NCBI RefSeq assembly: GCF_001653235.2
Contig: NC_035795.1
Location: 2,604,001-2,668,000, forward strand
DNA: 64,000 nt
DNA from: Pochonia chlamydosporia 170
Lineage: Eukaryota > Ascomycota > Sordariomycetes > Hypocreales > Clavicipitaceae
Direction of reading: 5' to 3'
Each line of letters starts with the position of its first letter. The stretch's first letter is position 1. Shown here piece by piece: positions 1-64,000 of this stretch. Both the position numbers and the translations under genes were made by a program. The notes beneath the pieces were generated by a model. The model made no database searches, was not told where the DNA came from, and saw only the letters and a list, made by a program, of their open reading frames with translations.

Positions 1-265
1 ACAACTAGTAATCATCGCCCTCGCCCACGATGGACAGAACGAAATATCCTGCGCATTCAGTATAGCCTTATCTACATGTAACAAATCGTGAAGCTATCTC
101 CCGGAATGGCAACAGGTAGCGCATCTCAAGCCACATCACCAGAAGCATGCACCTGCTGACTCCACGATAGGAAGGGGACGTCGCGAAGGGGCGCTCAATG
201 AGCGGCTTCGAGGGGCTGGGTATGTAGGCTGTGTTGGTGAACTTGCTGTCCAAATCTGCTAACAG

Positions 266-2009
266 ACATTTTCAAGACGAATAAACGTCGACGACAACGA
301 TACCTTCGAACTAAACATTGCAGACCTCGCGACCGCACCTGTCCAGAGTTCAAGCTCACCTGGTTCGCGGTCTGTTCAACCGGGCGCCCAGGCAGGAATC
401 ACTAGTAGTACGATCCGTTCAGCACCTCGCGACGAAACGCAACAGCCGCCTCAGCTCCCTAAAAGAGATCAAGGCCCCGGTCCTCGTAGCTCAAGTGTCC
501 CGACGCCAGCACCACCAGCACCGGGTCACGACGAATCAGATGCGCCAGAACCACTGCGTCCGCCGTCGAGCGGTTTTTCGGGTACAGGGTCTCGAGAGAG
601 CAGAAGAATCACGGAGGAAATCACAGAAAGTCCAGCCGGAAAGCCTGGCAGCGGCCACAGACAACGTATTGGCGACGTGCCCATCAGCTATCCTATCCCC
701 GTGGGTCGCCGAGCACGCACTCCAGAAATAAGCGATGACGAAGACACGCAAACACAGCCATCGCCACTTGCAAACAAGAAACGTCCCAGTGATGTATCAC
801 GGCCATCAATTGCAACTGTGCGAGAAGAATCAGAAGTAGAGGAAGAGGAGGCTCCGAGGGATGTACGTCCGGCCCGGCAACCACAACCACAACCACAACC
901 ACAACCACGACCACGTCCAGAGGACGAAGAGGAAGACGAAGAACCCGAAGACTCGGATCATTCCGATGATCGGGCCATCGAGATTAGCGATCGAAAAGCC
1001 GCCCAGCAAATCGGCGCCAAACGTCCTAGGCCCAGCATAACACGATCCGTAGATACAGGCTCCGACGATTCAGAAAGCGATGGTCATGACGAACCGGCAG
1101 AGAAACGGCAGCGCAGAAGCCCAGCCGTCCAAAAGCAGCCCACAAAGCGACCTAAACCACAGCCAAAGAAGAAGAAGCGTCATAGTTCAGGCAGCGATCG
1201 AGATGACGATGCTGCGATTGAAATTACCGTTCAGCGATTCGTCAATAACTTCCCGCGAGATGGTGACGACGACGACGACTTGCAGCAGGAGATTCCATTT
1301 GCGAATCGCGGCGGAGAAACGGTAGTAGATGTGTTTGCACAGGTCTGTGAGGAAGTAATTTCTTCGGCGCTGGAACAGATCCAGCAACTGTTGATGGGCA
1401 CCGATGACCCAGAGAAGAAGAAGGAGTTTCGGATTAAGATGCGTGCTATTGCGGCGTATCGTGAGGAGCTCAACTCACGGTTGCTCCAGCATGTGAGTGC
1501 CTGATTGGTCGTTTTGGGCACAGACGGCATTTACTGACGGCTCACAGGCAATTCATTTGAATCACTGGCATTCTCTACGGCGGCGTCTACGCCATGTTCA
1601 GAAGGAGAAACTAGCACTTCGTGATGAAATTATTCGTTTAAAGGGTGAGAGGGAACAGGTGGCACTGCGGATGGATGCTATTCGCGTCAAGCATGAAGCT
1701 GACAGTAAGGAATCCACGGTAAGTTCCTCCTTTGCAACCAACATTCTTCACACACTGACACAAAGTTAGTCACGCTTGAATGCCTCCTCTCTTATGCACG
1801 ACATCGACCTGGCTGTGGAACAAGGCAGGGAAGCGCCGGAATTGCCTCCCAATGTTGAGAGAGAAGCCGACCTGGGCAACCTTGATTTGATTCTAGCTCA
1901 ATTATCAGACCAGGTTAGCTCCACAAGCTCGACTGGCGGGTTACTCCAACAAGTACAAGATTTCAATGCATTTTTGGAACGGGCAGTCGCTGCACTTGAA
2001 TCCGGATGA
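266..2009 (+). CDS. Probable CENP-U/Ame1-like inner kinetochore protein (5' exon unresolved)
   Basis: Three exons join in frame: 266-1492, 1548-1718 and 1770-2009 (introns GTGAGT...CACAG and GTAAGT...GTTAG). The first two thirds are disordered, rich in Ser, Asp/Glu and Lys/Arg, with a QP repeat encoded by CAACCA repeats near 879-907. The last third is helical and coiled-coil-like: a segment starting VQRFVNNFPRD, then RRLRHVQKEKLALRDEI and MHDIDLAVEQGRE. That C-terminal order resembles the Ame1/CENP-U (Mis17) family of the COMA/CENP-A-nucleosome-associated complex, recognised from memory of fungal homologues. There is no in-frame ATG at the start of the 266 exon; it follows a good acceptor (CTAACAG), so the start codon lies in an upstream exon. 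An ATG at 198 followed by GTATGT at 220 is tempting but its phase does not fit. Coding is certain, the family call moderate. Confidence 0.6.
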
Positions 2010-2090
2010 AAATATTACTTTATTGTTCGGATATTCTGCTTTTACGACACCAACTCAAACCCCGCCCCGGTTGCTTTCAACACAACAGGT

Positions 2091-2880
2091 TTATTGGATC
2101 TTTGCCTTGCTAAAGTCCATCTCGGGATGTTGCGCCTGGAACTTCTTCAGGATATCCGCCTTCTTCTGCTCATCTGACGTCGGCAAACCCTGCTCCTTCT
2201 GGCGCTGGTCAAACATCATCTTCTCAACCATGCCTCTCGTTTCGCCGTCGAGGTCTGAAAGCTTCGAGTTTTCGGGTTGAATCTTGGTCACATCGATGGC
2301 TGCGGTGCCCTGGATGACATTCGGCCACCACTCTTGTTTCCTCTTTGCGAGGAGGATTTCGACCGTCTTTGTGCCGTCGGGGTTTGTAGCCAAGGTCCAT
2401 GTTGAGTCGTCGACCTTGATTTCTTGTGCAAGTTTGTTTTGCTTTCAAGGAATCAGTATGCGCAATATCAAAGAGACAGGTATGGAGGGTTGCTTCGAGA
2501 TGCCTGGAAATATAGAACGGCTGCTCGGGTTTGTTGACGTACCTTGACACCGTCGACTTCCTCACCAATAACAGGCGTTTGGCCCTTGATACCTGCAGAG
2601 AGCTTGTCCTGGGTGATGCTGATGACGAGGTCTCTGGACTTGATGTTCCCAGGGACCGTGAATGTGACACTGAGTTCCTTGATATCCTGCTGCCATTTAT
2701 AGGGAAGGGCAGCCTGCTCGGCGGCTTCTTTGGCACGAGATGCCGCTTCTTCGGCGGGAGTTGGTTCTGGGGTATTCTGATCAGCTCAGCTTTGGCAATG
2801 CCGGGCACTTGCCTAGCTGTGAGTAGGGTTGGTAGAGAAATAAACGAAAATTTAACACGTACCTTTGTGATCGGCCATTT
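2091..2880 (-). CDS. nudC: Nuclear movement protein NudC (CS domain)
   Basis: Minus-strand exons 2865-2880, 2543-2784 and 2091-2441 give about 202 residues, matching the short fungal NudC length (about 200 in Aspergillus). The N-terminal part is Ala/Glu rich; the CS (p23-like) beta-sandwich follows, starting around [16 protein letters not shown] and running through the conserved EWWPNVIQG segment, with the family's C-terminal helix ([13 protein letters not shown]). NudC is a cochaperone needed for dynein/LIS1-dependent nuclear migration. The second junction (GTCAAG|GTACGT ... GAAAG|CAAAAC) is clean. The first exon is only 16 nt and the matching acceptor (GCTGAG|CTGATC) is weak, so the first few residues are less certain. 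It is divergent from the Tfb3 gene, with which it shares about 370 bp of promoter. Confidence 0.88.
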
Positions 2881-3246
2881 CTGGTCTTGGGCTGAAGCAA
2901 TACTCTGGACAACGCACCTAGCTGTGTTTTGAAGACGTCAACTTTGAATGATGGCAGGTGTGGAATAAAGTGGCGTGCCTTTGGGAGCCTTGCGATGGAG
3001 GGGCAGGTCTGGTAGCTTTCGATGTTCCGCCAACTTCCAGAGTTCCTTCCAACTGCAGGGGTGGCAACTGGCAACCACGCATCATTGGCTGACAAACCTC
3101 GAGCTGCATCAAAGCTCCCTCCAGCTATAACTTCACGAAACCACCATCCACAATCCTCAATTCCACCCCAACCGACCGGCATCACTGCGCTGCCCGTGCC
3201 CGGAGGCTTCGCCCTGAAGCTCCCAAGCCTCCCGACACGATCAAAC

Positions 3247-4338
3247 ATGTCGCGAAACGGCGTCTCAGTGCGCCATGCCTCATCCGCTGGTCTCGGCGCA
3301 CCAAGCGACCAAGACGAGACATGTCCCGTGTGCAAGACCACCCGCTACTTCAACAGGGACATGGAATTCCTGATCAACCCAGAATGCTACCACCGGATGT
3401 GCAAAACCTGTGTCGAGCGAATCTTCAAGGACGGTCCCAACCAATGTCCCTACGCGACGTGCCACAAGACCCTCCGCCTCCGAGGCTTCAAGTCCGCCTT
3501 CTTCGCGGACCTCACCGTCGAGCGAGAAGTCGACATCCGCCGCCGAGTCGCCCAAATCTTCAACAAGGTAGAAGATGATTTTGAGGACCTGGACGCCTAC
3601 AACAAATACCTAGAATACGTAGAAGACCTGACCTTCAAACTCGTAAGCGGGGAGCCGGAAGCAAAAACCGAAGCAGAAGGCGAACTAGCTGCCTGGGAAG
3701 CGCAGCACAAGGCCGAGATAGAGCGCAACAAGAAACTAGCACGAGAATCAGACGACGCGCGGAAAAAGCGGCTCGCGGCAGAACAAGACGCCGCACGACA
3801 ACGACGGCTGCAAGACCTGAGAGAGGAAGCTGATGAGAAGGCTAGCGCGGCGCGGTTCCGCGAAGAGATGCTCAATTCACTACAAAGCGCAGAGATGGGG
3901 CAAGCCACGGAGACGATGGACAAGATCATGCTCAAGAAGAGAGGGCAGCAGAAGAGCTTTTCGGCGAGGGATACATTGGCCGGTGCGACGGGCGGGTTAT
4001 CCATTCGTGGTTTGCGCGACAAGACGCGTGGTACGGCGGAGGAGAACAAGCCCTATGATCCGTTTGGGGGGCTGGATCTTACGCCTAGTAGAATTGATTT
4101 GGGAGGCGACAAGTTACGGGAGTATCATAGCGAGTGGATCGACGTGACGCGCTCTAAGAATGAGTATCTTGTCGGTGGGTATAGTGCTGATGAGTACATT
4201 TCGAGAGCGCTGTATGAGGCGTTTTCAGGGCTGGGCGTGTTTATTGCAGAGGATAAGGTTGATAGAGGGGTTTCTACAGCGGGTGCGAGGGACGCCGCTG
4301 TTGCGGATGGGAAGATGGACACAGATGATGTGTTTTAG
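3247..4338 (+). CDS. TFB3: TFIIH/CAK subunit Tfb3 (MAT1)
   Basis: A single exon encodes 363 residues. A C3HC4 RING finger lies at about residues 26-70 (CPVC, then YHRMCKTCVERIF, then CPYATCHK), followed by the MAT1 coiled region with FNKVEDDFEDLDAYNKYLE, the hallmark of CDK-activating-kinase assembly factors. A long charged helix and a low-complexity tail follow. MAT1/Tfb3 links the CDK7/cyclin H-type kinase to core TFIIH in transcription and nucleotide excision repair. The frame stays open upstream to an ATG at 3022, but those 75 residues are Pro-rich and unlike the family, so I place the start at 3247 where MSRNGVSVRH precedes the RING as in other fungi. It is convergent with the AP180 gene. 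Confidence 0.93.
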   Translation: MSRNGVSVRHASSAGLGAPSDQDETCPVCKTTRYFNRDMEFLINPECYHRMCKTCVERIFKDGPNQCPYATCHKTLRLRGFKSAFFADLTVEREVDIRRRVAQIFNKVEDDFEDLDAYNKYLEYVEDLTFKLVSGEPEAKTEAEGELAAWEAQHKAEIERNKKLARESDDARKKRLAAEQDAARQRRLQDLREEADEKASAARFREEMLNSLQSAEMGQATETMDKIMLKKRGQQKSFSARDTLAGATGGLSIRGLRDKTRGTAEENKPYDPFGGLDLTPSRIDLGGDKLREYHSEWIDVTRSKNEYLVGGYSADEYISRALYEAFSGLGVFIAEDKVDRGVSTAGARDAAVADGKMDTDDVF

Positions 4339-4689
4339 GCTTGAGGAGCTTTTTATATATGCATGGGATGGCGTTCAGGTTGGGCGGCAAACGGGTGGCG
4401 TTTCGGAAGATACATTAATACATTTGGTCATGATTGTTTTGCAACTTTATCAAATTGTGACTTGGTATGAAGGTAAAAGATGACTACCTAGGTAGGTAGC
4501 TAATTGATACAACCTGCCCATGTACTCGATAGCCACTACTCGCTTGAAAAGGCCATTCCACCGCTTCCTATCCTATCCAACAACGCCTCGCTGATGCGAA
4601 TACCTGAGATTGACAAGTAAGACTAGAAATTGATAACAATACTAAGGAAGGACTTGAAATGATCCCTGAAACACAATACACGGGGGAAA
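4339..4689. other. Intergenic, convergent 3' ends of Tfb3 and AP180
   Basis: No gene is visible here. The stretch holds the two 3' untranslated regions and is AT-rich near 4440-4500, with a short CCTAGGTAGGTAG motif at about 4487. Confidence 0.6.
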
Positions 4690-6816
4690 TTATTGTTGCC
4701 ACGGCGTCTGTTGTGCCGGTCGAGGGAATACGGGAACAGTAGGAAGTTGATCCAGTCCACCACCGATATTCGTTTGGTTATGCTGCCACCCCATTCCAGT
4801 GTTGTGGTTGACGAACGCGCCGTGGCGGAAGGGATTCGTGGTACCTGTTGGTTGGGGGGCGAGGGCACCTGGATTCTGCGTGTGGTCGGGAGATTGGACT
4901 GGTTGGGGTTGTGCTTTGGCAAAGGGGTTGGTACCAGTTGGTTGGGCTTGGATAGGAGTTGCGGACTGGAACGGCGAGGTGCTCTGAGGAGGTGAGCGCG
5001 CGAATGGGTTCGTTGACTGGCGTTGCAGCTGGGGCGCTATGGTGGGCGAGGCATATGGCGACGAGACGCCTGGCACGCCCGTGGGCTGCATCATCATAGA
5101 TTGTCTGAATGGATTGGTACCTGTTTGCATGGGCTGAAGAGGGCCCGGAGAGCCGGTTTGCAGTGGCTGCTGCTGTTGGCCGTATTGGAAGCCTTGGTTC
5201 TGGTTTTGGAACGAAGCTTCGGAGTTCTGAGGGATGGATCCCAGAGCACCCGGTTGGAAGCTTGGCTGTGGTGTGAAGCCGCCAAATCCAGCGCCGGTGA
5301 AGTTTGGTTGCAGTGGTTGAGGCTGCGGCTGCGGCTGCGGCTGCGGTTGCTGTACAAATCCGCCCATGTTCTGTTGCTGTTGGAACATGTTGTTAGGTGC
5401 AAATCCGGTCTGTTGAGGGGCGAAGCCGTTTTGTGGGAATGGCATGCCGGTAGCTTGGGGTTGAAAGGGAGCTGCCCCGGGCATTCCAGTTGGTTGTGGG
5501 TTGACCTGCATAGTCGTCTGTTGCTGCTCGATGGAGTCGAAAAAGTCAATCAAGTCAGGATCCGGGCCCTTATTCGCCTGCGGTTTGCTCTCGATCTTGG
5601 CATCTGGAACCGATGGGAAGGGGTTGTTGACGTTTGGCGCCGGAGACGATGGCTTGGTAGGTGACTTGGGAAATTCGAGCTTTGCGGGTTTTGAGGATCC
5701 GCCCTTCTTCTTTGCGTCCTGCTCGGCAAGGTACTGTCGACGGTGGACTTCAAAGTCCGGGTCCTTAAGATAGTCCTCCAGTTGACGGGCTAAGTTGACC
5801 GGGGCGTGTTTGATTTTGGGAACCTCGACCCGTGTGTGGTGTTCGTGCAGGCGGGCAGAAGCGAGATACTGAACCACATAATCAGTTTGTCGAGTGAATG
5901 TGCGGTAAATGTCTAAAGCTCTCTGTGCGTCCGTGTGTGACATTTCGAAAAAGTGACCTATATCAACATGTGAGCCAAGGGTTGGTAAGACAATGTTGTC
6001 GGACCGACCAACCTAAAATGTTGATGAGACCTTGGTTGAGTGCCTGGAACAGCGCCAACAGGTCCAAGACCAGTAGCCTGAAGATGGCAATGGTGATTTC
6101 GTTTTCTGGTTCGTTCTCAAGGACCTAGCGCAGGGTGTTAGACAGGAGATACTAGAGGGTTGACTTATGTTACTCACGTCACATTTCAACAGGGCCGACA
6201 ATTGGCTCTGCACGACCTCCGTCTCTCGAAGTAGACCCTTATCAACGCTCAATCTCTCCAGCCTCGATAAATCGCCCCGCACCCAATCAAATTTCGTATC
6301 GCGGTACGCTCGCGCTCTCTCGGTTAGGTAGTTGGCATAATGCCGGATGTTCCGACCTTGTGTTTGGGCTGGTTATCACATTGTTAGTTCAAGAGTACAC
6401 TACATCCACTGGCGCATGACAACTAACCATCAGAGAAATGACCGACGCCCAAAATATTGCGATGCTTGGCGAGAAAGGATAAGGTTACGTCCGGTGAGCC
6501 CTCTCGAATCATGAGATGCGTGGTAAGCAGGCTCTTGAGCACCACGGTCCAGGTCGAGTCGCGCAGTCGATATTGTAGGGAACGAAAGACTTCGCCGACG
6601 CCGGCATCACCCGAATGAGTGGCAACGAGGATATGTTCGATGTACTTTGTCTTGGGCGGCGCATTCTAAGGTCGCGATGGTCAGTATGCCCTGATAAAGT
6701 TTGTGGGATTGCTTCATGTGTTTTTGGGGGGGTTGCGTGGAATTGGCAACCACACAATTCGCTCGTACTTTGATCTTGGTCGCGCCCTTGACGGACTTTT
6801 CGAATGAGCCCGACAT
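4690..6816 (-). CDS. Clathrin-coat adaptor AP180/CALM-type (ANTH domain)
   Basis: Five minus-strand exons (6769-6816, 6428-6665, 6178-6368, 6013-6124, 4690-5957) give 618 residues; all phases match. The N-terminus MSGSFEKSVKGATKIK followed by APPKTKYIEHILVAT is the ANTH start, and the helical solenoid continues to about residue 270. The C-terminal half is disordered, with Asn-Pro-Phe motifs (EH-domain ligands) and about ten Pro-Thr-Gly repeats (QPTGMPG, QPTGTNPF types), plus a QPQPQPQP run. The family (yeast Yap1801/1802) binds phosphatidylinositol 4,5-bisphosphate at the plasma membrane and recruits clathrin and EH proteins during endocytosis. NPF and PTG repeats are usual in fungal endocytic scaffolds. 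Confidence 0.93.
5321..5346 (+). repeat. GGCTGC hexanucleotide repeat encoding (PQ)n
   Basis: About four tandem GGCTGC units within the AP180 gene; on the coding strand they give alternating Pro-Gln. Likely length-polymorphic. Confidence 0.7.
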
Positions 6817-8092
6817 GATGCAGGCCCTTGATGCCCTTGATGCCGCTACGTCAAGTTTTCGCCCCGGGCTAAAGGTCAAAAAAGATACTGGCGACAATGA
6901 TGGATGGCGAAGAGGGAATGGCTGGGATGGATGGGATGAGGTCGGGCTGGTCTGGCTGCAATGGCACTTTGGGGGTGGAGCAATCGAACATTGAACGAGA
7001 CCAAGGACGGACAGGAGGGTGGGGCCCAAATGTCTGCGCAGTACGAACATGGAACAGGAAGAATCCATGGCCATGTTCTTGAGTAGTACCTACGGCGGAT
7101 CTAGGTATAATGGATGACAAATTTTGAAGCCAAGCTGCGCCTTGCAATTGTCCATTGGCTGTGCAAGGAAATACGGAAATACGGAAATACGGAGTGCAGC
7201 GTCCTGTCTACATCTATTCCGTTGTCGAGTCCAATCCAGATTCAAAGTTGAGGTCAGAGCATCAAAGCCAGGTCGTCACTGAATACCACGCAGCCTTCAA
7301 TTGACGCTGGAAACACATAAATGAAGGAAAAAATTTGATGTCATATTACTACTGAGCAAGAGTATGAATGAGGGTAGGGGGACTGCCAGTGCAGCACTAC
7401 TGCATACTGTGCAGCAATAATTCCATGATCGTCTCGCAAACACCGGGTAACAGAATAGCCGCCGAAGAACCACTTGGTCAGGCCTGGCGCGTCTACACAA
7501 GCGAACTATGCGCATTCGCCCACCGAGAAAGCAAAATTATCGTGGTACATTGAGGGCAAAAGTCAATGTCATGCACCTCCAGTACGCCAAACAAAATAAG
7601 GGAAATCCTTCCATTCATAATAAATCAGAGCTGTTTTTCATCGCGTCCGAGATGTAACAAGGTCGGTGTGTCGAACGCCCATTTCAAAATACCAAGTCTT
7701 GCCTAACCAGCAAACCACTTAAGCCTCGAGGGGAGAGTTTGAAGGGTCGGAAGAAAGGCATCTTCATCATATTACGCACGCGTTTCTCATCATCTGCAAA
7801 GGATCGTTAGCAGTTGCATTCCAAGGTGTCTTGCTGGGCGAACAGGTTGCGTACACTTATTTGAATGGAAGGGTCATAAGGAGAAAAAGAAGAAGAAGAA
7901 ATGGACAGTGGTGAGCAGCGTGGAAATTTAAACCAGCTGTGGGTCGGTGGAGTCTTGGCGGCGTGTGCTGGCAGAACTACACCACCAAGAATGGGAGCTT
8001 TCAATGCGGCTAGTGATGGTCATCATCTGATCGGCGAGCTCAACACCAGCTCCTTTGCTGCGCTTGCACCACTGCTTCAATTCTCGATAATC
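6817..8092. other. Intergenic between AP180 and mitochondrial AspRS (divergent promoters)
   Basis: No supportable gene in 1.3 kb. Short open frames on both strands near 7300-7550 show no conserved pattern. It contains three tandem copies of an 8-mer (GGAAATAC, about 7167-7190) and a purine-rich AGAAAAAGAAGAAGAAG run at about 7881, upstream of the AspRS start. Confidence 0.5.
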
Positions 8093-10336
8093 ATGGCCCA
8101 GCTGGGTCGCTGGGGGGCCACATTGCGTCGCGGTGCTTGTACTCGTTCAAGGCTAACAATAGGCACCCGCATCGGCGCATTCCGGCTCTATGCGAATCAG
8201 TCTGCCAAAGCAGGTGTTGAACCAAGTGATTCGAGACAGGCGGAAATTCTAAAGGCGTGGAATCAATGTATGGTTTGCACATAACTATGCAACCACTGGG
8301 CATGCTAACAGGATTTCGATAGTTAGAGGATCCAATTCTTTGACACAACCCGATCCCAACGCCTTAACAGGCTTCCTCGGAAAGCGACGCAATGTTGGAA
8401 AGCACCTGTCGTTTGCCGACCTCACAACGACATCAGGCGAAGTGGTCCAAATATGCTCCCATGCAGACAGCGGATTAGAATCCCACGAGAACTTTCGGCA
8501 AATTCCTGCATTTGCGCCCGTCATCCTTCATGCACGTCCAGGTCCCCCGAAGGAGTCAGCTGGAGAGTCTCAAAATGGCGAATCGTCTAAAAGAACCCTC
8601 TATCTCCAAGACATCCGATCGTTAAACAGCGTACCCAAGGATCTTATTGTCACGTCAGATGTACAGTTTCCCCAAACAAAACGGCACTTGCAAATTCGAT
8701 TCCACCCCGAGCTGCAGGCTAGACTGAAGTTCAGATCCTGGTTAAAAGGACAGCTGAACCAAAGCCTGTTGGAAATGGGATTCACAGACATTGAGACGCC
8801 TACCCTTTTTAAATCTACGTCTGAAGGTGCCCGTGAATTTTTGGTTCCAGCCAGACAGCGAGGGACGGCGTATGCGCTCAGCCAGAGCCCCCAGCAATAC
8901 AAGCAAGTTCTTATGGCGAGTGGTATTACTCGCTACATGCAATGGGCCAAGTGCTATCGAGATGAGGATTTGCGAGCAGATAGGCAGCCTGAGTTTTCCC
9001 AAGTAAGTACAACTCACGATGTTGACTCCAGAAGAATGCTAACACAACGACCAGCTCGATATGGAATGGGCTTTTGCCGGTGCTTCCAAAGTCCAGCAGG
9101 ATGTAACCGATATCATCTTGGCAGCACTATCTCGGCTGCGACCAACTCACAGTTATAAGGACGTCCGTGGAGAGAGAATACCAATTCTATCAGATATTCC
9201 CAACGACCTTGCCCCAGCCAATGAACCAACTACTCACAAGTTCACAAGTCTCACTTTCGCTGATAGCATCGCTGCATACGGATCCGATAAGCCGGACTTG
9301 CGGATTCCCAATAGAGTGAGCTTGTTGACTGACTTTTTAAGCAAGATCTCGCACTAATATGTAATAGATACATGCCTTAGAAGACATTGAGCCTTATCGT
9401 AATTTCGTTGGCATGATTACACATCTATCCGATCCACTCATCGAAGCCTTCACTTTCCCGTTGAAGGACTGCTCACCATCGGAGGCTCGAAAATTCGTCA
9501 TAAACTTTATGGACAACTTACCTCCCGCATTGGCCAATAACCCCGACGGGAAGCCACAAATTCTTATCCACGACACCCGGCAGCCACTGGCTGGCTTCTC
9601 TTCGCTGGGGTTTGAATACGAAGCGGTCCTCAATAAACTATCCGACGGTCAAGAAATCAACGACGGCGATCTGGTGATATTCCAAGCCCGCGAGAGACCA
9701 CAAGGTCAATATTGCCTCGGGTCGACCAAAATTGGCGACGTACGAAATGCTCTCTGGAAGGCGCTGGTAGAGGAGGGCTACATGGAAAAGCCCAGGCTGG
9801 GAGACCCCAACTCATTACAATTTGTATGGGTCACAGAGTTTCCCATGTTCAAGCCCGTTGAAGAAGGGGAGCCCGGCCAAGGCGGCGCGGCAGGAATCTC
9901 CGCAGCCCATCACCCCTTTACCGCGCCGCTGTCAAAGAACGATCTCGAGGCGCTCTTTACAAATCCATTGCAGGCTCGAAGCGCTGCCTATGACCTCGTC
10001 CTCAATGGCATCGAGATTGGTGGTGGAAGTGAGCGTATCCACGTGGCAGACATCCAAGAATTCATCATGCGCGATGTCCTGAAAATGACTGATGAACGAA
10101 TCAAGGACTTTTCTCATCTGTTTGATGCCCTTCGAGCTGGATGTCCGCCGCATGCTGGTTTCGCACTCGGTTTCGACCGACTTGTTGCGCTGCTTACGGA
10201 TACATCTACTGTCCGGGATGTAATTGCTTTTCCTAAAACGATGAAGGGCGAGGATCCGTTTGTGCGGTCGCCTAGCAAGCTAAGCAATGAACAGCTTGCC
10301 CCGTATGGACTGCAACTGATGTCAAAATCGAAGTAA
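8093..10336 (+). CDS. MSD1: Mitochondrial aspartyl-tRNA synthetase
   Basis: Four exons (8093-8267, 8323-9002, 9055-9315, 9368-10336) give 694 residues. The N-terminus is rich in Arg, Ser and Ala with few acidic residues, a mitochondrial presequence. An OB-fold tRNA-binding domain follows ([17 protein letters not shown]), then a class II catalytic core: motif 2 [21 protein letters not shown] and motif 3 [13 protein letters not shown] near the end. The large domain inserted between motifs 2 and 3, around [12 protein letters not shown] to [11 protein letters not shown], is the bacterial-type GAD insertion expected for a mitochondrial enzyme. The first acceptor is GATTTCGATAG at 8312-8322, the only one nearby that keeps the frame. 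The enzyme charges mitochondrial tRNA-Asp. Confidence 0.95.
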
Positions 10337-10870
10337 GCTATACATGGGTTTTTCGGATTGCGAGCAGGGAGGAATACAGCTAGAGTTAGATTTATGTTCA
10401 CGACATCTCTGTAGAATTTGTATAACAATGTAAGATAGAGTGTAGACATGGGGAAGGACTTTTTTTGTATGATACGGAACGAAGCCTACCACGGAGTCAC
10501 CACTCCATCGCCGCTGGCGTGTCGGCCGTGGATAGATACATCCATCAAGCATCTCATGCACAATGCATATCGACTCTATGATAATTTATTCCTTGGAAAA
10601 TTTTTGTTTAAGTTGACAATATTGTATTCTTACCCACGGTGCTGGCAGTAGTAGCCATTTGCGTGCAAGTGGGCCAAGAGGACTACCACAGTCCCGCCAC
10701 CAAATTCCGCCTCACCGCCAAAAATCTTGAGAATTCTGCCACTTTGTCAACCATTGTGACCTTGAACCTGTCCTTCCACACACCGCACGCAAACTCCTCT
10801 GATAAGTCGACGCAACGCCGCATTCTTTTGTTGGAAACACAACTCAACAGCATCGCACACAACAATCAAC
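10337..10870. other. Intergenic, AspRS 3' end to UTP11 promoter
   Basis: Contains the AspRS 3' untranslated region (AT-rich around 10380-10440) and the UTP11 promoter. No gene seen. Confidence 0.5.
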
Positions 10871-11737
10871 ATGTCGTCTATGCGAAACGCCGTCGCACGG
10901 CGCCCGCATCGTGAGCGTGCCCAGCCTCTAGAGCGTCGCCGCCTCGGCTTGCTGGAAAAACACAAGGTGAGCAATCCTTTGCAGTTTTTTGCAAATGAAA
11001 TCATCTCTAACTCTTGTTAGGACTACTCTCTTAGATCCAAAGACTTCAACAAGAAGAAAGCGCAACTCAAGTCGCTGCGGCAAAAAGCTGCGGATCGAAA
11101 CGAAGATGAATTCTACTTTGGCATGATGTCCCGCAAGGGAGCTGGGTCACGGATCAAGGACGGCAAGAGCTGGACGGGAACACTTGAAGGAGACCGAGGC
11201 AATAAGGCCATGGACGTCGATACCGTACGACTCCTCAAAACTCAGGACCTTGGCTATATTCGAACGATGCGCCAGGTCGTCGTCAAGGAAATTGCAAGAC
11301 TAGAAGAGCAAGTCGTCTTAACGCGGGGGTTGGACCGTCTCGACCATGACGAAGATGAGGAAGATGGTATGGATTCTGAAGACGACGACTTGCCCGTTCC
11401 GTCAAAGCCCAAAGCAGCGAGGAAAATCGTCTTCATGGATGATGAGGAGGAGAGAGAGGCAACCATGCTTGACCGACTGGAGGCAGAGCAAGATGATGAC
11501 GAGGAGTCTGGCGAAGACACTGCCGGTGCAGACAAAGACGACAGCGAAGAATTCGAGCGCGCCAAGTCGCTGCGCAGACTGCAAAGACAGCTTGAGAATG
11601 CGAAGAAGAAATTGAAGGCGTTTAATGATGCAGAGGCGCATCTCGAAGTACAGCAAGCAAAGATGGCCAAGACTGCGACATCAGGAGGGAACACACGGAG
11701 AGGAAGGAAGATCATGGTTCGCGCAAGGAAGCGCTAG
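10871..11737 (+). CDS. UTP11: U3 snoRNA-associated protein Utp11 (SSU processome)
   Basis: Two exons, 10871-10966 and 11021-11737, give 270 residues. The start [19 protein letters not shown], then [22 protein letters not shown] and [11 protein letters not shown] are the conserved Utp11 N-terminal blocks; the middle is an acidic linker and the end a basic, nucleolar-type tail. Utp11 is part of the 90S pre-ribosome that processes 18S rRNA. The intron sits after the HK codons, with donor GTGAGC and acceptor TTGTTAG. Family assignment is firm. Confidence 0.94.
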
Positions 11738-11952
11738 ACAAGTTACTGGGACGTTTGTGTGTTGCATTCGTACGGCGTTTGGGTTTTGTTAGCACGAATT
11801 ATACGTTATTTTCATCAATTACGAAACGAAGCCCCCATTCCAACACATGACCACTTACGCGACAAAATTCACGGACGAATGACCTTGATATGGTAATAAT
11901 CTCGAACAAGTCCGGCATGTCTCATTATTCCCAATCATCGCACATTGCTACA

Positions 11953-13788
11953 TTAATATTTCGATCCCACACACGAATACAAGCACTTGAAAACGCCACC
12001 GACGACCTTGAACAACACGGTCAAGACCCATATAACCAACTTAAACAGCCCCTTTGCCATCTTCACCACTGCTCGTATAAAAAAGGGCAGCTTGTCCTCC
12101 GCTGCCTGACTTGCTCGCCTCCCCTTACCCAAGCTATCATTTTGGCTCTCGACATCAATCTCAAACTCCTCCATCTTGCGTTTCTTCTTCTTGTCCTCAC
12201 GCCGAGTACTCAGCTTACTCAACCTGCCGGACTCGCGCTTCGCAGCAAGAACAGCCGGTGGCGGCGGCTCAAACGTCTCCATTGGCGTGGGAGAATTCCT
12301 GTCTTCCGCAGCAGAAACCAACAGCAACGCCGTGACTACCACATCCAAGATGTAAAAGGAGTCGATTTGCGCGGCCACCCCGGTATCCAATTCGATCCAC
12401 CCGCCGCCTGTGCCGTCTCTCGTCAGCTTCGCGATGTGTTTGGGCGACTCATTGTGTTCGAGGGTGTATTCAGTCCGCGAATAGGCGGGATTCCGGTCTA
12501 CCGTAATACAAAACGGCTTGGCTAGTGCGTTGTGTACGAGGAAGTGTGTCGCCGTGTCTTCATCCCAGACTAGACGAGCACACTCATTCTCCGCGGCCAT
12601 GACGGAAGCTGGGTCGTCGGCCTTTTCGAGGGCCATCTTCGTGGCTGCCGTTGGCATGAGGAGAGCAACCAGCCCATCGTTGGGTGGGAGCTTCCGGGAT
12701 TCTTCTTCCAGCGTTGAATTGAGAGCTTCGTACCAGTGCTTTGTGTCGGAGGACCGACTACCACTGCTTTCGGATGGGGTCGAAGGAGAGGACGCCTCGG
12801 GTTTAGGTGCCTTGTATGGTTTGGACGGATCGTGCCTTGTAAGGGTGATGTACGCTGAGGCAGAGGTAGGATCTAGTCTCAGGTTCCAGAACGGGTGTGA
12901 AGTGCCAGACGATAGTGTATATACCGGGGCATCTCTTTGCTGCGACAGCTTGAGGCAAAACACCTTCGACTCGGAAACAGATGCCTTCCACCCGTTGGCC
13001 ACTCTCCACAGACTCTTGAGGTCGTCTGTCGTGCAGGGCTGGGGAATCGCCGGCGGAGGTTGAGTTTGTATCCTCAGCGGCCAGCGCCCTCTTGCCGCTG
13101 GACGTCTGGGGCTGGTGGGAGGGCTGCGAGCGGAAGAACCCTCGCCTGTTGGGGAGTCTGGCTCCTCGTAGACGGATTGTCTGCTGATGACTGCGCGAGG
13201 GATATGAGTGGGACTCATTTGCGTGGGTGCGTATTCTTGCTGGTTCAGCGATACGTTCGGGTTATATGTTGGAAATATAGATCGTAGTGGTTGTGAGCCA
13301 GACTGCCCCGGGGAGGTATCGTCGTTAAGAGGGTGCTTTGCAATGGAACTTCTTGAACGGCCGCTGTTACTGCGTACAAGAGTATTCGCGTCGGAGAAGG
13401 CGGTTTCTGTTCGACCGGGCACGTCGTTTATATTTCGAGGCTGTTGAACTGAGGCTGGGCCGGCCACTGTCTCGGCTTGTCTCCTGGGGTCCTCATGCTG
13501 TGGCATGTCATTACTCAACGGCCAGTTGGAGGGAGTTCCCCGTCGTACGGGCTCAAATTGCACAGGCGTGTATGAATGCTGCTGAGGCGTTTGTCTTCCA
13601 TTTGGCTGTGCTTGAGAGTGGTCTGGCGTGGCAACACGATCTTGCGGTGTAGGTGCTCGTCTTTCTTGAGATTCTGACCGGCGACCTCGTTGGCCCTGGA
13701 TATTGCGAGATATTTGGGGTGGTTTTGAAGCGTTGGGACTAGGAAACAGGGAGAAGCTGCCAGGCTGGGATTGCTGTGGTGAAGGCAT
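11953..13788 (-). CDS. Hypothetical tail-anchored protein with disordered N-terminal half
   Basis: A single exon of 611 residues from the ATG at 13788; an ATG further upstream would add 23 unlikely residues. Residues 1 to about 260 are Pro/Ser/Gln/Arg-rich and disordered. A folded region (about 265-480) includes TTDDLKSLWRVANGWKAS and RLVWDEDTATHFLVHNALAKPF. A short hydrophobic stretch, FYILDVVVTALLLVSAAE, comes before a Lys-rich segment, and the protein ends with FKLVIWVLTVLFKVVGGVF, a C-terminal membrane anchor. The pattern is that of a conserved Pezizomycotina protein of unknown role. I do not recognise a family with confidence. Confidence 0.8.
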   Translation of the reverse strand: MPSPQQSQPGSFSLFPSPNASKPPQISRNIQGQRGRRSESQERRAPTPQDRVATPDHSQAQPNGRQTPQQHSYTPVQFEPVRRGTPSNWPLSNDMPQHEDPRRQAETVAGPASVQQPRNINDVPGRTETAFSDANTLVRSNSGRSRSSIAKHPLNDDTSPGQSGSQPLRSIFPTYNPNVSLNQQEYAPTQMSPTHIPRAVISRQSVYEEPDSPTGEGSSARSPPTSPRRPAARGRWPLRIQTQPPPAIPQPCTTDDLKSLWRVANGWKASVSESKVFCLKLSQQRDAPVYTLSSGTSHPFWNLRLDPTSASAYITLTRHDPSKPYKAPKPEASSPSTPSESSGSRSSDTKHWYEALNSTLEEESRKLPPNDGLVALLMPTAATKMALEKADDPASVMAAENECARLVWDEDTATHFLVHNALAKPFCITVDRNPAYSRTEYTLEHNESPKHIAKLTRDGTGGGWIELDTGVAAQIDSFYILDVVVTALLLVSAAEDRNSPTPMETFEPPPPAVLAAKRESGRLSKLSTRREDKKKKRKMEEFEIDVESQNDSLGKGRRASQAAEDKLPFFIRAVVKMAKGLFKLVIWVLTVLFKVVGGVFKCLYSCVGSKY

Positions 13789-15328
13789 CGTTGTATACTG
13801 AAGTACCGTTTGTATTTCTCTGGCTAGGAGGGACGAGACCAGCACAATCCGTATCACTCAGAATAATATAACTCAACGTAACTATTGCTTCATCGCGGTT
13901 ATTTCGTCAACAGGCCAGCGTTAGACGAGACAAAGCAACAGCACGAAAGATGAAGCAGGCAATAATGAAAATTTGCCAAACACGAAATGAAAAACGCAGG
14001 CGATAGTATATAATGTCGCACAGAGAATACCGTGGCACCCTTGTCCAGACTATATGAGAATGGAACCAAAAAAGTCTCAGGCTGCATCACGCCTATAGCC
14101 TGACGCCATGCTTCCAATGTCTTTTGTCTTTCGCGCCCGGTTCCAATGATATTCCCGCGAGACAGATGCCCGCACGCAAGGCACGATGGCTTCTGTAAGC
14201 GCCATGTGAAGAATCGCCGTGTCACTGGCTAGCTGAGATGCTGAAGATGCGGCCTGGACTATTTTTGGGAGTGTGAGTCGGGGTACAGAGCCAATGATGT
14301 GAATCATCACATTGCAGATGGGTGGGGTGATGAGATGCGTTTAAGCGCCGAGCTCGATTTGGATGCGCGACGGCGGATGGTATTGGTTGGAAGGGGCTGG
14401 GTGGCTTTTTGAGAGGGGGAATTGGCGCTGGTCGACTGGATTGAATGGCATGGAAATTGAAGTTGTGTGCCGAGAGGTGGTTGGGAGTTGGTGAAATTGG
14501 TTTGTTGGAAAGATGAGGGACGTGATGAATGGGAACATTGAAGTATTCCAGAAAGGCGCCACTGATAGACCAAAGGTTCCGTGACTGAGAGTTCAATGTT
14601 ATGACACGATTCAAAATTGGTTCTTTCAGCAGCCAAGATTTAATGGATTGCTTTGTAGAAGATGCATATTGCCAGCTCCGCTCTCATGCATCGCAATCCC
14701 AAAATACACGACACCACCTGCGGCCATTTGTCCAAATGCAACATATTCTCGGTATTTCAGACAAAATGACCCCAGGACATGGGCGCATATGCAGAGAAGA
14801 CATGGTCAACAAGGATGCGACGGATGTTGTGGCAGGAAGATGGCTGGCTGGGTTGCTGGCTCGAGCGGGAAGCAGGCCGCATGTGTGATGGCCACTTGGC
14901 GCATAAGTGCTGATCTTGGGGTTCATAAAAGTAGGTGAGCAAGCCAGATGGTTCCTAGTATTTCATGTCAACTCTCAAATCGTAGCTTTGGCCGTGTGAG
15001 TGCGTGTCTATTCAGCGCGGTTGTCTCACTAGGTAGATAAAGTAACTACGGCGTGTAGTATTATATGAAGGTTCTAACTTTTCATTGCAAAGGAACAAGT
15101 AGAGAAGCCAAGAGTACTTAAGTAGGACCCCAGTTTCACCTGATATACGTATTGGTACATGCCTAACTGGCCGTCCTTTTGTCGCTAGCAGTAACTACAT
15201 AGACACCGTTGCAAAATCTGGCCGGCATTTTCGACAAACCCATATCTATAACCATCCCTATTCTATGCACAGTTAGTAACGCTCTGCCAATGGTAATCAA
15301 CGAACCCAAACATAACTGACCAACAACC
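13789..15328. other. Intergenic with one weak coding-like stretch
   Basis: No firm gene. On the minus strand, 14626-14757 reads as 43 codons with protein-like composition (KYREYVAFGQMAAGG..., then a stop) but I could not find a matching acceptor or start, so it is not called as a gene. The remainder is promoter and spacer. Confidence 0.35.
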
Positions 15329-15979
15329 TCACAGTCTTTGGGGCATCTCATTGGCGCTGACTCTCATGTAGTGGTCCTGCGCAGCCAGTGAAATCCTTGC
15401 GTCGTCTTTCGGCATAATATCCCGGCATTTCAAGGTCCTATGCTGTTGGTTTAGTATATGGAGCCTCAAAAGCTCTCAAACTCATACCCTTTGGTGAATA
15501 TTTGTAGTACGTCCAATTCTCGCAGAACCATCAGTTGACTTGAACCGCACCGTGCTACGCGCATACATTTGACCATCTAGAGCGGTGTTAGTATTGTGCA
15601 TTCAATAACAGTCCATTTCACTCACAAATACTATCGTATGGTGTAGCCCTCACTGTCGAGGCAAAAAAGATGGCCAGCATGTTTACGGCGTGGCCATCTT
15701 CCAAGTTTGGTCGTGTTTCCAGCATCGTCGTACATTCATTGTAGAGGTGAAATAAGCCTTTAACGAACAGCTATGTAAAAGTAGAATCAGGGTGTTTGCA
15801 AACTTGCGTCTTCATACTATTATATTCCAACGCTCAATGTTACACCACCAATCCAAATCTTGTTGCTCTGCTCAATCTAAATTGCTGCACCCGTGACCAG
15901 TGTGCTGGAACCGAAATGGCGAACTCACAAATTCACCGACGTACAGCATGGCAATTTCAACAAAGTTATTGTGTCTCAT
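15329..15979 (-). CDS. Small four-exon hypothetical protein
   Basis: Reading the minus strand by splice signals gives exons 15929-15979, 15626-15770, 15488-15576 and 15329-15442. They join without a stop into 132 residues starting MRHNNFVEIAMLYVGEF. Every junction is GT-AG with matching phase (GAATTT|GTGAGT, TATTT|GTGAGT, AGG|GTATGA; acceptors CATAG, TCTAG, AACAG), and the sequence looks like real protein (KGLFHLYNECTTMLE, MLAIFFASTVRATPYDS, ISLAAQDHYMRVSANEMPQ). No exon is long enough to stand out alone. I do not recognise the family. It may be the C-terminal part of a longer gene whose 5' exons lie above 15979. The final acceptor was chosen for codon quality over a nearby CATAG. Confidence 0.55.
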
Positions 15980-16525
15980 GGTGCTCAGATCCACACAAGA
16001 CAATTACATGGCGAATGTCTCGGGTGAACCCGCCAGAATTGCTTCTTTTCTCGCCGTGTGGGCCAACGGCCATACAAACCATCCAGCCGGGATATCGAAA
16101 CCGGGTGACGCACTAAATACAAAGATTGTTCGTTTCGTCCATTGCAGCTTGAAACTTTGTCGCTCGATATTCCAATAACAGGAGTGCAAATGGAATCGGA
16201 ATGCGACAAATACGCCCAGCACCGGTCGCCGAGCCCAACCGGCCGGAAGTCCGTGGCATAACGTTTCCGACACCGGCCGCTTTCCTGTTTTGGCCGTGGG
16301 GTTAACGGGATGGAGTCACTTGTTGGCAACGCTGGCGATCTTGTGTTCAAAATGGTAATAAGCAACGCAACAGGTTTTCACGACATGTTCTCTGCCGCGA
16401 TGATAAATACATGTCCTGTTGCCGATGGTCTTGTACCTACTGTGACTTGGCCAATACATTTACCCTCGCACAAGCTCCTATTCACAACCAAGCAAATCCA
16501 CGCAACTTCATGAACCACGTTCATC
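15980..16525. other. Intergenic, divergent promoters
   Basis: The space between the small hypothetical gene and the D-amino-acid oxidase. No gene seen; open frames on the minus strand (16004-16365) look random. Confidence 0.4.
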
Positions 16526-17698
16526 ATGGAACACATTGTAGTCATAGGGTCCGTACTCAAACCCTCCATTCCCACTCTCTGTGCTTCGACTGACAAAGTC
16601 GTAAAAGCGCAGGTGTAATTGGCCTCAGTTCTGGCGTATACCTCCTCCAATCCGGCTACAAAGTCACCATCATCGCCAGAGACTTCCCCAGCCCCTTTGA
16701 AACAGCAGATCCCAAACACTTCATCAACTACTCATCACTATGGGCTGGCGCACATAACCGATGGGTTTTGCCTACAAATGCCACAGAGCAGCGAGACCAC
16801 GCCATGGCACTGAGCACATATCGCCACATGGAGCAGCTTGTCTCTCTGCATCCAGAATGCGGCGTTCACTTCACCAAGGGGATAGAATATCTGGAAGATG
16901 TGCCACAGGTGTACAAAGATCTAACTGCTGAAACAGCCTCAGGTCTAGGCATTACGGACTTTCGACTATACACAAATGAAGAGCTACCCGACAAAGTAAC
17001 TTGGGGCTGCGAGTACCAAACCTGGTGTGCGAACCCAATGGTGTATTGCCTCTTTCTCCTCCGCCAGTTTGCCCTGCTTGGAGGCAGGACGGTCAACATG
17101 GAGCTTCGGACGCCGCTCGAAGTTCGAGATATGAAGGCGTTTTCTGATGTCAGAACCGTGGTTAATTGCTCCGGTGTTGGGTTCAATGATCCAGATGTAT
17201 TTCCCACAAGAGGTTAGTTCTGGTACAAACGTCGCCCAGCGCTCTTATATTGTACTCCTTTTGGGCATCTCCCCATGTTGCCAAGCACCGCTAACATCCA
17301 CAGGCCAAACATGCGTGGTTGCAAATAATTGCCCAGCAACAGTAACCCGCCAAAATGGCGATGGATCATGGACGTTCTGCGTACCTAGAGGCTTCAACGG
17401 CGGAACCGTAATCGGAGGTACAAAAGAGCCCAACAACTGGGACACTGAGCCAAGCGAGGAAGTGCGCAGGCGACTCCTCGATGCGCTTGCCAGGACATAT
17501 CCTTCCATTCGAGATGAGGAAGACTTTCGTGTTGTACGGGACATTGTTGGGCGGAGACCGACGAGAAAAGGGGGTATTAGATTGGAGAAAGAGCAGCACG
17601 ACGAACGGTTTTCTGTGATTCATGCATATGGACTGGGAGGAAGAGGGTATGAGCTTTCTTGGGGTGTTGCGGAACAAGTTGCAAGGTTGCTCAAGTAG
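16526..17698 (+). CDS. D-amino-acid oxidase (FAD), first splice junction problematic
   Basis: Two clear downstream exons, about 16613-17212 and 17304-17698, encode a DAO-family flavoenzyme. Seen are the Rossmann beta strand after GVIGLSSG, the motif FINYSSLWAGAHNRW that contacts FAD, TVVNCSGVGF, and the C-terminal DAO signature region HAYGLGGRGYELSWGVA. The enzyme oxidatively deaminates D-amino acids to keto acids, ammonia and peroxide, normally in peroxisomes; the C-terminus (VARLLK) is not a canonical SKL signal. Exon 1, ATG at 16526, encodes MEHIVVIG, but no GT-AG pair joins it to GVIGLSSG in frame: donors at 16549 and 16558 are both out of phase with the acceptor at 16612. Using the acceptor at 16628 restores the frame but drops the GVIGLS part of the dinucleotide fold. 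It could be non-canonical splicing, a sequence error or a decayed allele. Confidence 0.85.
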
Positions 17699-18001
17699 GG
17701 ATTTCTATCAACGGCCTCTGCGGTATCTTCTTTCATCCCAGATATGCTACTCCGTTTCGTCCGTCTCGTAAATCTAATCGTACACACTTGACCTGCGTCT
17801 AATATACACCGCACAACTCCGCTAAATATAGAGTCTGCATTAAACATTGTAGTGATCCATTTCCAAAGCTCAAATCAACATGAACGCCAGAAACCATGCA
17901 AATTGGCCGCATGCTCTATCGCTTGCTTTTCATCCTCCGCGCTACATGGCATGAGAGCCCATGGCGGACAACCTCTGTTCGTCTTCCAACTGACAGAACG
18001 A
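17699..18001. other. Intergenic, convergent tails of DAO and Cmc1
   Basis: The two 3' untranslated regions only; nothing else seen. Confidence 0.5.
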
Positions 18002-18563
18002 TCATCTGCTGCCGTCAGGACCATGCGGTCTCTCCTTGGCCGTCAGCCCGCCAACTCTCTCCGCTTGTCCCAACTTCTCAAGCTCCCGCCGTTTCGACTC
18101 GCGCACCTCCTCCGGAAGCCCCCACCACTCTCGAATAAACTCTTCCTGCGCAACCGCCATCTTGGCCTTGCGCTCGCGTTGCCTGTGGCGCTCTATTCGC
18201 ATCGCGAACCACTCTTCGCGAGCGGCATCGTGCTCCTCCGGCGTGGCATGCAGCTTCATGCAGCTGTTCATGACGCGGTGTTCGGCGCGGCACGCAAATG
18301 AGACGGTGAATGTACGGCCTAAAGCACAAGCAGCAAAGGCTACGCGAGGCAATTGATGTCAGTATACTCCCACAATGGTATAGTTGACCAGCCACTTTTC
18401 GTGGTGGCACTTGCGTACCCTTAATCTCCTCGGCGCACTGCTTGCGAACCCGGGCGTAGAAAATATCCCGTACTTGAGACTCTTGCGAGGCAGACAGCGG
18501 TAAGGGATTCCTCGAGGGGACTCCGGGCCGTTCCCCAGAGGCGTCGGTCTTGTCGGCGGCCAT
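18002..18563 (-). CDS. CMC1: Cmc1-type cytochrome c oxidase assembly protein (twin CX9C)
   Basis: Exons 18419-18563 and 18002-18339 give 160 residues, or 163 if the upstream ATG at 18572 is used. The first CX9C (CAEEIKAFAAC) is completed only after splicing, and the second is CRAEHRVMNSC, 12 residues later, the spacing of Cmc1-family coiled-coil-helix-coiled-coil-helix proteins. A basic, Glu-rich helix follows. These proteins are imported into the mitochondrial intermembrane space by Mia40 and support cytochrome c oxidase (Cox1) assembly. Donor GTACGC and acceptor GCGTAG. Related Cmc2-like proteins are the main alternative. Confidence 0.82.
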
Positions 18564-18572
18564 GGTTGTCAT

Positions 18573-19243
18573 TCGGCTGATGGCAGGAATCGAACTTGGC
18601 TCTTTGGCGCAGGCAACCTCACCCTGCGATGGCCGAGTGTCGGATACAACGGAACCCAGGAAAGAACAGCAATTGGGCCTGCACGACGCAGGCGGCCGAG
18701 GTAGGCGTTGTTTCGTAAATTGCGGGATTGCGCAGCTGTTCAGGAAGCTCGGCTGATCTGGCGAAGATGGAGTTGGATATGAGATGGCTGGCAGTAAATA
18801 CCTCACCGCCTTCCCATTTTGGCCACTTACATGTGTTTATTGGATTTCGCATGGCAACCCTGTTCTCAGTTAATTATGGTCTGCTGATTCAATTACGGTA
18901 TGTTCAGGGTATATTTCATACAATTTCCCTGTAGGATAGTGAATGTGGAGGTTGGGCAAAAATTTGGTGCTAAGAGCGCTGCAATCTTGGCCAAATGTAG
19001 TGAAGTCTTGAAGCGCAGCACACAAATCGAAAAGACACGTATCAATCATTAACAAGGCTTTCTCTATACAAGTCATAACATGCAGTCGAAATAATGCTAT
19101 AAAAATATCCGTCCCATTCTCTTAGACGAGCTGATAACCAGCAAGTTCCCTAGGCCATGCCCATAACTCCCCAAAGCACATATCAAAGCATGAGCATATG
19201 AGCCCAGTTAAATTTCGGAATAATCTCTATGCGTCTTTATGCT
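18573..19243. other. Intergenic
   Basis: Cmc1 promoter and the 3' untranslated region of the MARVEL gene. No gene visible; the open frames here have no recognisable pattern. Confidence 0.5.
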
Positions 19244-20356
19244 CTACTGCTGATGCTGCTGTGGTTGCTGATAGTACTGCTGCTGCTGCTGCTGGGGAGG
19301 AGGAGAAGTCGTCACCGGTGGAGGAGTGGGATACGACTGCTGAGGAAGTGGTGTGCCTGATAGCTCACTACCGTGCTGTACATGCTGCTGATACGAAGGG
19401 TATTGTTGGTTGTACTGGTTGTACTGCTGATTCTCCTGGGGAGGCTGATAAGGCGGCTGCTGCTGGTATGGGCTCTGAGCAGTCGGGTAGCCAGCCGGGG
19501 TCGGGTTCTGTGTAAGCGGAGACGGCTGGTATTCACCAGTTGGCTGAGGTTGAATGGGCTGCTGGTACTGCTGTTGCTGCTGCTGCTCATATTGCTGCGG
19601 AGGTTGTTGTTGTTGCTGCTGCTGCATCATGGGAGCGGCTTGCTCAGTCTTTGGTTCCATTTGGAAGTTGTTGGAGTTCCCAGCGCCGCCTCCGATGGGG
19701 AATCGGCCCTCCTTGCGGCCTCGCAGAAACATGAGTAGGGTCCAGACAAAAGTAGCAATAAACAGGAGCCTTTAAATTGTCAGTGTACCATCCAAGCTCG
19801 ATTCAAGCTGGGCCAGATTACTCACCACATGAGAGCGCCAAGCCCAGCAATAGCACTCATCATGGCACCACCACTCTTGAACAAAATAGCCCTCTTCTCA
19901 ATATCTCGCTTCGTGAAACACGTCTTGCTGTCGATGGCGCTTCCGTCGTCAACACAGCCTCGCACATTAACATCAATGTTGAACGTAGCTCGTCTCGCGG
20001 CCACGGCAGCAAACGTAGCCAGCCACATGATGACGAGGAAGGCATCGAGAACGGTGACGGCCAGAATGTGGTACGCGGTTTGCCAGGCGGGGATCTTTTC
20101 GGTTGATAGGGTGTAGAATAAGATGGCCCAAGTGATGAGGGCCTACACGTGTTAGAATAGGGTTTACATGGTTGGATGCAAGAAAACGAACAGTTGCGAC
20201 GGAGAGTCCAAACTCGTCGAGGTACAAGTCGTGCATTAAACGACCTGCCAAACCGAGAATTATGAGAGAAATCAAGAACTGGAATCCTCGGACGACAACC
20301 ACCCAGAGTGGCGTCTCGAGCACATGGCTCGTTGACTTTTCACCAGCTTGCTCCAT
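19244..20356 (-). CDS. MARVEL-domain membrane protein with polyQ C-terminus
   Basis: Exons 20192-20356, 19826-20142 and 19244-19769 give 335 residues, all phases matching. Four membrane segments are visible: VVVVRGFQFLISLIILGLAG, the LITWAILFYTL block, YHILAVTVLDAFLVIMWLAT, and a last helix spanning the second intron (SAIAGLGALMW + LLFIATFVWTLLMFL). This four-helix plan with the fungal loop containing two Cys is a MARVEL protein. The cytosolic tail of about 150 residues is Gln/Pro/Tyr-rich with several polyQ runs and a QPQPTGEYQ motif like the PTG repeats of endocytic scaffolds. A role at the plasma membrane or cell cortex is likely; no specific function is visible. Confidence 0.87.
19249..19622 (-). 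repeat. CAG/CAA-rich region encoding polyglutamine
   Basis: Interrupted CTG/CTGTTG repeats on the plus strand encode Gln tracts of 5-8 residues in the MARVEL protein tail, for example at 19266-19290 and 19561-19622. Confidence 0.7.
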
Positions 20357-21735
20357 TTCGAACTGGACTGGATAGCAGAGTAGAGCAAACTGTGTTGACA
20401 ACCCCGAATTTCGTGACGCTTGAGTAATCCAGGAGTCAGGAACCAGCAAGACAGAAAAGAAAAATAAGAGGAACACCACTTTAAACAGACTGCTGAAAGC
20501 AAGTGGCGCCCAGGCCAGGGACTTATATGTATACCCTCAATCTCAATTCCCCGTGTACCGCCCAAATCTCCGGCTCACTCAGGCGTTCATAATCAATCCT
20601 ATCTGGCTGGAATCACCAAGCCCCTGCTTCATGTTGAGCCTCATCCGCCCACAGCTGGCGCTTGGCAGCCAAATCTGCCCTCTCGCCCAATGCCAGAAAC
20701 CAATATTGTGTTTGCCTCGCCTGGCTGATGGGCTCCAGGAAGAAGCAAGCCAATATCGCTAGTTTAGCTCAGCCGCACCGGAGGGCGAGCATTTCCACCT
20801 GCAAGTGTGAGTGGATGCCGAGCGCCACGCTGGCTCGTGCCGAAAGAGGCGGTAGTCTTTACGAAGTGCCTTTATTTGCAAGAGCCAGGGTTTCGGAGGC
20901 TGTCTGGGACTTGGGCAGAACAGTTTCATCAGTATTGGGCAGGCCATGGTGATAAGCGATCTTGGCTGGACAACATACGGTGGCACAGGAGCAGGGTTCG
21001 AGTATGTCACGCCACAGGGATATCTTGTCAAATGGCGAGACACAAACGCCAAGCTCCTATTTATGGCCTTGGCGATGTATCTGGGGAGGCACACATGCTC
21101 GATTGACATTGCCACGAGAGTCTTATTGAGTGCCGGTTTGCGGGCAGCAATTTGTAGTACGATTTAGCCAGCATGTAATTACGGATTGACAAAACTTATT
21201 AAAACCGAAACGCTACAGCTACATAAATCGCGGACGTGTTCCGCAGTCTCTGCTCTTAGAGTCTTAGTGCTGATGGGACCCATTTCACAGCTCGTCTGCC
21301 GAAACCAAGAGCAAACAAAACCCAGCACATTGAGTGTTTAGGGCGGAACAAAATGGCATTTCGTGTCGATACCCTTGTCGAAACATATCTGGGTTGGTCA
21401 CCTGAACTCAACTCCAGGTGCAAATTTCACGAGTTCTCCCCACGCCGCATGTAATTCACCGCTGAATCCAAAACTCCGCACCACCGTCTTCCCACCCACG
21501 ATATTTAACCGCACCGCCCTGTCTGCCGATGAGTTCACAACGACCATTCTGGACCCGCTCGTTGCATTCTTCATGAGCCCCGTTGGGCGAACTGCTCACA
21601 ACCTTGCACGACTCCGTTTTGTGGTTGGGCTGACTCCGTGGAGGCTGAGATCCGAACGTGCATGATGTGGATGGATATCCTCCGAGCTGTCGTGCATAAA
21701 CCAAAAAAAAAAAAAAAAAAAAAGCCTCTGTTGTT
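20357..21735. other. Intergenic between MARVEL and xylitol dehydrogenase genes
   Basis: No firm gene. A plus-strand open frame ending at 21167, about 100 codons (it includes SIGQAMVISDLGWTTYGG), has reasonable codon use but no convincing start and no recognised family. A run of 21 A residues lies at 21703-21723, just past the dehydrogenase stop codon. Confidence 0.4.
21703..21723 (+). repeat. Poly(A) tract
   Basis: 21 consecutive A, 13 bp beyond the stop codon of the minus-strand xylitol dehydrogenase gene, so a U tract in its 3' untranslated region. Confidence 0.9.
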
Positions 21736-22884
21736 TCAAATCTTCTCATTGGGGCCAGCAATCAGAATCTTAATCACCTCACCCTCTTTAACCTTCTTGA
21801 ACGCCTCTTCAGCCTTATCGAACGGCACGACTGTCGTGACAAGCTTCTTGATGTCGACCTTTCCACTGCCTACCAGGTCGACTGCAAGCTCGTAGTCTCC
21901 CGGCCCGTATCGGAATGACCCACGCGCAGTGACCTCCTTCAAACACATGGCCATGATGGGGAAGGTAATGTCGCTTTTGCCCATGCCGCCTTGGACGTAG
22001 GTACCGCCCATGCGAACCGTATGCAGACTTGTCTGGATAGAAGGCTCGGCGCCACTGGCATCAATGACCACATCGGCACCCTTGGGCAGACCGACCTGCT
22101 CCTTGATCGCTTTGGCGTTTTCCTCGGGAGAAATTCTTTGCGACAGATAGGTATGCGTTGAGGCAAAGTCCTTGGCAAAGTCAAGCTTGGACTGGACGAT
22201 GTCCACACTGACGACCTTGGATGCGCCATATGCCTTGGCCACTGCCGCACATAGAAGACCAACCGGACCGGCACCCATGACGACTACAGACTGACCGGGT
22301 TGAACGGAGGCTTGCTTGACGATGTGGACAGCCACGGCCAACGGCTCGATGAGCGCGCCCTCCTGGAGAGATACAGACTCAGGAAGTTTGTAGCAAAAGT
22401 CGGCGGGGGACTTCCACAGGCCCGTCAGCGTTCCATCGTACGGTGGCGTAGCAGCAAAGACCATCTTCTCGCAGAGATTGTACTTTCCCGCGCGGCAGTC
22501 ATTGCATCGTCGGCAGGCATAGCCAGGTTCAATGGCGACGCGATCGCCGACCTTGAGGTGGGCAACTTCATCGCCGACTTCAATGACAGTGCCGGCAGAC
22601 TCGTGGCCCAGAACCATGGGATCCTTGACGACGAAGTGACCGATGGCTCCGTGGTTCCAGTAGTGGACGTCTGAACCGCAGATTCCGGTGTAGTTGACTG
22701 CTACGATGACATCGTGGGGTGAGGAGAGGGTTGGTTTGGGGCGTTCTGCGTATGTGACTTCGTGAGGTTTGTTGAGGATGAAGGAGAGGTTCTAGTGGTG
22801 TTAGTATGTCGGGCACGATGATATGCTGGCAATGGGGGTTTGTCGTACGCTGATTTCATCCCTTTTTAATGTCTGAGTGGCCAT
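21736..22884 (-). CDS. D-xylulose reductase (xylitol dehydrogenase)
   Basis: Exons 22849-22884 and 21736-22791 give 363 residues, the family length. It is a zinc-dependent medium-chain dehydrogenase: catalytic-zinc region [16 protein letters not shown] with GHESAGTV, the four structural-zinc cysteines in [15 protein letters not shown], and NAD-binding GAGPVGLL followed by an acidic residue (VSVD), indicating NAD+ preference. It converts xylitol to D-xylulose in the fungal pentose pathway. L-arabinitol or sorbitol dehydrogenase are close relatives and cannot be fully excluded. Upstream are three GCGGGG-type hexamers (22986, 23121 on the other strand, 23211) matching the CreA/Cre1 consensus, consistent with glucose repression. 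Confidence 0.9.
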
Positions 22885-22985
22885 TTTGGATGAATTGACT
22901 GTTGACAGGTTCGTGATTCAACAGATGTGTCGTTGTGTTTGAAATGTGTGTTGTATCAAGATGATGCAAGTTGGGCGTAAAGCTT

Positions 22986-23216
22986 GCGGGGCAAAGGTAT
23001 GCGATAGAATAAAGTCAACAATCACCAAGTAGCACCAAGATTACAAGATATTATAGAAAGACAGGATACGGGTTGGCACAAAATTCAGCGAAGCTCCCGA
23101 ATAAATAGGAATTGACAGTTCCCCGCCTGTTCCAATCCCCAAGGTCACGATGTCTGGAAAAATAAAATCAAGCCCAAAGTCCCCGAAGTGCGACTCCCCA
23201 CAGATCTTTGGCGGGG
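22986..23216. promoter_or_regulatory. Candidate CreA/Cre1 sites upstream of xylitol dehydrogenase
   Basis: GCGGGG at 22986-22991, its complement CCCCGC at 23121-23126, and GCGGGG at 23211-23216, about 100, 240 and 330 bp before the start codon. They fit SYGGRG, the carbon-catabolite repressor consensus. Binding is inferred. Confidence 0.35.
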
Positions 23217-23218
23217 AG

Positions 23219-23406
23219 CTAGACAAGAGCTCCAGTCGCGCCAACCATCTTATCCGGCCCAATGAAATGGCATGCCACCGTCATTTCTTGATGGGTTGGA
23301 TTGACGCCGTGGTGGAGTGAGTCGGGGAGTTCGGCGATGCGGCCGCTTGGTGTAGCGGGCAGAAAGCCGTCTGCGTGAATAATGTTGGTAAAGTTGCGAT
23401 TTCGGA
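23219..23406 (-). other. Coding-like exon of an unresolved minus-strand gene
   Basis: The minus strand from an acceptor-like GAAGCAG at 23407 to a TAG at 23219 encodes 62 residues with strong coding-like codon use, including NIIHADGFLPATPSGRIAEL and TVACHFIGPDKMVGATGALV. I see no start codon; upstream exons were not found with confidence, although a frame at 23805-24025 ends at a possible donor (GACAG|GTAACC). It could be the last exon of a gene or a remnant. Confidence 0.3.
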
Positions 23407-25064
23407 CTGCTTCGTTTGTTTGCAATTAAATCATGAGGAGTTATGTTACGATTATCAAGGGAAGAGAGGGATTGGTTTCTATCCCAACAGCCATCGAAGT
23501 CTCCTTCACGTCTCGCAACCCGACCGGCAGATATGGGTATAAGTGAACATGCTGAATGCCTGGCATTTACCCGCCCGGCAAATGTGCCTAAATGGATATG
23601 GAGACAGCCCAGACCACTTTACTAACTTATTGAATAATTCAAGGGCGACATTGGTCTGGTGGTTCAAAGTACTCAACACAATTGTATATATGCATACGCT
23701 GCGGGAGATTGTAACTTGCCTTGACAAGTAAGAGTTTCCAAGTATATGTCATCCTCTAGCCCTGATGATCGACACTTGGGATTATGATAGCGAGGCCACA
23801 TGGTTACCTGTCATCCATACCAGCCGATCCGGGTGTAAGTGAGACAGTGCATTGTACTTGGGAACGAACCATCTTTGTGAGTCCTTCGTCCTTGGTCGAA
23901 CAATAAATGTGAACTTTTTTGTACTCAAATTGTGACAAGAGGCATTGAAATGCGTCGTAAACTTCGGCACGGAGTGGCCGCAATAAAATATCTCCATGTC
24001 CAATGCTGGGCCGTGCAAGCCTCATAAGTTCATAACCATGTCAGTGTGAGGCAACAGAGACAGACTGCACGAGCCACCAATGCATAAGAAGGCACAGGGA
24101 CGCTGCAAAATGAGTAGACTTCCGCTATAAATTTTTCTCTCTTACAAAACAAAAGAAGAAGAAAAGACAAAGAGTATTTGGTGTCTGCCTGCGGAGTACG
24201 CCGTGTATACAAAATATTTGACACACCGCAGGCAACCTAAGAAATGTGACTTGTACCGAGAAAACACAACGGGTGAATGGATCTGCAAAGCTTGTACTAC
24301 ACAATGCGGGAATACTGCCAACTTTTATATCTCCATGTCCTCCATCGCCATCAGGGCGAGAGCTGTCAGGGACATCTGCTATCCGAATCTCGGCCCTACT
24401 TACACAGCGCAGCACATTCGGGTTTAAGATCTTACATACATGATGCATTCCAGCAAAAGGTGCACCGGGAATACGACAACCATGCACGTCTGCGGCAGGT
24501 CTGTCAACTGGAGCTGTTGGTTCGGCAACATGTCCGGGCTGAGTGTTTACAACCTGCTATTGAACACGAAATATGCGAGTTTAAGTCCGTGTGCATGTAC
24601 ACAATATAGCAAGGCTGTGTACCAAGCTATGAGATGTTTATCATCGCGGCTCTGCCGAGTTACTTTGGTCCAGTACCAGTACCCATCCAAGGCTACATCC
24701 TCAGAGCGAAACAAGACCCTGCCGTCCACGCGACTCGCCTCTTCCCTAGATTCTCTACAACGCTGCCAAGATTTTCATCGAAGCCTTAGCCTGTGGAAAA
24801 GTCTAAAGTACGTTCAATGTTTCATCACTGCGCGGACACATCGTGACACTGTGGCTCCCACCTCTTCCAACTGCCAGGCTTGGCACAAAGCCACCCAATA
24901 TAACATGTCACATGCTGCAAGACATTCTTACTTTCCGGCCATACAGGCCCATTCATTCGTTTCATCATTCATTCTATCTAAAAAGAGACTTGATTCGTCA
25001 TACTAATACAAGACAAGGAGCTAAAATATCCACCCCCGCTGCGTGACCAAAATTCCCTGTGTGC
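23407..25064. other. Mostly non-coding stretch
   Basis: AT-rich; a 188-codon plus-strand open frame (24440-25006) has a Ser/Cys-rich, random-looking composition and is not accepted. Two overlapping minus frames at 23805-24025 are both somewhat protein-like and cannot be decided. Confidence 0.3.
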
Positions 25065-25451
25065 TCATCTCATGTAATGTTGTTCCTGAGCACTGATCGA
25101 GTGTCTCCTCCACGTGCTGTCCTGGGGATATTTGTGCTCAATGGTAGGAGGGCCGAGATATTGGCTAAACACCGAGGGAGGTGAATGCGCTGCATCGAGG
25201 ACATTGTGGTTCGAGGGGGGGCTGAGGGTGGCGTTGCTGTGACACACAAGTTAGCTTCACACAAGCATACGTGATGAGAAGGCGTAAGCTCAAGTGTAGT
25301 CGTACCTTGGGCGAGGGGATAATGATCCCTTGATTCGTGGTCGTGATGGAATCTCACGGGGGGATGCAGATTCGGGCTGAACAAGAGGAATCTGTGGTCG
25401 ACTGTCGCTGCCGAGAGTTTCTTTGAGCTTATCCATAAATTTGGAAGTCAT
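25065..25451 (-). CDS. Small Ser/Pro-rich hypothetical protein, two exons
   Basis: Exons 25306-25451 and 25065-25236 give 105 residues starting MTSKFMDKLKETLGSDSRPQ; an ATG 15 nt upstream in the same frame is an alternative start. Junction CCAAG|GTACGA to CACAG|CAACGCC, phase 2 on both sides. Composition is Pro, Ser, Arg, His-rich with an N-terminal amphipathic helix and a His/Gln-rich end. No known domain recognised; small proteins of this type are often stress- or conidiation-induced in fungi, but that is only analogy. Confidence 0.6.
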
Positions 25452-27144
25452 TGTAACTGTTCGCATTGATTGAGGTTGAAGAGTGTATAAAAGTTGAAGC
25501 AATAACTGCTGTTGACGGCAGAACAAACAATATGTTGTGGTGTAAGTGGTGAAGAATGTGACTTGTATAAGGAAACAAGTGCAAGTAAGGATACCTCAAG
25601 AGAAGAGAAAAGTTGTCCCAGTGTCTTGTGCTACCCCATCTATGCGGCGATACATCCGGTTCTTATACACCTCAGTTCCCAAGGGAATCGGATAGCTCCC
25701 GGGGCCCGAGGGCAACATCGTGACAAGTGACCCAATCGGGAAATCACTTGGGTGGCGCAACTCTCTTCAATGTTCGATATATCACTTGTACTCCATCATA
25801 CAAGTCAGACGATGGCGGTACAACTTCACCCACTTTTTTAGGCTCTCGCCATCAGAAGTCTCGGCTCCATCCAAGGCAGGCTGTGCAAGACGCAAGACCA
25901 GCGTGAATAACTCGTGTCATACTGTACCAGCCTGTACTATCTTTTCAACATCTTTTTAACCTAAATTGTCTTTGCCCAAGCACTCTTGACGACGCAAAAC
26001 TTGATCCTCTCGTCGCTTCAACGCGCATGGATAACCTGCATTGGAGGCCGTCCAAGTGAGAGAGAACAACTCCGCAAAATGCCATTCAATCAAGCGGTTG
26101 TATGCAGCCGTTGGCATGTGTGACACCAGTTGACCCCATTTCTCGGCACGCCGATGCATTGGCAACCCTACCAACCGGCCACTCTAAATAAGCTTTGGCT
26201 GGCCCTGGGTGCTTCGCCCGCCATGCGGTTGCGCGGGGGCATTTGAGAAACTGAGAAACTGGGAAATGTGTCACTCGATCTGTCTTGTAGGTGCGTCTGC
26301 CCCGTTCGGCTGTGTTGCGCCTTTTGAGAAGTTGGTAAGCCTGATTTTGTCGTCACACTAGGCACTGAGAAAATGGTGAGATGGGTGGCATCTTTTTTAA
26401 TGGCTCGCCCGCATTTGGCGCAGCTAAGACTGAGACTTGGACTCAGACTTGGACTCAGTCAGACGGTAGGCCCAGCAGCGTGGCTCAGTCTACTTCGGGA
26501 GAGGACCGAGCTGCAACAGCCAAGTTAGACCATGTCCAAGACTATTTCGGAACTTTTGACTACTGCTTCGTTGTTTTAACCAACCTTGGAAGACGTCCAG
26601 CATAGCAATCCACTGTTGTTTCGATTCCCATGTTCCATCAATTTTCTGTGTCCTTGCGTTCGGCACTTGCGGCCTGGGGGTCAGCGAGGCTTAGATCTGA
26701 GATTGGGCCAGCATGCGTCATCATGGGTTCCTTGGCGCTTGGCATGGCGATAGACGAGAAATGGCATGTGGTTGTGGACTTGGCAATATCAACGCAGATT
26801 CACCATTACCGATACAAACATCCTAGGTGCTGCTCCGTGCTCCGTACGTGATGAGGCTCATCTATCGGCGGCGATATTAAGGGTCCAGTTTTGAGTTTCA
26901 AGCCTCCACCGATGGCTACTTGAGTACCTTGGGCTTGGATACATATCCGGTGGCTGAGAGTTTTGTTTGTCAGCGGAGGCTTTGACCAGTCCTTGAATAC
27001 CAAGGCACCATGATGATCAATGTGTGTCCGTTCTTGATGAGAGCCTCTCTATTACTGCCTGGAGTTGTCCTACAGGCAACTCAAAAGACGGCGAATCCGA
27101 AGTCCATGAAACTGACGCATACCAGACTCCCCAAAGACGATGCA
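25452..27144. other. Intergenic with short local repeats
   Basis: No supportable gene. Includes direct repeats of GACTTGGACTCA near 26432-26456 and a GAGAAACT doublet near 26246-26260. Open frames are short and lack family features. Confidence 0.4.
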
Positions 27145-28159
27145 TCACGATAATTTCAATCCCCCACAGGCATACATGTCTGCCAAAATATACCGGTGCG
27201 GAGTCAAACTCAAGTCTGGCACCACGGAACCACTGCAACTCAGATTCGCGCTCCCCCTACACACTTTAACATCCCTCACCCCATAATCCAACTTATCCTC
27301 CGGCCCAGTAGACAACCAATACTCCACATCCGTATGTCTATATCCCAAAAGCAAAGGGGGCACACTCGGCGTCGCATCATTCCAATGCGTCACCCGAAAC
27401 TCACTGCCAGCCTGGCTCGTCACAAAATCCGCAAACGCAGCGTTTCCCACGCGCGGAGATCCATACGTGTATAAATCGGTGCCAGAATACCCGTCTCGGC
27501 GGAGATAGGCAGTCGCAATGGTGGCGACACCCGCGCCGAGGGAGTGGCCAACAATCACGAACTTGTGGCCCGGGTGTGCGAGCAGCGCGGCTTTGACGCC
27601 GTTGCGAGCCGAGGAGGATATCTCCTTCCAGGCGCTTAGAAAGCCTGCGTGGACTGCGGCTCCTGGAGTCACGTCACAGTTTGCGAGGAGGAATCGGGCG
27701 TCGGTGATGAAGTTGCGGATGTTGGTGGTTCCGCGGACGGCGAGGATGATTTCTTGGCGGGTTTTGTCGATGGCGATGAAGCCGCCTATGCCGGTGAGTG
27801 GACCACTGCCATCGTAAGGACATGAAAATTCAGGGATTTTGAAGCCAGGGGGTGTTCATTTACTTGAATGTCGAAAAGATGGTGACTTTGTTTGTCTCCA
27901 GAGTTGGGCATCCGCCTTCACAGGTGATCAGTGACCCTGGTGGTTTGTCCGTGTTGCAGTAATCAGCCGAGGCGTGCTGCGCGTAGTACTTGAACTTGTC
28001 AAACTGTTCGGTCGTTACTTGAAACGTTTATCAGCGACTGTTTACATTATACAGCATATATTGAGACCAACCTCCGTCAGTTCTTTTGACGCCCATAGAC
28101 GGGGAGGGTGCGCATATGGCTGTCCCGAAGACCGCGAGCAAAGCCAGCTTGAACTTCAT
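27145..28159 (-). CDS. Secreted class 3 lipase / feruloyl esterase-like hydrolase
   Basis: Exons 28072-28159, 27864-28017 and 27145-27805 give 300 residues. A signal peptide (MKFKLALLAVFGTAICA) is followed by a short propeptide-like segment with KR. The lipase class 3 fold shows the nucleophile in GHSLGAG, the Asp region YTYGSPRVGN, and the late His in PHRYILADMYACG; the oxyanion region LAVRGT is typical. Paired cysteines suggest extracellular folding. Such enzymes hydrolyse triacylglycerols or, in the FaeA branch, feruloyl esters of plant walls; the sequence alone does not decide. The last acceptor (GATGGCAG) could shift by a few residues. Confidence 0.88.
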
Positions 28160-28758
28160 CTTTACACTCAATGCGGTTTTTGCTTAACTTTCCAGACATT
28201 TTGTAACAAGCAGTTCGCGTTGTGCTGCATTCGTATTTAAATAAGAAACACTGTTCCTCTTCATTAACAGCCAAGATCAGCAGCCTATCCACAGCTGCAA
28301 TCAGGACCTCGGCATGTACCGTCCAAACTCAAAGTCTGGGGTTGCGGGGGAACCGGGTCATGTCAGCTCGGAGAGAATTTCAACCCCGGAGATCCTGATC
28401 AAGACCTCTATCCCGTTCCTTGGAATTGGGAACCGAAAACGCAGCCACGCCAAGGGAGCAATGATCTGCCACATATCTCACGCACTTGTTCGGGACACAA
28501 AATTCACCTCATCGACAGTCTCTTCCCAAGTCTGTTCGTTTTGCAGATATCATGCTATACGTTCTTGAATTTAAGCTTAGGCCCTGATTTGAAGACAAAG
28601 ATGATACTAACTCTCCGAAAAAGTACCGCACCTGTAGCTCAAGGTTCCTCATTTCTTGTCAGGCGACTTGTCACCAAAATAGCATCATAAAACAGGGACC
28701 GCGGGTATCTGTCCACAGATGTAATGACTTCAATTTACAGCAAGGCTGTCGACCTAAT
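28160..28758. other. Intergenic, lipase promoter and transporter 3' end
   Basis: No gene seen. Two or three G-rich hexamers near 28338-28360 fit the CreA-type consensus loosely. Confidence 0.4.
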
Positions 28759-30634
28759 CTACGCATACTCTTCCATATCGCCTCTCGCAGCCTCGATCTT
28801 CTCATCGGGGACAGGTGCAGTAAGGCCCAACGTCGCCGCAATATTGAACAACCTCATCTTCTCTTCATGAGCAGCCGTGTCTCCGAACGCAATGTCCATG
28901 TCCTCAAGGCTCTTGCCCTTTGTTTCAGGGATAACAAAGTACGTGAATGCCAGGGCGATTAGACAGAAACACGCGAAAAAGATGTACGTCCCCCACTTAA
29001 TGTTGTCAAGCATATCCGGCGTCACAAGGCCAATGATAAAGTTGCACATCCAGGTAGCACTCGTCGTAATAGCCATAGCCTTTGACCGGTTGCCGAGATT
29101 GAAAATCTCAGATGGTAAGACCCAGCCGATTGGGGCAAAGGAATACGAGAAGTTGATGTCGTAGATGTAGATGAAGGCGATGCCAGTCCAGGCGGCTGCT
29201 TTATGCGACTGGAGTTCGGAGCCGTATGCGCCGATGATGGCGCCCACGATGACGAGAGATACAAATGTTCCAAAGGCTCCGCACATGAGCAGGGGTCGTC
29301 TACCCACCTTGTCAATGAGGAAGACGGCTGGCAGGGTAGACAGTGTGTTCACGATGCCATACACGCCAGTTGCCAAGAGGGAGGTCGTGTTTCCTGAGAG
29401 CCCGAGTTGCCCAAAGATGGTTGGTGCATAGTAAATCAATGCGTTGCAGCCCATGAACTGCTGCAAGAACATGGTTCCTGATCCAACGAGTAATCGTTTA
29501 AAGCTTGGCCACGTAGAAACGAGCGAAGCATACTGAGAGAGGTACAGACTCGCACCGCTTTTCCCGGGGAACTGGTCTCGGGCGACAGATTCGTCGAAGA
29601 GAACTTCCGCTTTAATGGCCAAATACTCCTCTCTCAGGCTGTCCGAATCCGGGTGTACTCGTCGTAGCTTGCCCAATGCACGGAGTGCCTTCTCCTCACT
29701 TTTGCGCATGAGGTAGAATCGAGGCGATTCTGGGAAGAATAACATGCCAATACCCAAGATCAAAGCAGGGGCAATTTGTAAGGCAAACGGGACTCTCCAT
29801 GCTGCATCGCTTTGCCCGGTACAGCCATTTGGACCGACGTCGTGTCTCGGATCGAATTCACGGTTTGACTCCGTGCCACCAGTGTAAGGGATGTCTGGGG
29901 CACATCGTGTGCCACCAATGTACTGCGTGCCGTATTCCAGCCAGTAGCTCACAAGAATACCGAGTGTAATGCTCACTGTGTACAACTTATTAGCATTGCG
30001 GAATCAATCCCTGGAGGGAAAGTTAACTTACACTGCTGCAACACGACCAAGGTACCTCGAATCCCAGGAGTCGATACTTCGGACATGTACATGGGCACAA
30101 TCATGGTCAACATACCCACTGAGAAACCGGCAATTGCGCGGCCTATGCACGTCCGTAGTCAATACATTGTTCACACGGTCGCACTGCTGAAATGATGTCT
30201 CACCTGCAAATAGGACCCCGATTGATCGTGCACCTGCCTGAAGTCCTGATCCCAAGACAAACACAACAACGGCAGCAAGCATTGATCCCTTGCGACCAAA
30301 ACGGTCTGCAATGGGACCATTAACCAAGGATCCCAACCAAGCAGCAAGCAGAAGCGTCGACACGAACCAGCCCTTGAAACCACTATCAAGGTAGATACGC
30401 GGGAACTCTGCGCCAAAAGATTCCATTTTCAGGACCCCAGAAACCACACCTTGGTCATAGCCAAACAGAAAACCTCCCAATGAGGCGAACTAAGGCTCAA
30501 TTCCATTAGCAAAAAGTCGGAATCAAATATTTTCTTGGGCAGACCCTTACGGCAGAGAGTCCAAAGATATACGGGTTGTCGCGCAGCTGGCGCCAGACGC
30601 CTTTCGACGTGCTTGTATCAACGAGCTGAGACAT
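28759..30634 (-). CDS. MFS sugar transporter
   Basis: Exons 30551-30634, 30204-30489, 30032-30142 and 28759-29975 give 565 residues. The sugar-porter signatures are intact: GGFLFGYDQGVVSG in helix 1, DRFGRKGS between helices 2 and 3, PESPRFY before the central loop, QQFMGCNALIYYAPT in helix 7, DKVGRRP, and PETKGKSLEDMD at the end. The long exofacial loop with two cysteines (RCAPDIPYT...GCTGQ) resembles fungal monosaccharide/quinate-type H+ symporters. The substrate is not readable from sequence; the neighbouring Gal4-type regulator and three Gal4-type sites in its promoter suggest an inducible sugar, perhaps galactose or lactose. Confidence 0.93.
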
Positions 30635-30777
30635 CTTGAATAGACACCAGAATGTAATCCGCAAATTCCAACATGCAGTTCCTGGCAGCTCTGCCACGTG
30701 CTCTGGGGTATCTCCGCGAACACTGATTAGGCACGCGGGGAACTTTATATTCTTTGACAGAAATGTTACCCAACAGC

Positions 30778-30794
30778 CGGACATGAAAATTCCG
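30778..30794. promoter_or_regulatory. CGG-N11-CCG site 1 (Gal4-type)
   Basis: CGG at 30778-30780, an 11-bp spacer with A in the centre, CCG at 30792-30794. It lies 144 bp before the transporter start. Spacing matches the yeast Gal4 operator. Confidence 0.6.
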
Positions 30795-30859
30795 GAGGTC
30801 ACTTCCCCAGATGGAGGACTGCTATTTGCATCGACGAGGATCATGACTCTGTGGGGGGT

Positions 30860-30876
30860 CGGACGACACTCGTCCG
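30860..30876. promoter_or_regulatory. CGG-N11-CCG site 2 (near-perfect palindrome)
   Basis: CGGACGACACTCGTCCG. Both arms are complementary around a 3-bp centre, and it agrees at 14 of 17 positions with the idealised yeast UASG 17-mer CGGAGGACAGTCCTCCG. 226 bp before the transporter start. Confidence 0.65.
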
Positions 30877-30996
30877 GCCCAATTAGCGATAGAGTGTGAT
30901 TGGGGTTGCACCACTTCAGATGATCTTCAGCCGAATGTTGTGGAGAAAATGTGGTTGAACCCCCACAACCCAGAAGCCCAGCAGCGACTGCCGTGC

Positions 30997-31013
30997 CGGG
31001 CGTCTGCAATCCG
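30997..31013. promoter_or_regulatory. CGG-N11-CCG site 3
   Basis: CGG at 30997-30999, 11-bp spacer with T in the centre, CCG at 31011-31013; 363 bp before the transporter start and about 95 bp past the regulator's stop codon. Confidence 0.55.
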
Positions 31014-31108
31014 TCATAGCGATGGGGAATAATGGAAATAGCATGGCGTTCGACAATGACGCCCTATTTGCTCATCATGGGCCAGGTAATCGGAACCAGC
31101 CTCCTGTT

Positions 31109-33456
31109 CTACACTCCCTGCCCGAAATCAGTCCATCCCAAAGAGTTAAAGACATCAGCAGGATCCATTGGCCAGGTTGAGAAGTCCAGCTCGTCTCGAT
31201 AAAACTGTTCGTCGCCAATGATGGGGCTGGTTGTCTGCTCAACTTGTGGCGGTACGATGAGGGCTAGAATATCGGCGCAGCGAGACGCAAGTGGATTGCT
31301 CGTCAGCATTGTGCGAAATGTGTTATTCGCCAAGTCGACATCAGCCTGCCATGCAGTGATTTCAGGAGATTCCAAGTCGCCCAAGATGGCAAGGGCGCTG
31401 ATTAGAGACGCGTGGAATAGAAAGTATCTGTCACCTGGTCAGTATGGAATATACGCCTCTCGCCCTTGATGACTGTTTCCTACTTACGTAGCGTACCAAT
31501 TTATCAGTCGAGTCATTGGCGTCTGCGTAAGAAATTGGCTTATTGACGAAATTGTTGCATGCGCCGCCTGGACTGCCAAGTCTCTGCACTTGTTGTCTGG
31601 GTCCGAGGACACAAGGGTGGAACGGTCTCGCGTCCTTTTCATGGCACGACTCAAAACAATCTGTCTAAACAGAATAATTCTCAAGTTCCAGATGCGCCAC
31701 CATAGCCGTGACCTTGCGAACAAGTAGGAGGGCTCCAAACTGACGGGGTCCTGCGTCATCTTGAAATATGCAGGCAAGGTGTCCGACCATGTTTCAAGCG
31801 AATGGTTCAGCCGCAAGGCTTCTTCAGACGAAATACCAGACGTGGCGAGAAGCCTGTTGGAAATGTGGTTTGAGTGAAGATGGAAGTCACTCTGGCATTT
31901 GATGCTGGAGTATCGTGTCGGCTGGCTGGACTCTTCTGGCATGTCCACAGTCCGGGGAGTCAATTGCTGCAATGGTTAGACTCGAGATTCTTCTCTTCAA
32001 TGTTGAGCATCATGACTTACTTCGTCGTGAATGTTAAGAACATGTTTAACATCCATAGCCTCTCCTTCGGGAAGCAGAATAGGTCTACCAAACGTTGTTG
32101 ATGCGCCACTATCAAAAAGGAATAGCCCCCACCAAACGCGTCGTCTCATTTCTCTCTGAAGAAGGCTGATGTTCCAATCCGGGAGTTCACGATGCAGCCC
32201 CAAGCTTAAAGCCATACGTGTCGCTAAGCCTAGGAAATTACCTCCAGTGTTCGGCTTGTTTCGTTTTTGACTCAGATTGGATAGAAGCAACAAAGCCTGG
32301 ACCAGCGTCAAGTTGGCGCTTTCAAACAAGGACTCATCCTCACGAAATGAAAGCGCTCGATGGTACAGGTAGTCATCAACTTCGCTCTCTTCATTATCAA
32401 GACACCAAGCTCCTAGGGCTAAGACCGTGTGCAGTAACATTTGCCAGGATTGCTGATTGGGCCGAGGGATGAGTTGGTGGTACTGAGCCATGAAGGTTGC
32501 TTCATGAATGAACGGATAGGAAACGTGGTATACAGAAAAATACGCATCGAGTAATTGGTTCGCCATATGTCCAGACTCAAGAGAATGCTGTATATGCGAT
32601 GACGACGTTGGCGACGGCTTGAAATGCCTCGGCGAAGCAGTTGCAGGCTGGAACGGATCAGAGACAGCCCTTCTGCCCGCGATCCATGTTAGTAAAGCTC
32701 GGAGAAAGTACACTCCGGCAGTAGATCCTATGTATACATATCAGTTTCCGAATAGGTTTGCCTTTTGCTCAGAAGAAGAAATGTACCAACCTAAATAACC
32801 CGTGCCCGTGGGTTCCACTGCCAGCGCCGCCATGCCATCCACCAAGTCGTTTGCTTCTTCCTGCCAGTCGAATCCATCTGCTTGCTCAGGGACGGCCTCA
32901 GATATCGACTCATGTGCTGTCTGTTCCTTGCTACTCGAGCTTCCACCGGCGGCAGCGTGCCTGCGCTGGTCTGAGGGGAAAGCGAGTGTCTTCACTTGAG
33001 CCGGCGGGGTAGCTGGAGATGTAGTGGCAATACCAGCCAGGGCTTCATCAACATCTAGATCCGGTAGTTTCTGTGCCACCAGCTTCTCTAGATAGTTGAG
33101 TCTTCTTTCAACAGATGTTAGGTACCTGGTATTTCTGTCAGCAACACGCACGGCATCGACGTTGGTCTCACAACATACTGTCTGGTGAGTGGCGAACGCA
33201 CCACCTTGCCACTATAGTGACATTGTCGGCGGTTTTGGACACAAGCTGTGCAAGTCGGGCGATCCTTGGAGCACTTCAAACTTGTTAGCCTTTTTGTTTC
33301 AGGTTTTTGCCCAAGGCTGCGCGATGTTATGCTCACCTTCAGCTTCTTGATTCGGCACGCATCGCACTGCGAGAGTGTCAGTTGTTTGCGACATATTTGA
33401 ACTCATGTTTGACCACTCACAGCCAAGTTGCTACTGGAACTGGAACTCGATTCCAT
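31109..33456 (-). CDS. Gal4/Lac9-like Zn2Cys6 transcription factor
   Basis: Seven exons (33421-33456, 33337-33366, 33179-33273, 32791-33125, 32021-32727, 31488-31966, 31109-31427) give 666 residues; all phases match. After MESSSSSSNLA comes CDACRIKKLKC with cysteines at 12, 15, 22, 29, 32, 39, each one position later than in yeast Gal4 and with identical spacing. The linker and dimerisation start (VVRSPLTRQYLTSVERRLNYL) carries the Gal4-family signature RSPLTR..LT.VE.RL. A fungal-specific middle homology domain spans about residues 190-500 (YHVSYPFIHEATF, MALSLGLHRELPDW, RRRVWWGLFLFD). The C-terminus is acidic and aromatic (DELDFSTWPMDPADVFNSLGW), a plausible activation domain. A sugar-responsive activator is likely, with the adjacent transporter as target. 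Confidence 0.92.
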
Positions 33457-34126
33457 CTAGCAATGTACTGCTGAGAAGATCAACCCTTCATGTACTAGAT
33501 GAACTACTGCACGAATGAGCATGTTCCAATTGTCGCTTGGGGATCATGTTGCGAAATGGCCAAATCGGGCGTTTGGTGGGGTCGTGGAAGAAGCCATCAC
33601 GTGGAGCAATTTTGTTGCGGAATGGGAGGAAAGAGCAACTCTGATTTCTGTCACAGTGTGCAAGAGCTGCGTTTCACATTATGAATATTTTAGATTTGCT
33701 CCATAAACTCACTGCTCGTATCTATTTCTTCTACTTGACCACAAGAAAGTTCAATACCTTGGCGCACAGTCAAAGACGCTACAAGTGACCGTCAAAGTAA
33801 GCACTTGTCACTGGCTAATCAGAAAGCCAACCTACCCTACAAAACGTCTGGATTGAGTCAATGGCAAGCCTCTCATCTCGCCTAAGCTGTCATCAATCCC
33901 GAATTACATCAGCTTTCAGTTAAAAACAAGGCAAGCCCTGTTCAAATTACGTGCAGCATGTAACTCTTAGTAATATTGGACTCCATGTCGGCTTGGTCAA
34001 CCGTTTCTGACCTACATCACCAAGACAGAGGCGCAAAAAAAAAAGGCAAAACTGTTGCAAAATCCCAGTCATACCCAAACAGCTCATCAAAACAAAAAGG
34101 TATGATGAGCAAAAGCAAAAGATTCA
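33457..34126. other. Intergenic, promoter of the Gal4-like regulator
   Basis: No gene and no CGG-N11-CCG site seen here, so no sign of Gal4-type autoregulation. A run of A residues lies near 34038. Confidence 0.45.
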
Positions 34127-34236
34127 TGACACCTGAGGGATTCGAACCCTCGCCTATTACTAGACCGCGAATAAGTATAGTCCGACGAATCGACTTAACC
34201 TGAACACGGCGCCTTAGACCACTCGGCCAAAGTGCC
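34127..34236 (-). tRNA. tRNA-Leu (anticodon CAG) with intron
   Basis: The minus strand folds as a class II tRNA: acceptor GGCACTT with AGGTGTC plus discriminator A, D arm with GGCCGAGTGGTCTAAGGC, anticodon stem CCGTG/CGCGG, a long variable arm, and T arm GAGGG-TTCGAAT-CCCTC. The anticodon CAG occupies 34202-34200. A 28-nt intron at 34171-34198 sits one base 3' of the anticodon, the canonical position. The discriminator A and long variable arm argue for Leu rather than Ser. CCA is not encoded, as in eukaryotes. Confidence 0.93.
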
Positions 34237-34751
34237 TTGGATACATTGCTTGTGGGTCGACGACCCGATTAATACCCTCAAGAAACAATCCCTCGTTGGA
34301 ATCCTCATAAACAAGTGGGTATGGGAAAGGGAAGAAAAGTTTTGATGGGCGGAAGACAGCCACTAGCCTAGATGTGGTTGTTGGTGTGAGAAAATTCTTT
34401 GCGCCTTCCCACCTATTTCCCATTTGGGCATTTACACGGAGCATGGTGACATACGTAACGTATAGATGAATATTGCCGGCTCTTCTGGCTGGGTCGATAC
34501 CGGCGTTTGGCGATGGACATTTCTCTGAGGTTTTACTGAACGTGGTATGGTTTCTTGGCTCTTTATCCTCTTCTCAGTTGTATTACTCGGAAGGGAAATA
34601 GACACGAGGTGAATTACTCACAATGGTCATTCACATATCTGTGGACTATTGTGCGAGAGGAAGCATTACAAATAGGAGCCCAGCGCCATCATTACTTCGT
34701 GAAATAATTTCTTGATGTAAAAGAGTATTCACATATAACAAAGCCATCAAA
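34237..34751. other. Intergenic, tRNA upstream region and PhyH promoter
   Basis: No gene visible. The region is divergent, tRNA on the minus strand and PhyH on the plus strand. Confidence 0.5.
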
Positions 34752-35799
34752 ATGTCCTGCGCCCAACACAACGGCCCATTCCCAACCGAGGCCGGCAAAA
34801 CACTCACATCTGTCTACGCCAACGACCCTTCCACCACAGGCGCCCTCCTCCAGTCCATCATCGAGCGCGATGGCGCTGTCATAGTAAAAGGTCTAGTGGA
34901 CGCAGAGCTCTGCAACAGAGTAAGAAAGGAACTTAAGCCGCAGTTTGACTCTGACCGAGTCGACGAATCCGGCTTCTTCCCCACCACCACAAAGAGAGCC
35001 CATGGTATTCTCGCATATTCTGACGCAACGGCCGAGTTGCTCGTGAACCCACTATTCCAGTCCGTCGCCAATGGCATGTTGACGAGCAACTACACCTATT
35101 GGGAGGGCCAGGGGAAGAAGACGGTTTCCGCAAAGCCACAAATTGCAAGTATCGTCGGGTTCCGTGTAGAGCCTGGTGGCACACAGCAAGCTTTGCACCG
35201 CGACGATGCAGACTATCATACTCGGAATTGCGATATGCCTGTAATGCTGGGCTGCGTAACGGTAAGAGATCCCGTACTCTGTATTGCCCTTCGACAGGTG
35301 ACACGTTCTGACTCTGCTGTTCTAGGCTTTAACAAAGACGACCAAAGAAAACGGGGCGACGATTGTTATTCCCAAGAGCCATCTGTGGGGTCCGGACCGC
35401 ATGCCCCTCAACGAAGAAGCCATCCCTGCGGAGCTCGAAGTAGGCGATGCCACAATTTTCGTTGGAAACGTCTACCATGCCGGCGGGGCGAATATTACCA
35501 AGTAAGATTGCCCATGTACCTTTTGCTGATCTTCGTGGTCGCTAATCATATCCCGCTCGTTTACTAGGGACGATGCTCGTGAAACCATCGGCATGTTCCT
35601 CTGCAAAGGCACCCTCCGCCAGGAAGAAAACTCCTACCTCGAAGTGCCACCGGAATTAGCCAAGAAGAGAGGATTCTCACCACAGGTATTGCGCCTCCTG
35701 GGCTATGGTATTGCCCCGCCGGCGCTAGGGCTGTACCAGTATCAGGATCCGATGAGGGTTATATTCGGCGTTGACGACGAAGAGACGGTCAAGAAATAG
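34752..35799 (+). CDS. Phytanoyl-CoA dioxygenase (PhyH) family oxygenase
   Basis: Exons 34752-35261, 35326-35501 and 35568-35799 give 305 residues. This is a non-haem Fe(II)/2-oxoglutarate oxygenase: the metal-binding HxD lies in QQALHRDDADYH, the distal His in NVYHAGGANITK, and the 2-oxoglutarate-binding Arg probably in DDARETIGMF. The N-terminal part (IIERDGAVIVKGLVDAELC) is a typical PhyH opening. Fungal members act in secondary metabolism or side-chain hydroxylation; substrate unknown. It is convergent with a Zn2Cys6 regulator whose stop is only 80 bp away. Confidence 0.88.
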
Positions 35800-35879
35800 G
35801 CATCTAGCGATTGATGGAGGATTCTCCCCTCCATACAAAAGAATATACTGCATCTCCAAGTTCGTTGGCGGTATTTCCT

Positions 35880-37567
35880 TCACACGGGAAGAATTTGATA
35901 CCCATTTTCCTGAAATTGTTGAGCCAGCGGTCTCCAGTCCGCATTTGACGCTGCCCAAAATACAGTCAAAAAGCTAAGTATGTCGGCATGGTTCTTGAAT
36001 CCAGTCGTCTTTGTTATGTCTCTAAGTAATTGTGTGACAACCTTTTGCTTTGCCACATCATCATGGGACTCGGCCCCGGCAATAAATGCCGGCCATGGTA
36101 AATTGTGAGCACACAAGGCAGGATCTTCTAAAACTTTTAGCTGTTCAAACAATTTCTCTACCGAAGCCTTCCAATCTATATTGTCGTAGTTGGCGTAGCC
36201 CAGACAGCGGTAGGAGTACAGTACAGCAGTATGGTGGTAGATGTCGACGAGGCGTACAAAGTCACGGCGTACAACTGCTGGTTCGATTCGTAGTTTGCCT
36301 GCGGCTAGCAGCGTGGCCCCTCGTGCTTGAGTGAACTGCGACCGGATGAGAGTGGCGTCCGGATAATTGCCTAAGATCAAGGAGTTGGTGTCCATATTGA
36401 ATGCGGCGCGACGGGAGAGCAGTGTAACGAAATGGAGGAGGGAGAGATAATGTGAGAAGAGGCCGTGTTCTGTACCGGGTGGCGGGAGAACGGTATCTTC
36501 GATATCTTGGAGATTGAAAGACGTGGTAGATGCCAGTACATCGTAAATAGAGAGTTGGTTTCGGAGAAAACGAAACAAGCCTCTGTTGCTTGCCTCCTTT
36601 GTTGTGAAGACGTTAACAAGCGTCCGCGCTGCCCGTCGATGTCCCTCAGCCGCAGCAACCTGTGAGTTGCTCATCTCGTAGCAGGATATCATAAGAATAG
36701 AAGCTAGAATCCACTCCGCTTCGGCAATGTCGGTACGGGTATTAAGCTCAGACCCATCTGTCATTCGACACGTCATGTTCTGAATATGGCGGTTAATCAG
36801 TCCAAGACAAGCGTCCCTAGCGGCTTCGGGGAAGCGCGGCATATCGAGAGAAAATGTTCTTCCACCGTGGTGGGCTGCAATCGCGGCAACGGCGTACTTG
36901 ACGGCGGGGGTGCTCGTAGCCAAGGGCAGTACACGTCGTCGATAGTCGTTCTCCTCCGAGTCAAACCACACCATGAGTCCAGCCAAGTTCTTGTCGTAGT
37001 AGTCGATGAATTCAAGGGACGAGCTGCGCAAAGTAAGATCCAACGGCATCGGCAAGGACATAGCTGGCGGGCCTGTAGCTGGGTAAATGTCTTCAACGTC
37101 GTCTTTCGACCCTGATGCAGACGAAGATGTAGGCGCAGATGTAGACGTAGATGGAGGCCCATCTCGCTGGTGATTACCCGCGAGATTATCACCAACATTC
37201 TGCACGTTCTGCGGCAGCGGGATCATCTTGCCCTTCAGCTTGCCTCGCACAGCAACGCCGCCTGCCCACCGCAGTCGCGGGCCGTAGCCAGGACACTCGA
37301 GTCCACGTTTCACACATTTCTGACAAACAGGTCGTGTGAGATCACATCGGATGCGACGTCTAGTGCAGGTACTACAACCCTCTGATTGGTGGTATTGGTG
37401 AGTATGTTGCAACTTGAGATGGAAAACGGCGGGGGAAGAAAAAGAAAGACCAGACATCTGGACACTTGACCAGACTTGACCAGACGGACGACCTGACAGC
37501 CACAGTCTGGTAACAATAAGGGAATAAACGTACTCTCGGGGGTGGCTTTTGGGTCCTTGGACACCAT
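35880..37567 (-). CDS. Zn2Cys6 transcription factor with fungal_trans_2-type domain
   Basis: Exons 37534-37567 and 35880-37381 give 511 residues. Exon 1 encodes MVSKDPKATPE, joined (phase 1) to KGCSTCTRRRIRCDLTRPVCQKC, then VKRGLECPGYGPRLRWAGG, the standard opening of this regulator class. The binuclear cluster spacing is CX2CX6CX5CX2CX5C. A region starting SSLEFIDYYDKNLAGLMVWF begins the large middle domain, with TRTDIAEAEWILASILMISCYEM further on. Adjacent and convergent to the PhyH gene; regulation of PhyH is possible but nothing in the sequence shows it. Confidence 0.88.
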
Positions 37568-38423
37568 TAGGGCTGTAGTAGAGACATGTGCGCCGATGGA
37601 AGTGTAAGCTCCTGCTACCGTTTTGTCTCACTCACAAAAACGGCAAACACAGCAGAGAGTTTGAAAAGGTTTGTCTTTTGTCTTGTCGCATTGTCGAGGT
37701 CCAAAGTCCGATGTGAATCGGATTCTACGTGGCGATGAGTGGCGGACGCCACAAAATATTCAAAATGGCACTAGTCCGACTTGAGCAAATCCTAGCATGG
37801 ACCTGCTTGCACCTTGTAAGTGACAGACATGGTTTGTTTATATTTGGCATCAAGGGGACCTGGCTCACAAATTAATTGATCCCTGCCAGCAATCACGGAT
37901 GCTACTTGTATGCAAGATGTAGGATATAATTGCACTGTGAAGATCCAGAGTCCTCCTGATACAAGAAGTTGAGCTGTCTGCCCTCGTCATTGATCAAAGC
38001 CGCCTTTCCCTCGTCACTGATCTATATGTACCTCCGTCGTGCGACACAACAAATCAGAGCTGCCCATTCTGCCCAAAGTCGCCAGGCATTTTGCAACTCC
38101 TCCAGTCTCCATTCAAACCCTTGACATCTCGCATTCAACTAGGCCAGTCAATACTCGCTCGCAGTGAATCATCTTCAACACATTCGTCCCATTCATTGCC
38201 CACGAAACAGTCTGGTCCTACTCTTTGTTCTCTTCAACAATCCCGTTCAACGAACATCACACCAGTGAATCACAAGCAATGCACCTCGCACCCGTGAATA
38301 GACTCGACCCCATTTTCATCTGGCAACCGTACATGATGCACCAGCACCTGCCGTAACCCGACCAAACATGTCCTCTGCATATTAGACGACTGGGACCTAC
38401 CAGAGTTGGCACTTTATTTGTCC
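37568..38423. other. Intergenic, divergent promoters
   Basis: No gene supported. The region before 38300 contains short Ser-rich open frames that look random. Confidence 0.45.
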
Positions 38424-39277
38424 ATGGCTGCAGGCTTCTGTGTGCACTTAATTCTCTTATTGGCAGTTTTCCTCATTCTTAAAACAGCAAAACTCCCGCG
38501 GCTCAGCTGTCAAGAAATCATGTCTGCAGGTAAAGCCACAGATCCAAAATATTGGCTCGGCCAGCTAGAGGACGTCCTTTGCGATCGCTTCGAAAACCTT
38601 GGCCACCAATGCGCACAAATTCGAGAGGAGATTGTCGAGAATATTAGCAATGTGATCAGAGATTCTGCAGAGAGGGACGAATGGGATGTCTGCAACTTCA
38701 TTTGGCGGTTGCTCGACGAATGGGAGGCCCATGGTGTGTATGAGACTTCATCCTCGTCACCCTCGTCTTCAACAACTAATACATGTCTGGTGTAACAGAC
38801 CTCACCGATATGGGGTTTTCCCGACCGCCATCTCACTACCGCCATGTTATATCCGTAGGAAGAATCGAAGCTCTCCGCTATCTGCCCAAACGCAGCTCTG
38901 TTAGATCCTGGGACCACGCGAGCCTCTGCGCTGGGGAGCTCTGCAACACCATTCGTCGGGTCATTGACGAACCGTCAACATCGTTTAAGCGGATTCTGAT
39001 GGAGCGTAACGTCAGACGCCCTGAAGGGGAGCCACCTCAAAATCCAGAGCCTATTGGGCATGCGAGATCGACACCTTCCGAGTCATTTATGGTCCTGGAC
39101 GGCGGCGTGCACACCTGGGCTGATTACATTGACCAGTTGGAGCTTGATTTGGCGAGAGCACGAAGGGCGGTTCAGGTAGTAAAGGAGCAGAATATGGAGC
39201 TGGCTATCAAGCTGGCTGAGACCCAGAATAGGTTGGTTGAGACCCAAAGGAGTCTCGGTCGGCGTCAACCTTGGTGA
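38424..39277 (+). CDS. Hypothetical protein with C-terminal coiled coil
   Basis: Exons 38424-38733 and 38799-39277 give 262 residues. Starting at 38424, the N-terminus has a membrane segment (FCVHLILLLAVFLILKTA). If translation starts at the second ATG, 38520 (MSAGKATDPKYW), the protein is 230 residues and soluble; I cannot decide. The middle is helical (LGQLEDVLCDRFENLGHQ, then AQIREEIVENI). The end is a heptad-rich coil (YIDQLELDLARARRAVQ, ETQNRLVETQRSL). Donor CATG|GTGTGT and acceptor GTAACAG. Family not recognised. Confidence 0.7.
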
Positions 39278-39517
39278 GGACAGTTGACGGGTGTGCAGCT
39301 CAGGCACCAAAGGACAGGCTTGTTGGGTCATTTTAGATATATCGTCACTTGTCATTGATAAGGGAGCTGATACCACCTTAGAGAAATAGAAGGGTACACA
39401 TTCCATAGAGTTAGAAATGCATTCTACCACTGCTTTACCGCATATATCTCTTGTCTCACAGAGAAAATGGCTTCCCACCCAGCCAACCTCCCAAATCTGG
39501 AATATAACCACGAAGAC

Positions 39518-40428
39518 CTATGGAACTTCGTAAACCGGAGAAGCAAGAGGACTAACCAACTCTACAGGCTGGTTCTTCGCCTCAGCATACCCTGGTGCCT
39601 CATATACAATTGGCGTATGTACGACGCTTGGTGTTCCTGCACCAACTAAGTCGGTAGCGGCGCCATCCACTGCCTCAAAACGTCGTCTCCGTGTAAACCA
39701 ACACAAAAAGACACAGACAATAGCAACTACACACGCTCCACCAACGGACCCCCCAATGATGATCCCCATTCTGGCCAAGTCGTGGTTCCTGTCCTCCGCC
39801 ACAGTGGACGCAATAGAAGTTGATTCGGAGGGCTGTCCCGTCAATGTCAGCGAAGTAACGCTTGCCGTAGTGATAATAGCCGTAACCTCTGTACCAGTAT
39901 TAGTGGACAACTTCGCGGTAGTACTCGCCGCAATACCAATCGTCGTAATCGCCGACTCAGCTTCTAAGAACAATCAATACTCAATTCATACAGACGCGTG
40001 GAAAACGTACCCGGAAACGAAAGCAAGTAATAGCCTGACCCACAATCTCCTACATCCTTCGATCTTGAGCAATAGTAAAAGTCTCTGTGCACATACTCCT
40101 CACACTTGACCAGCTCTGCCGCATCATCCAACACGTCGAGGTCCTTCCCCATGCACGCATTGGAGCAGCTTGAGCTTCGCCACGACTTATCCGTACAGCT
40201 TCCCCGGGAGTAGTTTCCTCGAAAAGGAAGCTCGTATCCCGTTGCTTTGCAAAGATGGTTGTTGAGACAGGCGTATCCTTGGCCACAACAGGCGGATTCC
40301 TTGGTAGTGTCTGAGCAGGGGGCTTGGTTGGTAGCGATGGAACCATCTGGCCAGTAGCATATTGCTGAGACTGGGGATGTGAGAAGAAGGAGGAGGAGGG
40401 ATATGGATTGGACGGTTGGGAGGAACAT
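39518..40428 (-). CDS. Single-pass surface protein with Cys-rich ectodomain
   Basis: Exons 40011-40428 and 39518-39963 give 287 residues. A signal peptide (MFLPTVQSISLLLLLLTSPVSA) is followed by a Cys-rich ectodomain (about residues 23-140) with at least twelve cysteines, including CCGQGYACLNNHLCKATGYE and YYCSRSKDVGDCGSGYY. A Ser/Thr-rich stalk, a transmembrane helix (MGIIIGGSVGGACVVAIVCV) and a basic stop-transfer RRRRF follow; the cytosolic tail has Tyr/Pro motifs. The layout is shared by many Pezizomycotina cell-surface proteins with wall-sensor-like architecture; ligand unknown. Confidence 0.8.
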
Positions 40429-41037
40429 TGTGTTTGCTTGAGGTGCGATTAGAGTGTGTTTCGATGGAATGGAATGGTAGGGTTTGAGCTTAGTTTGGGG
40501 GGATTGAAGAAATGATAGATGGAGGTGTGTTTATCTGGTGGGAAGTGAAATTCTTATCGGATCTGTGAATGCTCATATGAACGGGACGAGAGCATCCCGG
40601 CCTTGTTTCACTGCGTAGCACCGTCTTCCGTGTCCTCGTCCCGCTTCCTGACCTGTGAAAGATATTAGCCCATGTGCTTAAATAAAAAGTGTTTTAGTAA
40701 TTACCCACGTATTGCCGAAACTTGATCTACAACTCAAGTGAAGTTGTTGTGGAGTCGGAATTTGTTTGCAGCATGTCAGCCCTTCAATAACTGGGACAAT
40801 CAACACAAGCAATCAAGCACTGCAACGGATGCAAGCAAGTTCACACTTGGACCCGTAGTTGATAAGTAATTGTATTAAGATTTTAGTCAAACTCCAAGGG
40901 TATACCCCGTACATTCTCATATCGTCATATCGTAGCAACATAATAAATATCACAACGACGGTTCATAAGTCGTCTCATACAAAACAAAACAAAGTCCAAA
41001 TCTCGTAATGAGTGACATATTTCCTTCAACACCCTCC
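40429..41037. other. Intergenic
   Basis: The promoter of the surface protein and the 3' end of the next gene. No gene seen. Confidence 0.5.
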
Positions 41038-43766
41038 CTAATGTAGCCGTTCCTTGATATACACCGTCGCTGCCAACCCTGCGCAACACCGAGTACTCAT
41101 CTCATGTCTGCACCACGAGCACTTTACAGTCATGGACAGAGCGCCCGAAAATCCACACTTATCGACAGGATTCAACACACCCTCTGGGTTGGCCATGGCT
41201 TCGTACAAGTTACTCGGCATATCATGATAGTACCTGCAGCTGCAGCATTCCACAAAAACCTTGGTAATAGGCTCCCTGTCGACCATACTAAGCAGAGGCG
41301 TAGATTTATGACGCAAAGATCGGCCAACAATATCAGGAACAGAAAGGGGGCCCTGCTCAGTCGCAGTAAGGTCGGAATCGGAGTCGGGAATGATAAAGGA
41401 CGGTGGCGGTCCGAGCCGTTGTTTGTGAGCGCGATGTGGGACACCGGCAGGCGGTTGTTTGCGCGCTTCCTCAAGGTATGAGGCCGGGGATGCGGGACTT
41501 TGCAAAGGAACGCCGGATTTGTTTTTGGGGCGAAGCTTCAGGGGTCGTTCCTTGAGTGATGCAGGAACACTGGCGTTTGTAGCTAGTGTTGATTGGGAGT
41601 TGGATCGTCGACGAAGGCAAGGTTGTTGAATTGGGATGCCATTGAATACAGCGAGGACTTTTTCGGCAGCCGCCTGGATTGGGTCCATGCCTTCATCGTC
41701 TGAATTTTCAGTACTGTGGAGTGGATAGGTGGTGTTTGGCACTGCAAGTCGCGATTTGCCGTTCTTGTCTGATGACATCGAAGGCTCATCCTTGGGGGTG
41801 TTGTCGAGGGACATGCCCTTCTCAGATTGCGGTCGCGACGTAGCTGGCGTGCTGACAATAGAGGTTGAATGGAAGTCTTCGGAGCCAGAATCCTCAGATG
41901 AGCTGCCGGGGAGGTGACTTGATCCTGGCGAAGACACATAAACTGACGGCTGGTGGATGGATACCCCCATGCCGGCAGTACGATCTTTCTTGTTTTGGGC
42001 TCCATGTCTGTATAATGGAAAGGATCGTCGTGGAGGAGACTCTTGTACTGGTGATGACTGTATGCTGCTGTTATGATGATGAAGAGAAGGCAAAGGCGGT
42101 ATCGATTCGTCCAGACTTAAAACTGAATTCCGCTTGGAACTTCGCCTCGGTGGCTCAGGAGGAGGTGGAGAGGATGGAGCGGTTGTATAAGTCCCCCCCG
42201 TTGAGCAAGACGAAATGGACACATTGTTACCGTGTTCCGCCTTCGGCTTGTTCACGAGCATATTTCCCTTGGAAGGGGAACCAGTTGCAAATGCAATGTG
42301 CGTGGGCTGCGGTGGTGATGAACTCGCAGTCCTCGCTTGACTCTCAACGGGCTTGATTTCTCTTGGACCCGAAATCCTAGACTTCAGGCTTGCGGCCGCG
42401 CTTGCCCCGTCAAGATGCGTATCGTGATCATGGCTCAACCGTGAATCAGGTCGGGGGCCAGTCTTCAACCCTACTTTGGCACGCCACCTGTCAATCGTGC
42501 CAAGATCAGGCACAGCTGGCGCGGTCGGCGAGACGAGCGACATGGTCTTGTGGTGATTTTTGCCTCTAGTGATGGGCGGATAACGACGTTGAGAATCCGA
42601 TCCGTCGACGCCAGGTCTGGCTGGTGGTGGTGGCGACTTCAACGGCGTAGACCACCTGTGGTTTTGCTTGCCCTTGCGCAGAGCAGGGTGAATATTTGAT
42701 TCATCTTCGATAGCCTGGCTGTCAAGAGCTTGCTGCGTAGCGGCATGTCGTTGAAGCTCGAGCTTGATGCCACCAATAAAACCAGAGTCCGCGGCGGTGT
42801 CCACAGAGGAACGGCGAAACTCGAATGGCGCTCTAAGGAGAGACACAAACGAACCAGAACGACTGCGGGCCTTACGGGGTGGTTTGTTGGGACTATTCAG
42901 AGCCGTAGAACTGTCAGCCCGCTCACGCCGACGGCCCCTTGTCGCGTCTATCTCAGAAGCAGCGGCTTGTTGGAGAGCATAAGGAGAGCTCGCAGGCGGT
43001 GGCTTCACCAGTCTCTTTGTCCTCCCATTTCTCGATTCCTCCCTCTCCCTCTTTTCTGTCTTCTTCTCCGTCTTGCGTCTCTCATATGCCTCCCAGCTCG
43101 GCGAGTGGCAGGGCGCAGGCGCAGGCGCGGACTCAGTGGGAGGGAACTCAAACGAAACGACTTTTGGATACTTGTCGCTGGGTGTAGCAACAACGGTGGA
43201 AGACCCATCCATTGGGGAATAGTCCCTCCCCTGGCTCGCAAATAAATCTGATCGGCTCATGGTGATGGGCGCACCAGTGTTGATGATTAGAGGAGGAAGT
43301 TGTGGTGGCAGAGAGGTGTCACGGCGAGATTCATTACTTTGCCGCTGTGCCTTTTGCGTGTTGCCCTCTGCACGACGGACTTGAATGCTCGAGCGAACAG
43401 GAGAGTTTTTGGTGACGGTTGTGGCCGAGGACGGTTGTGAATTTGTGTTTGACGGTGTTGTTTGTGTCTGTGAATGTGGATGAAGCCGCTCAAACTGTAA
43501 CCATGTAAGCCGTGTAAGTCAGGATTCAGAACATGGACCAGGCCGTGGCCCAAGTGTGCAAAGGAATCTGCAGAGAAGTGGAATAGGCCAAGAACAATAA
43601 AAAATAGAAAAAGAGGCGCAGGTGCAAAATATGATGACCGAGCGCAGTTCCTTACCATATATTGCTTTTCGAGCTCCAACATCCGTTGAAGGCTGTTGGA
43701 GCGGCCAGACCGAGCCTTGGAGTCCAAATCCGTCATTTTGGATGACGATTTTTGTGTTTTTGACAT
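41038..43766 (-). CDS. Large disordered hypothetical protein with C-terminal Cys-rich zinc-binding-like domain
   Basis: Exons 43656-43766 and 41038-43494 give 855 residues. Exon 1 encodes 37 residues starting MSKTQKSSSKMTDLDSKAR and ends LELEKQYM with donor GTAAGG; the exon after TTACAG continues in frame (FERLHPHSQTQ) into the long reading frame, so the true start lies about 500 bp before the first internal Met at 43260. Most of the protein is Ser/Pro/Arg-rich and disordered. The last 110 residues are folded: VECCSCRYYHDMPS, then KCSWCRHEMSTRCCAGL, a CxxC...CxxC arrangement with His that could bind zinc. Conserved fungal protein of unknown role. Confidence 0.82.
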
Positions 43767-43990
43767 TGCACCAAGTGGGCGTCCCGAAATGTTGGGGCTG
43801 GCGGAGTCTGACTAGACGCTAGCTAACAGCTGCCCGACAGCTGCCAGCAGCAAACCAGATCTAGATTGACGGATTTCAACGAAAGTTTCCAACGTAAAAG
43901 CGTAATTTCACCAGCCTGGTGCCGAGACTAAAACGTTCAATGGAGTAAAAGTCAGTCAATTAAGTATCTCACTGGAATGGCTGGCCAGCT

Positions 43991-44010
43991 CTTTTCTTTT
44001 CTTTTCTTTT
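43991..44010 (+). repeat. (CTTTT)4 pyrimidine repeat
   Basis: Four perfect CTTTT units, in the upstream region of the large disordered-protein gene. Confidence 0.8.
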
Positions 44011-45188
44011 CCACGTCTTCTCTTCTGACTGTTTTTTTGGTCATTCCGTCATTGACCTGACTCCTCTAGATGCACGTACAAGACAGGTGGTTGGCCCCAC
44101 GGCTTGGAGTGAGGTCGTTTTTGTCGCAACAGCCACCGGAAAGCCAATCGCGACACCTTGCATAGGTGAACAGTATGAATCCAAAGATCGAAACGAGGGC
44201 GACGGCGTCAGTCAAGGGCGAAAAAACAGTTGTCGAATTGCCGTCGAATATTTTACAGATTGAACCGTGGCTGGAAATGTGCGCGTAGTCTCTGAGGAGG
44301 CTGACTCCAGGCGCTGTCACAAAAGATGATGAGGAAAGACACCGGAATCAAGCAATCATTACATATTATTTGAGCAAAGGGAATGGGAAACAGCAAAGCT
44401 CAGAAAAGACGAACGAAAAAGAATATCAAGAATCCCCCGGAGATATGTACGACGATGCAGCAAAGGAACAAAAAAAATTGGCCGTCCCAGCTGAGCAAAT
44501 GACAGGACCAGGTCACACCAGACGTGCAGTAGGGCGGCTTTCCGACATGGACCTGGGGATCCGGGTCGATCGCCGCCGTGAATACGAGAGGCTTAGTCGA
44601 GGGTGGTGTGGCCCCTGTTGGTTGGGTCAAATGGGTTTGCACCGGAGAGTTGAGCAGTTGTCTGGCCCATGTCTGTCTGGTTTGGCATCAGACAATAGGC
44701 GAGGTAACACAGTCACGTCGTTTTTGCTTTGGATCGGACCAGTTCTTTGTGTGATTGATGCCAGATGCACGGGCGGTGTAGCGAACCTGTCATTTTGGAA
44801 ACACAACACGTTTTCATCTTTGTCCATTTGAACTTGTCTGGAATAGAAGCGTACTGCATCTGTCAATGAGACTCGTGTCAAACTGCCAGAACTACTTAAG
44901 TATGCGGAATACAGCTGGGTTCCAAAGCCGTCCAGTTAGTGCTCCTGTGCCAGGGCTCCATGTTGAACCAGACTCCATGGTCTCATCTCAACCTGATACC
45001 AGTACCCATCCGCAAATCACAACACGAGAAGGGCAATAAGAGAGCAAGAATCTCATGACACAAATACAGTCTGTCGCTACTTTGTCAGAACCCCACAGTC
45101 AAACACAACGGGTTGTGGCCCTGGGTCGAAGCTGAGCTCGGCAGCATGACATCTCCATCTATCCCCTCATGCATCACTCGTTTCTTCT

Positions 45189-45593
45189 TCAGGCCCAAGC
45201 CACGTCAAGCCCAGTCGATGACTCGATGCAGATGTATGTATCATCGAGCCTCAGCTGCACCAGCTTCTGGCTTCCGCCTCGATAATTGGCTTTCGGCTCA
45301 CGCTGTCCGTCAGAACAGCCGTGGGCAAAGTCCCAGACCACATATGCAGCCATACTTGAGAGGGCGGCGCCCAGGTCGTCAAAGAAGCTTAGGCAGTTCG
45401 ACACGAAGCTAAACCATGCAGGTTTCACGTTGGCGGCAAGGAAATACGAATTGTGGCGGGGCTCAAAGGCTGGCACTTTGCTTCTCCAATGTTTGGAAGG
45501 CTCAAGTGTGTGCTCAAGTGCGGCTTCTTCCCAGCCGTTTCTAGCCCCGCCTTCAAACTTTGAATGACTGCACGGTCTGGCACCACACTCCAT
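45189..45593 (-). CDS. Possible small hypothetical protein
   Basis: A 134-codon frame starting MECGARPCSHSKFEGG with a hydrophobic, protein-like middle (AWFSFVSNCLSFFDDLGAAL and SSMAAYVVWDFAHG). Codon use is acceptable. No family recognised and no promoter evidence; it may be a chance frame. Confidence 0.25.
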   Translation of the reverse strand: MECGARPCSHSKFEGGARNGWEEAALEHTLEPSKHWRSKVPAFEPRHNSYFLAANVKPAWFSFVSNCLSFFDDLGAALSSMAAYVVWDFAHGCSDGQREPKANYRGGSQKLVQLRLDDTYICIESSTGLDVAWA

Positions 45594-46850
45594 CGCACAA
45601 TCTCGTCCGTGTTGCCCGCTTGTCCTGATCGCCTGCAGGGGATCGTGGCAAACCTGCCATCACAGTTGTGTCTGTAAATAGCCAAACCCCTGCCAGTAGT
45701 CTCCTTGTTCCCGGCCCTCCCGCCCATCACCTCGGGACAGCATTGGAGCTTCGCTCAACACCTGGCGCTACAGGTGATTACTCATCCTCGATGTTGCTCT
45801 GTAGCGTACCATCGCCGAACGAAATATTTGAGGTGCTTGTAAGCATCCATCATTTCCGTGGATCAATTACCGACATGTATTTGATCAGAGCGAGTCTGGT
45901 TCACCTCGGAGACATCGAATGGCGGCCCCGCACCAAGCCAGACCAGACTTGACCCTTATTGCAAGGCACTGGTGAGTTTGGGCCGCCATTCACCAGCCTA
46001 CCAATTGACCTCTCATCCCGCCTCTCAATTTCACTCACCATCTGAGTTGCTCATCATGACATGACCCAGCCTCCGACAAACAATCTCGCCTACAACAACA
46101 ACCCGCCACCGAACAATCAACCGCCTGCAATACCGTGCAAATCTCATGATTCATTTATCTGGGATCAAGATCGTGGAGAGCACGCGCCATCTCTGTCCAC
46201 CGGAGAATACTATTTGCTAGCCTTCCACGTTTCAGGGTAGCAAGGGTTCACAACAACGGACCAGATTGAAATTCAGCAATGGCGTCGTGATGCTTGTCAA
46301 GGGAGCCGCAGGGCTAGGGACTCGCAACTACCTGATCTTGGAACAACTAATCGATTGGTCATGCAATCTTTCTATGCTGGGAGGGCCGTGCAAACTTTTT
46401 GTTAGTTTGGACGTAGATCTGCCCACGTCGGTAGAATTATTAGGTGCACCCGATGCGTGTCTGTGTACATTGTTCGTCACAACAAATCAATCGCCAAACA
46501 CAAGAAGATAAAAAGCCTTGTTCAGATTGATGAAGAGCTGCTGCTGAAACTGCGGACTTGGCGGGAATACATACAAACAAGAGTGAAATATGCCGCATAT
46601 AAATAAGCTTCGGGCTATCTATGCACGTCACTTCGTCTTCCCTTCATGTTCCATGCACCACATCAGATGAGGTTACTCACATACAACCCATACAACTATC
46701 AGGTCCATCGAGAGCACCCTCAACGGCGTAGACCAAGCTGCCACGTCCTGCCCTTGCTTACTTGCTACAAATCCCGCACAATTGCAATCCAAGAATAGGA
46801 AACGTTCGGGTATCATGCATCATACACACCAGTTCACCTAAATATCGCAC

Positions 46851-48656
46851 TCAAGTAAAAGTATTCCTGTAAGAAGTGACATCCTCACCCCTTGGGTTAA
46901 TATGCGTCCACAACTCATCATGTTCAGTGTAGTCGTGGAGCCCATTGCCCAACTCATCACCTTCCACGGCTGCACATATCACTGCCCGCCAAAATCGTCG
47001 GCACCATGCTCTAAATCTCTTTGAGAACTCATTCGGGATCTTGAGTCTCACTGCCACCCATTTGTCATCCGGCGCATGATCCTCTCGCAGTGCTTCCTCC
47101 GGTTCACTTGGTGCTGGTGCCGATGTCAGTAAATCGTCATTTACCCATGTTGGGAATTTGATGTGTTCGGGCGGCAGAGTTAAGCTGAGGAACTCCAAAG
47201 AGGTGGCAATAGTTAGGGAGCAGGCTCGTAGCGGGTTCACCATTGACTTCATGAAGAACGACATCCAGTGCGGATACAGGACGGCGAAATCCGTCATGGC
47301 AAGATGCGTTGAGCCCACAATCGTCAACATCCAGCTCAAAGAGTTAGATTCTCTCGCTTCTTGGCAAAATCCGACAACACGCTCGAAATTCTCCTTCCAA
47401 TGCATGAATGCTTCCGACGATATGGCAATGATGGGCCTGGAAACAATATTACCAGGGTCGTCACCTCTGGCGGGTGTGCCTTGGCCCCAGGCGTCAAGAA
47501 TAATACCTTGGCCAAGCCAGCTAAGAGACTGGTCCCGACAGAGTTGTACTGTCGTGGCACCTCCAAACGAATGTCCCATGACAGTAGCCCTCTGTAGAAA
47601 CATACTGCCTTTCCAACTGTCCCAAATTATTCCATCGAGCCCTCGAGAGCTGGAACCGATGTTGCCCTTCTTTCGCAAGTTTAATCGTGCGATATCGTCT
47701 CCTCTACCGTCGTGTATGAGAGATAGGACATGGTATGCCTCTTTAATCTCCTCTACTCTCAGTTCGATCTGAGCATTTCGAAGTTTGCTGTCCACGCCGC
47801 GAGGGTTGTGAGGTGAGGTATCCTGGGCGTTATCCTTTGGCAAGATGTAGTCCATGATGTAGTACGGGTTCAATCCGCGTTTCCTCCGTCGTTGAATCTT
47901 TTTGTTCTTGGTCCTGGATCCATGATCTTCCTCGTTTCTAGAAATAATCTCTGCTGTTGAGGATTCAATTTCGGCAGCGTCCACATCATCAGGCAGGTTC
48001 ACTAGTGTTCTCGCTCCGCTTCCGTCCCTATGCTCCATCGCGACCACGACAAAGCCGAAACTGGCCAATTCGCCGCATATTGTGCTGTAACATAGCCTCG
48101 AACCCCCGAGTCCGTGGCTAAATATCACAACGGGAAACCTGGGTTTCTCGGTGCGGCAACCTTTATTTCCAATTTCCTCCTTGTCTGACGACACGTTGCA
48201 TTGCGAAGCATTCCCAGCCCAGTAGTCTGCTAACTTGGCGTTTCGAAAGGCTGGCAATTTTGTGAATAGTGAAGTGCACGCCAGATATCCCGTGACTGGT
48301 GCTGATGGAATGTTGAGAAATTTGGCATATCCCTTTGACGTGGCTATTCTTGGCGCTGGCATCCAGTTTACACGATGGAGGCTATGTGCATTGTCTGAGG
48401 CCTCGATGGTTTTTTGCACATCGCACGGGTAGTATACTCCCATTAACACAGTATCGAGTCTCAGAACTGGTTTCCCGCCGCGCCTTAAATTTGAAATGGG
48501 GCGTGGGTTCCGAGCAGGGACCTCGATGTCCATGTAACCGACATTATAGGGACCATTGTAGTTGGGCAGGCGATGGAGAAATCTTTCCCGCAATGTTTTG
48601 CGTGGAGTTATGGCGGACCTCACCGGGGTGTCAGTGGGTTTCGTCGAGTGAACCAT
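46851..48656 (-). CDS. Platelet-activating-factor acetylhydrolase-like protein (alpha/beta hydrolase)
   Basis: A single exon of 601 residues. The PAF-AH isoform II fold is visible: an oxyanion segment VVIFSHGLGGSRLCYS, VVVAMEHRDGSGA, the nucleophile in GHSFGGATTVQL, a following Asp in ILDAWGQ, and the catalytic His in STHLAMTDF. An N-terminal segment (GYMDIEVPARNP, then VYYPCD) is typical of the family. These enzymes remove short or oxidised sn-2 acyl chains from phospholipids. There is no signal peptide and one basic, acidic loop (about 225-270) is inserted. A triad seems intact. Confidence 0.9.
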   Translation of the reverse strand: MVHSTKPTDTPVRSAITPRKTLRERFLHRLPNYNGPYNVGYMDIEVPARNPRPISNLRRGGKPVLRLDTVLMGVYYPCDVQKTIEASDNAHSLHRVNWMPAPRIATSKGYAKFLNIPSAPVTGYLACTSLFTKLPAFRNAKLADYWAGNASQCNVSSDKEEIGNKGCRTEKPRFPVVIFSHGLGGSRLCYSTICGELASFGFVVVAMEHRDGSGARTLVNLPDDVDAAEIESSTAEIISRNEEDHGSRTKNKKIQRRRKRGLNPYYIMDYILPKDNAQDTSPHNPRGVDSKLRNAQIELRVEEIKEAYHVLSLIHDGRGDDIARLNLRKKGNIGSSSRGLDGIIWDSWKGSMFLQRATVMGHSFGGATTVQLCRDQSLSWLGQGIILDAWGQGTPARGDDPGNIVSRPIIAISSEAFMHWKENFERVVGFCQEARESNSLSWMLTIVGSTHLAMTDFAVLYPHWMSFFMKSMVNPLRACSLTIATSLEFLSLTLPPEHIKFPTWVNDDLLTSAPAPSEPEEALREDHAPDDKWVAVRLKIPNEFSKRFRAWCRRFWRAVICAAVEGDELGNGLHDYTEHDELWTHINPRGEDVTSYRNTFT

Positions 48657-49542
48657 TGTGATACTTCAATCCATCTATAATTGCGTCGCCTGTGATGGTC
48701 GAATGGGTGTTGCATATGGGAACTGAAAGGTATTTTCTCGTCTCGAAAAGGTTTCGTTCTGGGTCGTCTTGAGGTTGTGTTTTTGGCGGGCTGCGTCGGG
48801 GACTTATACGAGCAAGCAGGCCACAGCATGGAAGGAGCCAAAATTCCTGTGACGTCAACAAGGAACTAGACCATGGTCTGGCCAAGCAGTTTTACTCCGA
48901 GTCAGCCATGCATCAGGCGGCACGATCCAGTATAGCCAGCGATTGAACCATTGAAAACGTATGCATAGATCGTGCACTCTGTACCAAGAATCGAAGCATC
49001 GCCATTATCAAAATTCATGGTGGTTTGAGCTTTTGCGTTCCATGTTGGCCTTTTGTCTCATCGTCCTCAGCATACGGTTGATGTATGTGTTTCTTTTGAT
49101 AACAGTCCCATAAGCTTACAGCTGTAGTCCTTAACAATAGTGCATGTCACCCAATTGAACAAATAAAATCTCTCATAAGTCACAATGTAATTGTCCAGGA
49201 TGGCACCCCCGAAAGTTCGATGCGATGAAGATGTCACAAGAATGATGAACACCAGACTGTGTGGCGCTTTGACTGGGCAGCACCAAGAAGTGGGTCTTAG
49301 GTCCTCTCTTGTCCAGCCAGCCACACTGGTTGGTGGCTTTGCAACTTCTGATCCACAACCTACTGGCGAAGAGTCACACCAGCGTACCAATGTTTTTCCG
49401 GCAGGGCAAATCGCCGTCCCCACTCACGTGAGCGTCGCCTCTCGCACACAACCATTTGCCAAATTCCGCAAAAACTCCTTCGCGCCTTCTCTCCGCTGAC
49501 TGACTCCCTCATCCACAGCATCACCAAACACAATCCATCACC
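48657..49542. other. Intergenic, divergent promoters of PAF-AH-like and eS30 genes
   Basis: No gene supported. The last 100 bp before the eS30 start carry the pyrimidine-rich and CACTCAC-type sequence usual for ribosomal-protein promoters. Confidence 0.45.
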
Positions 49543-49946
49543 ATGGGTAAAGTTCACGGATCTCTTGCCCGTGCCGGTACGTCCTCGCTATGTCCACTCG
49601 ATCGATATATTTCCTGAGGAGTTTTGGCTAATTATTTCCACAGGCAAGGTCAAGTCTCAGACCCCCAAAGTACGATTACATCCGATCCCCCATTGACCCG
49701 CGAACCCACGAACAGCGATGACTGACTGCGATATTTCTGCTGCGTATAGGTTGAGCCCCAGGAGAAGCCCAAGGTCCCCAAGGGCCGCGCTCTCAAGCGT
49801 CTCAAATACACCCGACGATTCGTCAATGTCACCCTCACTGGTGGCAAGAGAAAGGTGAGAAGCGACAGTGCTCATCGTACGCTGGGATAGAAGATGTCAA
49901 ATGCTGACGGTATCATGTGCAGATGAACCCCAACCCCGGCTCGTAA
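49543..49946 (+). CDS. RPS30: 40S ribosomal protein eS30
   Basis: Four exons (49543-49576, 49644-49669, 49750-49854, 49923-49946) give the 62-residue fungal eS30: [20 protein letters not shown]..., then [16 protein letters not shown] and ending MNPNPGS. As in other fungi it lacks the ubiquitin-like (FUBI) fusion of animals. Three introns in such a short gene are typical for ribosomal proteins. Phases are 1, 0 and 0. Confidence 0.97.
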
Positions 49947-50633
49947 AGAAATTGATAGAGGAGAGGGGAGGATGTGACTTCGAAAATGTACAGGGTGGAA
50001 CACCGTTTCCTAATGGTTATTTGAAAATCGGTGGGACGGAACATGGATCGATCGATAGGCTGAGCACCTATGCGTGTGACGACTTGGTGCGACGAAGCTC
50101 GACGACTTTTTTCGGGCGTCTCGGTGTCGTTCGTCAATGAAGAACATACATCCGCATATTCTCTTTTGACGAGTGAGGAAGTGATGTGATTATTCGGCTT
50201 CAAAATGACCCAACATACCACGGAAAAAGATGTACCCCAAACCTGGAACAGCCGAAATCAAGAATCGAGTTTGCCGTTTGCCATGGAGAATTTGTCGCTT
50301 AGTGCGGTCTGCCTATTCAACACATCAACTATGACTCGTCTCCCAGCAAATCTTTCAACAAACCAGATTACAAGTCGTAGATATCTTTCATCACGCTGCA
50401 TGCAAGCCACCCATCCTGCTCTGTAGACATAAACCTTTAGTATGGCCATCGTAGCTCCCAAATCAACACTTCAGGCCGACGAACGAAGTCACGTGACTCA
50501 TACAAATTGCTGCCCCACGTTCAGTTGTGACGAATCCAAGCTCCAGCATGCCGATGGAACTTCTAAACTAGTCGTGGGCAACCTCAAACCTAACATTATC
50601 CCCGCGTCCCTCGCCTTGATAGACACAGAAACC
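49947..50633. other. Intergenic between eS30 and Y14
   Basis: eS30 3' untranslated region and the Y14 promoter. The Y14 frame stays open upstream to about 50442, but this part has no conserved sequence. No gene seen. Confidence 0.45.
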
Positions 50634-51135
50634 ATGGCCGACGTAGACATGGAAGTCGACCAACCTGTGTCGCCCCCGGCACGCAACGAGTCGGAGATGC
50701 AAACCCACACCAAAGCCACAGCCGTCCGATCCATCGAAGGCTGGATCGTCATAGTCACAAATGTTCACGAAGAAGCGGACGAGGAAGCCATACAAGACAA
50801 GTTTGGTGATTTTGGAGAGATTAAGAACTTGCATTTGAACTTGGATCGGAGAAGCGGTTACGTCAAGGTACGCTGTTACGTGGAGAGCCAAAGGGATACT
50901 TTGGCAAGCTGATTACCTCTAGGGCTACGCATTGATCGAGTACGCTACGCTGGAAGAAGCTCGGGCTGCGATTGACGGTGCACACGACACAAAATTACTC
51001 GACCAGACTATCTCCGTGGACTTTGCGTTTGTCAGACCCCCGCCTGGGAAAGGGGGGCGAGGAGGAAGAGCAGGTGGTGCTGGTGGTCGAAGACAACGAA
51101 GTCGTAGTAGGAGCCCCGTTGCAAAGGATGAGTGA
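50634..51135 (+). CDS. Exon-junction-complex RNA-binding protein Y14 (RBM8A)
   Basis: Exons 50634-50867 and 50923-51135 give 148 residues. The RRM begins [22 protein letters not shown]1 is the segment SGYVKGYALIEY, made only after splicing. The pattern DLNLDRR-type ([20 protein letters not shown]) and the C-terminal Gly/Arg/Ser tail ([10 protein letters not shown]) are the Y14 hallmarks. Y14 pairs with Mago in the exon junction complex that marks spliced mRNA. The start is placed at [10 protein letters not shown] because upstream residues are not conserved. Confidence 0.92.
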
Positions 51136-51548
51136 AGTGGGAAAGATGGATAGGTGGGCTAAAGTGCGAGATATGAAATTCTGAGCCGATGTGCTGATCT
51201 ACGCGATCAAGTGATGTCGGCGTGCGTCAACGTGAATGAAGAGGTATAATACTACTCGTATTCTTTATTGTAAACATACGTGGCTGACCTGTGGCAGAAT
51301 GAAAAGGAAATGGAAACAGACGTTCCATTTCGATATTCGGATAGACGAGCTAGTCTCACGGCCGGCTTCCACCGGCGATGTGTTGCATAGGTTGCGGCTA
51401 GACTTATAAGGAGTCTTTGATATCACACTTATGCAAATCGAATCTCTTCTCAGAGTATTCGATCATTTTTATAGGCTCACGACGCGCCTCAAGACTTTTG
51501 ATGTGAATTATCTATGCAAAGTGCCCTATCATATACTTCCAACAACGC
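51136..51548. other. Intergenic, convergent 3' ends
   Basis: 3' untranslated regions of Y14 and the HET gene. Nothing else seen. Confidence 0.5.
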
Positions 51549-54023
51549 CTAAATCAGTGTGATATCAACAGAATTGTTGGCAATGTCAAACATCATTTCT
51601 CCGTTCATTACGCCGTGCACATAAGCCTCACCCACCAGGCGATAATACCCTTCCCTCTCAGTAGGGCGGATCACAAACGGCACATCGCATCCGTGGACGA
51701 TAACCACAATATCGTCGCTTTGCGTGAGCAAGGGGACCAAGCCCATCAAACGATGCTCTGTGAAACACAACGCATGCTTGTTAGCTACGAGCCCGATGGA
51801 AGTTGCATATGCTGCACAGTCTGAAGGTAAGCCTGTTGTCGATCCAGCAGTAGTAACGCCAATGTATGCGAGCACATCAAGTGTTGCCACGGGGTAAATA
51901 TGGGCACACAGATAGTAACCCAATATCAAGAGAGTCGGCGCCAGCAGGAAAATGTACATCCGTCGAAAAATGGGAAGAAGTGAAACGAAAACCAGAGTCG
52001 GCTTGACCGCTATATACTGCATTCCCACTAGCACCGTCAAAATGCCAATCTGGCCAAGGATTGGTAGGCATCGGATTGCCGTAACAGCAACTGGCAACGT
52101 CACAAAGCATCCCATGATAGACAGTATGCCAGCTTTGTAAAATAGAAAGTTGTCGTGCCTTTTCATATTCTCATATTGCACAGCAAACTCGGGTGGTGCT
52201 GGTTCGCCAAGCATGGTTCGATTTGCGACCAAGGTGCGCCAAAAAGCTTCTAACATGGGCTCACCAGTAACATACACGCTTCCAAGTTTTGTGAACATGG
52301 ATTCGTACAAGGACACTGGGAGGAGTAATTTGCCTGGTAACACGACCTTGACGCGGCTAACTGGCACAGCTCGAACACACAACAGTCCCTGGCTTGCGTC
52401 GCCTCCAAATATCACTGTGGTGTTTCCTGCAGCGTTGTACAGGTTTGGAGGCGGTTCATTCTTCACCGTTGTGTTTTCCCCTTGCTTGCTTTCTTCCACT
52501 CTTGTCTCAATCTCACAGCCATTTGACACCAGGCTTTGGCTCCCACTGAATGGTGATGGAACACTTTGTGTGCTGCCTGAAGCGTGCGCTGCCTCTTCTT
52601 CCTTCTGCTTTTCGGCATTGTAGCGTTTCGCAGCCTTGTCATTGATGAGTGCAAAACGAGTAAGCCCGGGACTTTGGTCTTGTGAATATTTAATTGACGT
52701 CCAATCTGGTACCCAAGATGGCCGATCTTGTGCGGAAAACGTATTTGACGCGATGCCCGCCGTGGACAGAATGATCGCAAGGTGACCATTGTTGATGAAT
52801 GCAGCAGCAAATTGTGTCGAAACAACGGCCGGAGTTTGTTCTATAGAATATATAGGCTTATACCCCGCCGCATCCTCCGCGAGACCGAGAAGTCCATATA
52901 TTCGGTCGATAGGTTTAGTGGCCCGAAAGTTGCCTGTTCGGTGCAAGAGATCAAGCAGGCTTTGTTTTTCAAAAGGAAACGGATGTCCATTAGCCCGATC
53001 GGATAACCATCTATTTCGTGTAAACATTTCAAAGCCTTTCACGGCGTTCAAATCTTTCCTGATTGACAGCTTAGATGGGTCCGACGGCTCGCCTGTATCA
53101 ATATTGAATACCATATATGGCCCAGACATGTAGCCCCATGCGCGCATGCGTAAGTCAGTGACGAGATGCAGCGACCTGGCACCCTCGTGAGCCTCCCTAT
53201 ACTCATTTAATGTCCGGTTACCGAACAGATCTTTGGAATAGCCGTGATAGATGAGCTGCCTATTGGAGATGTATGCTTTGGACGCCAGCCATAGCCTATG
53301 CCAATCTATTTCAATGTCACCGCAAATGACACAGACGTCTGTTGCGTACACGAATTCTTGTATGATCCAAACCCTTCGAAACCACGGTCGACGAAAGAAA
53401 GCGCGTAGGGCAGCCCATCGCTTGTCGTTGGCTGGCGGGAGAACAAAGCCGCTCTGTAAGGCGAGTTCTAGGCCAATCTCTCCTTGAGAATGAGTCGAGT
53501 CATCCAGATGTTCAGAGTAGTCGGCTATTGACGATAACAGCTCCAAAGCCGCGGGGGCATTATCAGCTTCATCGCCTAGATAGACCTGGACACATGATGC
53601 AATGCGATAGACATCTGGCATAAGTTGAATCTGTTCCCCCTTTTCCGTGTTTGCGTTGGAAGAAATTTGATTGATGCAAATTGCGTCTGCCCATATTGTC
53701 CTAGGTTTGTCGGGCAATGCCAGTCGCCGGAGAATGGTGTGCAAGGTTGAGGTAATCGTGATGAAGAATTCCTGTCCTTCGCCACTACGGACAATGACCT
53801 TGAATGGAGTCCTGGTGTCGCTACCCCAATGATACGAGACTGCATCATAAGGGAGAGAGTGTTCCAAGTAACCTTGACCAGATTCAGTTTGTCGATACTT
53901 TGGGTTTGTTAACCGGTGATGAATAATGCTTCCGGAGAGAGGCTTTTGAGGATTCTGAATAGCATCAAGTTGCAATAAACGGATCTCTCCCGGTCGTAAT
54001 GGTTCATATTTATAGGACTCCAT
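51549..54023 (-). CDS. HET-domain protein with membrane-spanning region
   Basis: A single exon of 824 residues starting MESYKYEPLRPGEIRLLQL; an upstream non-ATG extension is rejected. The heterokaryon-incompatibility domain covers about residues 1-330: YDAVSYHWGSDTRT, TIWADAICINQ, and FRRPWFRRVWIIQEF. A later segment (about 625-740) has four hydrophobic helices (MGCFVTLPVAVTAIRCLPIL, GILTVLVGMQYIAV, LVFVSLLPIF, YIFLLAPTLLILGYYL). The C-terminus (HGCDVPFVIRPTEREGYYR, then VGEAYVHGVMNGE) is the usual end module of HET proteins. These proteins trigger cell death after fusion of incompatible hyphae; the function of this one is not known. Confidence 0.93.
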   Translation of the reverse strand: MESYKYEPLRPGEIRLLQLDAIQNPQKPLSGSIIHHRLTNPKYRQTESGQGYLEHSLPYDAVSYHWGSDTRTPFKVIVRSGEGQEFFITITSTLHTILRRLALPDKPRTIWADAICINQISSNANTEKGEQIQLMPDVYRIASCVQVYLGDEADNAPAALELLSSIADYSEHLDDSTHSQGEIGLELALQSGFVLPPANDKRWAALRAFFRRPWFRRVWIIQEFVYATDVCVICGDIEIDWHRLWLASKAYISNRQLIYHGYSKDLFGNRTLNEYREAHEGARSLHLVTDLRMRAWGYMSGPYMVFNIDTGEPSDPSKLSIRKDLNAVKGFEMFTRNRWLSDRANGHPFPFEKQSLLDLLHRTGNFRATKPIDRIYGLLGLAEDAAGYKPIYSIEQTPAVVSTQFAAAFINNGHLAIILSTAGIASNTFSAQDRPSWVPDWTSIKYSQDQSPGLTRFALINDKAAKRYNAEKQKEEEAAHASGSTQSVPSPFSGSQSLVSNGCEIETRVEESKQGENTTVKNEPPPNLYNAAGNTTVIFGGDASQGLLCVRAVPVSRVKVVLPGKLLLPVSLYESMFTKLGSVYVTGEPMLEAFWRTLVANRTMLGEPAPPEFAVQYENMKRHDNFLFYKAGILSIMGCFVTLPVAVTAIRCLPILGQIGILTVLVGMQYIAVKPTLVFVSLLPIFRRMYIFLLAPTLLILGYYLCAHIYPVATLDVLAYIGVTTAGSTTGLPSDCAAYATSIGLVANKHALCFTEHRLMGLVPLLTQSDDIVVIVHGCDVPFVIRPTEREGYYRLVGEAYVHGVMNGEMMFDIANNSVDITLI

Positions 54024-54948
54024 TTCACTATGATCCAATAATATCGTGACCTTCTGTTTTCAAAGTGACTGACAACATGGCACAGAGGAGACTCTGGGTG
54101 AGGCTCGGACAATGCCCACTCGCGGGGCTTTCGCTCGTAATAAGTAGGAAGCCGACTGAGGTTGGCCCTCCAAGACGAGTGTCCGCACAATTTGCATCAT
54201 GGCCCTGAGCTGCATCTAATAATTGCCTGATTAGGCGGATCTGGGCGGGCCGATTCCGCCGTAACAGGTGAGGTGGTTGTGTGACGGGGCTGAGCTGGCT
54301 GACGGAGGGTTGCATGGGGAAATCATAGCCTCAAAGCATCTTGGCGATATTGGAGCGTCGGTGAACTAGGACTATTACACCGTGAGTCGTGATATGCTTC
54401 AATCCCTAACGGTTTTGCTGGGTCTTCTTCGAGACCCATTGCCTACCATTGCTAGGGAGGTAGCCTGTGATGCTATGGTACCACGGCAATAAAGTGAAGT
54501 GGGCATATGGCAGTGCTCGCAGATAATCGTCGGATGGGGTGCAACACTAAGCGCCCGGCGAGTTTGTTCTTCTCGATGGTTGGTACAAAAGCAACAAGGT
54601 TGGGCAAACCATCCGTGGTATTCTCGAGAGAAAGAAGAAAGAGGTCTGGTACAGTCTGGTGCTTTCAACATGATGGCTTTCCGTGCTATGGGGAATCAGG
54701 AAGCTGGAACCCCAGCCAAGTGACGGAAGGAGCCCCACTTGAGCTAGGTCCCTCCCCACCGCACCTTCCATCTCCCTTCTGCAGGTCCGCCCTCCCAGAG
54801 TTGCATCGGCTTCTCCCAAACCATCTCAATTACACTCGACGGTTGATTCATACTTCTCGGCATTGCGCTGTCGCGGTAAATGCTCTCACAACTCCATTGC
54901 TTCGACTGCCCCTGATGGCGCCTTTGATGTGCCGTCATCGCCGCCATC
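54024..54948. other. Intergenic, divergent promoters of HET and Sea2/Rtc1 genes
   Basis: Several overlapping open frames at 54399-54956 look random. No gene supported. Confidence 0.45.
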
Positions 54949-57900
54949 ATGTATAATCGCGAGTCTAAGATCATGCGCAAGCTTCTCGGTAAGGCGGCGC
55001 CCGACTCTGCGGCTGGGGATCTCTCTTCAATAACAGGCACGACCACACCTATCCCGACCTCTTACCGCCCTTCCAAGTCGCAGAATGCTGTATATATCGC
55101 AGGCGCTCCGGTATCGTGCTTCGATGTTTCCGAGGATCGACGCGCCGTCGTCTTGGGCGGACCGCATATTCTCAAGTCAATAGTTCTGGACGATCCAAGT
55201 CTTTCCAGCTTCAGCTTCAATGACGGAATCGACGTACGTACGGCAATCACCACGAGGCAGTCTAGTGGATCCCGACAGAATGTTGTCGCAGATCAGCTGA
55301 ACATTCGCGACGTGAAATGGCATGGCAATTCTCAAATATATACGGCCTGTGGCAGCGGCAAGGTATTCTCGTATGACCTGACACGACTCGGGGCAGGCGA
55401 TAATGAGCCACTGGAATACATTATGACGCAAGAGGACTCGCGTCAGATGAACACGTTGGACATAAACCCTCACCTAAAAGCTTGGCTGTTAACCGGTGGA
55501 CAAGACGGAACTGCTCGCGTATTTGATTCATCGACCACAACTTCTGCGAGGCACGGTCTTAGCTTCAGGCAGCGCTTTGCACCGCTCAGGTGCATTGACC
55601 CAATCAGGCAAGTCAGATGGTCGCCGAGTAATGGCCATGAGATGGCCTGTTGTACGGAAAGTGGCGTGGTCATGAAGTGGGATGTACGACAACCTTCACG
55701 GCCGGTTCTGAGAATCAACGCACATGAGAAATCATGCTCAGCTATCGCATGGCACCCAGACGGAGTTCATCTGATCAGTGCTGGAATGGACACCAAGATT
55801 CACACCTGGGATCTAGCCACCTCAGACAAGAGACAGAAGCCCAAATGGACGATTTCCGCTCCTGCACCAGTAGCAGCCGTTGCATGGCGACCCGGACTCT
55901 GGTCTGCGAGTGCTCAGGCTAGACGTGTTGCTCAGATTGCTGTGACTTACGACGAAACCAGTAGTCGACGATATGGTACGTCAGCGGTGCACATCTGGGA
56001 TTTGGCAAGACCATCTATGCCGTACAAAGAAATCGAGAGGTTCGAATCCTCTCCTTCGGCCCTGGCATGGCAAGACCAAGATATGCTTTGGACCGTGGGC
56101 CGAGATGGAAGCTTCAACCAGTGCGATGTCGCCTTTGCCCCCAAGGTCATTGATCGTCAGTCAACTTCTGCCATGGCATTCTCGCCAAGAGGAGACGTGC
56201 TCATGTTCCTGGATGAGCGTACGCAATCACACCGGCCACGCTTGTCGGCTGCACACCAATCCGACGCTTTGCATCGCGCTACATATAGCTCTAGCCCTGG
56301 AAACCAAGGCTTAAGCATGAGTCGGAGTGATTCGGAAGACGATGTTTTAGGGACTTTTCTGGGACCGCGTAGAAGGATTCCTCGAAAAAGAAGGCTGAGT
56401 GGGCGGGGTACCATGCCCCTTAGTACCACACCACCGTCGGGAGGAGCGTCATTCCCAGAAGATAACAAGCAGAACATGGGTCTGGAGCCATCTATAAACG
56501 TCACAGGGATATTCAAATCTCAACAGGCCATGTCATTTGGGCATATACCCGCGGCGAAACCGGTTCAGGTCTATCATTTCTTGTCTAATGCGTATCTAGA
56601 AACGCTCAAACGCGAGCTGCCGTACATTGATGGTGGCAAGCCATTGATAGAGCGGGTGGGTGCCATCATGGAGCAGTATGCCAAAGCCGCCGAGGTGGCG
56701 AATTTATACCGCCTGGCCCAAACCTGGCGTATCCTCGCTTATGCTATGAATCTTCTCCTCAAACGCCGAGCGCAATACCACTTTGAAGTTCGCGTTGGTC
56801 AGTTTCAGAAGCTTCAGGTTGACGACGTCTCGAAAGGAGCGGATAAACTTAAGGCCTCAGAGATATATGCAAACGGGGAAGATACCCCACGGCGACCCTC
56901 AGGGCAGAGAAGCAGTATTGATAGCAGATTTCACTCCATTCGCTCTTTACTAGCAGAGGAGATCGAGAGCACATCGAATGTGCCAACACCGGTCGCCCGG
57001 CCAGTTGACAGTGTGATGAATGCTGGCTCGTCGGGCCACGAAGAAGTGGTGCATCAACACGGCAAACGATTGTCACCAATTGTTGAACCAGAATCTCTTA
57101 CCCTCGGTCCAGCTGCTCATGGGTCCTTTGGGGAATCCCGAAGCCCCAGGCAGCGACACGACTCAGAGCCCATATCAGTAGCAAGTGAACAGACAGACGA
57201 ATCCGAGACATCATATACAGAAGGCTATGACTTTTATGATGCCGAGGTGTTGGCCAAGGCGATTGATGTTCCCATGCCGAAAAGAAAAAGCAGCTCTAGA
57301 GGATTGCCTTTTCGCGGTAGGACCGTCAGGCAGGACTCAGATGAGAGCTTTGGTCAAATGTTCTCCATCTCAAATGGGACTAAGAGATCTGGGAGGATGG
57401 GGTCCAGCGGTGATGCGTTTGCGAAGCCGCTGAATCGAGAGTCGACCGATTTGGGGAGGGCCAGTGGTGCGTCGAGTGCAGACTCACCACAAACGTCCAA
57501 ATCATCCACAGAGAGAAACGGACGTCCGCCTCGCTCAAACGATTCTCAAGAAGAGGTATTCATGATTTCGCAGACGACAAAAACTGATGACAGCTATCCT
57601 TCCCAACCATCATTCACCTCACAAGACACTGACGGCGACTCTGGGGTCTCACCTCGCAATTCCGTTCCCGGAATCAGAACAAGCCGATCGGTCAGCCCCA
57701 GGAAGAAGGAGTCAGTATCGCCACGACATGATCCTCGACCTCATGTTATCGAATCCGACTATCTTCCTTGGGATAACGACCCTCCTTATCCTCACCCATT
57801 GAGCAACCATAACTCCAAAGGAGCTCTGACTTCGGCATCACCTCTTGACCCTTACACCCTTTTACTCCGAGCCTTGGATTTTGAGTCAAAAACTTCAGCG

Positions 57901-58809
57901 CTAAATGCCTCTGCAATGGTCTTACTACTGAAACCTCTGGTGCCTGCATCAGTTATTGATAGTCACAGGGCCAGTGCTATTCTCCGGCAGCACCATCTCC
58001 GGCTCATGCAGATGAGCTTGTTTGTCGAGGCAGGGCTTCTACGAAACATGTGCATAAAAGGATGGCCTACCGGCCTGCCAGACTGGGGAGACAACTACAT
58101 ATCTATATTTGGCGGGGCCCAACAAGGCGTCAAAGTAGGCTTGTTCTGCTCGTCGTGTCGCAAGCCACGAGAGGTCGACCCGTCAGCCGGCCAGGACGCA
58201 GTTTGGACCTGTGAACGATGCCGAAGCGTCATGGCCCCATGCTCGGTGTGCGGCCACCGTGAGGCAGAGCGTCCGTCCTTCATCCCCCCAGAAATTGCGC
58301 CATCCACTTCGGATATCGAGTCAGAAATGTGGTCATCACAATGGTGGTACTGCCCAGGCTGCGCTCACGGTGGCCACGCCTCCTGTCTCCAACTATGGCA
58401 TGGAGCGTCAGAGCCAGTCGCCGCAGCAGACCCATCTGCCAAGTACAGCGATGGATGCTGTCCCTCCGACGGCTGTGGCCACGCCTGTCTGCCGGGTAAA
58501 TATCGTGGGGAGACAACCACAGCTCGATCAGATGAACTTGGTCGTGCGGCTGTCGATTCATCACGAGTAAGAGACGAACGCGGGCCGGCGAGCCGCGGAG
58601 GTAGCAGACGATCCAGCCCCGGCGCACCATATGAACGAAGTGTGAAGAGCGACACGAATGATGTGCCTCAAAGTAAAGCCGTGGGCATGGCGAGAGAAGC
58701 ATTGAATAAAAGCAGTGGAGGGATATTGAGCTCCAGCCCAGGAAGATCAAGCGGCACTGGGGATAGAGAAAGGAGGAAGAGTGTCAAGTTTGCTAGGACG
58801 GACCGTTGA
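54949..58809 (+). CDS. RTC1: SEA complex subunit Sea2/Rtc1 (GATOR2 WDR24)
   Basis: A single exon of 1286 residues. WD40 repeats occupy about residues 45-400 (GGQDGTARVFDSS, ISAGMDTKIHTWDLA, VHIWDLARPS). A helical region follows (RVGAIMEQYAKAAEVANLYR), then a long disordered Ser-rich stretch, an alpha-solenoid part, and a C-terminal RING-like zinc domain with CSSCRKPRE, CERCRSV, CSVCGHRE, CPGCAHGGHASCLQ. This is the WDR24/Sea2 layout; it belongs to the vacuole-associated SEACAT/GATOR2 complex that activates TORC1 in response to amino acids. An additional Cys/His block after it (SDGCCPSDGCGHACLP) belongs to the same fold. Confidence 0.94.
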   Translation: MYNRESKIMRKLLGKAAPDSAAGDLSSITGTTTPIPTSYRPSKSQNAVYIAGAPVSCFDVSEDRRAVVLGGPHILKSIVLDDPSLSSFSFNDGIDVRTAITTRQSSGSRQNVVADQLNIRDVKWHGNSQIYTACGSGKVFSYDLTRLGAGDNEPLEYIMTQEDSRQMNTLDINPHLKAWLLTGGQDGTARVFDSSTTTSARHGLSFRQRFAPLRCIDPIRQVRWSPSNGHEMACCTESGVVMKWDVRQPSRPVLRINAHEKSCSAIAWHPDGVHLISAGMDTKIHTWDLATSDKRQKPKWTISAPAPVAAVAWRPGLWSASAQARRVAQIAVTYDETSSRRYGTSAVHIWDLARPSMPYKEIERFESSPSALAWQDQDMLWTVGRDGSFNQCDVAFAPKVIDRQSTSAMAFSPRGDVLMFLDERTQSHRPRLSAAHQSDALHRATYSSSPGNQGLSMSRSDSEDDVLGTFLGPRRRIPRKRRLSGRGTMPLSTTPPSGGASFPEDNKQNMGLEPSINVTGIFKSQQAMSFGHIPAAKPVQVYHFLSNAYLETLKRELPYIDGGKPLIERVGAIMEQYAKAAEVANLYRLAQTWRILAYAMNLLLKRRAQYHFEVRVGQFQKLQVDDVSKGADKLKASEIYANGEDTPRRPSGQRSSIDSRFHSIRSLLAEEIESTSNVPTPVARPVDSVMNAGSSGHEEVVHQHGKRLSPIVEPESLTLGPAAHGSFGESRSPRQRHDSEPISVASEQTDESETSYTEGYDFYDAEVLAKAIDVPMPKRKSSSRGLPFRGRTVRQDSDESFGQMFSISNGTKRSGRMGSSGDAFAKPLNRESTDLGRASGASSADSPQTSKSSTERNGRPPRSNDSQEEVFMISQTTKTDDSYPSQPSFTSQDTDGDSGVSPRNSVPGIRTSRSVSPRKKESVSPRHDPRPHVIESDYLPWDNDPPYPHPLSNHNSKGALTSASPLDPYTLLLRALDFESKTSALNASAMVLLLKPLVPASVIDSHRASAILRQHHLRLMQMSLFVEAGLLRNMCIKGWPTGLPDWGDNYISIFGGAQQGVKVGLFCSSCRKPREVDPSAGQDAVWTCERCRSVMAPCSVCGHREAERPSFIPPEIAPSTSDIESEMWSSQWWYCPGCAHGGHASCLQLWHGASEPVAAADPSAKYSDGCCPSDGCGHACLPGKYRGETTTARSDELGRAAVDSSRVRDERGPASRGGSRRSSPGAPYERSVKSDTNDVPQSKAVGMAREALNKSSGGILSSSPGRSSGTGDRERRKSVKFARTDR

Positions 58810-59213
58810 TTTGGCGTTATAAATACCCGGTTATGATAGAGGGCGATTGCATTTTGAGCCGTGCAAGGAGACCACGGAGATACTGTTTTGTTAAACCTTC
58901 AAAAATTCCAAACTATCCTCCCATAGTCAGCCGCACATCTGCCCGAGTGAAAATCCCAGACACACGCACTCAATCATAGGTCACAATCTCACCACAAATA
59001 GACACCTGCAAAGCATCCCTGAAAATGTGAATCCTCATCCAAAACAGAATCTGCTACATACGAAATATACGGGGGATGTGCACATTCCCTCCAAATCATG
59101 TCTCACCTCGCAGCAATACATCACTGGAATGCACACGCTCCCAGTAAGTATAAAGACCCAAACCTTGCGCCAGCAGGCCACCGCTCAAGCAAACTGAAGC
59201 CAGAGCCTACAAA
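58810..59213. promoter_or_regulatory. Rtc1 3' end and promoter of the defensin-like gene
   Basis: A TATAAAG box at 59149-59155 lies about 60 bp before the defensin-like start codon. No other gene. Confidence 0.4.
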
Positions 59214-59509
59214 ATGAACTTCTCCATTCTTTCCATCACTCTCTTCGCGGGCCTCGGCCTCGCCAAGCCCCTGATCTTTGACAAACGAACCAGCTGCCAG
59301 CTTGGCAGTATTGGTCCTGCCAACGCAGGCAACGCTGCGTGCAGTGCTTCCGTACGTTGTACCTTGTGGTTAGGGGTAATGAAGCTAATTGTGTAGTGCT
59401 ACATTCAGCATGGTGATTTTCACGGCGGACATTGCGATGAGAATATGTAAGTTCAATGGTTTGGGTCAGGTACAGAATTAACGAGTTTAGGGTCTGCGTA
59501 TGCAACTAG
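59214..59509 (+). CDS. Defensin-like (CS-alpha-beta) secreted peptide precursor
   Basis: Three small exons, 59214-59351, 59397-59446 and 59491-59509, join in frame to a 68-residue precursor. It has a signal peptide (MNFSILSITLFAGLGLA), a short pro-segment and a Lys-Arg processing site, leaving a 43-residue mature peptide with six cysteines at mature positions 3, 18, 22, 34, 40 and 42: CX14CX3CX11CX5CXC. The CXXXC helix, the GGHC gamma-core and the C-terminal CVC are the marks of cis-defensins, close to the plectasin and invertebrate-type families. The introns are 45 and 44 nt with good splice and branch signals, and the last exon supplies the final CVC. Likely a secreted antimicrobial peptide; expression and activity are unproven. 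Confidence 0.85.
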
Positions 59510-59625
59510 GCTATCAGTTGGAGGTAAACGCAGGTAGTGCAATACATGGATCATCCATCATGGACACTGCGATGTGTGCCTTGGTGTAAATGCTATTAAA
59601 TTATCGCTCCGCTCAACAAGCCACA

Positions 59626-61515
59626 TTACTTTGCAATATTCTCCCTCAACCCCTTGGTTCTCAATGTAAATCTCACATCATCCCCAAATGGCAACCCGAC
59701 ACCGCTGTCTGCACCCCATTCATCTCCATTCGCTTGAATCGCTGTCCGTAACGCCTCGCCATGCTGGTTCATGATCTCACTATCTACACTTCCGCGTCTG
59801 CTGCCGGCGGCACTACTACTGCTTTCTGCATCGGCCACGACACTCATGCGACTTTTCAACCTGCCGGCCCATAGACCCCTTACGCCACCTTTCTTTCGTT
59901 CTGGAACCTCGTCTGTCCCGGCGCTGCATACATAGAGAAGGTACTTCAGGTTGGGGAGCGAGTGGCGGATATCGACGACCTTGAGACCCTGAGACGCGCA
60001 GAGTGCCTCGATATTCTTGTTTAAGAGAAACCATCCGTATTCGAACCGCCACTGGCCTATGGTTGAGCCTCCCCGTGGTAAGTATAACGGGAATTCGCGT
60101 CTTTGAGATTGCCGTTCGGTAATGTGGGAGATGTCGTCCCTGGCGTATGATCTAGAGCCGTAGGCGGATAATGGGTATGGTAGCGGGTAGGAGAGGTAGA
60201 ATTGTAAATGTCGTGTCAGCATTGCTACCAGGCCCAATGCTGCGGAGAGCACATCCTCGTTGATCACTTTAGCCGTGGCAGCGTCATATGTGGAGTTTGG
60301 TAGAGGTAGGTTGCAGATTTGAAACGACAATGGCGGCGCATTTGGAATCGGGGTGATGGGAAACATGTCGGATAGCTCTGAGCATATCCGTCGTCTCTGA
60401 CCGTGTATTTGCTGCTCCGTCTTGAGAACTAGCTCCAACGACACAGCTAGTTTCTCCTTGTTGTTTGCAATGTCTTGTTCCGCTGCGGTCTGAGCTTCCC
60501 TGCCCTTTGAGATGGCTTCTCTCCTGGTCCGCAGCGATTCCAACAATTCGTCTCGTCGCTTTTCCGCGGCTCCATTTGTTCGTCGCTGTGCTGAAACGTA
60601 CTTCTCTGCAAGAATCACTTCCTCGTTGCCAGCGGGGGTCGGATCGCTCGGGGCTTCGTCGAGGATTTGGTTGATTTGCTGCATGATTTTGTGCTGCGTG
60701 TCGATGGCGTCTTGTATTGAGCTCTCGAGATTGGCGAGTTTCATGAGCGCGTTGTAAGAGGACGTTGGGCTGGGGAGAGCATGCTTGGGTTCGGCGGTCT
60801 TGGTCGGGAAGTCGAAAGAGTACAGCCCGTCTTCGAGGTGGAATATCAGAGCATTGGGTGGGAATTGGCGATCCATGAGTGTTCCGATGAAATTGAGACG
60901 TCTGAGATCTACAAATTCTTCGAGGAGAAAAGCCCAAGACGCTTGTTGAGATCGTTTTGCCCAAACTCGGATCGTGATGACGCATGACCTGGAAACAGGG
61001 CACTGCTCGGGCGACAGATCAAAAAATTGGAAATTGAAATTCTGTCAAGTAGTTAGAAACAAAGCGTTACAGGGCGAGTCTTTTCGAATACAATGTACCG
61101 CTGATCGATTGCGGACCTCGCTGATATACACGGGTTCCGGACACTGGGCCACATGCAGCGAGAAGAATACATCGCCAACAGAGCTCTCCACCAACGTTTC
61201 CAGCTTCTTCTGCCTCGTCGATGGATTGGCATGCGCAAGACTCAAGCTCGTCCTACGACCCTGAGCAGGCGGTCGTCTATTCTCGGCGCGCAGGCTATCT
61301 CTCCGCAAGCTATCTGAGGACCGGGACGAGTGCAGCTGGCCAGTTTCGCGCAGCAAACCAAGCTTCTTCGGGCTTCGTAGTATCGCGGCATCGTCGGCGG
61401 TGTACAAACTCGCGGGAGCAAAGGATAGATTTCGAAACGACAGGCCCTTCAGATGACGCAGCTTGCGGTTCTGAGGGAGCAGACGCGGTCGGCGGGGCTC
61501 GGAGAGTGTTGACAT
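59626..61515 (-). CDS. VPS38: UVRAG/Vps38-like subunit of the Vps34 PI3-kinase complex
   Basis: Exons 61099-61515 and 59626-61041 give 610 residues; the 57-nt intron (GTACAT...TTGACAG, branch CTAAC) keeps the frame. The N-terminus RLLPQNRKLRHLKGLSFRNL is the conserved opening, followed by a C2-like part (SSVGDVFFSLHVAQC, then FNFQFFDLSP, ITIRVWAK). Coiled coil spans about residues 240-330, then a C-terminal domain (LPLPNSTYD, EFPLYLPRGG, GWFLLNKNIEALCASQGL). Vps38/UVRAG pairs with Atg6/Beclin in complex II for endosomal sorting and vacuolar traffic. Atg14 is the related alternative but lacks the C2-like start. Confidence 0.88.
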
Positions 61516-62266
61516 GATGTATGCATGCTGAAGCTATTTGATTGTTGCGACCTAAGATGGCTCACGCCAGCACACTTGAGGTGCGGCACAGGCGGAGAGA
61601 TGTAGGACAGTGAATGTTGGCGAGCATTGGCCGGGGCCATGCAGTTGTTGTAGTGCGCTTTTCCGAAGGTAGGATTATCAATGGCGGTGAAATCCGGCGA
61701 TGTCCATGGATTGAAACAAGTCGAGGTGTTGGTGGTTGGTGGTTGGTGGTTGGTGGCTTGAGGTTCAAATGTTGTGCGTGTCGTCATTCAATGGCGTGGG
61801 ACCTAGAGCGTCAAAGCATCAATACCAACCAGACTTATTTAGTAAGTACATGTAGCCATTGATTGCCAACTCGGGAAATTACTTGGGGTAAAATCAACAG
61901 GGATAAAAAAAGCCGCCAACCTTTGCTGAAGGAATATTGATGCGACATGCACGATCAACAGTCACATACCTAGGTACTTAAGTACCCTTATAACAAAATG
62001 GACCACGGCGATACTTGGGCAAAACACAATGTATTGCTGGCGACATAAACTTGTAATTAAGGATCAATTGATACCGCGACACTGACATCCACACGATCAG
62101 TGGAGTCTGGCATCCGGTATTGACCTGACCTTACATGTTCCAGACCAGTTAACCCTTCAATATTGTGCCTAACCTCAGCATTGGACACCATGATGAATCG
62201 GAAGCAACTGCAAACCTTGACTTTAAAAGTCTCGTTGGAGCTGCTAGGGCAAGCTTACTCGGCTGG
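61516..62266. other. Intergenic with TGG-rich repeat
   Basis: UVRAG promoter and NUDIX gene 3' end. A (GGTTGGT)n repeat sits at about 61728-61757. No gene seen. Confidence 0.5.
61728..61757 (+). repeat. TTGGTGG tandem repeat
   Basis: About four units of TTGGTGG in the UVRAG-like gene's upstream region. Confidence 0.7.
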
Positions 62267-63133
62267 TTAGATTTCCAGCTTCTCAAAGCATTTTCCGGAC
62301 CAATCCTCATTTTTCCTCGCGTCCAAGAAATTGCGGAGGCAGCGAAACAGCCGGTCAGGCTCCTTCTCCTTCATTTCGAGCAACTCCTGGACAGAGACCC
62401 ATTTCATTTCAGAGCACTTGTCGGGCTCAGCGATCTGCAAGTGTAACAATTAGCACAGCTGTAGGATTTCAAGAAAAAACGTCAAGTACCAAAGGTAATA
62501 TTGAATACATACCGCTGGCTCTGCGCTTGCATCAACCATTTTTGTCAAGACCCAGTGAGTGTTCCAGTTCATCGGCCCTTTCTTTTCAGTGACAAAATTG
62601 TCAAAAGTGTTGCCTAGAGAAGCCACGTATTCGACTCTCAGACCAGTCTCTTCCAAGACTTCACGCACGGCACAGGTGGCATCATCTTCGTGCCTCTCCA
62701 TTTTCCCTCCAGGAGGTGCCAATTGTCCTGTGGAGAAAAAGATTAGCAGTCTTCGCTGGCAGTTATATACACTAAATATGATACGCAAAAGTTGCTTGGT
62801 GCCAGCTCATGTGCGACACCCAAGCCGAGGACTTTTCTTCCTTTGCTGTAACTTACCGGCTCCGTGAGTGCCCTCGCGGGTTTGAAGGAGAAGTTTTTGG
62901 TCTTTCGCGTTGAAAATGAAGACGCATGTGCCGCATCGGAGGTATTCAAACTGTTCTTGTCTTGGGTACTTCACGGCGTCTTCGTCCGTGAATTCTCGAT
63001 ACTCGCTAGGCTGCTTCTTCCCATTCTCATCCACAGTCGGCGGGAACTCGTACAAGTGTGCCGTTCCTCTCCGAGTCTCGTCACCAGGAATCGTCTCTGT
63101 CATGGTACCCTGATTGTCGGCAATTGAAGTCAT
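62267..63133 (-). CDS. NUDIX hydrolase
   Basis: Exons 62857-63133, 62513-62727 and 62267-62434 give 219 residues with matching phases. The Nudix box is complete: GGKMERHEDDATCAVREVLE followed by ETGL (GX5EX7REUXEEXGU). Downstream is a substrate-side segment NWNTHWVLTKMVDASAEP and a helical C-terminus (CSEMKWVSVQELLEM). It resembles nucleotide-pool cleaning or ADP-ribose/NDP-sugar type hydrolases (NUDT15/MTH2-like) but substrate cannot be read from sequence. The N-terminal 60 residues are polar and probably flexible. Confidence 0.9.
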
Positions 63134-64000
63134 GGTGGGTGAGTAAGTTTGGTAGACGATGTTTCAAAGATGTTTGGATAGTTGGCAAATCAAGAATAAT
63201 GATGATGGTGATGATGTTGACGATGATGCTGCTGCTGATGATGATGATGATAATGATGAGAAATTCCCAGAAAAGTCGAGGCGCCCCAAGAGGCTACTTA
63301 TACCACGCAGGCGAGCACCTGGCTGTCCTTGATTCACTCAAACAAAGAAGATCCAACACCCAACACTCATGAACAGCAAAGAAGCAGCGTAACCTCACAC
63401 CATGAAACGGAGGAAGCAGAGGTGTGAAGCCGATTTTGTGTCCGCAGCCACAGCAAAGTCGACAAACCGCGCCTAAACAATCACTGCCCAAGCCATAAAT
63501 GGGACCGTAAATACCATTCAACGCACACTCTCCAAAAACATTGAAATTTCACGCCGTGTATCAGCGGGGAACAGGCGAAACTTGTGCCACGCACAGCGTG
63601 CAAGGCATCACCAAGACAGCTGTTACAATATTGTCGTACAGGCTCAGGGCGGGTTTCATGCGAATCAGCAAAGGTTCAGTGAAATGTATTAAATAAACTC
63701 ACGCGACACCAATAAAACCGATCAAGTTCAGACGATCCATATTTACTCAAGTGCCTTACAGCTAAAGCCTTTGACATGTTGGTCGCATGTAGGCCACACA
63801 CCAGTTCTCCACTACTTGTGGTCTAACCAGGCGCCCTGGATGTGCCTTGAACTCAGCCTCATGTGTGAACAAAGGGCCGGGTACCAGATGAGGCCGCCTG
63901 GGGCAGTCCAGACACTAATTTTACAGTGAATGGTGTACAAACTAATCATGTGGTGGTTTTTACATTCACTGCTTGGTGACGTGGTTCGCCATGAGGAGTG
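63134..64000. other. Intergenic to window end
   Basis: NUDIX gene promoter with a trinucleotide (GAT/GCT) repeat at about 63196-63259. Rest without visible gene; a gene may begin beyond the window. Confidence 0.4.
63196..63259 (+). repeat. GAT/GCT trinucleotide microsatellite
   Basis: An imperfect run of GAT, GTT, GCT triplets, about 60-125 bp upstream of the NUDIX start codon; likely polymorphic. Confidence 0.75.

Follow-up and report, generated by a model that had tools for sequence, protein, structure and literature searches.

A Gal4-type regulator and an MFS sugar transporter lie side by side in the genome of the nematode-parasitic mould Pochonia chlamydosporia, separated by a short gap with three CGG-N11-CCG sites, and the regulator (R) probably switches on its neighbour (T), judging from domain content, site pattern and gene order. 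To the whole reading, in which R is a local, sugar-responsive activator of T acting through these sites, we assign a probability of about 0.6. The window, that is the whole stretch of DNA that was analysed, measures 64,000 nucleotides and holds the following features of the locus.

28759..30634, minus strand: T, MFS sugar transporter, 565 aa, 4 exons (gene model; Sugar_tr, E 1.2e-122)
30634-30551, 30489-30204, 30142-30032 and 29975-28759, minus strand: exons of T (gene model)
30635..31108, minus strand: R-T gap, 474 bp, promoter side of T and 3' side of R (gene models)
30744..30749, minus strand: TATAAA, 5' end at -115 from the T ATG (pattern match only)
30778..30794, no strand: site 1, CGG-N11-CCG, -144 to -160 from the T ATG, 10/17 to the Gal4 consensus (pattern search)
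30860..30876, no strand: site 2, CGG-N11-CCG, -226 to -242 from the T ATG, 16/17 to the Gal4 consensus (pattern search)
30997..31013, no strand: site 3, CGG-N11-CCG, -363 to -379 from the T ATG, 12/17 to the Gal4 consensus (pattern search)
31109..33456, minus strand: R, Gal4-type Zn2Cys6 regulator, 666 aa, 7 exons (gene model; Zn_clus, Gal4_dimer and Fungal_trans)
33456-33421, 33366-33337, 33273-33179, 33125-32791, 32727-32021, 31966-31488 and 31427-31109, minus strand: exons of R (gene model)

R and T are both encoded on the minus strand, which places the gap 3' of R and 5' of T. The T model is identical over its full length (100%) to P0121, named "MFS sugar transporter [Pochonia chlamydosporia 170]". 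Scanning viral contigs with T and searching proteins with a translation of the gap each returned no match.

The initial annotation described R as a regulator with the cysteine spacing and linker of Gal4, and the zinc cluster, linker and dimerisation helix all proved to be of this type. In a search of the PDB, residues 7-83 of R aligned ungapped to residues 5-81 of yeast GAL4, a stretch that covers the zinc cluster and the linker and reaches into the dimer helix (E 5.9e-19), followed by LAC9 (6e-14), the next family, PPR1, reaching only 5.6e-5. The CX2CX6CX6CX2CX6C cluster (C13, C16, C23, C30, C33 and C40) is invariant in 31 aligned sequences, R and 30 relatives that share 42-91% identity with it, and the residues of the RSPLTR-type linker are invariant or nearly so. 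The helix matches PF03902 (Gal4_dimer, E 1.5e-6), and R is the sole Gal4_dimer match in a Pfam search of the genome in which 2 candidates were scored. The idea that R is the only Gal4-type factor of the genome was dropped, as a paralogue, R2 (C1:5068991), also carries a PLTR linker. An MFS transporter standing at 26% to T adjoins R2, and the surrounding region (C1:5063500-5075500) contains two N11 sites, both within R2 itself.

A re-scan confirmed all positions of the three sites reported in the gap, the central base being A in sites 1 and 2 and T in site 3. Site 2 has perfect inverted arms of 7 bp whose inner parts are Gal4-like, and is one of only two perfect copies of CGGASGANNNTCSTCCG, the Gal4-like extended palindrome, in the 44.2-Mb genome; the other (L017) is inside a YqeY-like open frame, just ahead of the domain. 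The TATAAA is downstream of site 1, with 28 bp between the two. Sites 1 and 3 fit the Gal4 consensus poorly. A scan of the window found no CGG-N11-CCG at 31014-34771, so that the region upstream of R is free of the motif.

How far the three sites exceed chance depends on what is counted. The motif occurs 8,239 times in the genome, once per 5,367 bp, so that 0.085 sites would be expected in 474 bp, with a probability of 9.7e-5 for three or more; taking the rate from the window instead, with its 18 sites, gives a probability of 3.2e-4, and shuffling the gap 5,000 times with its dinucleotides kept never produced three or more sites. When any spacing from 0 to 25 and any orientation were allowed, a triple arose in 2% of 1,500 gap shuffles. 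Across the genome, chance would yield 6.9 triples of this compactness, or 14.8 with clustering, which was measured for one distance range. The triple exceeds chance only because N11 is the spacing predicted by the linker of the adjacent regulator, and the case for the sites rests on this match.

These figures bear directly on the first alternative, in which the three sites cluster by chance, the linkage of R and T has some other cause, and any effect of R on T runs through different DNA. It is favoured by the number of triples expected genome-wide, by the shuffles with free spacing and orientation, by the lack of a significant excess of sites in the window (18 against 12.9, with 10 of 100 shuffles as high), and by two further N11 sites within the T gene itself (29217 and 30139), where operators are not expected. 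Against it stand the probability of about 1e-4 for this one gap at the spacing predicted by the regulator, the near-palindromic site 2, and the absence of any triple within 474 bp from the 710 kb of C1 that hold the first 100 listed sites and from 244 kb at other loci with 39 sites. We consider a chance cluster unlikely.

Further support for a functional pairing of R and T comes from other species. Among the 31 species common to both lists of 120 (for R, the best 120 of 405 matches), 23 have R and T on contigs of equal size, while 7 of the remaining 8 have unequal contigs and one is without a contig. Locus tags are consecutive in 3 of the 23 species and two apart in another 3, and two gene models (P0004 and P0021) join R and T into one. 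The shared contig in 23 further species and the two fused models indicate that the R-T pair is conserved and old in filamentous Ascomycota. For T-like proteins of Trichoderma, Beauveria, Cordyceps and Akanthomyces, no named R was found alongside among the 120 listed of 405 R matches. The proposal that R-linked transporters form one clade was rejected, the 26 R-linked rows needing 16 label changes on the transporter tree; shuffled labels needed a mean of 21.7, with 2 of 500 shuffles as low as 16. The R-link label is thus clustered without marking a single clade, which fits an old linkage visible in only part of the assemblies. The close duplicate of T, T2 (C7:2768956, ~75% identical), has no R beside it, and no CGG-N11-CCG occurs in the 1,256 bp upstream of it.

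A second alternative is that the sites are real operators used by another Zn2Cys6 factor that recognises CGG-N11-CCG, such as an orthologue of RhaR/PDR-1, a CLR-2-like protein or R2. In its favour, excerpts from PMC5469009 report CGG-X11-CCG for RhaR by EMSA and TCGG-X11-CCGA for PDR-1, an N11 element of CLR-2 is given, printed as CGGN11CGG, in the consulted part of the review PMC5468973, and R2 has its PLTR linker. However, the outer flanks are CCGG...CCGG in site 1, TCGG...CCGG in site 2 and CCGG...CCGT in site 3, so that none of the three has the TCGG...CCGA form, the inner arms of site 2 are Gal4-like, and the immediate neighbour is R, with the only Gal4_dimer match of the two candidates scored. 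Control by another factor appears quite improbable. The third alternative, a galactose/lactose module functionally homologous to yeast GAL/LAC, draws on the Gal4/Lac9-grade DNA-binding domain of R and on database names of the kind "lactose regulatory protein lac9 and GAL4-like", and is very improbable given the galK and galT matches described below, the dependence of T. reesei and N. crassa on ARA1 for growth on galactose (PMC8425032, in part) and a C. albicans Gal4 that, with 86% similarity to yeast Gal4 in the DNA-binding domain, exerts no galactose control according to excerpts from PMC2749448.

The Leloir genes covered were galK and galT. No CGG-N11-CCG was found in the 1.5 kb upstream of the galK match (PF10509, C5:402678-402821) or of the galT match (PF01087, C4:736515); a single site in the galK locus (L012:928) is on the 3' side. 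Because of these site-free upstream regions and the role of ARA1 in related fungi, a galactose module is not supported. Extended Gal4-like sites with at most one mismatch number 26 genome-wide against 24 for the reversed pattern, and are not enriched. They comprise site 2 and 25 others; the surroundings of 20 of the 25 were taken, with reading frames and Pfam matches at 6 of these and, at the other 14, site counts and tblastn targets for R and T only. A genome-wide Gal4-like regulon was discarded, as no pattern emerged around the extended sites at the 6 loci: one site (L036) is in overlapping frames, one of which has a weak Myb match, another (L021) lies between a transketolase and a methyltransferase, and a third (L019) adjoins a Sugar_tr gene, but on its 3' side. 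The target set of R looks small, and galK and galT are not obvious members.

We favour the reading of R as the local activator of T. R would dimerise by means of the Gal4-type linker and coiled coil, and the dimer would bind site 2 strongly and sites 1 and 3 more weakly, activating the monosaccharide transporter T when some sugar or its metabolite is present. The reading in the initial annotation is supported in part, by the Gal4-type regulator, by the old gene pair and by the sites, enriched here and absent at the T2 promoter. The accompanying view of Gal4-type regulators as a yeast hallmark was overstated, full-length relatives of R being widespread in filamentous Ascomycota and CGG-N11-CCG serving also as core element of RhaR/PDR-1 in moulds (PMC5469009, excerpts).

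Gal4 is a textbook eukaryotic activator. As far as the literature was searched, we recognised no study of the R-T pair and found no description of what the closest-looking relatives of Gal4 do in moulds. Conserved as it is and carrying matching sites, the regulator-transporter pair offers a ready test case for Gal4-type control outside yeasts, and the T promoter could become a tool in a biocontrol fungus. More tentatively, and with doubt prevailing, R-T may represent an ancient uptake switch of filamentous Ascomycota, made of a Gal4-type protein, one neighbouring monosaccharide transporter and CGG-N11-CCG, in which case DNA recognition by Gal4 would be older than, and independent of, a galactose role later acquired by yeasts.

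Among known systems, RhaR/PDR-1, the L-rhamnose and pectin regulator of moulds, shares the CGG-N11-CCG core with the gap sites but has TCGG-N11-CCGA as its element, according to excerpts from PMC5469009. ARA1 of T. reesei and ARA-1 of Neurospora are, like R, Zn2Cys6 proteins of Sordariomycetes, and in the sections consulted ARA1 affects sugar-transporter genes but controls arabinose and galactose genes; its DNA element is given as unknown in the part of a 2017 review that was available. The likeness of R to S. cerevisiae Gal4 and K. lactis Lac9 is one of DNA-binding domain, with the same cysteine cluster, an RSPLTR linker of equal length, the Gal4_dimer helix and, for Gal4, the KKLKCSK recognition loop, and extends to CGG-N11-CCG in a sugar-transporter promoter, whereas the galK and galT matches and the region upstream of R are without sites. 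Unlike what we propose for R, C. albicans Gal4 binds glycolytic promoters, and is not known to adjoin a transporter. It nevertheless resembles R, as read here, in combining a Gal4-type DNA-binding domain and CGG(N11)CCG with a sugar role that is not galactose (PMC2749448, excerpts).

The window lies on contig C6 (3,224,313 bp) of the P. chlamydosporia genome (44.2 Mb in 49 contigs). The features at issue are a sugar transporter gene (T), the adjoining Gal4-type Zn2Cys6 regulator gene (R) and three CGG-N11-CCG sequences placed between them by the initial annotation, all of which were found where it had put them. Matches are counted against the Gal4 consensus, taken as CGGASGACWGTCSTCCG.

30634-28759, minus strand: T, 565-aa MFS sugar transporter (Sugar_tr, E 1.2e-122)
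33456-31109, minus strand: R, 666 aa, with Zn_clus, Gal4_dimer and Fungal_trans domains
30778-30794: site 1, -144/-160 from the T ATG, 10/17 consensus positions
30860-30876: site 2, -226/-242, perfect 7-bp arms, 16/17 positions
30997-31013: site 3, -363/-379, 12/17 positions

Because R and T share the minus orientation, the 474-bp gap comprises the T promoter and the R 3' flank; a TATAAA lies at -115 from the T ATG, with all three sites farther upstream. The likeliest reading (probability roughly 0.6) is that R acts on these sites as an activator of T: R would bind them in the T promoter and, in response to a presumed inducer, would switch the transporter on. T is identical to P0121, a protein of P. 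chlamydosporia 170, and STP10 is its nearest PDB match (E 2.2e-56). Upstream of R, the window also contains a PhyH dioxygenase-like frame (34716-35564, plus) and a second Zn2Cys6 regulator with a Fungal_trans_2 domain (35883-37631, minus). Farther along, a HET-domain gene (51552-54038, minus) adjoins a WD40-repeat protein gene (54949-58806, plus), a pairing known from fungal incompatibility loci.

CGG-N11-CCG occurs 8,239 times in the genome (one per 5,367 bp), a rate at which at least three sites in the gap have a probability of 9.7e-5 (3.2e-4 at the window's own rate), and three sites never appeared when the gap was dinucleotide-shuffled 5,000 times; counting against significance, triples of any spacing (0-25) and any orientation arose in 2% of 1,500 shuffles. 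Two further N11 sites lie inside T itself (29217 and 30139). The N11 spacer is mildly commoner than N10 (6,870) or N12 (7,702), and whole-genome counts of the reversed-pattern controls climb steadily with spacer length (11,571, 13,084 and 14,174 for N10, N11 and N12). In the genome, 6.9 triples of gap-like span are expected, or 14.8 if the clustering measured from site pairs 50-80 bp apart (70 observed versus 47.6 expected) applies. Triples within 474 bp numbered zero among the first 100 sites listed, spanning 710 kb, and zero in a further set of loci (244 kb, 39 sites) that was picked for other purposes and counted with the central extended sites excluded. The cluster by itself would not stand out in a genome scan; it counts because its spacing and site type match what the neighbouring protein R predicts. 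The perfect pattern CGGASGANNNTCSTCCG, picked only after inspection of site 2, occurs twice in the genome (by arithmetic, ~2e-5 per gap-sized stretch), and with one mismatch 26 times versus 24 for the reversed control.

Linkage of R and T in other fungi was assessed by a proxy, namely an R match and a T match of one species on contigs of equal size, using 120 R matches listed (of 405) and 120 T matches listed. Thirty-one species are present in both lists, and contig sizes agree in 23. They differ in seven (Metarhizium rileyi, Pseudomassariella vexata, Truncatella angustata, Stemphylium lycopersici, Fusarium fujikuroi, F. oxysporum and Fonsecaea multimorphosa), which say little because one contig represents a whole cluster; for Bionectria ochroleuca no contig is given. 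Among the 23, locus tags are consecutive in three (Conoideocrella 6609/6610, Thermocarpiscus 2390/2391, Chaetomium olivicolor 9042/9041) and two apart in three more (Fusarium solani, F. nygamai, Neocucurbitaria cava), and gene models fusing R and T in the same order were found in Tolypocladium paradoxum (P0004) and Achaetomium macrosporum (P0021). A transporter tree was built from 75 rows (T, its close duplicate T2, 71 of the 120 T matches listed and two fused halves), in which the 26 R-linked rows are scattered, with 16 label changes versus 21.7 in shuffles (2/500 as low). This scatter fits an old linkage, and the R-T pair itself is old. T-like rows also occur in Trichoderma, Beauveria, Cordyceps and Akanthomyces, where no R is named among the best 120 of 405 R matches. 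According to an excerpt of PMC10050438, the cellulose-only 'TF' whose fold change was largest in Penicillium janthinellum is a sugar transporter; its gene model combines xylE and Gal4 domains and may be a further R-T fusion. Gal4/Lac9 is listed there among genes down-regulated on cellulose.

T2 (C7:2768956, in L039, C7:2767700-2772900) is ~75% identical to T and groups with a second Conoideocrella protein in the tree. No R lies beside it within that locus, and the convergent regulator-like gene downstream is a 534-aa frame with 24% identity to R over 181 aa. CGG-N11-CCG is absent from the 1,256 bp upstream of T2; in this one comparison the sites go with the transporter copy that stayed beside R, and with 0.23 sites expected over 1.26 kb (arithmetic), finding none is also what chance would most often give. 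Elsewhere, an R paralogue with a PLTR linker (R2, C1:5068991; 46% over part; C1:5063500-5075500, loci L004, L037 and L038) adjoins another MFS sugar transporter, 26% identical to T, and the two CGG-N11-CCG of that locus both fall within the R2 gene.

As to the sugar, the Leloir galactose gene matches galK (C5:402678) and galT (C4:736515) have no CGG-N11-CCG in 1.5 kb upstream. T carries GGFLFG then Y and D near the N-terminus and Q-Q...N farther on, stretches that we take to be helices 1 and 7. An excerpt of PMC8425032 reports this Tyr in xylose-preferring transporters, but calls substrate prediction from transporter sequence difficult; it also gives a requirement for ARA1 in galactose growth of T. 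reesei and N. crassa. Database names among the T matches listed include 'D-xylose-proton symporter', a label and not a test. A P. chlamydosporia 'Transcriptional regulatory protein GAL4' (RZR69169.1), possibly R, stands at -2.866 in an RNA-seq table excerpted from PMC8518118.

The 120 R matches listed span, going by species names and our presumed assignment of these, Sordariomycetes, Dothideomycetes and Eurotiomycetes. Across R and 30 relatives hand-picked among them, the six cysteines and linker residues R48, P50, L51, T52 and R53 are invariant, and acidic and aromatic residues are conserved at the C-terminus, which would suit an activation domain. The alignment of R with GAL4 has no gaps from the zinc cluster through the dimer helix, the region that sets N11 spacing. 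Against PDB sequences (phmmer), R is nearest in its DNA-binding part to both GAL4 (5.9e-19) and LAC9 (6e-14), whereas the match to PPR1 is far weaker (5.6e-5).
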